DNA of 64,000 nucleotides from Planctomycetota bacterium (GTDB lineage: Bacteria > Planctomycetota > Planctomycetia > Pirellulales > Lacipirellulaceae), in assembly GCA_029259915.1 (NCBI GenBank), contig JAJDED010000053.1, positions 149,436-213,435 on the forward strand, read 5' to 3'. Positions 1 through 64,000 of this stretch are shown here, piece after piece; position 1 is the first letter of the stretch; the number at the start of each line of letters is the position of its first letter. Under the pieces are notes generated by a model. That model was not told the origin of the DNA. It searched no databases and saw only the letters and a program-made list of their open reading frames with translations. Both the position numbers and the translations under genes were made by a program.

Positions 1-1066
1 AGAGATAGTAGGCTCGTGGTGCAGTAAGATCTAAAAACGTGCGCAAGTCGGCGCCCAATATGCTTGGCTGTCGGGTCTCGGCATTCAGCAGTGTGGCAAT
101 CGAGGCGGGCGGTTCTTCGTAGCGGACGCACCGCAGATCGTCGGGATCGTACCCCGCCAGTTCTGCCGCACGCTCAATGGCGGCTTCGATAAAGTCGATC
201 CGGTCGACCAGACCATGTTCCTTAGCCTGTATCGCGGTAAAAATTTGCCCGGTGGCAACTTGCTCAAGCGTTTTCTCATCGTCCGCCAACTTGGGCCTGC
301 CGGCACGGACGATATTTTTGAACCGCGAAAAACTCAAATCGACCAATTCCTGGAGCAATTTGCGCTCTTCGGCCCGTTCTTTGGCATCAAGCTGCCGGGT
401 GGGGCTGCCCATCAGTTTGTACTTGTGACTGGCGACCGAATCGTCTTTCACGTCGTAGCTGGCCAAGAGCCCGGAAAAATCGTAATGGGGAATCACCACG
501 CCAATCGAGCCGGTCCAGGTTGTCGGCTCGGCAAAGATGGCATCCTCCTGATTGTCGACAGCCATGGCAATGTAGTAGCCGCCACTGGCACAAATGCTGC
601 CCATGCTCACCACCAGGGGCAATTCACGATCGTCGCATAACTCGCGAAGATGGTGGTACAGATAATCGCTACCGGTGACTGTTCCGCCGGGAGAGTCGAT
701 GCGCAGCACGACTGCTACCACGTCGTCGTCTTTCCGCACGTAATCGATCTGTTTTTTGACGAAACTGTTGCCCTCAAGGATCGTGCCGGCCACTTTGATC
801 ACGGCGATTTTCTTCAGGGCCTCTTCGCTTAGCGAGTGGTATTTCTCCTGCGGACCGCCAGGGGGGCTGAAATAGCCCTGATAACGTGATGCGAGTCCCA
901 CCAGACTCATCACAGACACTATCAGCAGCACGAGCAACAACTTGCCATAGCGGCCCAAAGCGGTCGCTTGTTGCTGAACAATAATTTGTGGGGCAGGCGG
1001 GGGAGGCGAGCTCGCGGAGGGCGCGGGGCGTTCTGAGGGATTTTGGGAGGGGGGGACGCTCGACAT
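1..1066 (-). CDS. sppA: Signal peptide peptidase SppA-type S49 serine protease (C-terminal part runs off the window)
   Basis: Reverse-strand reading from ATG at 1066 gives an N-terminal TM segment, then ...KIAVIKVAGTILEGNSFVKKQIDYVRKDDDVVAVVLRIDSPGGTVTGSDYLYHHL...LPLVVSMGSICASGGYYIAMA, typical of S49/SppA. Not in the ORF track because no stop lies inside the window. Confidence 0.9.
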   Translation of the reverse strand, partial: MSSVPPSQNPSERPAPSASSPPPPAPQIIVQQQATALGRYGKLLLVLLIVSVMSLVGLASRYQGYFSPPGGPQEKYHSLSEEALKKIAVIKVAGTILEGNSFVKKQIDYVRKDDDVVAVVLRIDSPGGTVTGSDYLYHHLRELCDDRELPLVVSMGSICASGGYYIAMAVDNQEDAIFAEPTTWTGSIGVVIPHYDFSGLLASYDVKDDSVASHKYKLMGSPTRQLDAKERAEERKLLQELVDLSFSRFKNIVRAGRPKLADDEKTLEQVATGQIFTAIQAKEHGLVDRIDFIEAAIERAAELAGYDPDDLRCVRYEEPPASIATLLNAETRQPSILGADLRTFLDLTAPRAYYL

Positions 1067-1369
1067 CGCAATGGGCTCCGGGGAGGGGATTTATGTTGTG
1101 AAAGAATCTTGGTACTCGCTTGCTAGCGGTCCCAAGGCAATTCTTTCTAGGAATTTACAGGGGGGAACGTTCTCACCCCCGCCATTCTACCGGGCAAGGC
1201 TTTCAGGACAACGACAACGACCAGCAGAAGCGTTTCGCGCATGGTGTTGCCACTTGGCCGCTATGGTAGCTAAAGTACGCGTATTCCCATCCCAGTGGCC
1301 GTCGCCGGCTATTGGTTAATTTATGCAAATCCCCCCATCCATCGGCCTGGCCGATGAAGGAGAGACAAG

Positions 1370-2122
1370 TTGATCGTCTGCGTATCGATAGAGAGTTTCC
1401 CTGGTCAACCTCGAGAGGAGGTGCTGCCCACGATCGTAGATTTGGAATTCACCTCGGTCGAATTACCGCTACACGAACAAGGCACTAGTTGGGTCAAGCC
1501 GTCGGTCGTGCTTTCCCAACCCGATCTTGCGTTGGATGCGTGTCGCAGTACGCAACGGCTGAGCATAGGGGCCTTCAGTATCGAGCAACAGTCCGAGGGT
1601 GACCGCTACTACGAAGAGTTTACAGCCTGTGCGAAAATGGCCAAATCGCTGAAAGTCGTGCCGCTGATTGTGCCGGCTGCCGAATTGGGTACCCCTTTCA
1701 ATGCCGAAATCGAACGCTTACGCGAACTGGTGCGAATCGCCTCGATGGAAGGATGCTTGGTAGCACTGAAAACGCAAATCGGCTGTATGACCGAAGACCC
1801 CGACACCGCCACCGTGTTGTGCGACAACGTCAAAGGATTGGGACTCTCGCTCGACCCTAGCCACTACATCACCGGCCCGCGGCAAGGGCGCGATTTCTCC
1901 AAGGTGATGCCTTACGTATCGCATGTGCAGTTGCGCGATTCGACTAAGAACGAAATGCACGTACGCGTCGGCAAAGGCGAAGTCGACTACGGTCGCTTGG
2001 TTTCTCAGTTGGCCCACGAAAAATACGACCGAGCACTCACCGTTCACATGCCACCGATCGAAGGGCTCGAACACCGCGCGGAACTGCGAAAGTTGCGTCT
2101 GCTGCTCGAAAGCCTGTTGTAA
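1370..2122 (+). CDS. Sugar phosphate isomerase/epimerase-like TIM-barrel protein (AP endonuclease 2 family)
   Basis: ORF 250 aa, TTG start; ...GLGLSLDPSHYITGPRQGRDFSKVMPYVSHVQLRDSTKNEMHVRVGKGEVDYGRLVSQL... typical of the xylose-isomerase-like TIM barrel. Confidence 0.8.
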   Translation: MIVCVSIESFPGQPREEVLPTIVDLEFTSVELPLHEQGTSWVKPSVVLSQPDLALDACRSTQRLSIGAFSIEQQSEGDRYYEEFTACAKMAKSLKVVPLIVPAAELGTPFNAEIERLRELVRIASMEGCLVALKTQIGCMTEDPDTATVLCDNVKGLGLSLDPSHYITGPRQGRDFSKVMPYVSHVQLRDSTKNEMHVRVGKGEVDYGRLVSQLAHEKYDRALTVHMPPIEGLEHRAELRKLRLLLESLL

Positions 2123-2362
2123 TGATTCCGCCGAAGTTTTCCATGGAATTCGAGCCGCGTGGAATGGAGAAGCTGGTATTGGGAAATCTTTAGCCCCTAC
2201 GAATTTTCTCCGAAACTTTCTGGTCTTTGCGAGGTTTATTATTCGAGGGGCCGCTGCGCGCATTCCATTGATGACGTCGCCGCTATCACTGGTAAGCCGA
2301 GCAGCCCAGGCATAGACTAAAGGGGTTCTGGCCTCCATCGACGGCCCCCGCGGAGAAGACGG

Positions 2363-3004
2363 TTGACCATTAGCGAATCCACCGCCCAACGGTTTACGGC
2401 GCAAGACCCCGACGTGCGGCTGATGCTCCAGGTGTGCGACGACAACGCGGGTGCGTTTGAAGAATTGATGCAGCGCTACCAGCACCGCGTGGTTTCGTTG
2501 ATGACCCATCTGGTGGGACGCCGCGACATGGCAGAAGACTTGGCACAAGATATTTTCTTGCGCGTGTATCGGGCACGCAAGCGGTATGTGCCGGGCTCGA
2601 AGTTTTCCACGTGGCTTTATACGATTGCAAACAATGTAGCTTCCAATGCACTGCGCGGGTTAGCGCGGCGTAAAGAAGTGAACTTGAACAATGGCAAGAG
2701 TGGAGAACTCCGAGGAAATCCGCTCGATGCGGTCGCCCTCGCTGCCAGCGGCTTGATGCCCACCCGGCAACTTGATAGATCGGAACTTCGGGAAGTCGTC
2801 AAACTTGCGGTCGCCACGCTCAACGACCGGCAACGGATGGCCGTGCTGCTCAACAAATTCGAACACCTGAGTTACGACGAAATCGCGGAAGTCATGCAAC
2901 TTGGCCCCACCGCAGTGAAATCGCTACTTTCGCGCGCCCGGACAAACTTGCGCGAGATACTCGAACCCTATCTGGACCAAGGAGAAAAACCCCGTGAATA
3001 TTGA
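2363..3004 (+). CDS. ECF-type RNA polymerase sigma-70 factor
   Basis: AFEELMQRYQHRVVSLMTHLVGRRDMAEDLAQDIFLRVYRARKRYVPGSKFSTWLYTIANNVASNALR (region 2) and LNDRQRMAVLLNKFEHLSYDEIAEVMQLGPTAVKSLLSRARTNLRE (region 4). TTG start. Confidence 0.92.
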   Translation: MTISESTAQRFTAQDPDVRLMLQVCDDNAGAFEELMQRYQHRVVSLMTHLVGRRDMAEDLAQDIFLRVYRARKRYVPGSKFSTWLYTIANNVASNALRGLARRKEVNLNNGKSGELRGNPLDAVALAASGLMPTRQLDRSELREVVKLAVATLNDRQRMAVLLNKFEHLSYDEIAEVMQLGPTAVKSLLSRARTNLREILEPYLDQGEKPREY

Positions 3005-3137
3005 ACCGCAAAGACACGAAGGCACAAAGGAAAGAAGAATGTCGTAAGCGAAAAGGATTGCTCGATCTCTAATAGCACAGTTCCTTTTAATCATTCCTAT
3101 TTTTAAATTATCTTCGTGCCTCTGTGTCTTTGTGGTT
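3004..3137. repeat. MITE-like inverted-repeat element, CAAAGACACGAAGGCAC-type arms
   Basis: Left aaccgcaaagacacgaaggcacaaagg; right cttcgtgcctctgtgtctttgtggtt, inverted; begins at the ECF sigma stop codon. Confidence 0.8.
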
Positions 3138-3184
3138 AATCCGTTTTACTTAGTTGAGTAAACATAGTTCGAAATGTTAAAACC

Positions 3185-4705
3185 ATGAAACCAACCAATT
3201 CCACCGACGACTTCTCCCACCGCTGGGAAGAGATAGTTGCTTATCTCGACGGCGAACTGTCGCCCGCGGAGAGTGCGCAGGTGGAACAGCAACTCGCTGC
3301 CGACGAGCAATATCGGCGACAGTTGCAGGGGTTGCAGCGCACCTGGCAGGCTTTGGACGAATTGCCCGCCGTGAGCGTCGACGATAACTTTGCCAAAACC
3401 ACAATGGAAATGGTAGTCGACGTTGCCCGTAGTGACATCGACGCACAAACACTCGCTTTGCCAATCCAACGTCGCAAAAAACGTTTGTCGACTTTTCTAC
3501 TGACAACCGCATCTCTATTGCTCGGGGTATTGGTGTACCGATTGGCTTGGGAGAATCCCAACGACGCACTCCTCGCCAATTTGCCGGTCGTGCAATATAT
3601 CGACGTCTATTCCCAGTTTCGTGATGTCGAATTCCTACGGCTCCTCAGCCACGTGTTAGCATCAAAGAATTGGCCAAACGATTTGGAATCTGAGGAACTG
3701 CAGCAGCGAGTGAAACAATTCCAGCTTGTTGCTACTCCCGAGAGCCGTCACCAATGGCTAAACGATCTACCACCCGACGATCGGATTGCCTTGAAGGCCA
3801 AAGCCAATCGGTTTCGAGCGCTCTCTGAGAAACAACAGGCGAACCTCCGGGAATTGCAGGAAACGGTTGCAATCTCACCCGACGCTGTTGAGCTACAGAA
3901 GACGATGCTTCAATACCAGCATTGGCTGAATGGGTTGCCACCAAGCGAGCAATTCGAGCTGCGCGAACTCTCGGTTAATGATCGTGTACACAGAATTTCT
4001 CGAATGATTGATCAGCAGACCCTTATGGATTCGCTAGAACTCTCACCAGAAGAGCTTGACACATTCCTCCGAACCGTTCGGCCTCGGCTCAACGGGTTGA
4101 AGGAGGAGATGATCCAAAATATGTCGCCCGGGGAGCGACGGGCCTTCGAAAACGCCCCCCCAGAGAGAAAGGGTTGGCATCTAATCAGAAAGTTTGGCAC
4201 GAGTTCGCCGACTCACCGCGAGCAACTCCATCGCATCATTCGCGATGCTTTGCCTGATTCGAAGCGAGAGCAGTTCGAAAAGCTGTCTCCTGGCGAACAG
4301 CGCGAACGGTTTTTTGGATGGATGCAACAGGCGATGTGGTCGGAAGCCTCGAATCGCAGGCCAGGACAGCGGCGTAGGAGAATTGAACCAACCGAGGAAC
4401 AACTCGAAGAGTTTTTTGTTGAAGAAGTGGATGCGGCAACCAAGGAACGCCTGTTGGCTTTGCCGCGCGACGAAATGCAACAACAGCTATTGCGAATGAT
4501 CCGAAGGAATCTGCCCGTATGGGATTGGCAACCCCACGGAAGCCAGCATACGCGACCCTTTTCCGATCGACCGCCACTTAGTGCAGAGTTCGATCGGCGC
4601 GGAAGAGGACCAGGGCCCCGACGACATGATCGTCGCAACGGCTCTCGTTCCGACCATCCCCCGGAACGCCCGCGTTTTCCCCCACCGCACCCAGACGATC
4701 GTTGA
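3185..4705 (+). CDS. Anti-sigma factor-like membrane protein with long LSPxE-motif extracytoplasmic region
   Basis: N-term WEEIVAYLDGELSPAESAQVEQQLAADEQYRRQLQGLQRTWQALDELP is anti-sigma-like; one TM (LSTFLLTTASLLLGVLVYRLAW); C-terminal repeated [LM]SPxE motifs; follows an ECF sigma gene. Confidence 0.75.
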   Translation: MKPTNSTDDFSHRWEEIVAYLDGELSPAESAQVEQQLAADEQYRRQLQGLQRTWQALDELPAVSVDDNFAKTTMEMVVDVARSDIDAQTLALPIQRRKKRLSTFLLTTASLLLGVLVYRLAWENPNDALLANLPVVQYIDVYSQFRDVEFLRLLSHVLASKNWPNDLESEELQQRVKQFQLVATPESRHQWLNDLPPDDRIALKAKANRFRALSEKQQANLRELQETVAISPDAVELQKTMLQYQHWLNGLPPSEQFELRELSVNDRVHRISRMIDQQTLMDSLELSPEELDTFLRTVRPRLNGLKEEMIQNMSPGERRAFENAPPERKGWHLIRKFGTSSPTHREQLHRIIRDALPDSKREQFEKLSPGEQRERFFGWMQQAMWSEASNRRPGQRRRRIEPTEEQLEEFFVEEVDAATKERLLALPRDEMQQQLLRMIRRNLPVWDWQPHGSQHTRPFSDRPPLSAEFDRRGRGPGPRRHDRRNGSRSDHPPERPRFPPPHPDDR

Positions 4706-4714
4706 CTACCAGCG

Positions 4715-6223
4715 TCAAACGGCCGGGTCTCTGCCATCCACCCAGGGGCCTTCCAGACTTTGGTAAGGGGGATCTTGCAACAAGCTTCCAGTATCCCCGG
4801 CATTCCAACCCGCGATGTGATTGGGTTTGCTGCGGGACTTTGACTTATCTTCCCATTGTTTGGCCCAACTGGCATCGGCATCGCCTACGGTTTGCGTTTC
4901 AGCGTCGAAATGGAAAACTTTGCCTTCGCGATAACTACGCGAGCCAAGATTGACCGTGACGATTGCCGCAGCACCTAAGTTGGGTGAACAATTCACCTTG
5001 TCGGGAGTGCCTGCCAGACAGCAGTCCACGAAATTCTTCTGATGCGCGTAGGTCGAGTCGTGGACCTTTCCAACCTCAAAATGTTTATCCTTGATCGAGC
5101 TGTCCAGAGTGACCTGGGGTCGCTCGGCTTTGAAATCAAAACCAGAAAATTCTTCGCCCGTTCCAAAATCGATCGACCCATTGTGTCCACGGATCAGTTG
5201 ACGGATGGGAGTTACCTGGCTACACATCGTCGCGGTAATGAGGCCCTGCACACCTTCGTCATAGTCGGCTACAACGGTGGCCACGTCGGGCACTTGGCGG
5301 CCATCGTATTCCATAAAAATTCCGCCTGCGCCTACCACGCGACGAGGGAATCGCAAACCGGTCGCTTTAAGCATCGACGTGGTACGGTGGACAAACAAGT
5401 CAGTATACATCCCCGAACCGAAAGGCCAGAACCGACGCCACTGGGCATAGATGGCCCGATCGAAAGGCACATCGGGTGCCAAGCCCTCGTCGACGCCGAG
5501 CCATTGCTTCCAATCGATGGTCTTGGGGGACATATCTCGCGTCAACTTATAGTAGCGCCATTGCCCCATCACCGAATTGCGGAAATATTCCGTCTGGTAC
5601 ATTAAAACTTTTCCCAGCTTGCCAGATCGCAACAACTCGTTTGCCTTACCCCAGACCGGAAGTGCTGTTGACTGCACACCTACCTGCATCACTTTGCCGG
5701 AAGTCTTCCAAGCTCGGACCACATCAAACGCTTCGTCAATCGTATGCGTCATCGGCTTTTCGCAATAAACGTGCTTGCCGGCCTGGAGTGCATCAATAGT
5801 TTGCTTGGCATGCCAATGGTCGGGCGTCCCGATGCACACCGCATCAATGCTTTCGTCGGCCAGCAGTTCGCGATAGTTGGCGTACATGGTAGGCGCACTG
5901 CCCGTTTCTGTACGAATATGATCGGCCGCCTTATCTGCATTGTGCGTGTAAACATCGTTGACGGCCACAAGGTCGATCGGAGCACCCGCCTTACGCAGTT
6001 TTGCTAAGGGCTTCACATGCCCATCAAAACCGCGACCGCCCGGGCCAATGAAACCGATGCGCAAGCGTTCGTTTGCCCCCGCCGCACGTACACCAGCAGG
6101 CGCGGCCAACACACTCGCAGCCGCCCCAAGCGCTGCAGCACCTGAAGCGCTCTTATGGATAAACTCTCGCCTGGTTACGTCGTGTTGTTGCTTTTTCATC
6201 TTTCTACACCCTTGCCTCAACAT
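4715..6223 (-). CDS. Gfo/Idh/MocA-family oxidoreductase with Tat signal
   Basis: TRREFIHKSASGAAALGAAASVLAAPAGVRAAGANERLRIGFIGPGGRGFDGHV... and CIGTPDHWHAKQTIDALQAGKHVYCEKPMTHTIDEA. Confidence 0.92.
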   Translation of the reverse strand: MLRQGCRKMKKQQHDVTRREFIHKSASGAAALGAAASVLAAPAGVRAAGANERLRIGFIGPGGRGFDGHVKPLAKLRKAGAPIDLVAVNDVYTHNADKAADHIRTETGSAPTMYANYRELLADESIDAVCIGTPDHWHAKQTIDALQAGKHVYCEKPMTHTIDEAFDVVRAWKTSGKVMQVGVQSTALPVWGKANELLRSGKLGKVLMYQTEYFRNSVMGQWRYYKLTRDMSPKTIDWKQWLGVDEGLAPDVPFDRAIYAQWRRFWPFGSGMYTDLFVHRTTSMLKATGLRFPRRVVGAGGIFMEYDGRQVPDVATVVADYDEGVQGLITATMCSQVTPIRQLIRGHNGSIDFGTGEEFSGFDFKAERPQVTLDSSIKDKHFEVGKVHDSTYAHQKNFVDCCLAGTPDKVNCSPNLGAAAIVTVNLGSRSYREGKVFHFDAETQTVGDADASWAKQWEDKSKSRSKPNHIAGWNAGDTGSLLQDPPYQSLEGPWVDGRDPAV

Positions 6224-6331
6224 TGTGGTTCATTGCGACAACCTGAGCAGTCGATGCGCGGTGGAAAACGCGCATCAAACTACTAGACTACCGGTGGATT
6301 GTGGAGTTGCGATTGTACCCGCTTAAGGCGT

Positions 6332-6364
6332 TAAGCCGCAAGCGGCCAGCCGCTAGCGGCTTAG
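6332..6364. repeat. GC-rich intergenic inverted repeat (TAAGCCGCAAGCGGC / GCCGCTAGCGGCTTA)
   Basis: Direct reading: taagccgcaagcggc ca gccgctagcggctta; arms are near-perfect reverse complements, and each arm is itself a small hairpin (gccgc-NN-gcggc). Confidence 0.75.
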
Positions 6365-6408
6365 CCGGCAAATCTACAGACAAACTTGATTTGCGGGTCG
6401 AGATCGAC

Positions 6409-6903
6409 CTAGAAACTTGAGTAACTAAATTGGTAGAAACCAACCGACTGCACGGGGTTGCCCTCAAGTGTTTCGTTCACGACCTTGGCAATGTCTTCTC
6501 GCAATGAAGTGAGTAGAGGATCCTCTAACTCTTGCTCGCTAAGACTTCGAGCCTCCAAGATCAGTTGATGATGAATCTCTGGACCATAATCTTCGAGAGC
6601 TTTTTTCACGGCTTTCAGGTCGCGATTGGCGACATGCCCAAAGACGTGGAAATTAAGCTGGGCCGGATCACTAAGCTCCGCAAACTGTGGCAATGTCACT
6701 CGGTACTCGCCAAGATCAACTTCTTCCAGTCGTGCCCGAATGGCAATTGCCCGTCGAGATGCGATTATTACATCGGCATCAAAACAACCAACCTGGATCG
6801 TACTCACAAGCAACAATAGCCAGCAGCCAAGCCGGCTTGGAATCCGATTCTTCTCTGGTGAGTTGGCACTCGCAAAGTTCGAATTGTTGCTGGAACAAAT
6901 CAT
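6409..6903 (-). CDS. FliL-like exported/lipoprotein-like protein, copy 1
   Basis: Hydrophobic N-term (LGCWLLLLVSTIQVGC), then VDLGEYRVTLPQ...LNFHVFGHVANRDLKAVKKALEDYGPEIHHQLILEARSLSEQELEDPLLTSLREDIAKVVNETLEGNPVQSVGFYQFSY, matching the FliL layout. Confidence 0.6.
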   Translation of the reverse strand: MICSSNNSNFASANSPEKNRIPSRLGCWLLLLVSTIQVGCFDADVIIASRRAIAIRARLEEVDLGEYRVTLPQFAELSDPAQLNFHVFGHVANRDLKAVKKALEDYGPEIHHQLILEARSLSEQELEDPLLTSLREDIAKVVNETLEGNPVQSVGFYQFSYSSF

Positions 6904-7058
6904 GGTCGTTTGATTTGATGGGCCACTAAATATCTTGTAGACCGTCGAAAGCGTTACAAGTGGTACAATCAGTCATTCAGGGTAAAAGGCGCAGAGTCCC
7001 CAGGCAAATATAGGTCGCAATTGGCTGCTAGGATTGGCGTATGTTTTCCTAGCGGGAG

Positions 7059-7607
7059 GTGTGCATCGGAGCCACCACCGATCACAGGGAGTTTGTCGAT
7101 ATGCCAATGAAATGCCGCTCTTCAACCAGAAGCATACGTCGTGGTATTCTGACCGTCATGTCGGCTACAGCTCTGTTTGTCGCACTCCCCGGCTGCTCGG
7201 GGCCCGACATGCCGATGCTGGACGATTATTTAGAGGAACTCGAGTTCAATACACCGCTGGAGTCGCTCAAAGAAGTGCCTCTTGGAACATTTCGTATCTC
7301 GAGCGTGCCTCGCCACGAGGATCCATCGAAACACAAATCCAAGCCCGCCTGGATGCAGATCAATTTCAAGCTGTACGTTATTGCTACGCCAGAAAATGAG
7401 TCCGCGATTCTAGCGGCTTACGAGCGTCACCGAGGCATGTTTGATGATACGGTGATAAAAATCTTCCGTAACGCTTCGCTCGACGAACTGAGCGATCCGC
7501 GTTGGGCAACCATTAAGTCGCGGCTCTCGGATTCTACTCGACCCATTTTGGGTAGCGAACGCGTCAGACAAATTGTGGTCGACGATTACACTTGGGAGCC
7601 TATCTAA
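7059..7607 (+). CDS. FliL-like lipoprotein, copy 2
   Basis: Signal peptide with lipobox-like LPGC; VPLGTFRIS...INFKLYVIATPENESAILAAYERHRGMFDDTVIKIFRNASLDELSDPRWATIKSRLSDSTRPILGSERVRQIVVDDYTWEP, same layout as copies 1 and 3. Confidence 0.55.
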   Translation: MCIGATTDHREFVDMPMKCRSSTRSIRRGILTVMSATALFVALPGCSGPDMPMLDDYLEELEFNTPLESLKEVPLGTFRISSVPRHEDPSKHKSKPAWMQINFKLYVIATPENESAILAAYERHRGMFDDTVIKIFRNASLDELSDPRWATIKSRLSDSTRPILGSERVRQIVVDDYTWEPI

Positions 7608-8134
7608 TGGACCGCGACCTCAGAAAAAATTCTGTGCCATGGAAAGTACAAATCCGACTCCACCAAATGTCGCTGTGGACTAGGAATTCCCGGTTCTGGA
7701 CACGAACACTGTTCGCAATGCTGACTGCCTTAGGGGCACTTGGGACTCGTGGGGCTTTGGCACAGAATGTCGCAGATGTCGATTCACAAGCAGAATCAGC
7801 CGCGGAAGAAGATGCTCCTCTCACCCTCGACCTGGGGCGATTCTCCATCAAAGAGTTGCGTCCCACCCGGAACGAGACACTAGAAACTACCTTTGCAATC
7901 CATCTAAAGATATCTCCCGCAGGCAGTAAGGACCTCGTCGAACAACTCGAGCTCTGGAAACATCGACTGCGAAGTCAGGTCATCGTTGCGGCGCGTACTG
8001 CCGAGACCACTGAATTCCGAGAACCCGATCTCCACCGACTTCGTCGTCGAATGCTCTTGCGAGTTAATCGCATGCTGAAAAATTCGATCATCTCCGAAAT
8101 CCTTCTCTCGGAGTTCACGTTCTCGGTCAAATAA
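7592..8134 (+). CDS. FliL-like exported protein, copy 3
   Basis: LTLDLGRFSIKELRP...LETTFAIHLKISPAGSKDLVEQLELWKHRLRSQVIVAARTAETTEFREPDLHRLRRRMLLRVNRMLKNSIISEILLSEFTFSVK; overlaps the upstream ORF by 16 nt. Confidence 0.55.
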   Translation: MGAYLMDRDLRKNSVPWKVQIRLHQMSLWTRNSRFWTRTLFAMLTALGALGTRGALAQNVADVDSQAESAAEEDAPLTLDLGRFSIKELRPTRNETLETTFAIHLKISPAGSKDLVEQLELWKHRLRSQVIVAARTAETTEFREPDLHRLRRRMLLRVNRMLKNSIISEILLSEFTFSVK

Positions 8135-8157
8135 CGACGTGTCGCACGGACCGGGGG

Positions 8158-11100
8158 TTAGCGTTTTCCACGTTGCCTTTTTTCGGCAACCTGGGGCCGG
8201 TCTGCTTGCTCAAAAAAGGCAAACAATTCGGCTACCTGCCTGAGCGACAACGTATTGAGCAAACCAGCAGGCATCACCGAAGCGGAGTTGGGAACGATTT
8301 GCTCGATCTCTTCGTGATCCAGTTCGATTTTTTCTCCGTCGGAGGTTAACACGGTCACCCCTTGCTCGTCCCGAGGACTAACCAATCCAGAATAAGTGCG
8401 ACCGTTGGAAACAACGCTTCGGCTCGCGTATTGATCGGAGATGTCGTGGGAAGGATAGACGATCGATTCGAGAATCTCCTTTTTCTGGAATCGTTGGGCC
8501 ACTGTCGTCAGATCGGGCCCCAACGTTTCTCCCTGATCGCCGCAACGGTGGCACTTCACGCACTGCGCCGTCGTGAACGCTTCGTTCCCACGCTGGGGAT
8601 CGGCATTGGCGGCATCGCTACTTTCTAAGTAGGTAAGCAGTTCTTCGTAGCTCCATTTATCTGTTCCTGAATCGACAGGCAACTCTGCCGGCGGAGCATC
8701 GGGGAAGTTTTCGGCATACCACGTCTGCCATTGTGCCAACCCCTGTTGAGAATCCTCGGCCTGATCGGACTTCGATTGGCCCGACCAATGCGCAAGCAAC
8801 GTAAGTGCCTCGTCCGCACCATGCTCGTCAAGCCGAAGTCCCAGCAGAATCACCTGCCGATACGGTTCCGGCTCCCGCGGCCGTTGTGGTACTTTTGTCA
8901 ACGCAGCTACGACTTCGCGCCCAGCAACGCCATCAACAGTTTTTAACGATTCGACAAGATAGGGCCACGATTCTCCCTCGGGATGCTGAGTCAGGCTCAT
9001 GGCGACCGTGGTGCGCTGATCGGGCTCGTCACGGTACACGTTGCGCAAATAATCCAGCGAGGCCACCTCGCCACTACGACCCAAAACAGCAATGATTCCA
9101 ACCCGCAGACGACGAAACCGGTCGTCATCGGCACACAAAGGTCGCACGCGTTGATCAAGTTTACGCAATTCTGCCAGCGATTCTGCGCCAGGATCGACAG
9201 GAAGCCTGGCCAGCACCGACAAAGCGGACGTAGGCCAGCGCTCTCCAGCAGCCAGGATATGTTGCCGTTCGCGCAGCGAAAGCTTCGTGAAAAATTCTCT
9301 GGCAAAACTTTCCAAATAGGCGCTAACACTGTATCCACCACTTACCGAGCGTGCCTCTTCGTAAAATTTCATTAGTGCCAATTTGGAATCGGTATCCCAG
9401 CCCTGTTCGAGTCGGGAGGCGTACGAACAGATTTGTAGCTTTTCTTCAATCGGCGTTTCTGCTACGAGTTGGGCCGCAAATTTATCAGCCGCACCGGGCA
9501 CTTGCAAATGGACTAGCATGCGAACCAATTCGCGATTCTCCCCTGCATTGCCGCTGGGATACCTGGCCAATAGCGCACTGCCGAGTTCCGGAACATCCGC
9601 GGTGGAAAGCTGGCCATGAATCAACGCAAGCTGGACCACCCGCAATAGATCGACCGACTGGAGAGGTGCGGAGTCCGATTTGTGATCTTTGAGCCACGAT
9701 TGGCACCGATCAAGCACCGCGCGAGCCGTTTCCTTTTCGGCCCGTTGCGTCAAAAGTGCTACGGCTCCGTAACAAAACCCCGCAACGTCGCGATGCTGAA
9801 GCACTCGCTCGGCCCATTGTTCCGCTGGGAATTTTTCCAAGGTCCGTCGCGCAGCAAACGCAACAAATCGATCTTCATCAGCCAGCAGATTCACCACGGC
9901 ATCAAGCCCCTGCGGCGCATCGGCTCGGGCCAGCGATTCACACGCCACCCGCCGCACGAAGGGATCTTTGTCTTCAAGCAGCGCGACTAACCGCTGCTGG
10001 CTTGATTCGCCCGTCTGCATAAACATCAATCGGGCCGCCTGCGCGCGCACTTCGGTGCTCTTGTCTTGCGAAAGGTCCACCAGCAATTGCTCGCTGGGAC
10101 GTGGCCCAAAAAACATCATCAGCTTCAGCGCCTGCAATCGCTCCGAAAGGGTGTGCGACGTATCGCGAGCCGCGGCATCGAGTTCCGTTCCCCAATTGTC
10201 TCCTAACGCGACTTTCACCCCGGCAATCCGCGCGCGGGCCCAATCGGCGTCGATTTGTGGTTGGCGCAAAGCGCGATCGATCGCACGTTGCTCGGCCACC
10301 ACATCGCGAGCCAATTCGCCCGTATAGCGCACACGGTACACACCGCCATCGGTGCCGCGTCCACCGGTGCAAAAATAAAGTGCCCCGTCAGGCCCGACCG
10401 AAATGTCCGTAGCATTCAACGGCCGGCCCGAGACAAAAACTTCGTTCTCCGCGCGATAGGTCGCACCGTGGCGATCGATCCGCACCACATGAATCCGACC
10501 CGTCGCCCAATCGCAAGCGAACATCGCACCGCGATAGATCTCGGGGTACGCGGTGTGCTCGTAAAACTCGACGCCCGTGGGCGATCCCGGTCCCATATCC
10601 ACCAGCGCAGGTAAGCTGTCGAGATAATACGCGGGCCATTTAGCCCAACCGCCACGCCAGCCAAGCTCGGCACCGGCGGTCGCGTGCATCACGCGCGTGG
10701 GCCGATACCAAGGAGCACCGATGTCCCATTCCATGTCGGAATCATAGGTAAGAATTTCACCATCAGCAGTGAATGCAAAGTCGTAGCAATTCCGAAAACC
10801 GCCCGCGACCACTTCCACAAAGCTCCCGCGAGCGTCGGTACGAAAAATCGTGCCGCCCGGCGCCGGAATTCCCACCGCATGGCCCCGCGGGTCTTCCTGA
10901 CGGGGTTGCACCAAATCGCCCTCGTAAGCATTGCGGTATGGACTGTGTAAACTGAGTGGCACACCGACCTTCGTGTGATTACCCAAGATCACGTAAATCA
11001 ACCCGTCGGGACCCAACCGCACCGCATGCGCGTCATGTTCGCCTTTGGAACCACGCACCGGAACCAACATCGTGATTTCTTCCGCCACGCCGTCGCGGTC

Positions 11101-12012
11101 GGCATCGCGCAGTTTGTAAAGCGCCACTCCCTCGGGCCCATCGCCCACGGCAAACACGCGCGTCCCCAAAGCCAACAGGCCCTGCGTATTGGTGATCTGA
11201 TCGCAATACACGCCAACCGTGTCGTGGATTCCGTTGTCGTCGCTATCGGTTAGCAGCAACAGCGAACCCCCTTCGCGCGACGCGAGGATATTTCCACGCG
11301 AATCGAATGCCATCGCAATCAGCGAACCAACCTCCTCGTCGCGCATCAGCCGTTCGATCGTGAACTCGTCGGGGATTTGGAATCGGGCCCCTTTGCCTGC
11401 GGACACCACTTCGTCCCCCCAAGGAAGCGTCGCACCCAACGCCCCGTAACTGGCGGCAGCAATCCATTCGCTCTCGGGGAATTTCGCGGAGGTCCAGTTC
11501 TGATAATGGCGTACGCTCGTTTTCCAAGTCGCGTCGGTCGAATGGCTGGCAAACGTGCCGCCCCGCTCCTTGACCAACACCCGTGCCACCAACCCTGCCG
11601 AACCCGCATCGGTATTGGTCACCTGCACCGCCACCGTATTCAAACCGTCGCGCAGGAATTTCGAAACGTCGACAACCTGAAGCTGCCGCCAATCTTCGCT
11701 TTCGCCCACCGGTTGCCCGTTGACAAATAGCTGAAAACGGTTGTCGGCCGTAATCTGGATTTCGCCAAACTCGGGCTCTTTCAGCTTGAACGACTTACGA
11801 AAGAAACAGTCCCCAACCGGCGCTTCGTTTTTTTTGTGCGCGGGCGTCCAAATCCATTGTGCCCCACCTGAATCGCCGGTGACGCCCTCGACGGTGGTCA
11901 CCCCCCCAAGGGGCAATGCCGTCATCCATCCCAGAAGAATGGAAACACCGAAAAGAATAAACCTCGCATCGCGCGCATTTTCAGCGATAGCCCTCATGGC
12001 ACCCTCACACAT
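8158..12012 (-). CDS. PVC-type heme-binding CxxCH protein: beta-propeller dehydrogenase-like + HEAT repeats + C-terminal cytochrome c motif
   Basis: 1284 aa; signal peptide; GDGPEGVALYKLRDADRDGVAEE..., HAVRLGPDGLIYVILGNH; HEAT-like centre (STEVRAQAARLMFMQTGE...DPFVRRVACESLARAD); C-term FTTAQCVKCHRCGDQGETLGPDLTTVAQRF. Confidence 0.9.
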   Translation of the reverse strand: MCEGAMRAIAENARDARFILFGVSILLGWMTALPLGGVTTVEGVTGDSGGAQWIWTPAHKKNEAPVGDCFFRKSFKLKEPEFGEIQITADNRFQLFVNGQPVGESEDWRQLQVVDVSKFLRDGLNTVAVQVTNTDAGSAGLVARVLVKERGGTFASHSTDATWKTSVRHYQNWTSAKFPESEWIAAASYGALGATLPWGDEVVSAGKGARFQIPDEFTIERLMRDEEVGSLIAMAFDSRGNILASREGGSLLLLTDSDDNGIHDTVGVYCDQITNTQGLLALGTRVFAVGDGPEGVALYKLRDADRDGVAEEITMLVPVRGSKGEHDAHAVRLGPDGLIYVILGNHTKVGVPLSLHSPYRNAYEGDLVQPRQEDPRGHAVGIPAPGGTIFRTDARGSFVEVVAGGFRNCYDFAFTADGEILTYDSDMEWDIGAPWYRPTRVMHATAGAELGWRGGWAKWPAYYLDSLPALVDMGPGSPTGVEFYEHTAYPEIYRGAMFACDWATGRIHVVRIDRHGATYRAENEVFVSGRPLNATDISVGPDGALYFCTGGRGTDGGVYRVRYTGELARDVVAEQRAIDRALRQPQIDADWARARIAGVKVALGDNWGTELDAAARDTSHTLSERLQALKLMMFFGPRPSEQLLVDLSQDKSTEVRAQAARLMFMQTGESSQQRLVALLEDKDPFVRRVACESLARADAPQGLDAVVNLLADEDRFVAFAARRTLEKFPAEQWAERVLQHRDVAGFCYGAVALLTQRAEKETARAVLDRCQSWLKDHKSDSAPLQSVDLLRVVQLALIHGQLSTADVPELGSALLARYPSGNAGENRELVRMLVHLQVPGAADKFAAQLVAETPIEEKLQICSYASRLEQGWDTDSKLALMKFYEEARSVSGGYSVSAYLESFAREFFTKLSLRERQHILAAGERWPTSALSVLARLPVDPGAESLAELRKLDQRVRPLCADDDRFRRLRVGIIAVLGRSGEVASLDYLRNVYRDEPDQRTTVAMSLTQHPEGESWPYLVESLKTVDGVAGREVVAALTKVPQRPREPEPYRQVILLGLRLDEHGADEALTLLAHWSGQSKSDQAEDSQQGLAQWQTWYAENFPDAPPAELPVDSGTDKWSYEELLTYLESSDAANADPQRGNEAFTTAQCVKCHRCGDQGETLGPDLTTVAQRFQKKEILESIVYPSHDISDQYASRSVVSNGRTYSGLVSPRDEQGVTVLTSDGEKIELDHEEIEQIVPNSASVMPAGLLNTLSLRQVAELFAFFEQADRPQVAEKRQRGKR

Positions 12013-12149
12013 CCGTTAGTGAAATCGTCAACTCTCGAGCATCAACTGCCCGGACGCGAGAAAATGTACCCCCCCGGGAATGTTCCCAGCAACAGAGGTT
12101 GGCAGTGCTAGCAATTGGCAAGAAAAGATTTTTTGCCACTCCGGAATGG

Positions 12150-12189
12150 CTAAGAGCCGAAGGTGAGGCTCATTACTTCTGGCTCTTAG
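12150..12189. repeat. Intergenic inverted repeat (CTAAGAGCC...GGCTCTTAG)
   Basis: ctaagagcc at 12150-12158 and ggctcttag at 12181-12189 are exact reverse complements. Confidence 0.6.
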
Positions 12190-12329
12190 CCCTCCGCTCT
12201 CGGCTCTCTGCTGTCCCGACAGTGTCATTGACCCGCGCGGACGAATTGGGCTAGGATTCGCGCCTGGGCAAATTGCCTAAACTCGTTGGTCCGCCGAGAA
12301 TAGCTCATTTTGACAGAAAGCTCCCCGCC

Positions 12330-14315
12330 ATGAATGCCCAATGCTGGCAAAACGGTTTCCATAGACGCATTGCTATCGCGCTGTTGATTCTGCCGCTTGC
12401 CGTTGGCTGCTCGTCGGAATCCTCCGACCCGCCTGCGAACCCCACCGGCGGCGATTCTGAAGCCGACGCCGAGTCACCTGCCAAGCCCTCGGGCCCCGTC
12501 GTATTGGGCAACTTGCTCGAACCGTTCGATCCCCCACCGCTAGAAAAGCTGTTGGCCGGCCACAAGTGGATCGATCGGCCGGTGGTCGACTCCATGCAAC
12601 GGATGCGGCAATTCCAAGCTGAACTCCCTCCGCCCAAACTTAGCGCCAAGGAGGCTCTTGCGCTCCGAAACGACTCTCCGGAAAACAACGAATTGCTTCT
12701 CGACACCCTGGGCCGACTCGCCCCCGAGAGCGGCGATGGCGTTGATTACGAAGCAAAAATCACCCTAATGGCCGACGCAGATTTGAAGAGTACCAATCCA
12801 CTGCTAACCAGTAGCGTCGTTGAATCAGACTACCATGGGCTGACGGTCTTTGGTTTGTTCGGTTTCGACAAGGATTTTGAAAAATTCGCGTCGAGTGGGT
12901 CGGTCGCATCTTGGCAAACGAGTGAAGATCGGATGATTGATAAAATCGTTTTGCGAGACGATCTTACCTGGTCGGACGGTATGCCGATCACAGCCCACGA
13001 TGTGGCCTTTACCTTTCGCGCTATTATGACCGACGAAGTGATTGTTCCTGCTCTCCGGCAGGGCACAGACAAAATTCGTTGGGCAGAAGCGTACGATGAT
13101 CAAACGGTGGTGTTCTTTCACAAGCAGGCGTTATCGACCAATGACAGTAACCTTAATTTTTACATCATTCCGAAACACAAGTACGAACACACCATCCCCG
13201 ACGATCCTTCCTTAGCACGGAGCGAAGCCCACTCGCGTCTGGAAGACGACCCCGTTGTGGGAGGTGCTTACACGCTAACGAAGCGTAACCGTGGGCAAGA
13301 ATTTGTACTGGAGCGCCGAGAATCGTACTACATGCACAATGGCCGGCAGGTGCGCGACAAACCCTATTTTAAGACAGTTCGCTTCAAAGTAATTGAAGAC
13401 TTGAACACTGCTCTGCTGGCTCTAAAAGCGGGCGATTTGCAGTCAATGACACTCAATGCGGAACAATGGAACGGACAAACAGACGATAATGATTTTTATC
13501 GTCACAACACCAAGGGCAGCGGCATGGAATGGACGTCGTTTCATTTCTGCTGGAATCTCAAAGCACCGTATTTCGAAGACAAGCGTGTACGCCAGGCCAT
13601 GTCGTATGCGATGGATTACCAGGAGTTGTTAGACACAATTCTCTACGGAATCTATTCTCCTTGTCGAGGCAACTTCCATGAGACCTCGAAAATGTTTCCC
13701 CAGGATGGAAACGAGCCTTATCAGCAGGACTTCGACAAGGCGGAGAAGCTGCTTGACGAAGCAGGTTGGGCAGACAGCGACGGCGATGGCATCCGCGATA
13801 AAACAATCGATGGCCGCTTGGTACCTTTCGAATTCACGATGCTAGTGGTCAATTTCGAAGATCGCGTCAAGACCGCGACTTTAATGAAAGAATGTCTCGA
13901 GTCGATTGGCATCACATGCCATGTGAAGCCGACTGAATTTACCGTACTAATGCAAGTCATGCGGGACCGCAAGTTTCAAGCAGCCTTTGCAGGTTGGGGC
14001 ACCGGTGCCGATCCTGACACAAACACCAATATTTGGGGAACCAACGCAGGGCGAAATTACGGTTCCTACTCGAATCCACACGTCGATGCTCTGTTCGAGC
14101 AAGCTCGACATGAATTTGACGAAGAGAAACGCAACGCCATTTACGGAGAAATTCATTCTGCTTTGTGGGAGGATCAACCTTACACTTGGCTGTTCTGGCG
14201 CAATTCTTTCTATGGATTCAATAAGCGTTTGCGTGGTTACAACTTCAGCCCTCGCGGGCCATTCCATTATGGCCCGGGATTCGACAGCTTCTATATGCCC
14301 GTGGACGTACCGTAG
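12330..14315 (+). CDS. ABC transporter substrate-binding lipoprotein, oligo/dipeptide type (SBP_bac_5)
   Basis: MNAQCWQNGFHRRIAIALLILPLAVGCSSES (lipobox); WSDGMPITAHDVAFTFRAIM...; KAPYFEDKRVRQAMSYAMDYQELLDTILYG; internal start preferred over the ORF-track start at 12273. Confidence 0.93.
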   Translation: MNAQCWQNGFHRRIAIALLILPLAVGCSSESSDPPANPTGGDSEADAESPAKPSGPVVLGNLLEPFDPPPLEKLLAGHKWIDRPVVDSMQRMRQFQAELPPPKLSAKEALALRNDSPENNELLLDTLGRLAPESGDGVDYEAKITLMADADLKSTNPLLTSSVVESDYHGLTVFGLFGFDKDFEKFASSGSVASWQTSEDRMIDKIVLRDDLTWSDGMPITAHDVAFTFRAIMTDEVIVPALRQGTDKIRWAEAYDDQTVVFFHKQALSTNDSNLNFYIIPKHKYEHTIPDDPSLARSEAHSRLEDDPVVGGAYTLTKRNRGQEFVLERRESYYMHNGRQVRDKPYFKTVRFKVIEDLNTALLALKAGDLQSMTLNAEQWNGQTDDNDFYRHNTKGSGMEWTSFHFCWNLKAPYFEDKRVRQAMSYAMDYQELLDTILYGIYSPCRGNFHETSKMFPQDGNEPYQQDFDKAEKLLDEAGWADSDGDGIRDKTIDGRLVPFEFTMLVVNFEDRVKTATLMKECLESIGITCHVKPTEFTVLMQVMRDRKFQAAFAGWGTGADPDTNTNIWGTNAGRNYGSYSNPHVDALFEQARHEFDEEKRNAIYGEIHSALWEDQPYTWLFWRNSFYGFNKRLRGYNFSPRGPFHYGPGFDSFYMPVDVP

Positions 14316-14385
14316 CAAGACGCCGATGACCATCGCGTGCCGAAGTTGGTAATTCTCAAACTCCCGCCGAGTGCCCTTCGAGACA

Positions 14386-15369
14386 ATGTTTAGCTACCTG
14401 ATCCGCCGAGTGGCCCTGGCTCTGTTGACGTTGCTGTTGATCACGTTTGTGGTCTACGCGCTGATTCGCCACATGCCGGGCACGCCGCTCACGGCCGATC
14501 CGTCGATGATGGATCCCAGCAAGCAAATCAGCGCCGAAGAAATCGATCGCCTGAATCGACTTTACGGGCTCGACAAGCCGTGGTATGTCGCCTACTTCCA
14601 TTGGCTCGAAAATGTTGTGCAGCTCGATCTGGGTCGATCTATTAGCCAGAACAATGCCCCTGTGACGAAACTGATTGCTCAGCGTGTGCCGGCAACGCTC
14701 TTGCTTTCAATCAGTTCCTTGGTGCTTACCTACCTGCTCTCTATCCCGCTAGGATTGTGGTCCACCGTGAAGTCGGGCACCCCCGCCGAGCGCACGGTCA
14801 GCACGCTGCTCTATATGCTTTATTCGCTGCCGTCGTTCGTGGCAGCACTGTTTCTACAAATTCTTCTGGCCGTAAAACTGGGGTGGCTGCCCCTGTTTGG
14901 CATGACCTCCGACGGTTATGAATCGCTCTCCTTGATGGGCAAAGTATGGGATGTTTCCCAACATGCTTTCCTGCCGATTGTCTGCTTTACGTATGGCAGC
15001 TTGGCCTATTACTCGCGGTTTATCCGGGCCAACATGCAGGAGGTAGTGCGACAAGATTATATTCGCACGGCTCGGGCCAAGGGCGTGCCGCCGGGCCAAG
15101 TGGTTTGGCGTCATGCGTTCCGCAATACGCTGATCCCACTGTTAACGCTTATTGGACTCACGCTGCCCAGCCTGTTGAGCGGGGCGGTCATCCTGGAGCA
15201 GATCTTTACTTGGCCCGGCATGGGCCGCCTCTACTTCGAGGCGATTGGTCGACGCGATTACGACACAATCATGGGTCTCACCCTGATGTTCTCCGTACTC
15301 ACGCTGCTGGGACAACTGCTGGCCGACATCCTTTACGCGGTCGTCGACCCGCGAGTGACTTACCATTAA
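14386..15369 (+). CDS. Peptide ABC transporter permease, DppB/OppB type
   Basis: MFSYLIRRVALALLTLLLITFVVYALIRHMPG...; YIRTARAKGVPPGQVVWRHAFRNTLIPLLTLIGLTLPSLLSGAVILEQIFTWPGMG. Confidence 0.95.
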   Translation: MFSYLIRRVALALLTLLLITFVVYALIRHMPGTPLTADPSMMDPSKQISAEEIDRLNRLYGLDKPWYVAYFHWLENVVQLDLGRSISQNNAPVTKLIAQRVPATLLLSISSLVLTYLLSIPLGLWSTVKSGTPAERTVSTLLYMLYSLPSFVAALFLQILLAVKLGWLPLFGMTSDGYESLSLMGKVWDVSQHAFLPIVCFTYGSLAYYSRFIRANMQEVVRQDYIRTARAKGVPPGQVVWRHAFRNTLIPLLTLIGLTLPSLLSGAVILEQIFTWPGMGRLYFEAIGRRDYDTIMGLTLMFSVLTLLGQLLADILYAVVDPRVTYH

Positions 15370-15387
15370 CTCAAACAAAAAATGATG

Positions 15388-15522
15388 AACCGCCAAGGAC
15401 GCCAAGGAATACAAAGTAATGCATCTCCCAGGCAAATAAACTACATCCCACAAACAACTGGAATTCAATTTTGATGCCTTAAAAAAACAATTCCTTGGCG
15501 CTCTTGGCGTCCTTGGCGGTTC
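15388..15522. repeat. MITE-like inverted-repeat element, CGCCAAGG-type arms
   Basis: Left aaccgccaaggacgccaaggaat (15388-15410); right attccttggcgctcttggcgtccttggcggtt (about 15490-15521), inverted; sits between OppB and OppC. Confidence 0.8.
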
Positions 15523-15551
15523 CAAATCTTAGTCTTTAACAAACCAACACC

Positions 15552-16658
15552 ATGACCAACTCGCCCAATAATTCGACCAATGCCACAGACGCCCCGCCGT
15601 CCGTCGGTTTTTGGGGCGAGGCGTGGCAACGCTTCCGGCGTCGCAAGTTGGCGATGATTGCGCTGTGGTTTGTCGTGTTGTTGTGCTTTACCGCACTGTT
15701 TGCCCCGATGATTGTCGGCACTAAACCAATCGTCTGCAAATATAAAGGCAACCTCTATTTTCCTTGTCTTGGCTATTACAAAAACAGTTGGGAAAATCCG
15801 GTCTTCCGCAAAGATCGTTTCCGCAACCGCTACACTATAAATCTCAAGAAAAAGGATCCCGAGAGTTGGGCAGTTTGGCCACTGGTTTATCAAGACCCCT
15901 ACCGCCGGGTGCGAAAAGGCGAATGGAAAGACCGCCAGGGAAACCCCTCAGGGACCAACGGTGCACCAAACCGCATCAACCTGTTCGGCACCAATCAGCA
16001 AGGGTTTGATGTGTTTGCCCAAATGGTCCACGGAACGCAAATCGCGCTGAGCGTCGGGTTCGTGTCGATGGGCATTGCCGGCGTGATTGGCATTACGATT
16101 GGCGCGCTGGCCGGTTATTTGGGAGGCTGGGTCGACACACTACTAAGCCGATTCATCGAGCTGGTGATGTGCATTCCTGCGCTCGTTTTAATTCTCGCGC
16201 TGGTGGCAATGCTTGATAACGTCAACAATTTTCATCTGATGGCAATCGTCGGTTGCACCAGCTGGACCGGCATTGCCCGACTGGCACGCGCGGAGTTTAT
16301 GAAGCTCAAGCAGATGGAATTCATCACCGCTGCCCGTGCGCTGGGCGCAAGCCGCTGGCGGATCATGTTTCGGTACGTGCTGCGCAACGCGCTAGCGCCG
16401 GTGTTGGTGCCGATCACCTTCGGCATTGCCGCGGCAATCCTGATCGAAAGCGGGCTAAGCTACCTCGGTTTCGGCGCCTCACCTCCCAACCCCAGTTGGG
16501 GCACACTGCTCAAAAGTGGCCGCAGCACCATCCAACAAACCTGGTGGCTAATCGTATTCCCCGGCACGGCAATTTTTCTCACCGTACTGGCCTACAACCT
16601 CATCGGCGAAGGCCTCCAAGAAGCAACCGATCCCAGGCTACGGCAGGATAGCCATTAA
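15552..16658 (+). CDS. Peptide ABC transporter permease, DppC/OppC type
   Basis: FGTNQQGFDVFAQMVHGTQIALSVGFVSMGIAGVIGITIGALAGYLGGWVDTLLSRFIELVMCIPALVLILAL; EFITAARALGASRWRIMFRYVLRNALAPVLVPITFGIAAAILIESGLSYLGFG. Confidence 0.95.
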   Translation: MTNSPNNSTNATDAPPSVGFWGEAWQRFRRRKLAMIALWFVVLLCFTALFAPMIVGTKPIVCKYKGNLYFPCLGYYKNSWENPVFRKDRFRNRYTINLKKKDPESWAVWPLVYQDPYRRVRKGEWKDRQGNPSGTNGAPNRINLFGTNQQGFDVFAQMVHGTQIALSVGFVSMGIAGVIGITIGALAGYLGGWVDTLLSRFIELVMCIPALVLILALVAMLDNVNNFHLMAIVGCTSWTGIARLARAEFMKLKQMEFITAARALGASRWRIMFRYVLRNALAPVLVPITFGIAAAILIESGLSYLGFGASPPNPSWGTLLKSGRSTIQQTWWLIVFPGTAIFLTVLAYNLIGEGLQEATDPRLRQDSH

Positions 16659-16669
16659 CCAATAAAATG

Positions 16670-17155
16670 AACCACAGATTACATAGATGTGCACGGATTG
16701 AAAAAGATAGAGGGTCTTGGTTGTATTATCTTCAAGGGTTTCTACGATGACTTCCAAGTTGATTCACGAGGAGTTAAGCGGCAAGGTAATTGGCGCAGCG
16801 ATGCAAGTGCACAATATGTTGAGACCAGGATTAGACGAAAAGGTCTATGAAAATGCACTAGTCATTGAACTTGAGCACATGGGCCTCGAGGTAAAGCAAC
16901 AAACTCGATTTCCTGTGAAGTATCGAGAGCAACTGGTTGGGACTTTAATACCTGACTTGATCGTAAACAATCGAATTATCGTCGACACTAAAGTCGTTAC
17001 CGAATTTAACGACGCTCACGTAGCACAAATAATTGGTTACCTCACCATCACTGGTTTGGATCTGGCATTATTGGTAAATTTCAAACACGCCTCACTAAAA
17101 TGGAAACGTGTTGTTCGATAATTTCATCCGAGATATCAGTGAAATCCGTGGTTCC
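16670..17155. mobile_element. Candidate composite repeat element: imperfect inverted arms (AACCACAGATTACA / TGAAATCCGTGGTT) flanking a GxxExxY gene
   Basis: Left aaccacagattacatagatgtgcacggatt; right tttcatccgagatatcagtgaaatccgtggtt; arms only partly complementary. Located between oppC and oppDF. Confidence 0.45.
16747..17121 (+). CDS. GxxExxY family protein (PD-(D/E)XK-like)
   Basis: LIHEELSGKVIGAAMQVHNMLRPGLDEKVYENALVIELEHMGLEVKQQTRFPVKYREQLVGTLIPDLIVNNRIIVDTKVVTEFNDAHVAQIIGYLTITGLDLALLVNFKHASLKWKRVV; contains GLDEKVY and the family core. Confidence 0.88.
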   Translation: MTSKLIHEELSGKVIGAAMQVHNMLRPGLDEKVYENALVIELEHMGLEVKQQTRFPVKYREQLVGTLIPDLIVNNRIIVDTKVVTEFNDAHVAQIIGYLTITGLDLALLVNFKHASLKWKRVVR

Positions 17156-17180
17156 AGACTAGAAACAAAACTGAATTCCT

Positions 17181-19046
17181 ATGACTGAAGCCGTTTTAGA
17201 TATCACCGACCTGCGCACCTTTTTCCATACCGACGAGGGCGTGGTGCGCGCTGTGGATGGAGTGACCTTTCGCATCGACGAAGGGCACACGCTTGGCATC
17301 GTCGGCGAAAGTGGCTCCGGCAAGTCGGTCACTTCACTCTCGGTCATGCAACTGCTGGCCTCCTCGGCAAAAATTGAGTCGGGCAAGATCGCGCTCCTAG
17401 GAAAAGACCTGGTCGGACTCCCCGAGCCCGAAATGCGTGACATCCGCGGCAAGGATGTCAGCATGATCTTCCAAGAGCCGATGACATCGCTCAATCCCGT
17501 GTTCACGGTCGGCGCCCAGGTGATCGAGGCAATTGTTATCCATCAGCGCGTGGCCAAACAAGAAGCCCGGCGACGCACAATTGAACTGTTCCGCGAAGTG
17601 GGCATTCCCAACCCTGAGCAGAGGGTCGATTCTTATCCCCATCAAATGTCGGGCGGCCAGAAGCAGCGGGTGATGATCGCGATGGCCCTTTCGTGCAATC
17701 CCAAGCTGTTGATTGCCGACGAACCCACCACTGCGCTCGACGTGACGATCCAGGCACAGATACTAGAAATGCTCCGCAAACTGCGCGACGAGCGCGGTAT
17801 GGCCATCCTGTTTATCACCCACGACCTGGCAGTGATCGCCGAGATTGCCGACGAAGTGATGGTGATGTATCAGGGCGAAATGGTCGAATACGGCCCGGTG
17901 CTCGATATTTTTTCAGAGCCCAAGCACCCCTACACCAAGGGACTGTTGGCCTGCCGACCGAGGCTCGACAGCACGTATCGCCGCCTGCCGACGGTCGACG
18001 ATTTTATGACCGTCAAACAAGTCGAGGGTCAGCTGCAAATTATTGAAAAGAAAATGGACGACGCCCGGCTCAAAGAATTGGCCGAGTCGGGTCGCGGTCG
18101 CTTGCTGCATTCACAATCGGAGTTGGCCGCGATGGGGCATCCCTGGGAAGCCACCCCACGCGCAAGCGACACCACCGCGGTTGAAGAAGGAACAACGCCG
18201 CTCTTGGAAGTCGAAAATCTCAAAGTTCATTTTCCCGTGCGGCGTGGGGTCCTCGCGCGGGTGGTCGACCACGTGCGCGCGGTCGACGGCATCAGCTTTC
18301 GTGTCTATCGCGGGCAAACCCTCGGTCTGGTCGGCGAATCGGGATGCGGAAAAACGACCGCCGGCAGGGCTATCCTCCGACTGATCGAACCGACATCAGG
18401 CACGGTCCGCTTCGATTCTATCGATTTGGCAAAACTCGGTTCCAGAGAATTGCGAAAAATTCGCAGCCGTATGCAGGTCATTTTCCAAGACCCTTACGGA
18501 TCGCTCAATCCTCGGATGACGATCGAATCGGCGCTGACCGAGCCGATGGTCATTCAGCGCATCGGCGGGTCGCGAAAAGATCGCCGCGATCGGGCGGCTG
18601 CCCTGTTGGAAGAAGTCGGCATGAGTGCTATCCACTTACGCCGTTACCCCCACGAATTTTCCGGCGGCCAACGGCAGCGCATCTGCATCGCTAGGGCAAT
18701 CGCCGTAGAGCCCGAATTCATCATTTGCGACGAGTCAGTCTCCGCGCTCGACGTTTCGGTGCAAGCACAAGTTTTGAATTTACTGAACGAACTCCAAGAC
18801 AAGCGTGGCCTGACCTATATCTTCATTAGCCACGATCTGAGCGTGGTTAAATTCATGGCCGACATGATGGCCGTAATGAACGACGGCAAAATCGTCGAAT
18901 TTGGCCCCTCGCAGGCCATCTATGCGGACCCGCGCGAGGACTATACCCGGCGATTGATCAGTGCCACCCCAAACGACGATCTCGATCACATCCGCAAGCT
19001 GGTTGCCCAACGCAAAGAGCGTCGGGCAGCAAACGCAGCTTCGTAA
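17181..19046 (+). CDS. Fused dipeptide/oligopeptide ABC transporter ATP-binding protein (OppD-OppF type, two ATPase domains)
   Basis: Two Walker A motifs ([17 protein letters not shown]), two signature motifs ([16 protein letters not shown]), two Walker B motifs ([20 protein letters not shown]). Confidence 0.95.
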
Positions 19047-19123
19047 GCATCATTCTTGGCCGAGTGTATGTGATCTCACCGACACAATTGGCGTTCGAGG
19101 TAAACTCACTTTTGGAGGGTCCC

Positions 19124-28775: not shown

Positions 28776-28834
28776 GAAAATAAGGACTCTATCTGTGCTA
28801 CGGATGATTCAATTTCGCCCAGCGCAATCTTCCT

Positions 28835-28932
28835 AATAGCCACAAAAAACACAAAAAGTCACAAAGAAATCGCTTTGCCGAAACGTATCCAATACTCCCT
28901 TTTTTGTGTCTCTTTGTGTTTCTTGTGGCTAT
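28835..28932. repeat. MITE-like inverted-repeat element (ATAGCCACAAAAAACACAAAAAGTCACAAA...)
   Basis: Left atagccacaaaaaacacaaaaagtcacaaag; right tttttgtgtctctttgtgtttcttgtggctat; clear imperfect inverted arms. Confidence 0.8.
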
Positions 28933-28978
28933 TGTCTTTTGATTATGGCGCTGGCCGTGCTGAATCGTTTCTGCACCG

Positions 28979-30070
28979 CTATCTGCCTAGCGATGCTACG
29001 ACATCATCAATACGAACGTCCTTGACCAATTCGACATGCCCCATCCGGTCGGGCAGTACAAAACGGAGCTGACCGTCGTCGACCTTCTTGTCGCGGCGCA
29101 TCAAATCGACCAAGTCGTCGGCGTCAAATGCGGGGACAGTAATCGGAAGCTTGAGCGATTCGAGCAGCGTCTGTTGTCGCGCAACAAATGCCTCGTCGAC
29201 CCGGCCCATGCACATCGCCAGCCGCGCGGCACACATCATGCCGATCGAAACCGCTTCGCCGTGCAGCATTTGGTCGTATCCGCTGGCCGCCTCAAAAGCA
29301 TGGGCAAACGTGTGCCCGTAGTTAAGCACTGCCCGTAAGCCGGAGATTTCGCGTTCGTCTTGTTCGACTACGTCCGCCTTCAGGCGGCAACAACGCTCGA
29401 CCATATGCCGAAGCGCGCCAGCATCCTTGGTATTGATCTCGTCGATGTGCTGCTCGAGATAGGCAAAAAAATCAGCGTCGAGAATTACCCCATACTTGAC
29501 CACTTCCGCAAGTCCAGCGCGGTATTCGCGCTCGGGCAACGTTGAAAGTACGTCGACGTCAACAAGCACACCCTGCGGTTGCCAGAACGCGCCGACCATG
29601 TTTTTCGCGCCCGGCAGATTGATCCCCACCTTGCCACCCACCGAGCTATCGACCTGGGCCAGCAGTGTTGTAGGGACTTGAAAGAAATCGAGCCCGCGGG
29701 CAAAAGTGGCTGCAACAAAACCGGCCAAATCGCCCACCACTCCGCCACCCACGGCAACGACAATCGATTGCCGATCGGATCCTTCCTCGAGCATCGTTTC
29801 CCAAAGATCGAACGCCACCTCGGGCAGTTTACTGCGCTCACCCGCGTCGACCACCAGCAGATGGACTTCCCAGTGGGCGTCAACCAGCAGATCGCCAAGT
29901 TTGTCGGCATAGAGGGTGTCGACGTTGGTGTCGGTGATGATTACCGCATGAGACGAACGGCTGCGCTCGCGCAGAAAATGTGCCAAGCCTGCTAGATTCC
30001 CGCCGCCGATTTCGATGTCGTAGCTGCGCTCCGCCAATTCGACACGGGTAATGTCACCATTCTGAGCCAC
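28979..30070 (-). CDS. aroB: 3-dehydroquinate synthase
   Basis: VVAVGGGVVGDLAGFVAATFARGLDFFQVPTTLLAQVDSSVGGKVGINLPGAKNMVGAFWQP; RAVLNYGHTFAHAFEAASGYDQMLHGEAVSIGM. Confidence 0.97.
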   Translation of the reverse strand: MAQNGDITRVELAERSYDIEIGGGNLAGLAHFLRERSRSSHAVIITDTNVDTLYADKLGDLLVDAHWEVHLLVVDAGERSKLPEVAFDLWETMLEEGSDRQSIVVAVGGGVVGDLAGFVAATFARGLDFFQVPTTLLAQVDSSVGGKVGINLPGAKNMVGAFWQPQGVLVDVDVLSTLPEREYRAGLAEVVKYGVILDADFFAYLEQHIDEINTKDAGALRHMVERCCRLKADVVEQDEREISGLRAVLNYGHTFAHAFEAASGYDQMLHGEAVSIGMMCAARLAMCMGRVDEAFVARQQTLLESLKLPITVPAFDADDLVDLMRRDKKVDDGQLRFVLPDRMGHVELVKDVRIDDVVASLGR

Positions 30071-30103
30071 AGGCGTACCTTAAATGACTTAAACTAAAAA
30101 ATG

Positions 30104-30228
30104 AACCGCCAAGAGCGCCAAGTACGCCAAGAAATGCGGTGGAAACTCATTGCCCTACAGATACACCGTCTCCGATAAACGACTGATATCCAATGTTATA
30201 AGGAATCGAAAAAAATCCTTGGCGGTTT
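30104..30228. repeat. MITE-like inverted-repeat element, CGCCAAG-type arms
   Basis: Left aaccgccaagagcgccaagtacgccaagaa; right aaaatccttggcggttt, inverted. Confidence 0.7.
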
Positions 30229-30268
30229 TCAGTTTAGTTAAATAAGAACGAAAATCATCTCGGCTGTT

Positions 30269-30490
30269 TCAAGACGAAACGCGTTGGACATCTTCGTCAG
30301 TCACGACAATCTGTCGGCAAAATCCCGTGTGCATACGGACATACTCAAGATGAGCCGCTTCCGAAGGCTTCTCGTGCAGGCGCACCTCCAACTGGTTGCG
30401 CTTGCGGGGGTCCAGGTCGTACTCTTCCGGCCAGACGGTTGAGGTCTCGACCACCAGCGCTTCGCGATAAGGATCAAATGCGTCCGGCAT
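30269..30490 (-). CDS. Conserved-looking small hypothetical protein (73 aa)
   Basis: MPDAFDPYREALVVETSTVWPEEYDLDPRKRNQLEVRLHEKPSEAAHLEYVRMHTGFCRQIVVTDEDVQRVSS; sits alone on this strand. Confidence 0.6.
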   Translation of the reverse strand: MPDAFDPYREALVVETSTVWPEEYDLDPRKRNQLEVRLHEKPSEAAHLEYVRMHTGFCRQIVVTDEDVQRVSS

Positions 30491-30582
30491 CGTAAGTTCC
30501 TGTTCTATCTGTCGGCAAAAAACTCAGTATACTGGCCAGAGCGTGAGAGAAAAGCCGTGGTGGTGCAAATGTCGAGGGGTTT

Positions 30583-31128
30583 ATGGATCAGTCGGGAACC
30601 AGGCTAGTCGTTGGGCTTGCAGGTTTAGCGTTGATTGCAGGGGTTGGGTCGTGGTGGACTCGTTACGAGGCATCGCATCGCGCCACACAGTTTTGGGGCA
30701 AGGAGGCCGGGCCCTTGATTGCCCAACCGGCTGGGCTGGAAGTGCTTTTTCTCCAGCAAACGAAAGTGAACAATGGCCCTCAAGACGATTTGCTGCTCAC
30801 ACTAGGGCAGCAACAACCGTATCGGATCACCGGGTCGAAGGATCTGACTGACGCCCCAGGACTAGTCCACCTCCGGCACGCACTGTTTAGCGACAGCAAT
30901 TATCTGTGGCAAGAAAAACCTGCCGCGGAGTCTGTACGTTGGCATTGGGTGCTACGCTTCCATCGGGACAACACACAGGTGCGCATCGCCCTGTCGGACG
31001 ATTTTTCAATGCTCGGAAAGGTCGATTCCCGCGGAGAGGTGTATATCGTATCCTGCCGCCCGATGGCAGCCACGCTACGCCAGTATTTTCAATCTATAGA
31101 GTTGGGTGGGCCTTCCGACCAGAATTGA
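30583..31128 (+). CDS. Hypothetical membrane-anchored protein
   Basis: N-terminal TM (LVVGLAGLALIAGVGSWW), 181 aa; close to the start of the downstream ParA-like gene. Confidence 0.6.
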   Translation: MDQSGTRLVVGLAGLALIAGVGSWWTRYEASHRATQFWGKEAGPLIAQPAGLEVLFLQQTKVNNGPQDDLLLTLGQQQPYRITGSKDLTDAPGLVHLRHALFSDSNYLWQEKPAAESVRWHWVLRFHRDNTQVRIALSDDFSMLGKVDSRGEVYIVSCRPMAATLRQYFQSIELGGPSDQN

Positions 31129-31255
31129 CGGGTGCCACTGTCTGGCTTTTCTCTTGCTAGCACTTCGCGAGAATGCTCTGGGGTGGCCTGGTGGCAATCT
31201 CTATACTTCGCGACCTCGGCCAAAGCGAGAATCATTAAAAAGGCTTGTGAGCATC

Positions 31256-32098
31256 ATGCGTTCGATCGCAATTATCAACCAAAAAGGTGGCGTCGGCAAA
31301 ACCACTACGGCAGTGAACCTAAGTGCTGCTTTGGCGGCAAGCGGTTTGCGCGTCGGGCTTGTGGACCTCGATCCCCAGGCACATGCTTCATTGCACTTGG
31401 GGCTTAGCCCGACGGGGCAGATGCCCACCGTGTACGACTTGCTCACCGGCGACGCAAAACTTGCCGACATCTGGCAGCCAACTGGCGAAAATCTCATGGT
31501 CGCACCATCGCACATCGATCTGGCAGCCGCGGAAGTCGAACTGGCTGGCGTCGTGGGCCGCGAGGTGATTTTGCGCGACAAGCTGGAGGAGGCGCGCGAT
31601 CAGTTTGATTACCTGTTGATCGATTGCCCGCCTTCGCTGGGAATTCTCACCATCAACGCCCTGGCGGCTGTGGACGACGTATTTCTACCCTTGCAGCCAC
31701 ACTATCTGGCATTGCACGGCTTGAGCAAACTGTTGCAGACGATCGATCTGGTTGCTCGACGACTCAACAGCCGGCTGCGGCTCGCGGGGGTGGTGTTCTG
31801 CCTGTACGAATCGGGAACCCGTTTGGCAGCAGAGGTGTCGGCAGACGTAGAGACGTTTTTCAGCGAAGCTCGCAACGAGAATTCGGCCTGGAAGCAGGTC
31901 CATTTGTTCAAGGCTCGCGTCCGCCGCAATATCCGCCTGGCCGAGGCCCCCAGCTACGAACAGTCGATTTTCCAGTACTCGCCCCAATCAGCTGGGGCAG
32001 AAGATTACCACGCCTTGGCCTACGAAGTGCTAGCGCTCTATGCCGGCTTAGCCGACACATCGCCATCGGAGCGGTCTGCCGACCGACTTGCCGCCTGA
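31256..32098 (+). CDS. ParA-family ATPase
   Basis: MRSIAIINQKGGVGKTTTAVNLSAALAASGLRVGLVDLDPQAHASLHLG; YLLIDCPPSLGILTINALAAVDDVFLPLQPHYLALHGL; internal ATG at 31256 preferred over 31106. Confidence 0.93.
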   Translation: MRSIAIINQKGGVGKTTTAVNLSAALAASGLRVGLVDLDPQAHASLHLGLSPTGQMPTVYDLLTGDAKLADIWQPTGENLMVAPSHIDLAAAEVELAGVVGREVILRDKLEEARDQFDYLLIDCPPSLGILTINALAAVDDVFLPLQPHYLALHGLSKLLQTIDLVARRLNSRLRLAGVVFCLYESGTRLAAEVSADVETFFSEARNENSAWKQVHLFKARVRRNIRLAEAPSYEQSIFQYSPQSAGAEDYHALAYEVLALYAGLADTSPSERSADRLAA

Positions 32099-32438
32099 AA
32101 CGCTTTCAAAGTTGGCCCTTTCTTTCTGGTTAAACTTTTCCGACATGGCAAAGTTTGACGGCTTGGTGAACCTTGTCTGCGAAGCTTTTCCGATTGCTCC
32201 GGTTGATCCGCTCGCTGCAGGAAAAACATTTGTGCCGCCTGCTACCCTGACCAATGCGTTGCGGTCGTATTGGTCGATTGGCATCTAAGGACGAATCTAC
32301 TCGTCCATCGCGCATGAACCAACCAATTTGCCTGTGCAACCCAGGTGCGAAATTGGATTCCATCCAACCAAGCGCCCAAATGCAAAGGCCTTTTGCTTCC
32401 AAGTATGGGGGCAACACAACTTACAGGAGACCGAGCGA

Positions 32439-34205
32439 ATGCGAGTTTCGTGGACCCAGGGATGTGGACTACTGGCGCTGTCCACCGCCGTTTTGGTGCT
32501 TGGCACCAACGGCGCTTACGGCCAATTTTCGCCTTATACCAGTTCGGCACAGCCTCAGCAGCAAGCCGCCGCCCAGCCCCAGTGGCAGGGCTACGCACAG
32601 CCCAGCTATGCCCAGCAACAGGCGGGCTATGCTCAACAACAAACGGGCTTTGCACAACAGCAAGCTCAACAACCCAGCTACGCACAACAGCAACCAGCTC
32701 AGCAACAACCTAGCTATGCCCAGCAGCAGCCTGGTTATGCTCAACAACAAGCTCTGCAAACTCAGCCGCAGCAGCAAGCTCAGCCGCGATACACGGCCAT
32801 GGCATTCCAAGGTAGCGATAGCCGGCAATTGGTTGAATCGCTTGACCCGAGCAAGCTGCCAGCGCAGCAAACGTCCGTAGAAAACTATGCGGCTCCTGCT
32901 GCCGTACCGAGTGCCGTGGGCTATGCGGCCGGATGTGGAACCTGCGACATTGGCTACAACACCTTCGACAGCGGCGGTGGCTATGGCTACGGGCGACAGG
33001 GTTACGGCAATCAGTGTGGCACGCTAGGTGCCGCCAATTGCGGTAGTGGCCGACGCTGGTTCGGCGGCGTTTATGGATTACTGATGGAACGCGACAACGC
33101 CAGCCGCGTCCCGCTGGCTTTCGTTTCGTCAACTGCCAATGCCCCACCCTACTACCCCACCGACACGGAAATCGCGCTCACCACACGTAATGTCGATATC
33201 GACTTCCAGGGTGGTGTGGAGTTCCGATTGGGAGCAACCTTGGGCGGACGCCGTGGCGGCGGATATGCCGGCGCTAGCTGCGATTCGTGCGGAGGCGGCT
33301 CGTGTGCCTCCTCTTGTGGTTGTGGCCCAACCCACGCTTGGGAAGCCGTCTACTGGGGTATCTTCGAAGACGATGCCACCAGCGTTGTCACCGATATTAC
33401 GGCCGACGCATTTCGCACTTACGGCATGATGGATTTCCGGGGACTCGAATACAGCCCCACTGGGCTTCCTGCTGACTATCGGTCAGTCAACGTCTGGTTC
33501 GACAACGGGCCACCCACCGTCGATAACAGCGCGCCTTACGACGTGGAAGTACGCAGCTTCACAACCCGTAGCACATTCTCAGCACAAAACTTGGAGTTGA
33601 ATCTGCTGCGATTGCCAGTAGCCTGCGGTGGTTGTGGAAACTCGCAATCTCGCTACGAAATGACCACGTTCGTCGGTGGCCGCTACATGCGGCTGGACGA
33701 AGATTTTCTGTTCCGCACTGATTATCAGCGGATGGATACCAATGCCCTCGGCTTCTTGGCCTACAACGTGGAAATCGACAACGATTTGTACGGTGTTCAG
33801 ATGGGGTGCAATGGTGTCTACCATCTCGGATGCACCGGTCGTTTTGCGGTCCAATGCAGCTCGGCTGTCGGCGTCTACGGCAATCACATCGAAGTAAGTC
33901 AACGGATGGATGCACCCACCGGTGGCGTGGTTCGATATGCCAATGGCACTCAAGCGAACTTCAACAGCCAAACCGACAAGGACGACGTCGCTATCATTGC
34001 CGAACTACGCCTCGGCAGCAGCTACCAGGTCAACAACAACTGGAGAGTTTACAGTGGTTGGCGTGTGCTCGGACTTTCGGGTGTTGCCTTAGCTACCGAC
34101 CAAATCCCCACGGCGTTCATTACGCCCGGACAGGTCGGCAACATTGCCTCGAGCGGCTCCATGATCCTCCACGGCCTGCAAGCTGGCGTCGAGTACAACT
34201 ACTAA
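32439..34205 (+). CDS. BBP7-like outer-membrane beta-barrel protein with Gln-rich repeat N-terminus
   Basis: Signal peptide MRVSWTQGCGLLALSTAVLVLGTNGAYG; PSYAQQQ/PGYAQQQ repeats; alternating-strand C-term with GGRYMRLDEDFLF...YNVEIDNDLYGVQMGCNG, ending GLQAGVEYNY. Confidence 0.7.
   Translation: MRVSWTQGCGLLALSTAVLVLGTNGAYGQFSPYTSSAQPQQQAAAQPQWQGYAQPSYAQQQAGYAQQQTGFAQQQAQQPSYAQQQPAQQQPSYAQQQPGYAQQQALQTQPQQQAQPRYTAMAFQGSDSRQLVESLDPSKLPAQQTSVENYAAPAAVPSAVGYAAGCGTCDIGYNTFDSGGGYGYGRQGYGNQCGTLGAANCGSGRRWFGGVYGLLMERDNASRVPLAFVSSTANAPPYYPTDTEIALTTRNVDIDFQGGVEFRLGATLGGRRGGGYAGASCDSCGGGSCASSCGCGPTHAWEAVYWGIFEDDATSVVTDITADAFRTYGMMDFRGLEYSPTGLPADYRSVNVWFDNGPPTVDNSAPYDVEVRSFTTRSTFSAQNLELNLLRLPVACGGCGNSQSRYEMTTFVGGRYMRLDEDFLFRTDYQRMDTNALGFLAYNVEIDNDLYGVQMGCNGVYHLGCTGRFAVQCSSAVGVYGNHIEVSQRMDAPTGGVVRYANGTQANFNSQTDKDDVAIIAELRLGSSYQVNNNWRVYSGWRVLGLSGVALATDQIPTAFITPGQVGNIASSGSMILHGLQAGVEYNY
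32575..32775. repeat. Coding tandem repeat encoding (P-S/G-Y-A-Q-Q-Q)n
   Basis: Repeated cagctatgcccagcaaca / ggctatgctcaacaacaa units read directly. Confidence 0.8.
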
Positions 34206-34233
34206 ACGAGTTAAGCTCGACAACCTTTCTCAC

Positions 34234-34277
34234 CACTACCCCGTCTGGTGCAACTGCATCAGTCGGGGTAGTGTCGT
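34234..34277 (+). terminator. Candidate rho-independent terminator after the BBP7-like gene
   Basis: CACTACCCCG (34234-34243) and CGGGGTAGTG (34264-34273), then tcgtttt; starts 29 nt after the stop codon. Confidence 0.65.
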
Positions 34278-34546
34278 TTTCGCACACTCTTCATCGGGGG
34301 AAGCTGCCACGAGTTGTAGGGTCTTTCAACCACGACTGCGTAAGACTTAACGTTGCAAAGCTCATCACATAATACACCATCGAACTGCAGTTTATTGCGC
34401 CGCTGAAGTGCCGCGTGGTATTTTCTTGACCTGCATTCTTCTGCGTCGTAGATACATCTATCGCTAAGCTTTGGGTTGCCATTCGCAAGTCGTCTGCCCA
34501 GTTGCTGAGCAATCCAGTATCTCCTGAACATGGTGACGAAAACTAG

Positions 34547-36703
34547 GTGCATCCAATGGCAACTGAAAAAATAAGTGTTCTTCGGGGTACCTGGAAACGC
34601 TTCACAACCCGAATCCAAACGTCACTATCACCAGGCTCGGGACACTTAGCGCTTATCACCCAGATATTTCTTTTCTCCATCGCATTCTTTGCGCTTGTTC
34701 TGGTTCAACGCCACATGCAATCGAATCTTATCAGGGAAAACGCACTGCAACAGGCCACCCAGTACAGCAAGTCGCTTAAGAGATTTCGAAGGTTGTATGC
34801 GTCGACTGTCGTCTCAACGGCTCAAGAACATGGCCTCAAAATTGTAAGCGATTTCGAGGGTGTGAAAGGCGCCATCCCTTTGCCGATAACGTTGACCAAG
34901 CTCCTGGGAAATCAGTTGGCTGATAACGAAGGTGGCGGACGTGTCCAGCTCTATAGCCCTTATCCATTTCCCTCAAATCGTGAGCCGGGAGGATTGCATG
35001 ACTATTTTTCTCGAGATGCTTGGACCGCTCTCGAACGTGATCCCGATACACCTTTCTTCAGTATTGAAGAAATCGACGGGAAACCGATTCTTCGGTATGC
35101 GACTGCAGACATCATGCAGAGCTCCTGTATTGATTGCCATAATAATCACCCCGACACGCCAAAGAACGATTGGAAAGTGGGTGATCTGCGCGGTGTCTTA
35201 GAAGTTTCCGTGCCATTGGATGCGGCAACTCTTCGCGCAAATGCCGACACGAGGGAATTCACTTTTCTCATCGCAGGGCTGTCGTTGCTAGGTGTGTTGT
35301 GCATAACGAATGTTTTACGGCGCAATCGTCGATCCTCCCGAGAATTGGAACGATTAGTAGAACATCGAACCGCCGACCTGACGAACGAAATCAAAGAACG
35401 AAGCAATGTGGAAGAGGCTTTGCGCAACAACGAAGCCAGAACCCGCGCCATTGTTGAATCGGCTGCCGAGGGAATCGTCGTCATCGACGAGCAAGGGATC
35501 GTAGAATCAATAAATGGCGCTGCCGCCAAGATGTTTCAGTACCTTGAGGAGGAAGTCGTGGGCAGAAATGTTTCCATGCTCCTGCCGTCTCCCGATGCCG
35601 AGCAGCACGATGAGTACCTCGCCAGATACTTACGCTCCGGGCAAGCCAAAATAATTGGAACTGGCGGCCAAGACGTAAATGGGAAACGCAAGGACGGATC
35701 GATTTTCCCTATTCACCTTGCCGTCAGTGAAGTCAAATTCTCTCAAAGAAGAATTTTCACAGGAGTTCTTCACGACCTGACGGAACGCAAACAATTGGAG
35801 AGGGAACTATCCCAGGCACAGAAGCTGGAATCGATTGGGCAATTGTCAGCTGGCGTTGCCCATGAAATCAACACGCCGATGCAGTACATCGGCGACAACT
35901 TGGAGTTTCTCGACGAGTGCATGAACAATCTCCTTGAAGTCGTGGACACCTATCAACAAAGACTTGAGGACAAAGCAACTGCCCAACCATGGGAACATCG
36001 CATACAAGAGTTGAGCGATGTCAAAAAGCGTTGCAAATTTGACAGCATACGCGAACAGGTTCCCCAAGCGATTCAAGAAAGCCTCGAGGGCGTCGAGCGC
36101 GTGATTCACATTGTGCGGGCAATGAAGCAATTCTCCCATCCAGGCAGTTCTAAGAAAGTGCTTTCCAACATCAACGACGCCATCCGTAATACGGCGACCA
36201 TTACCAAGAACCGTTGGAAGTACGTGGCCGAATTAGAGTTGGAGTTGGACCCCGACCTGACCGAGGCGATGGTGCTTACTGCCGCACTGAACCAGGTGTT
36301 GTTGAACTTAATGGTCAACGCGAGTGACGCGATCGCCGAGAAACAAGGCGAGCAAGGCAATCAGAAAGGAATGATCACAGTCCGTACGAGAAACGATTCG
36401 GACTCAGTGGTTATAGAAGTCGAAGACACGGGCTGTGGTATTCCCGACGAGATCGTAGATCGTGTCTTCGACCCATTTTTTACCACCAAGGATGTCGGCA
36501 AAGGAACGGGGCAAGGGCTAGCGATTTCGCGCGACGTGATCGTCAACAAACACAATGGGACACTCGAGGTACTGAGCACTCCAGGAGAGGGCACCACATT
36601 TATCGTCCGATTGCCGATCTCACCTTCAACAGATAATCTGCAAGAGGGGTCGCAAGATATCGAGCGAGAAGATCTCGTGGAACAACCTCTGATTACTTCA
36701 TAA
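34547..36703 (+). CDS. Sensor histidine kinase: Tll0287/DUF3365-like heme-type sensor + PAS + HisKA/HATPase
   Basis: FFSIEEIDGKPILRYATADIMQSSCIDCHNNHPDTPKNDWKVGDLRGVLEVSVPL (CxxCH); PAS (AIVESAAEGIVVIDEQGIVESINGAAAKMF); LSAGVAHEINTPMQYIGDN; GCGIPDEIVDRVFDPFFTTKDVGKGTGQGLAISR. Confidence 0.92.
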   Translation: MHPMATEKISVLRGTWKRFTTRIQTSLSPGSGHLALITQIFLFSIAFFALVLVQRHMQSNLIRENALQQATQYSKSLKRFRRLYASTVVSTAQEHGLKIVSDFEGVKGAIPLPITLTKLLGNQLADNEGGGRVQLYSPYPFPSNREPGGLHDYFSRDAWTALERDPDTPFFSIEEIDGKPILRYATADIMQSSCIDCHNNHPDTPKNDWKVGDLRGVLEVSVPLDAATLRANADTREFTFLIAGLSLLGVLCITNVLRRNRRSSRELERLVEHRTADLTNEIKERSNVEEALRNNEARTRAIVESAAEGIVVIDEQGIVESINGAAAKMFQYLEEEVVGRNVSMLLPSPDAEQHDEYLARYLRSGQAKIIGTGGQDVNGKRKDGSIFPIHLAVSEVKFSQRRIFTGVLHDLTERKQLERELSQAQKLESIGQLSAGVAHEINTPMQYIGDNLEFLDECMNNLLEVVDTYQQRLEDKATAQPWEHRIQELSDVKKRCKFDSIREQVPQAIQESLEGVERVIHIVRAMKQFSHPGSSKKVLSNINDAIRNTATITKNRWKYVAELELELDPDLTEAMVLTAALNQVLLNLMVNASDAIAEKQGEQGNQKGMITVRTRNDSDSVVIEVEDTGCGIPDEIVDRVFDPFFTTKDVGKGTGQGLAISRDVIVNKHNGTLEVLSTPGEGTTFIVRLPISPSTDNLQEGSQDIEREDLVEQPLITS

Positions 36704-36787
36704 TAAATGGGCCAAAGATCGCATCAGCGCACCAAAGGCACCCAACACATGTGTGGCAACTAATAACATTTTTACGAAAGCAAACCA

Positions 36788-37960
36788 ATGGCCGAACGCA
36801 TACTCTTTGTGGATGATGAACAGGCGCTATTAAACGGAATCCAACGGCGTTTGGGTTTGGAATTCGATCTTGTGACCGCTTCGTCTGGAGAGGAGGCGCT
36901 TCGCGAAATTGAAGAGAATGGTCCCTTTGCCGTTGCCGTAACGGATATGCGCATGCCGCAAATGGACGGAATTCAATTCATTGAAAATGCACGCAAAATC
37001 GCACCTGATACCGTCTATATCATGCTGACCGGCAATCAGGATTTGGCCACGGCAACACAGGCTGTGAACGATGGTCAAGTGTTCCGCTTTTTGAACAAAC
37101 CGTGTGAGAGCCAAGCCATCAAGCAAGCTCTTGACGCAGGCTTGCGCCAATATCAATTGGTTGCAGGCGAAAAAGAATTGCTCCATCAGACCTTTGTGGG
37201 CGCGGTAAGCGTATTGACCGACGTTTTAGAGATAGCTCAACCCGAGGTCTTTAGCCAGGCTCCGAAGATTGAGCAAATTGTGAGAGAGTTGCGATCCGGA
37301 TTGGATATCGAAGATCGCTGGGAATACAAGCTCTCGGCCCGTCTCGGCTTGCTTGGATTCGCTCTTCTGCCCGAACAAGAGCGATTGAGTTTTGAATATG
37401 CCTTGCCGTCAGACCAAAACTCCCAAGCAATATTTCTGCGCGCGGCATCGATAGCATGCAGGGTGATGGAGCGAATTCCTCGTCTTCGATCCGTTGCACA
37501 AATTATTGGCAACCAAGACGGCATTGACGGAAACATTTGTTGTATTTGCCCGACGTCTGAGAGCGATATCGTGCACCTTGGAGCCACGCTACTGCGAATT
37601 GCTGTGCATTGGAATTGTTTGACTAGAAGCGGCATGAGTAACGATGCCGCCCTAATAGAACTCAAGCTATGTCTGCCGAAATTACTTCCTCAGCTTGAGG
37701 ATATTTTGCTAGCCGTTGATCTTGGATACGATGAACAAAGGGCGCTAGACATAGCGATTTGCGATCTCCAAGAAGGAATGATTCTTCACGACGATGTCAT
37801 TACTAAAGATGGGGCAACATTGCTCCGCAAAGGACGACGGTTAACCTGGATGATCATCGAGAAGCTTCGCATGCACCGATCTGAAGACAAGAGGCTCCGT
37901 TCCATTCGTGTCGTTGAGTCGTCGTGCAATGTCAATAATCGCGTCTTAGCAGCTACGTGA
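36788..37960 (+). CDS. Response regulator with degenerate HD-domain-like output
   Basis: ILFVDDEQALLNGIQRRLGLEFDLVTASSGEEALREIEENGPFAVAVTDMRMPQMDGIQFIENAR...RFLNKP; middle region has HD-like layout without HD/GYP; C-term DLQEGMILHDDVITKDGATLLRKGRRLT. Confidence 0.85.
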   Translation: MAERILFVDDEQALLNGIQRRLGLEFDLVTASSGEEALREIEENGPFAVAVTDMRMPQMDGIQFIENARKIAPDTVYIMLTGNQDLATATQAVNDGQVFRFLNKPCESQAIKQALDAGLRQYQLVAGEKELLHQTFVGAVSVLTDVLEIAQPEVFSQAPKIEQIVRELRSGLDIEDRWEYKLSARLGLLGFALLPEQERLSFEYALPSDQNSQAIFLRAASIACRVMERIPRLRSVAQIIGNQDGIDGNICCICPTSESDIVHLGATLLRIAVHWNCLTRSGMSNDAALIELKLCLPKLLPQLEDILLAVDLGYDEQRALDIAICDLQEGMILHDDVITKDGATLLRKGRRLTWMIIEKLRMHRSEDKRLRSIRVVESSCNVNNRVLAAT

Positions 37961-38092
37961 TTCGGACGGTCCAAACGAGATAACGAGGCAGTCCCAACCA
38001 GGGAAATCTGAACTTGATTAGTGATTCGCCTTGTCGACTCCCTCGAAAAATCTCTTTCATTTGCTGACAAGCACCTGTAAACTTGTCGCATC

Positions 38093-38896
38093 ATGCAAAA
38101 TCACAGCCTACAAAAAACTATTCAGGGCAATCTTTACGACTATCCGAAGTATTACGACTTGGTCTACGGATCGGACTGGAAAGCCGAATTTGATTTTCTT
38201 TGCGCCTGTTTCGACAAACATGCGTACGTCGAAGTGTGGAAACTCTTCGAGCCCGCCTGCGGTACGGGGCGTCTGCTGGCCAGGTTTGCCGCGAAAGGCT
38301 TCGACGTAAACGGATTGGACCTCAATCCCCGCGCGGTCGAGTATTGCAACCAACGGCTCACACGCCACGGTTTTCAGGCCTCGGCAGTCGTGGGCGACAT
38401 GACCGATTTCCGTTTGCCGAAACGCGTTGACGCTGCGTTCAACACGATCAACAGCTTCCGCCATCTGGCCACCGAAGCACAGGCCCGCAGTCACTTGCAG
38501 TGCGTCGCGCGGTCGTTGCGCATAGGTGGTATTTATGTACTAGGTTTGCATTTGACTCCCACAGTGGGAGTACCGATTCAGGAAGAAAGTTGGTCGGCCC
38601 GACGGGGCAATCTTGCCGTTCTATCGCGTATGTGGGTCACGGATTGCGACCTCAAAAAACGTCGCGAAACGGTCGGAATGAGCTTCGACATCTACACTCC
38701 CACCCGACAAACCCGGATCGAAGACCAAACCGTCTTCCGCACCTACACCCTGCGGCAAATGGCGAAGCTGCTTAGCGATATTGCGGAATTTGAGATAACT
38801 GCTGTCTACGACTTTAGTTACGACATTAATTGCCCGATCCAACTCAGCCCCCAGACCGAAGACGTGGTCTATGTTCTTAGAAAGCGTTCTAAGTAG
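38093..38896 (+). CDS. Class I SAM-dependent methyltransferase
   Basis: YPKYYDLVYGSDWKAEFDFL...VWKLFEPACGTGRLLARFAAKGFDVNGLDLNPRAVEYCNQRL...DAAFNTINSFRHLATEAQARSHLQCVARSLRIGGIYVLGLHL. Confidence 0.9.
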   Translation: MQNHSLQKTIQGNLYDYPKYYDLVYGSDWKAEFDFLCACFDKHAYVEVWKLFEPACGTGRLLARFAAKGFDVNGLDLNPRAVEYCNQRLTRHGFQASAVVGDMTDFRLPKRVDAAFNTINSFRHLATEAQARSHLQCVARSLRIGGIYVLGLHLTPTVGVPIQEESWSARRGNLAVLSRMWVTDCDLKKRRETVGMSFDIYTPTRQTRIEDQTVFRTYTLRQMAKLLSDIAEFEITAVYDFSYDINCPIQLSPQTEDVVYVLRKRSK

Positions 38897-39029
38897 GTCT
38901 TCGCAACGGGACCAATCCCGATGAGAATTAACGAAGTCGAGATTTTTGCTGGTCATGAGAAATCCCTCATCCGAGCAAAAAATCGTTGCTGGTCATCCAT
39001 AAATAACACGCCGTTTTGAGTAGTCGCTT

Positions 39030-40358
39030 GTGAACACCTCCCCATCTTCTGTGGACAATGCGCTGGTTCCCGAATCAAGCCACTGTGAGGAACATGTTGA
39101 TTTCGTGCGCTGGGCTCTCGCTCAGTTGGGCATCTCGTATGCCGAGGATGCCGATGGTGCGCGATTTTCGCTTGACGAAGCCGATCGGGAAGTATTCGAA
39201 GGCCAGTCGGAGCTGCGGCTAGCCTGGAGATCAGCGCCGACAGGTAGCTCGTGGGAACCGATCGACGTTCAAAGTCGCTTTGGCCATTGGCTGCTCGAGA
39301 AATTGCGCTCCGCAGGCCCGGCAGTGCCTACGCAGCCACGGTTTCAACCGGCTGCAGTCAACGACGTTGCCAGCAAACTTCTGGCCGCCTACCGTGTGGA
39401 TGGAGGACAGGTTCACCTGGGTGGGTGTCAACTTGAAGATTTTCCATTTCTCCGTCTTAGTTTTGCTGCCAGCGAGAAGGGTCGTCCCTCAGTTCGGCAT
39501 GTATTTGTTGCGCACGACGGATCCTCCGTTTCGGATGATCTTGCACTGAATCTCGGTTTGCTCGAATTGGAGCCGATCCACAAATCGCAGCCTCGAATCG
39601 ACCATATTACGATCAACACGCTGCTTGCCGCGGGACGGCGCATCGCCGCCAAGAAGTCTTCTGTTCGTGATCCCTCGGCAACGGTCGCCGAACCGCTGGT
39701 AGCTGCGATTGTCTGGGTCAAACACGTCAGTGGCAAACTACTGTTCACCGTGGGTGGCACGACGATTGAGCACCCTTTTTCCGGTTGGGCGAAATTGATC
39801 GAGGCGCAGCCTTATGTGTCGAAAACTTCGGGTGCCAGCAGTTTTCACCTCGGCGCAACCGACGATGGCCGCATCGACGCGGTCGATCAGATAGTACCCT
39901 GCGAGTGTTCGGGACGGCGTGTTTTGGTCCAGGAGCTGGTCACTTGCTGCGTAACCGGCAGGCACGTGCTGGAAGAATTTACCGAACTCTGTCCCGTCTC
40001 GGGACGACCTGCACTGAGCGATGAGTTCGCCATTTGTCCGATGTGCCGTCAGCGGGTGAGCCAATCGGTCTGGCAGGAAAAAGGTTGCGACGCCTGCCGA
40101 CAGTTGACGAAGATCCGTGCAAATGACCCCCGGCTGGCATGGATTTTGGGCGAGCATAAGGGCCTGGACCGCTGGAGGCGGTGGCGGCTTGCCGAAACCC
40201 AGCAGGCATATATTGCCCAGTCGGAGCGTCTGATGAAGCGATTGCTGATCGTCGTGGACAAGGAGTCGCTGACCATCAGACATCTCGCCACATCGGGAAA
40301 ATGGGCTTCGCTCTGGACACCCGCCACGGGGACGGCTCGGGACGAACTTCTGCGTTGA
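39030..40358 (+). CDS. Hypothetical protein with tandem Cys-x2-TG/SG zinc-knuckle-like repeats
   Basis: CECSGRRVLVQELVTCCVTGRHVLEEFTELCPVSGRPALSDEFAICPMCRQRVSQSVWQEKGCDACRQL. Confidence 0.65.
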   Translation: MNTSPSSVDNALVPESSHCEEHVDFVRWALAQLGISYAEDADGARFSLDEADREVFEGQSELRLAWRSAPTGSSWEPIDVQSRFGHWLLEKLRSAGPAVPTQPRFQPAAVNDVASKLLAAYRVDGGQVHLGGCQLEDFPFLRLSFAASEKGRPSVRHVFVAHDGSSVSDDLALNLGLLELEPIHKSQPRIDHITINTLLAAGRRIAAKKSSVRDPSATVAEPLVAAIVWVKHVSGKLLFTVGGTTIEHPFSGWAKLIEAQPYVSKTSGASSFHLGATDDGRIDAVDQIVPCECSGRRVLVQELVTCCVTGRHVLEEFTELCPVSGRPALSDEFAICPMCRQRVSQSVWQEKGCDACRQLTKIRANDPRLAWILGEHKGLDRWRRWRLAETQQAYIAQSERLMKRLLIVVDKESLTIRHLATSGKWASLWTPATGTARDELLR

Positions 40359-41395
40359 GAACGCCAAGTCCAAAAATAAAAAGTGTACCGACAGTCCACT
40401 CTTTGGCTTAGCCGACAGGAATCTTGTGAAGTCGGCTTGGTGGACGTAACTGCTTGCGTGGCCAAATGATAGGTTGCTGGGCTTGGACAATATCCCATCC
40501 ACAGCGACCTAGAGCTAACATTCAGGTGAAAACGATCAAAACGATTTTAGCATTTTTTCTATAGACCGCGTTGAAGCAGTGAATAAAATTAAAAGGCTGT
40601 AAAACAAGTAGATTCTCCCCCTCTCGGCAGTTGCAAAAGTCAGACGCGCGCACCCCCGGTGGTTCGACTTCGTTACCCCCTTCACACTCCCCTTTCTGAT
40701 AACGCAGCAATGGGTTGTGCGAAACGAAGTGGCCCCTTTGCCTAACGGCAGATCTATCTGACTAGGACAACTGAAATAGGGCCAACTGAATTGGCTGGCC
40801 TGGGTTGGGCAGATTGGAACTAGTGCTTTGACTATGTTGAATTGATGGGTTGAAGCTGACAAAGCACTAGGTCGACTGGAGCTCGTTCTGGAGAGTTGTT
40901 GCGTGGGCAGGTGCGTGCGGATTCCCTGTCCGGTATCGTTTTGTCTACCCGCAATGGACGTTGCTGAGTTCTGCTGGAGCTTTGCCGAGGAGTTGTATGT
41001 CTTGGGTAAGATAAGTCTGGCGGCGAAGTTTCCTGCTTAAACGTAATCTTTTTCCAAATGTCGAAAGCATAAAACCACACGGCGACTTGGTGTTAGAATT
41101 AGTTGTCTGTGCCCATTTTTTCAGAGGTAAATCTTGTTCATCCTAGCGGTTAAACTATTTCGGATTGTGTCGGTTCGCCTGCGATTTCAGGCGCCTTCCT
41201 GCGAATTTGAAAGTGCGTCACGTTGTGCTCCCGATTGCTATCGGCTAGCGCCGGCGCCGGCCCCATGGGGTTCTGCGCGAAGTCTCCTCGGCAAACCGAT
41301 TAGTCAACCGCTTGTTATGTCATGTCACCCGTTTGAGATGCACCCATTTGAGGTGACCTCGTAACAGTTTTTCGAACCACTAATATTGTTGAGGA

Positions 41396-42976
41396 GTGTT
41401 GACCTTGTACGACACACTTATAGATCACGAATTGGACGAAGATTCCGCTGCCGAAGCGGAGTTGAGTTCCAAGAACCGCGGAAATAATAACGAAGAGGGG
41501 GACGATACGGGCAACAGCCTGTCTATCGGCCTCGATGCCAATGCGAAGGACGACGCTTCGCCCGACGCCTCCTCTGACACTGATGAGGAAACTCCCGATG
41601 TTGAATCTTGGTCCGACGACCCGGTGCGGATGTATCTGACCCAAATGGGCGAGATTCCTTTGCTCACCCGACAGGAGGAAATCAACCTCGCTCGACGGAT
41701 CGAAACGACGCGAACCGCGTTTCGCCGACGCTTGTTGGCCTGCGATTTTGTGATTCGCGCCGCCTATAAGGTGCTGAGTCGAGTCCATCGGGGTGAATTG
41801 CCTTTCGACCGCACGGTACAGGTTTCTGTAACCGATCGGTTGGAAAAGGAACAGATTCTTGGCCGTCTGCCTCACAATTTGCGCACCCTGGAAATCTTGC
41901 TGCAGCGTAACGAGGAAGATTATCGTTTGGCGACCAGCAAGAGCGAAAAAATGTCGACCCGCCGCCAAGCTTGGGCCCGTTTGGCTCAGCGACGCCGACG
42001 TGCGGTGATGTTGATCGAAGAATTGGGACTCCGCACCCAGCGCATTGAGCCCATGATCGCTGCCCTTGAGGACTTCAGCGAGCGCGTCGACGAGTTGAAG
42101 CAGCAGCTTCAGAAGATGAAGAAAAATCGCGCTCCCGCCGAGCAGCGAAAACCTTTGCAGATCGAATATCGCAATATCCTCCGCATGACGCAGGAAACCC
42201 CCACCAGCCTTCGCAACCGCGTCGACGGCCTCAAGAGGATTTATTCCCGCTATCAACGCGCCAAGCGAGGTTTGTCCGAGGGCAACCTGCGTTTGGTCGT
42301 GTCGATCGCAAAGAAGTATCGCAACCGTGGCCTAAGTTTTCTGGATTTGATTCAGGAAGGCAATGCCGGGTTGATGCGGGCTGTCGATAAATTTGAGTAT
42401 CGTCGCGGCTTCAAGTTCTGTACGTATGCCACATGGTGGATCCGTCAAGCGATCACCCGTGCCGTTGCAGACCAAAGCCGAACTATCCGAATTCCCGTGC
42501 ATATGGTCGAAACCATGAGCCGCGTGCGAAACGTATCGCGTGCGTTGTTGCAACGCCTCGGTCGCGAACCGACCATGGAAGAAACCGCACGGGCGGCTGG
42601 CTGTTCGGTCGAAGAAGCTCGCCGGGTATTGGCGATGAGTCGCTACCCGATTAGTCTCGACCGACCGGTAGGCAACAGCGAAGACAGCCACTTTGGCGAT
42701 CTCCTGCCCGACTCGGGGGCCGAAAGCCCAGCCATCGGTGCAGCCCAAGAAATGCTGCGAACGCGGATTTCCAAGGTACTCAAAACACTCAGCTACCGCG
42801 AACGCGAAATCATCAAGCTTCGCTACGGTCTGGGCGATGGGTATAGTTACACGCTCGAAGAAGTGGGCCACATTTTCAAAGTGACCCGCGAGCGTATTCG
42901 CCAAATTGAGGCCAAGGCCGTTCGCAAACTGCAACAACCGAGCCGCAGCCAAGAACTCTCAGGATTTCTCGATTAG
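41396..42976 (+). CDS. rpoD: Primary-type RNA polymerase sigma-70 factor (RpoD/SigA-like)
   Basis: [139 protein letters not shown]. Confidence 0.93.
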
Positions 42977-43005
42977 CGAACTTTTTTCAACAGAAAACAG
43001 CACCA

Positions 43006-43040
43006 CCCCGCAATGCACTTCGCATTGTGGGGTTTTTTGT
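43006..43040 (+). terminator. Rho-independent terminator after the sigma-70 gene
   Basis: CCCCGCAATGC (43006-43016), loop ACTTC, GCATTGTGGGG (43022-43032) with one G-T wobble, then TTTTTTGTTTG. Confidence 0.9.
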
Positions 43041-43068
43041 TTGTAAATATACCGGACTTGGCCCCTAC

Positions 43069-43641
43069 CTACCCTTTGGCTAGCGAGACCATGTGGCCCA
43101 TCTCGGGGAGAATGAGTTTCTCCATAGCTAGCCGCACCGCGGCTGTGGAACCGGGCATCGTCAACACCACGGTTTGATCCACCAACCCCCCGCAGGCACG
43201 GCTGAGCATCGCTGCCGGGCCAATCTCTTGATAGCTTAGCGATCGCAACAACTCGCCGTAGCCAGGCAGTTCTTTGGTAAACAGTTTGCCCACCACATCG
43301 GGCGTCTGATCGCGTGGAGCGATGCCTGTGCCCCCGGTGATCAACACAATGTCGACTCCGTCAGCCTGAACAAGGCGGCATACGTGCTCTTCAATGTGCG
43401 AAGGCTCATCGGGAATGACAATACGCTCCGCCACAGAATGCCCCTTCGCTTGCAGAAGTTCGAAAACTGTCTGGCCGCTTTTGTCATTTTCCAGAGTTCG
43501 AGTATCGCTAACGGTAATAATCGCGCCACACACACTCTCGGGGCCATGCCGACGATGCTCTGTTGCCGATTCGCTGTGGTAGGAGTCTGTCATTTTCTGC
43601 CGTCTTTTCAGCCGTTTTCCTGAGGAAACAGAGCCTCGCAC
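43069..43641 (-). CDS. moaB: Molybdenum cofactor biosynthesis protein MoaB (MogA/MoaB family)
   Basis: CGAIITVSDTRTLENDKSGQTVFELLQAKGHSVAERIVIPDEPSHIEEHV...VDIVLITGGTGIAPRDQTPDVVGKLFTKELPGYGELLRSLSYQEIGPAAMLSRACGGLVDQTVVLTMPGSTAAVRLAM. Confidence 0.93.
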   Translation of the reverse strand: MRGSVSSGKRLKRRQKMTDSYHSESATEHRRHGPESVCGAIITVSDTRTLENDKSGQTVFELLQAKGHSVAERIVIPDEPSHIEEHVCRLVQADGVDIVLITGGTGIAPRDQTPDVVGKLFTKELPGYGELLRSLSYQEIGPAAMLSRACGGLVDQTVVLTMPGSTAAVRLAMEKLILPEMGHMVSLAKG

Positions 43642-43702
43642 ATCGCGAAGCTACGGTATAATTGAACATAGGTACCCACGCGAATCAACAGGCGCTTTGT
43701 AA

Positions 43703-44941
43703 GTGCCCCTCTTGCCGATGAAACTCATTCACATCCTGCCACTGCATCTAATCATCATGCTGCTTGCTCCAAGCGGCATCGGTCGGGCAGATGTTTTCGA
43801 GTTAAAAGAGGGGGGACGCATCTCGGGAGTATTGATCGAACAAGACAAAGCCGAACAAAATAAAAACGATCAATACGTGATCCGCACCGATGGCGGGGCG
43901 CTAGTGACGCTCGACCACTCGCAGGTACGCAAACGCGTAACCCAAGACGACAATTCGCTGGAATACGAACAGCGCAGCCGTGCCCTGCCCGATACAGTCG
44001 AGGCACATCACGAGTTGGCCCAATGGTGCAAGCGACAAGGGTTGGGGGAAATGGCCGACCATCATCTGCAGCGCATTCTCCAGCTGGATCCCAACGACCC
44101 CCAGGCAAGACAAAGTTTGGGGTTTCAAAAACACCACGGTCGATGGTTCACTCGGGAGCAAATTATGGAACAGCGTGGCATGCACCATTTCGAAGGCGCC
44201 TACCGCACTTCCCAAGACATTGCACTGCGCGAGCAACAGAAACATCGAGAACAAGCCGAGACCGATTGGTTCCGGAAAATCCGTGGCTGGCGACGCTGGC
44301 TGGATGATCAACGATCGACCGAAGCCGCTCAGAACATCGCTGCTATCCGCGACCCGTATGCTGCCAACGCACTCATCAAACTTCTCGACCGCGAAGATGA
44401 TCCCAAGGTGCGCAGCCTTTATATTGAAACCTTAGGCGAGTTGCGCCATCCGGCTGCTGTGCAGAAACTGGTCTCGCTTTCAATTTACGAGTTTGACCAT
44501 GAGGTGCGCCAACAGTGCCTCGATTATTTGCTGCGATTGTACCAGCCAATCAGTTTATTACCGTATCTCAATGCACTGCGTGACAAAGATAACGCGGTCG
44601 TCAATCAAGCGGCGGAAGCACTCGAACGCATCGGCAATCCCGCCGCACTTAGCCCATTGATCGACGCGCTCGCCACCACACACAAATACGACAATCCTGA
44701 ATCGGCACCGGAAGAGATCAACGCCACTTTCACGCAAGGCCCCAACAGCAGCGGCGGAGGATTTACTTTTGGTGGCGGCGGGAAGAAGGTGATCTCGGTG
44801 GACCAACGCAACATCGGAGCCCGCCGGGCGCTCGTCGAACTCTCGGGGGGGCAGGATTTTGAATTCAACGAAAACGCCTGGAGGCGGTGGTTTGTCAACC
44901 AGCAGGAGCTCACCGACGTCGACGCCCGCCGCGACAACTGA
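43703..44941 (+). CDS. Exported HEAT-repeat protein
   Basis: Signal peptide; DPYAANALIKLLDREDDPKVRSLYIETLGELRHPAAVQKLVSLSIYEFDHEVRQQCLDYLL...PISLLPYLNALRDKDNAVVNQAAEALERIGNPAALSPLIDAL. Confidence 0.8.
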   Translation: MPLLPMKLIHILPLHLIIMLLAPSGIGRADVFELKEGGRISGVLIEQDKAEQNKNDQYVIRTDGGALVTLDHSQVRKRVTQDDNSLEYEQRSRALPDTVEAHHELAQWCKRQGLGEMADHHLQRILQLDPNDPQARQSLGFQKHHGRWFTREQIMEQRGMHHFEGAYRTSQDIALREQQKHREQAETDWFRKIRGWRRWLDDQRSTEAAQNIAAIRDPYAANALIKLLDREDDPKVRSLYIETLGELRHPAAVQKLVSLSIYEFDHEVRQQCLDYLLRLYQPISLLPYLNALRDKDNAVVNQAAEALERIGNPAALSPLIDALATTHKYDNPESAPEEINATFTQGPNSSGGGFTFGGGGKKVISVDQRNIGARRALVELSGGQDFEFNENAWRRWFVNQQELTDVDARRDN

Positions 44942-44962
44942 TAATCGAGTTCGATTAGAATA

Positions 44963-45040
44963 AACCGCCATGGGCGCCAAGAACGCCAAGGTATTATCAA
45001 TAATAAATCCTAACTCCGTGTTCTCCGTGACTCCGTGGTA
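44963..45040. repeat. Chimeric inverted-repeat-like element (CGCCAAG left arm, CCGTG-type right arm)
   Basis: Left aaccgccatgggcgccaagaacgccaagg; right ctccgtgttctccgtgactccgtggt; the two arms belong to different arm families. Confidence 0.6.
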
Positions 45041-45068
45041 AAAATCATTCAAGCCGACGAGGAAAATC

Positions 45069-45449
45069 ATGTCCCAGAAAACTGTCGCGATTATCGGCGC
45101 TAGCAGCGATCGCACAAAGTTTGGCAACAAGTCGGTACGTGCCCACGTGGCCCAGGGCTATCAAGTGTTTCCCGTGAACCCAAAAGGAGGCGAGATCGAG
45201 GGTCTGCAGGTCTACCAAAACCTCTCGGACGTGCCCGCCGAAAAGCTTGATCGCGTCAGCCTTTACGTGCCCCCCACCGTGGGACTTTCCCTGATTGAAG
45301 AAATCGCTGCAAAAGGATGCGACGAGCTGTGGTTGAACCCGGGAAGCGAAAGCGATGCACTTGTCGAGAAGGCCCGCGCAGCAGGCTTGGAACCGATTGT
45401 CGCGTGCAGCATCGTAGGGGTGGGCATGAGCCCGCATGATTTGGATTAA
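45069..45449 (+). CDS. CoA-binding protein (YccU-like)
   Basis: MSQKTVAIIGASSDRTKFGNKSVRAHVAQGYQVFPVNPKGGEIEGLQVYQNLSDVP...VSLYVPPTVGLSLIEEIAAKGCDELWLNPGSES. Confidence 0.9.
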   Translation: MSQKTVAIIGASSDRTKFGNKSVRAHVAQGYQVFPVNPKGGEIEGLQVYQNLSDVPAEKLDRVSLYVPPTVGLSLIEEIAAKGCDELWLNPGSESDALVEKARAAGLEPIVACSIVGVGMSPHDLD

Positions 45450-45817
45450 TCCTGCTCAACATTGGAGCAGTCCCAAAACGGACGTTTTTGAATCATTCAT
45501 AGATGCACAGGACAATGAATCTTGTGTTGATTCGGAACTGCCGTTAAGTAAGTCACGCTGACTGCAGTTAGCTAATTGCCGTTTCTGCTGTTGGGCATGC
45601 ATTTTGACAACTATGTCGATACCGTTAAAGCAGCCTTGAAACCAGTTGAAAACTTGAAAGCGGATGCTTCAAGAAAAAGCAAGAGCGGGTTAGCACTAGT
45701 CAGAAATCTTAAAGCAGAACATGAGCAAATTCGGGAGTGAATTTGACGTACAGTAGGCATAGATGATATCATTTTAGAACTTAGCAGTCAGAAATCATTA
45801 CTGTAGGGAATTCGCTA

Positions 45818-47056
45818 ATGAGACGTTTTATTGTCGCCGTCGGTATCTTGACAGTAGGTGTTTTCTCTAGTGCGTGTTTGGGTGCGCAATCGTCGCCATT
45901 ATTCTCATTAGTGGGCGAACTGACTCCAGGCCCGTTGCCGACCGGTGTGTCGTACGCTTCCAGAGATGAGAATATTGACATATTCCGTAATCATGCGGTG
46001 GTTGGTGCCGGAATCTTCCGCCAGGGAGAAGATGAAGGGCGTGCCTTCGTCTACGACATTTCGAATCCGGGAAGCCCAGTAGAAATTGCTGAACTTAGGG
46101 CATCGGACAATCAACCCGGAAACGAGTTTGGTGACAGTGTTGCGGTAACCGATCACTACGTATTTGTAGGAGCGTGGGGTACCGATGGAGACCGCGGCGC
46201 AGTCTATATGTACGATATAAGTGATCCGAACAACATTACAGAGCGAAAAATCACAGCATTTGACAGCGCCGTACGCAACAATTTTGGGTTCGACTTATCG
46301 GTGAGCGGAAATCGGCTAATAGTAGCAGCACCATCCTTTTCAACAAGTACGCTACCAGCTGCAGCTTATGTTCTTGATTTCAGTGATCCAGATAATATTC
46401 AGCAACGTAAGCTACTTGCGGCTCCAGGCTCAGTGGGCGGCAACTTCGCAGAGCAGGTCGACATTGAAGGCGACTTTGCTATTGTTGGGCACATTAGCGA
46501 ATCGACGCAGTTTCCCTTTTCTGGCGCAGCTCACTTATTTGATCTTGCAAATAATCGACAAAGGGTGCTGCGTGCGACCGATGCCCCAAACCACCGTGCA
46601 TTCAGTCGGAACGTTGCCATTGATGGTACGCGGGCTTTAGTGAGCGTTAGTTCCGATCCTGGACCTGACGACCTCCCGGGTGCATCCCGCGGCGCAGTGT
46701 GGGCATTCGACTTTAGCAATTGGAATAGTATTGCTCAGCACGAGTTTGGAATTGGCACCGGTTTCGGAAGTGAGGTACAACTCAGCGATGGAGTCTCGGT
46801 TATCAGTACCGGGGGTTCTGCAATGCACGTTCACAATGTTGATGACGTCATGAACCCCGTGTTACTTGAAACAATCTCCCCACCTCCCGGCTCTCAAGGC
46901 TTTGCTTCCGCGATTGAGTTTAGGGGAAATTTGATGATTGTTGGTGGCAATAATCGGGCGTATATTTACCACCTAATACCTGAGCCTTCGTCGATTTTGT
47001 CGACAGCGATGGCACTCATCCTAATCTCCCTTGTCCGATTCCACACCGGCAAGTAG
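45818..47056 (+). CDS. PEP-CTERM-like protein with beta-propeller/FG-GAP-like repeats
   Basis: Signal peptide; repeats NEFGDSVAVTDHYVFVGAWGTDGDRGAVYMYDISDPNN / NFGFDLSVSGNRLIVAAPSFS...AAYVLDFSDPDN / NFAEQVDIEGDFAIVGH; C-term LIPEPSSILSTAMALILISLVRFHTGK. Confidence 0.8.
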   Translation: MRRFIVAVGILTVGVFSSACLGAQSSPLFSLVGELTPGPLPTGVSYASRDENIDIFRNHAVVGAGIFRQGEDEGRAFVYDISNPGSPVEIAELRASDNQPGNEFGDSVAVTDHYVFVGAWGTDGDRGAVYMYDISDPNNITERKITAFDSAVRNNFGFDLSVSGNRLIVAAPSFSTSTLPAAAYVLDFSDPDNIQQRKLLAAPGSVGGNFAEQVDIEGDFAIVGHISESTQFPFSGAAHLFDLANNRQRVLRATDAPNHRAFSRNVAIDGTRALVSVSSDPGPDDLPGASRGAVWAFDFSNWNSIAQHEFGIGTGFGSEVQLSDGVSVISTGGSAMHVHNVDDVMNPVLLETISPPPGSQGFASAIEFRGNLMIVGGNNRAYIYHLIPEPSSILSTAMALILISLVRFHTGK

Positions 47057-47317
47057 GTTGCTATGGTTGGGGGAGAAGACATGGGGATGAGTGCTTGCGG
47101 TTGAATGCAACTGCAAAGTTAGGAGGGTACGTGGTTGTTGATTGTCGGTGCGTTTGCCGTGCGAGATCAACGTCGCTAGTTAGTGATCGGTGCAATTGAA
47201 ATCTAACGTCGGGTGGCACTGTTGAGTTTTGAGCTCTGTAGGGAACGCCCTCTGTGGCGTTCCGTGAGTACGGTACACAGCCCAACGGCACGAAGGTACG
47301 TTCTTCTTGGTTAGGCT

Positions 47318-48706
47318 CTAAGTCTGCCCAGCCTGGCTTTTCGCCCGACTTCGGGCGGACCACCAGCCTTCGGCAACTCTCGTGAGTGCGACGCTATCTT
47401 CCAAATTAGGCCGGAAGATCGTGAGCAGCAACAACGGCAGATACCAGGCGATAAACACGCCGCCATTGTAAGCGTGCCAAAATTGGGCGCCCAACATGAT
47501 GGCTGCGGAACCGGAAATCAGTGCGCCCAAGTTCTTCTGCAAAGGCCAAATTGCGAAACTGATCGACAAGGCGACAAACGCGGCCAGGATCGGAAACCGA
47601 TAAACGGGGCTCCACGTCTTCCAAACGCCTCCCAGGTCGGCCGTTGCTGGTAGCCGCAAACCAAACATTTGCAGCAGATGATCAAAGAACATTTCGCTAC
47701 TTGTTGAAGTAAAAGCGAGTGTTATTACCAATATGACAATCATCAGCAAAAAACCGGTGACAAATCGCTTGACACCCCGATGCCAATAAAAGCTGCACCA
47801 CAAAGGCAGCAAAAACGCAGGATAGTAAATAGTGCCCGAGGCCAAGCCGACCATCATTCCTGCGAGCAGAGGATAGCGATAAAACACAATCGCCCAAACT
47901 AAGAGTGACGCCGGCAGCGCGTGCTGGGGGCTTCCAGTCCACAAGGCAGTATACGGCAACATCAAGTACATCGTGGCGGCAGCGATGCCTGCGGTAATAC
48001 TACTGAAGTGCCAATGGCCAACTACAATCAACCCAGCAACGATCATCGTATGAGAGAGGATTGCCATCACGCGTGTCGTGGCCTCGCGGATACGATATTC
48101 CTGCTCATCCCGTTGTGCGGGCGTGTCAAGTTCTTCCGACGGTGCGCCGGCGATAATTTTCTGGGTCAGAATGCGCGGCTGGCTGTACAGCAACCAAAAT
48201 CCCGGGCCATCCGTAGCAAAGCTGTTAGTTTGGGTCTCGTCGCTTTCCGCTTCGGATTCCCCCTCGGCTCGGATTACCTCTGCTTGCCGCGCGGGGGAAA
48301 GATCGCCGGGACTTGGTTTTCCCGTGACCACATTGGCCATCAAAAAGAACAGCAGCGAACCCCCCAAACACATCAGCCCCGCGGCATTCAAATTGGGTTC
48401 AAGCAATGGCCGACGGACCATTGCCGAGTCTAAAAGCAATCGCACGAGAAGCAGCCCGCCAGCGGCAAACAGCCACAGAAATCCGAGATGCTCGATCTCC
48501 AACGCGTTCTCGGCGATTCCCAGATTCTCCCAAGCCCATTGAACAAGCAAAAGCCCAGGGGCCAAAGAGATCAAGAGCAGCAGGTCGAAGTTGCGCACGC
48601 TCCAAACGCGGTTGAATTTGAAGAACAGCGCCACCATCAATAGCGACGACAAATACGCCCAACTGGTGGGGTTCACTCGCTCGTAATGAAAGAGAATATC
48701 TGGCAT
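47318..48706 (-). CDS. Multi-spanning integral membrane protein of unknown function
   Basis: 462 aa with many hydrophobic segments (WAYLSSLLMVALFFKF, LLLLISLAPGLLLVQWAW, FVTGFLLMIVILVITLAF). Confidence 0.7.
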   Translation of the reverse strand: MPDILFHYERVNPTSWAYLSSLLMVALFFKFNRVWSVRNFDLLLLISLAPGLLLVQWAWENLGIAENALEIEHLGFLWLFAAGGLLLVRLLLDSAMVRRPLLEPNLNAAGLMCLGGSLLFFLMANVVTGKPSPGDLSPARQAEVIRAEGESEAESDETQTNSFATDGPGFWLLYSQPRILTQKIIAGAPSEELDTPAQRDEQEYRIREATTRVMAILSHTMIVAGLIVVGHWHFSSITAGIAAATMYLMLPYTALWTGSPQHALPASLLVWAIVFYRYPLLAGMMVGLASGTIYYPAFLLPLWCSFYWHRGVKRFVTGFLLMIVILVITLAFTSTSSEMFFDHLLQMFGLRLPATADLGGVWKTWSPVYRFPILAAFVALSISFAIWPLQKNLGALISGSAAIMLGAQFWHAYNGGVFIAWYLPLLLLTIFRPNLEDSVALTRVAEGWWSARSRAKSQAGQT

Positions 48707-48836
48707 GCAAGATTTATGCGGGCAAGCGTTTTTTTGTGCCGATGGGCAGGTAACGCACCTGAACTGTTTTCAAGAAATGTTTAACATTTCCATCAAGATA
48801 AGCGTTTCATGGCCAAGTGCAACCTGCAAACTCGAT

Positions 48837-50135
48837 CTACTTCGCTGGTAAAGATGTGGTTGTGGGGTGGTCGGTTTCCTCTCCCAACCGGGTACGAGCC
48901 ATTTCGGCCCAAGGACTTTCCGGGGTCAAAGCCAAAAAAGTTTTCCAGTGCATTTCTGCTTCCGCAGGTTGCGAAAGTCGATCCAGCGAATTGGCCAAAT
49001 GATAATGCACGTCTGCATATTCAGGATGATAGGCCAACGCCCCCTGAAAGGCGGCCACCGCGAGTTCCAATTCGTTGTTTTCTGCCAACACGCAGCCCAA
49101 GTTGGCGCGCGCTTCGACGTATTCTTCGTCCAATTCTATCGCCGCATAAAAACGTTCTCGGGCGGCCGACAAATCGCCTTGGCGATATAACAAATCGGCC
49201 AATGAAAATTGAATATCCGCCGAAGGCCCCCCCGCCACCAACATCGTGCGATAAGCCTCCGCCGCACGGGCCAACTCGCCCAAATCTTCCCACTCCAATG
49301 CTGTTTGCTGCAATTGCTCAAGTGTCGAAGGAGTGGTGACTGCTTCACGGTTAGCAGCATCCGCGCCCAAATCGAATTCAGCACTGCTATGGACCTGTAA
49401 AACCAACTGCTGGTCGTCGGCGTCGTCCGGCTTATCAAAATCAATTAACAACTGACCGCTTGGCTCGGCAAGTTCGTCACCGCGACGCAAAACCAATCGC
49501 CGGCCCGAGACAATCACCGCCGGGTCGGCCAATGGTCGGGGCGAATCGGGCATCACTTTTTTTAGCTCGTTCAAACGGCGATCGATCATCCGCAACGAGC
49601 AACCCGCGTGCAGTAATGCCGCCAAATGTCGCGCTACCGCAACCTCAGGAAAATCGAAGTAGGGAAGCCGCCGAACATTCCGGCACGCCACCAACACGCC
49701 GTTACGATGCCAACGACGAATCGCAGCCACCGGCACGTCCAGCAAATCGGCCAACATCGCCGGAGTGTAATGACGCTGCACTCCCTGCGGCTGATCCACC
49801 AACCCGAGACGCTGCCAGAAATCTGCTTCGCGCAGCAACGTCGCCCGGCCGTCGGCTACATCGTCGGCAATCCGCCGAGAAGCGGAAGAGTCGCTCTGCA
49901 ATGCAACCGCCAGATCAGGCTGACCGTCACCAAGAACTACAATCGTTGCCACGTCAGCTTCATCAGAAACAATCGTCGCACCCCGGGCGAGCACCAATTC
50001 GCTCACTTCACGGCGCGACATCCCCGCCAATTTGCCGACGAAAGCAATGCGCTCGCCCGCAAGTGTAGGCGCTTCATTCGCACTCAGTTCTACTGCCGAT
50101 TGTGGGGGTGCAGCCATTTTGAGATTCTTGGGCAC
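48837..50135 (-). CDS. BRCT-like + MerR-type HTH + TPR fusion protein
   Basis: LAGERIAFVGKLAGMSRREVSELVLARGATIVSDEADVATIVVLGD (BRCT-like); GVQRHYTPAMLADLLDVPVAAIRRWHRNGVLVACRNVRRLPYFDFPEVAVARHLAALLHAGCSLRMIDRRL (MerR-type); C-terminal TPRs (LARAAEAYRTMLVAGGPSADIQFSLADLLYRQGDLSAARERFYAAIELDEEYVEARANLGCVL). Confidence 0.75.
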   Translation of the reverse strand: MPKNLKMAAPPQSAVELSANEAPTLAGERIAFVGKLAGMSRREVSELVLARGATIVSDEADVATIVVLGDGQPDLAVALQSDSSASRRIADDVADGRATLLREADFWQRLGLVDQPQGVQRHYTPAMLADLLDVPVAAIRRWHRNGVLVACRNVRRLPYFDFPEVAVARHLAALLHAGCSLRMIDRRLNELKKVMPDSPRPLADPAVIVSGRRLVLRRGDELAEPSGQLLIDFDKPDDADDQQLVLQVHSSAEFDLGADAANREAVTTPSTLEQLQQTALEWEDLGELARAAEAYRTMLVAGGPSADIQFSLADLLYRQGDLSAARERFYAAIELDEEYVEARANLGCVLAENNELELAVAAFQGALAYHPEYADVHYHLANSLDRLSQPAEAEMHWKTFLALTPESPWAEMARTRLGEETDHPTTTSLPAK

Positions 50136-50227
50136 GGGTTAGACTACGAGATGAATTACGTAGTCTCCGGCACCAGCGGGCGGCTGTCAACGTGGGCCAA
50201 TTTGGCCGCAATAACCACCGCTAAAAA

Positions 50228-51475
50228 TCAAGGCTGGCTGGCCGCGATCAATTGGGGCTGCCCGTCCAATTGCGAAGTTGCCTGGGCCGACTGATGGCAA
50301 CAGGGCTGAGCAAGCGGAACTCGCATCATGATCGTTCGCGGCACGCGGTAGGTGTACGTCACCGGCACCTTGCGACACACTTTGCGAGAAACTCGGATCG
50401 TTTCCTGCTTCGCGACCATGCGGCACACACGCACTTCGCAGGGCTCCACGCGCTCTTCCTGCACATAGCGGCAAACCGTAACCGGCACCTGACGCACGCG
50501 CTCCTCGGCGACCATCCGGCACACACGCACCGGCACTTTGCGTTCGACGCGTTCGACAACCTGTCGGCACGTGGTATGCGGCACCATTCGCACCCGCTCT
50601 TCGGTAACCATCCGGCAAGTGCGCACCGGCACTTTGCGCACCATCTGTTGCGGCACGAGTCGGCACACCTTTACTGGCACGCGTTGGACGACTTCCTGCG
50701 GGCAATACTGCGTCACCGGGACCTGTTGGGCCACGACGTTCGGCTTCCACACTTTTTGAACCACTTGTTGCGGCGGCGCTTGCACGTTGGCCCATACCAG
50801 CCCCGGCCTTTGATATTGCACGGTGCCGGTGACAGGATTCAGCACAGGTGTTGCCGGCATCCACGTCAGTCCCCGGCGTACCGGGGCAGAAGGAACATAA
50901 GAAACTTGATCGACGTAGCAACCTTGGTCGGCGTAGCGCGTTTGGTAGGTCGTCACCGGCCGCATCACCGTCACACGGCGCTCTTGTTCGATGGTTTCCG
51001 TGACAGGCCTCATGACGGTATAGCACTCCTCGCGTTCGGAGGTTTCCCACACGGGGCGCTGAACCGTGTATCGCTCTTCGCGCTGGGAAGTTTCCGTCAC
51101 GTGGCGAACACGATTGTAACTGCAGTCGCGAACCTGTGTTTCCCACACGGGGCGCTGAACCGTATACCGCTCTTCGCGGACATTGGTTTCACGGACCGGT
51201 CGCGTGACGGTATAACGTCGCTCGCGCGATTGCGTTTCCCAAACGGGAACCTGGCGCGTCACCTGTTGCTCTTCGCAGACGATTTCTTCCACAAGACGAA
51301 ACGCGGTCACTTGCCGTTGTTCGTAAACCGTTTGGCACACAACACCGTAAGCCGGCTGAGCACACACGGCGCACTGTGCAACTGCGTGTTTCGGTGCGAA
51401 AAACCCAATGACCATCGCCAACATGGCAACCGACCGCCAACAGCCCAAGCTGTTCATGGAAATAACCCCTGACAA
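50228..51475 (-). CDS. Planctomycete YTV-repeat extracellular protein
   Basis: Signal peptide; repeats REERYTVQRPVWETQVRD / REECYTVMRPVTETIEQERRVTVMRPV; many RKVPVRVCRMVxEERVRxVP repeats. Confidence 0.88.
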   Translation of the reverse strand: MSGVISMNSLGCWRSVAMLAMVIGFFAPKHAVAQCAVCAQPAYGVVCQTVYEQRQVTAFRLVEEIVCEEQQVTRQVPVWETQSRERRYTVTRPVRETNVREERYTVQRPVWETQVRDCSYNRVRHVTETSQREERYTVQRPVWETSEREECYTVMRPVTETIEQERRVTVMRPVTTYQTRYADQGCYVDQVSYVPSAPVRRGLTWMPATPVLNPVTGTVQYQRPGLVWANVQAPPQQVVQKVWKPNVVAQQVPVTQYCPQEVVQRVPVKVCRLVPQQMVRKVPVRTCRMVTEERVRMVPHTTCRQVVERVERKVPVRVCRMVAEERVRQVPVTVCRYVQEERVEPCEVRVCRMVAKQETIRVSRKVCRKVPVTYTYRVPRTIMMRVPLAQPCCHQSAQATSQLDGQPQLIAASQP

Positions 51476-51819
51476 ATTGTTTGAAAAGATAAACGACGCT
51501 ACCGCCCTCGCGAAAGCGTCCGCCTGAAAAGGCCCTCTTTTACAGTTTTCCTCTAATACTGTTTTCCTCTATCTACAGTGTTGCGGATAAACGTGCGCGC
51601 GGCAAATCTTTGGCCAAAAAACTGTCGCTAGCAGACGTTGCAAAAATGCACCAACGTTGCAGAGATTCTGCTGCCAGCGTATCGCATATCTATCACTGCC
51701 CAATTCTATTTGAGCAAGCTAGCAACACATCTCAATGGGCGAATATCCCGCAGGAAAGAAAATTGCACCGCGGAGCCGTTACAGCCGGCACAATCGGTAC
51801 AGCTTTACAGATGGCTGGA

Positions 51820-52728
51820 TTATGAAGGACGTGACACCCGTTGGATGCATTGCCTTGGACTTCGCACGAGAAAGAGAATCCCAGCCATAGCCGCCAGCGC
51901 GACAGACGCTGGTTCCGGGACAACCGTTAGAGCAGCAGCACGTTCAGGGACTTCAAAGGTGCCGTACAAAGCGTATTGGACTCCTGCAGAAAATCCTGCC
52001 GGGTGGCCTTGGTCGTACCCTTCATCCCACCCATCGGAAAGCCCCTCTTCGGTTCCGACATCAGTGCCTTCTTGATGACCAATTTCGGTACCTTCCGAAT
52101 AGCCAACTTCGTAAGCTACGGCAAATGCTGCCGGGTAGGTCAGGTCGTAACCTTTCTCGAAACCGATCGGGTACCCTGCTGACTTGCCATCGTCGTAACC
52201 TTCATGGAAATAATATGTCGTCAAATCCAGAGCATAGTTCCCAACTGATGCCCATACAGTGAGGTTACCGGATCCTCCACGCGGTTCTCGAAGTGTTAAA
52301 TTACTCCAATCCCAATCATTCAAACTCACATTTCCGCTGTAGAGATCGACAGCAGACAATATCGCAGCAACCGTTTCAAATGCCCAGGTGTAGCCGTCGG
52401 CAAAGCCTTCGTTAACCCCTTCCGCGAACCCTTCATCCAGTCCCAGCGAAAAATGGTTTTCGTACGCCCAATCGTAGGCAGGCCAGTAGGCTTCTTTCCA
52501 ACCGACATCGTAACCTTCAGTGTGTCCTTCCGAAGTGCCCTCTTCTTCTCCTCGAATTTTTCCAGTGAAAATCCCAGTATCGTAGCCAAACACGTAACCT
52601 GAGTCGTAACCCTGATCGTAATTTGGCTGATACTCGGCAGGAACAGCAGCCAACAACGAAGAAGTTCCAGAGACAGCAATCAAAGCGGCTAACAAGATAG
52701 GCGTTGAATCAAAGAGCGGTCGATTCAT
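51820..52728 (-). CDS. PEP-CTERM-like protein with GX3 tetrad repeats
   Basis: MNRPLFDSTPILLAALIAVSGTSSLLA; YDQGYDSGYVFGYDTGIFTGKIRGEEEGTSEGHTEGYDVG... and YEVGYSEGTEIGHQEGTDVGTEEGLSDGWDEGYDQGHPAGFSAG; C-term VVPEPASVALAAMAGILFLVRSPRQ. Internal start at 52728 preferred. Confidence 0.75.
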   Translation of the reverse strand: MNRPLFDSTPILLAALIAVSGTSSLLAAVPAEYQPNYDQGYDSGYVFGYDTGIFTGKIRGEEEGTSEGHTEGYDVGWKEAYWPAYDWAYENHFSLGLDEGFAEGVNEGFADGYTWAFETVAAILSAVDLYSGNVSLNDWDWSNLTLREPRGGSGNLTVWASVGNYALDLTTYYFHEGYDDGKSAGYPIGFEKGYDLTYPAAFAVAYEVGYSEGTEIGHQEGTDVGTEEGLSDGWDEGYDQGHPAGFSAGVQYALYGTFEVPERAAALTVVPEPASVALAAMAGILFLVRSPRQCIQRVSRPS

Positions 52729-53031
52729 GGAGGGGACTTTCCGTTGGTGAAATGATCCTATGCCTTCTCCTGCGGCTGACGAGCGGATCGCTCCTACGAT
52801 CACGAGTGCGGCCATTGTATCAAAGTCGAGCCTGTAAATGGGAGAAAAAAAGGTTTACTATTGGTCAACAGACGCTTGGGGGGAAACACACTAATTTCGG
52901 TATTCGTAAGGGCTCGTTCCTTCAAGTTGGCAGAAGCGTGCCAAATTTACTCCTCACTCAATTTGCCTATCGATCGTGCAATGGATTAGAATGCTTCCGC
53001 ATGCTTCCTTTCCTAGTTTGACGAGCTTGTT

Positions 53032-53508
53032 GTGTCAACAATTTACATCGAAACTTCTATAATTAGTTACGCTACGGCGCGACTTTCAAGCGATCCGCAT
53101 GTTCTCGTCCGCCAGGATGATGCTAAACGATGGTGGGTGGAATACTCGAATCGATATAGGCTGTTCATTTCACAAGCAGTCCTTGATGAAGCTTCCAAAG
53201 GTGATGATAAGGCTGCTCAAGAGCGACTTCGGATGATCGAGAAACTCCCTGTTATTCCCATTACAGACGCTGTCATAAATGTGGCAAAAGAACTATTGGT
53301 TCGCTCGTTATTGCCTGAAAAGGCTTCTGTGGACGCGTTACACGTTGCTGCGGCCGCCGTCGGTGGAGTAGAATATCTGTTGACGTTGAACTGTCGGCAT
53401 ATTGCCAATGCTCACATGCTGCCTAAAATTTATCAGGCGCTGGAAGAGATGGGTGTTTCAAAGCCACTAATCTGTACCCCACAAGAGTTTTTCGGAGATG
53501 AAGGATGA
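53032..53508 (+). CDS. PIN-domain (VapC-like) toxin
   Basis: IYIETSIISYATARLSSDPHVLVRQDDAKRWWVEYSNRYRLFISQAVLDEASKGDDKAAQERLRMIEKLPVIP...KASVDALHVAAAAVGGVEYLLTLNCRHIAN. Confidence 0.88.
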   Translation: MSTIYIETSIISYATARLSSDPHVLVRQDDAKRWWVEYSNRYRLFISQAVLDEASKGDDKAAQERLRMIEKLPVIPITDAVINVAKELLVRSLLPEKASVDALHVAAAAVGGVEYLLTLNCRHIANAHMLPKIYQALEEMGVSKPLICTPQEFFGDEG

Positions 53509-53729
53509 GCAATCTCGACTGCACTTCTGATCCAATACTAGAAGAACTCCACGCAATACGTCGGCAACTCCACGACGAATGCGGTGGGGACCTAACCAGG
53601 CTGGCGAGAGAGATGCGCCAACGTCAGGAATCGTCAGGACACACCGTTGCCTCGGTTCCCGTTACAGGAACCCACGCATCGGAAAAACATTTATGCGGAA
53701 CCCAAAAAACTGTTCCTGACGATGATTAG
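53505..53729 (+). CDS. Small partner protein downstream of PIN toxin (putative antitoxin)
   Basis: DPILEELHAIRRQLHDECGGDLTRLAREMRQRQESSGHTV; 4-nt overlap with the PIN gene. Confidence 0.65.
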   Translation: MSNLDCTSDPILEELHAIRRQLHDECGGDLTRLAREMRQRQESSGHTVASVPVTGTHASEKHLCGTQKTVPDDD

Positions 53730-53752
53730 GCTGCTATCCTGGCCGGTCTGCG

Positions 53753-54829
53753 CTACTCCGCGTCGGCGTGATCCTGCAGCAGTTCCCGCGCTTTGGCGAG
53801 CAGCGGCTCAGGGATCTCGCCCAGGTCTTTCCAGTCGGATGCTGTTTCCACAAACCGACGAATCGCATCGGTCAGTTCCGGCAAGCGAATGTCTGGATTC
53901 TTTTCCAGAAGCGCCTGGGCCGCGTCGAGTGCATTACGCAGAATCGTGTTGCGCTTGTAGGTCTGTAGAGCCGGCGAGGGCTCGCGCGAAACGCTAATGG
54001 TCGTCGCGTCGCGGTCGAACATTTCGACCACCGCTTCAACCGCCCGCAGGTTGCCCTGCCGGGCCAAGGCCAACGCAGCATTGAATCGCGCGTCGGGGTA
54101 AAGGTCGTCAGCCAACTTTTCTAATTCCGCCACCAACGATTTATCTGAATCGTCTCCCAAAGTAAAAACGCCCAACGCGTAGGCCACTTGCGAGCGTATC
54201 AAGTCGTCCTGCTCGTTTGCCAGCTGGATCAGTGTCGCGACCAAGTCGGGATGTTCGAGCCGCCCTGGTGGATCCATCGAGTGGAAAGAATGCGCCAACA
54301 CGGCCAAGGCATTGATCGCCTCGCGGCGGACGTCGCGCTCGACATCCTTGCTAGCCGCCTTGAGCAACACAGCCAAGCCATTGTCCACGCGGAACTCGCC
54401 CAGTACGCGGCACAAAAAGTATCGCAACTCCACCGAGTTGTCGTCCTCGCCGGCGGCATCGATTTCTTCGTCCAGCAATTGGGCCAATTGCGTGGCTAAA
54501 TCGGTATTCTGCTTGAGCTCCGGGTAACGGGCTTCGATGCGCAGCATATCGGCCAGCTCCTTGGCTTTTTGCCAGCGCGACTGATTCGAGCTGCGCAGCG
54601 CCGTGACGATATGCTGGGGGTCTTGCTGCCCACGGGTTGCCAAGGTCGTGACCAGCAGCCAAACCATCACGACAAACAGCACAATCACTGCCGGGACCAC
54701 GAACAACTGGAGCAGGAATCCCGCATTGGGCGGCTCAACCGGCGGCAATAGCTCGTCAGGTTGAATCGAGCCGCCGTCAGGAATTGACTGCGCGGGAAGC
54801 GAATTAGGGTCGACAGGGTTGGAAGACAT
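53753..54829 (-). CDS. Membrane-anchored HEAT-repeat protein
   Basis: TM LFVVPAVIVLFVVMVWLLVTTLA; DVERDVRREAINALAVLAHSF...DDLIRSQVAYALGVFTLGDDSDKSLVAELEKLADDLYPDARFNAALALARQGNLRAVEAVVEMFD. Confidence 0.82.
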   Translation of the reverse strand: MSSNPVDPNSLPAQSIPDGGSIQPDELLPPVEPPNAGFLLQLFVVPAVIVLFVVMVWLLVTTLATRGQQDPQHIVTALRSSNQSRWQKAKELADMLRIEARYPELKQNTDLATQLAQLLDEEIDAAGEDDNSVELRYFLCRVLGEFRVDNGLAVLLKAASKDVERDVRREAINALAVLAHSFHSMDPPGRLEHPDLVATLIQLANEQDDLIRSQVAYALGVFTLGDDSDKSLVAELEKLADDLYPDARFNAALALARQGNLRAVEAVVEMFDRDATTISVSREPSPALQTYKRNTILRNALDAAQALLEKNPDIRLPELTDAIRRFVETASDWKDLGEIPEPLLAKARELLQDHADAE

Positions 54830-54974
54830 TGCGGTTCGTGGGAAGATGATGCACTAATTGAACACAAACAGGTTCCTTCCCTCCGCGGGAAGTGTGAAAC
54901 CCATTTGGCCAGATTAACAGAGTCATGCACTCTGGACGAGGCCCGAAGCCGCACCTGCCCCCTAATTTCTTCCA

Positions 54975-55727
54975 ATGTACTTCTTGCCGCTGACACTTCC
55001 GACGCCCGCCGAGAATGTGGCTCTCGACGAAGCACTGCTCGACGCCTGCGAGGCCGGGGAGATTGCCGGCAACGTGCTGCGTGTATGGGAATCACCGGAG
55101 GTGTATGTGGTTCTAGGCCGCTCGACAGACCCCAAAGCTGAAGTAAACCTTGCTGCGTGCCAACGCGAGGGAGTGCCCGTGTTTCGCCGCCCCAGCGGCG
55201 GCTGCACTGTTGTTGCCGGACCAGGGTGCCTCATGTATGCCGTTGTGCTCGATTTTCAAACGCACCCCCAACTGCGGGCTATCGACGCGGCACACCGCTT
55301 CGTCCTGAATCGCTTTGTCGAGGCACTCGCCCCACTGGTGCAAGGCGTGGCCATCGCGGGGATCAGCGACCTGGCGGTCCCCAGTTTCCCAGCCAACGAG
55401 GCGGAATCTTCTCCGGGAGAAGGCTTCAAAAAAATATCCGGCAACGCACTCCGCTTGAAACGTAATCATCTACTTTACCATGGCACACTGCTCTATGATT
55501 TCCCGCTGGAGCTCTTTGGTCGCCTACTCGCAATGCCCGCACGTCAACCCAACTATCGTTACGATCGAAGCCACGCAGAGTTTGTGACCAATTTGCCATT
55601 GAAGCGCGACGAGTTGGAAACGTCACTTGTCAAAATCTGGGGAGCTCACAAGCAACTTACCAATTGGCCGCAAGAACGTCTTGCGCAGTTGGTCGCCGAG
55701 AAATATACCTCACACCCATCGCCTTAA
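54975..55727 (+). CDS. Lipoate-protein ligase A family protein
   Basis: TPAENVALDEALLDACEAGEIAGNVLRVWESPEVYVVLGRS...REGVPVFRRPSGGCTVVAGPGCLMYAVVLDF...KKISGNALRLKRNHLLYHGTLLYDFPLELF. Confidence 0.88.
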   Translation: MYFLPLTLPTPAENVALDEALLDACEAGEIAGNVLRVWESPEVYVVLGRSTDPKAEVNLAACQREGVPVFRRPSGGCTVVAGPGCLMYAVVLDFQTHPQLRAIDAAHRFVLNRFVEALAPLVQGVAIAGISDLAVPSFPANEAESSPGEGFKKISGNALRLKRNHLLYHGTLLYDFPLELFGRLLAMPARQPNYRYDRSHAEFVTNLPLKRDELETSLVKIWGAHKQLTNWPQERLAQLVAEKYTSHPSP

Positions 55728-55748
55728 GAAACTCAGAACTAAGAAGTG

Positions 55749-55889
55749 AACCGCCAAAGATGTTAAGAAGGGGCTAGGATCTAGGGGCTGGGAAATTCTG
55801 CAATTCGCAATCCGAATTCTGCATTCCCTCGTCCTGCATCCTGCTCCTTTCAACAATTTCCTTGGCGCTCTTGGCGTCCTTGGCGGTTT
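55749..55889. repeat. MITE-like inverted-repeat element, CGCCAAGG-type arms
   Basis: Left aaccgccaaagatgttaagaagg; right tccttggcgctcttggcgtccttggcggtt; right arm nearly identical to the one at 15491-15521. Confidence 0.75.
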
Positions 55890-55906
55890 ACGTTTAGCAA
55901 TAACCA

Positions 55907-56506
55907 ATGGGAGCATTTACCATGCACCGCCGACCCTTGCTGGGAATGCTTGAACATTACACGACCCACTATCCGGGCGAAGTGGAAACGGTCCAACGCA
56001 TCGAACGATTGGTCCACACCTCGGCCGATTGCTTTAAGCGCACTTGCCGACCGGGGCACATCACCGGTTCGGCTTGGGTATTGTCGCACGATCGACGCCA
56101 CTGTTTGCTGGTCCACCACCGCAAACTAAATCGCTGGCTACAACCGGGCGGCCACGCCGATGGTCAGGCCGACATCGCCGAGGTTGCGCTGCGCGAAGTC
56201 CGCGAAGAGTCCGGACTGCAAGACTTGGAGCTGGTCGGCTCCGAAGAACATCTGATGCCGTTGGACATCGATGTCCATTGTATTCCAGCTCGCACCGATA
56301 CATCAGGCCACGTCGTGGAAGATGCCCATGAACACCACGACATTCGTTTTTTGGTCGTGGCTGCGGCGGGCCAAAAACTAATCCTCAGCGACGAATCGCA
56401 CGACCTGCGGTGGTTTACGCATGACGAGGTTCTCGAAGCAACCGACGAAGAAAGCGTGCTGCGCATGCTACGCAAGGCCGGGCCGCTTGGCGGAGAGCCT
56501 GTGTAG
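55907..56506 (+). CDS. NUDIX hydrolase
   Basis: HCLLVHHRKLNRWLQPGGHADGQADIAEVALREVREESGLQDLEL (Nudix box); start may be ATG at 55922. Confidence 0.92.
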   Translation: MGAFTMHRRPLLGMLEHYTTHYPGEVETVQRIERLVHTSADCFKRTCRPGHITGSAWVLSHDRRHCLLVHHRKLNRWLQPGGHADGQADIAEVALREVREESGLQDLELVGSEEHLMPLDIDVHCIPARTDTSGHVVEDAHEHHDIRFLVVAAAGQKLILSDESHDLRWFTHDEVLEATDEESVLRMLRKAGPLGGEPV

Positions 56507-56538
56507 TTATTGAACCGCAATAAATATCCTTATTTCTA

Positions 56539-57078
56539 ATGGAACAACTTATGTCAAATCTTTCTGATGCCGTTGATGGCCACTACATTGTCTTGGCGGA
56601 TAGGACCGCCTTACCGCAGCGATGTATTCTCACCAACCAACCTGTGACGGACAATGAATATCGATCGTACGATCTGCCATGGATCCCAGGGTGGGCGAAG
56701 GCCTCCATGATATTCTTCCCACTTCTGCTGATTTTTTTGCCCTTTGCGGTGCGTCACCGTTGTCGCATAAAGGCCGGCTTATCGCGATCAATCCATCTTC
56801 GCTACTCAATAAGAAAGCTTTCCGTGGGTGTAATTCTCCTGGCAACAATGGTTGCTCCTTTCTGCTTCATGATCGCTGAAAAGGGAAATTATGCTGTGGC
56901 ATCAGTGGTCCTGTCTCCATTTCTTTTATGGGGAGGCCTTATAGTCGGCATTCTATTTTCTTCCCCGCTTAAAATCATCAAACAAGGACGTGATCTTTTT
57001 TGGATCAAAGGATGCTCTCCTGCTTTCTTGGGTAGCCTGGAAAATTCGCTAGAAGTCGAATCCCCAGCAACTGCATGA
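56539..57078 (+). CDS. Hypothetical membrane protein
   Basis: 179 aa, several hydrophobic segments (MIFFPLLLIFLPFAV, VILLATMVAPFCFMIA, VVLSPFLLWGGLIVGILF). Confidence 0.6.
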   Translation: MEQLMSNLSDAVDGHYIVLADRTALPQRCILTNQPVTDNEYRSYDLPWIPGWAKASMIFFPLLLIFLPFAVRHRCRIKAGLSRSIHLRYSIRKLSVGVILLATMVAPFCFMIAEKGNYAVASVVLSPFLLWGGLIVGILFSSPLKIIKQGRDLFWIKGCSPAFLGSLENSLEVESPATA

Positions 57079-57206
57079 CCAAATGATCAATGGTTGAGTA
57101 TCTTCTCAACCCGGTAAATGCGTGATATCTTATTGCGATAGATCAATCGCTGGTCACTGCCTTGTAGTGTTGAAGTTGGACTATCAATTGAGGGGAACAA
57201 AACCAC

Positions 57207-57647
57207 ATGTCTGCTGGATTTGGAACGAAGAAAATCAGCCGCGAAGATCTGCCCGCGGGCCAGGTACTTTGCGAATACTGCACGGCCAAGTGCTGTCGGT
57301 ACTTCGCCTTGCCGATCGAAACTCCGGAGGACTTCGAGGATTTCGAATACATCCGCTGGTACATGTTGCACGATCGGGCCACAATCTTCAAAGAAGACGA
57401 CGATTGGTATCTGCTCGTGCATACCAAGTGCAAACATCTGCAAGAAGACAATATGTGCGGCATCTACGATACGCGTCCGCAAATTTGCCGTGATTACACC
57501 ACCAAAAATTGCGAATACGAAGACGACTGGACCTACGAATTCTACCTGGAGACGGCTGAGCAGGTGGGCGAGTACACCGAAGCAATCATCCAACCCAAAG
57601 GCAAGTCGATCCGCAGCCGCAAACCAGAACTTTTGGCCGTGATCTAA
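57207..57647 (+). CDS. YkgJ-type cysteine cluster protein
   Basis: LCEYCTAKCCRYFALPIETPEDFEDFEYIRWYMLHDRATIFKEDDDWYLLVHTKCKHLQEDNMCGIYDTRPQICRDYTTKNCEYED. Confidence 0.88.
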   Translation: MSAGFGTKKISREDLPAGQVLCEYCTAKCCRYFALPIETPEDFEDFEYIRWYMLHDRATIFKEDDDWYLLVHTKCKHLQEDNMCGIYDTRPQICRDYTTKNCEYEDDWTYEFYLETAEQVGEYTEAIIQPKGKSIRSRKPELLAVI

Positions 57648-57706
57648 AACAAAAGCAGATCATTTCAACCTTCTGCCTTCTAACTTCTTCCTTCTAACCA
57701 TCAATT

Positions 57707-64000: not shown

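Follow-up and report, generated by a model that had tools for sequence, protein, structure and literature searches.

GxxExxY nuclease-like genes between inverted arms of repeated 7-nt words: a candidate family of elements with cognate intergenic hairpins

We describe a unit between oppC and oppDF that is probably a cassette belonging to a large family of elements, in which a word-reading nuclease is paired with cognate hairpin sites. GxxExxY, a small PD-(D/E)XK nuclease, would recognise a 7-nt DNA word that is present in about three copies per arm of an inverted pair. Such arms flank the gene itself, and gene-less hairpins of these word families are spread through intergenic DNA. Acting in trans on paired arms, and presumably cleaving DNA at the words, GxxExxY would copy them, move them and keep them alike. 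Its role would resemble that of a RAYT towards its REPINs, and the gene often remains at a single site. Matching arms and gene-less hairpins together suggest an undescribed mobile DNA family. Throughout, the window is the whole 64-kb stretch of DNA that we analysed.

Results

A GxxExxY gene within inverted word arms

The GxxExxY gene lies at positions 16747–17121 on the plus strand of the window and encodes, from an ATG start, a predicted PD-(D/E)XK nuclease-like protein of 124 aa; a TTG at 16717 is a possible alternative upstream start. The protein belongs to family TIGR04256 (E=3.5e-40, 137 bits, cut-off 35) and matches PF13366 (PDDEXK_3) with E=4.8e-37 and 127 bits against a cut-off of 22. 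Its neighbours, parts of a peptide-transport operon, are oppC (15552–16658) on one side and an oppDF fusion (17181–19046) on the other. The left arm (16669–16699, plus strand) carries the words CACAGAT (16673–16679), CATAGAT (16682–16688) and CACGGAT (16692–16698), and the right arm (17122–17154) carries, on the minus strand, CACGGAT (17144–17150), CACTGAT (17135–17141) and CTCGGAT (17126–17132), each arm consisting of AACC followed by three imperfect copies of CRCNGAT. With at most one mismatch allowed, GAACCACRGATT occurs twice in the 64 kb, precisely at the two outer arm ends and inverted with respect to each other. Together with the profile matches, this confirms the first-pass annotation, which had placed a GxxExxY ORF inside inverted arms between oppC and oppDF.

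Either window arm reaches a three-word chain score of 20/21, which has a P of ~0.0003 among random 60-mers of the window, under a chain definition made after the arms had been seen. As a plain inverted repeat the arms are weak (score 26, shuffle maximum 25–28) and are degenerate or decayed. Given that the window copy only attains the shuffle maximum, our argument rests on other members of the family. The window protein shares 67% identity with a homologue from Opitutaceae, which lies at a site without an opp operon, and at most 46% with the other GxxExxY copies in its own genome.

Arms accompany GxxExxY genes across genomes and phyla

Seven GxxExxY genes are present in the genome of the window. 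Six have strong inverted arms (scores 37–49, shuffle maximum 25–30), the seventh being the window copy with its weak arms, and the words mostly differ from gene to gene. We assembled 89 unique GxxExxY genes from this genome, related genomes and a few genomes of other phyla; arms exceed the 99% shuffle threshold in 85 and score at least 32 in 75, a level reached by 6 of 1151 control ORFs, 3 of 608 random intervals and none of 1780 shuffles. Arms flank 116 of 124 genes in an enlarged set. A later sample of 104 genes, taken from phylum-wide genomes and from seven genomes of other loci (the same phylum and others), yielded arms in 90, with 81 scoring at least 32 as against 0/520 shuffles. The association that the first-pass annotation had suggested testing thus recurs in many genomes and several phyla, and does so much more often than chance would allow: arms are found at 206 of the 228 GxxExxY genes examined, compared with ~3% of random intervals. 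Although the window arms, taken as a plain inverted repeat, lie near the shuffle maximum, the empty shuffle sets at the score reached by most genes, and control patterns read backwards, which gave only 0–3 matches per genome and strand, leave a negligible probability that the arms are a chance or compositional artefact of short repeats.

The arm words follow the pattern C-R-C-N-R-A-K, with spacers of 1–4 nt and about three words per arm. They include CACGGAG, CGCCAAG, CACGACG, CGCGAAT and CACGGAT, and within any one cassette the two arms have the same word. At five loci (L085:3230-3565, L166:2413-2688, L039, L102 and L112) the arms of GxxExxY genes carry words outside this pattern (ACAGGAT, GGGAGAT/GGGGATA, GGAGCAGAG), so that the range of words exceeds the pattern behind our statistics. 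A search of gene-sized loops in CRCNRAK arm grammar identified GxxExxY in 24 of 26, in a census for which most regions had been fetched because of their GxxExxY gene; the remaining two are GxxExxY genes as well. Other cargo genes in CRCNRAK arms were sought and none was retained, two apparent exceptions being GxxExxY loci read on the wrong strand. Within Planctomycetota, GxxExxY genes are present in 96 of 199 sampled genomes.

Four-helix S23 genes (TIGR02436) have arms of another kind: 30 of 33 are bracketed by inverted tandem words of period 7 (GTTAGCT, GTCAGCT, GCGAGTT), at loci L008, L009, L010 and L113–L140 of the window's genome and its relatives. GxxExxY and S23 are two gene families with two arm grammars. 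A gene-less palindrome at 59119–59208 of the window is built of GATTGCTGATTTATGATTGCTGA words, and its grammar is S23-like. The same genome also has dispersed palindrome classes that are not related to the word arms, AAGCCCGGAGGGCT...CCTTAGCCGGTG and CGTAGCCTRGGGCAAC (L216:1442-1586, L217:13107-13304, L222:4081-4294, L228:4469-4682 and L228:11619-11814).

A predicted Cas4-like nuclease

Among GxxExxY proteins, E31, Y34, D70 and N111 are invariant and G28, K82, Q94 and Y98 are near-invariant. The predicted active site comprises E31, D70, D80, K82 and Q94xxxY98, the last of which we take to be the QxxxY motif of RecB/Cas4 nucleases, and both the predicted fold and these residues are those of the PD-(D/E)XK superfamily. 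The folds nearest to an AlphaFold model of the window protein (pLDDT 97) are Cas4, lambda exonuclease and LHK-Exo, with Hjc also matching; for SSO0001 Cas4, the TM score is 0.60 on the query. The model is consistent with an intact Cas4/lambda-exonuclease-like nuclease that would be catalytically active. No convincing sequence relative was found in the PDB. An anti-phage defence system was considered and rejected, as the window protein matched no PADLOC family at E≤1; a phage family was likewise rejected, the PHROG matches being weak only, including a RecE-like exonuclease at E=0.29.

We also considered an RNA device. In this reading the transcribed arms would pair into a stem, as happens in rRNA intervening sequences or in the transcript of a type III toxin-antitoxin system, and that RNA would be what the protein acts on. 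In its favour, the arms are capable of pairing, and RNase III processes the stems that S23 intervening sequences form in 23S rRNA (PMC4990558). However, arm mismatches on the gene strand have no G-U bias (111 vs 119), which points to DNA and away from an RNA stem. Moreover, an Rfam search returned no matching family, the nearest folds are DNA nucleases, and inverted sets of words stand on either side of the gene. We give the RNA device only a small chance.

Gene-less hairpins built from the same grammar

The window contains eight ORF-less elements with the grammar ACC plus three CRCNRAK words, and these are mostly other words than those of the cassette (CGCCAAG, CACGGAG/CACAGAG, CRCRAAG and CACAAAR). 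CGCCAAG words form the elements at 15387–15522, which lies between oppB and oppC and is absent in G001, G007, G008 and G011, at 30098–30236, absent in G001, and at 55748–55888, also absent in G001 and with an S23-type word array (GGGGCTAGGATCTAGGGGCTGGG) nested in its loop. CACGGAG words form those at 59890–60023, with a diverged copy at the same site in G001, and at 61574–61707, absent in G001. The element at 3004–3137 has CRCRAAG words and is absent from the orthologous site in G008, that at 28835–28933 has CACAAAA/CACAAAG words and is absent in G001 and G009, and that at 44957–45043 is chimeric, with CGCCAAG words in its left arm and CACGGAG words in its right. In all, relatives lack six of these elements at the orthologous junctions. 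Folding of four elements gave, in every case, a hairpin far stronger than those of shuffles (z −5.7 to −9.4).

The first-pass annotation had likened the arm ends of the cassette to the termini of these elements and had suggested that the short elements may be MITE derivatives. The likeness extends to the grammar and mostly stops short of the word. Derivation fits one decayed ORF-less cassette (L053). The short elements of the window are mostly not derived from the window copy and represent other word families; the words of two such families match those of further GxxExxY genes in this genome.

A 454-kb sample of this genome, mostly whole stretches of two contigs chosen without regard to the elements, contains 47 short palindromic pairs, ~30 of them of CRCNRAK grammar, compared with none in 204 kb of shuffled sequence; extrapolated from this sample, the genome has an estimated ~300 intergenic hairpins. 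Genome-wide counts are based on pattern searches and the 454-kb sample. For three word families, pooled, the median number of word pairs per genome is 35 with a cognate GxxExxY gene and 1 without (p=4.7e-5), and this link in trans has a p of 0.024 when words are permuted within genomes. In a related genome without GxxExxY there are no pairs of any of the three tested words. Some words occur without a cognate gene, namely in the CGCTAAG and CACAAAG hairpins of the window's genome and in the many CGCCAAG pairs of G002, in whose incomplete assembly the cognate gene was not found.

Loops within one word family mostly share no sequence, relatedness being confined to a subgroup of the CGCCAAG loops. 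We therefore rejected loop homology as proof of whole-unit copying, which is not established for these hairpins. A small palindrome, TCAGGTGCGGCACCTGA, recurs in the loops of CGCCAAG elements of the same genome (C3:187775-187837 and C32:42156-42222).

Protein residues covary with word letters

Across genomes, word similarity correlates with protein identity (Mantel r=0.45, p<0.0005, permutation maximum 0.10). Given that linked inheritance alone could produce this correlation, we tested residues against letters under a phylogenetic null, in which letters were simulated on a protein tree built with the candidate columns excluded (the column after VH in an analysis of 98 elements, both columns in an analysis of 177). 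Two helix-A positions stand out against the word letters in the 98 elements. In the 177 elements combined, word position 5 covaries with the helix-A residue that corresponds to S11 (z=20). Position 7 covaries with the residue that follows VH, corresponding to N23 (z=6.1), and position 4 with a third protein column (z=7.6); the maxima under the phylogenetic null are ~4.4–4.6, with a 95% level of the maximum of 4.4 for the position 5 test. Where the S11-equivalent residue is Thr, word position 5 is G in 79 of 80 elements, and where it is Ala, position 5 is A in 25 of 27.

With the rules fixed beforehand, 79 new elements followed them at position 5 in 47/48 cases for Thr with G and 7/8 for Ala with A, and at position 7 in 12/14 for Asn with T and 26/33 for Arg with G; this out-of-sample set includes R-to-T exceptions. 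An independent-pairs test on well-supported branches gave the same direction, with too few pairs for significance. One orthologous locus, for which most pairs among eight genomes share >1 kb of flank on both sides, offers a natural experiment. At L099 the words are CGCAGAG/CGCGGAG, with G at position 5, and the protein has Thr, while the orthologues have CGCNAAG words with A at position 5 (L027 mostly) and Ser or Ala in the protein. Position 5 has switched from A to G here, which supports the residue-letter rule. In the window protein, N23 occurs with a word ending in T, matching the rule, and S11 is a residue that occurs with either letter; S11 and N23 are its predicted word-reading residues.

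These data bear on whether GxxExxY is the nuclease of the repeats or a passenger, the two roles that the first-pass annotation had offered. A passenger would sit between repeats moved by another enzyme or generated through slippage at replication and through conversion. GxxExxY is not known to excise or cut DNA, and S23 genes lie in similar arms, such that the arm type is not unique to GxxExxY. Against this, the covariation exceeds phylogeny and held out of sample, the GxxExxY and S23 families have different arm grammars, and hairpin counts track the resident cognate gene. The covariation and the trans link favour a cognate nuclease, and we assign the passenger reading, which they disfavour, only a slight chance.

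Presence and absence of elements at orthologous sites

The oppC-oppD spacer has different contents in different relatives. It measures 43–74 nt in G026, G029 and G030. In G008 and G015 it holds a GxxExxY gene different from that of the window, and in G007 a frame-shifted copy of this G008/G015 type; in G011 it has arms with a C-terminal remnant only, and in G001 and G009 other repeats. The same-site copies in G008 and G015 carry CACGAAA and CGCAAAA words, and so the arms have changed in concert. Compared over the window interval 16659–17180 and spacers L049–L054, the word-arm elements differ from relative to relative (two GxxExxY types and S23-type word arrays), and the spacer looks as if it were a preferred site for word-arm elements. 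Empty orthologous sites, for which the first-pass annotation had called, thus exist both in this spacer and at the junctions of the ORF-less elements.

In two cassette pairs, L274/L296 and L267/L269, the similarity runs precisely from one arm to the other and the flanks are unrelated, and G004 has two dispersed cassette copies with 89% identity. Many GxxExxY genes are vertically inherited at the same locus across genera, a behaviour closer to that of a resident RAYT than to that of an active transposon. No target-site duplication was detected in 151 elements (mean 1.55, null 1.59). Arm-to-arm units and presence/absence differences are thus observed, and the mobilisation that the first-pass annotation had suggested is inferred.

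The same observations bear on a further alternative, in which GxxExxY would be a self-regulating nuclease with the arms as its operators, and the ORF-less hairpins would be host-kept binding sites, terminators or decoys, and not mobile DNA. Covariation indicates recognition and not transposition, the 151 elements lack target-site duplications, and many cassettes stay at one locus across genera, all of which would suit operators. However, relatives differ in which sites have elements, and the two cassette pairs correspond over the arm-to-arm unit within unrelated flanks. In addition, a repressor has no need of a conserved nuclease active site, and operators do not usually take the form of palindromic word arms flanking a gene. 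We regard the operator reading as unlikely, and continue with the reading of a word-reading nuclease and its hairpin sites.

Discussion

We hold it somewhat better than an even bet that these elements constitute a new class of bacterial mobile DNA, in which a stand-alone Cas4-like nuclease would read a repeated word and co-evolve with it residue by letter, with a parallel S23/IVS class of period 7. In the literature searched, which covered few subscription journals, we found no description of a GxxExxY-arm system. The papers found assign no role to GxxExxY, which is named in two of them, in one only in passing beside a reverse transcriptase; the literature searched does not name PDDEXK_3, and no biochemistry for any GxxExxY member was found. 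GxxExxY genes are widespread, and they now have a proposed cognate DNA site and a testable job. The word families of GxxExxY account for a large set of intergenic hairpins, and a simple residue-to-letter rule for a small, putative DNA-reading nuclease is open to direct test. In view of the S23 parallel, rRNA intervening sequences may be one branch of a broader class of intergenic elements.

Several known systems resemble the one described here. Rpn proteins (YhgA-like, PF04754) have the PD-(D/E)XK fold. They are nucleases reported to promote DNA transfer and, later, to act in phage defence (PMC5350276, PMC10327210); they form another Pfam family, and the abstracts mention no flanking word arms. 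Classical IS/MITE transposons share with the cassettes the terminal inverted repeats around an enzyme gene. In contrast to them, the 151 elements lack target-site duplications, and the cassette holds a PD-(D/E)XK domain only, with no DDE, HUH, serine or tyrosine recombinase. The nuclease domains of Cas4, lambda exonuclease and AddAB are the closest folds and have the same D...(D/E)xK...QxxxY pattern; identity to them is 10–18%, and GxxExxY differs in that its 124-residue domain stands alone and is tied to repeat arms of its own.

The intervening sequence (IVS) of Coxiella, which has been called a selfish element, has a small S23 ORF between inverted ends and three tandem GACAGAT heptamers upstream of that ORF (PMC4990558). 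The heptamers recall the period-7 arms around S23 genes in our genomes. An IVS is inserted in a helix of 23S rRNA and carries an S23 ORF. By contrast, the window unit is located between oppC and oppDF and codes for GxxExxY, a protein unrelated to S23; the cassettes are intergenic, and their mismatches are not RNA-pairing-like.

REPINs are short intergenic hairpins with two inverted repeat ends and less conserved spacers; several sequence types coexist per genome, each tied to its own, usually single-copy, enzyme gene, and end sequence and enzyme are thought to co-evolve (PMC3116915, PMC2817692). The elements described here have in common with them dispersed intergenic hairpins and an end type that matches a resident enzyme, a likeness that we use as a working analogy only. 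The REPIN-RAYT enzyme is an HUH tyrosine (Y1) transposase, whereas GxxExxY has a predicted PD-(D/E)XK, Cas4/lambda-exonuclease fold; each REPIN end is one REP, whereas an arm here consists of about three successive 7-nt words, and the GxxExxY gene sits inside two matching arms. By analogy, the GxxExxY system would work like REPIN-RAYT, and it falls outside that family because its enzyme is unrelated.
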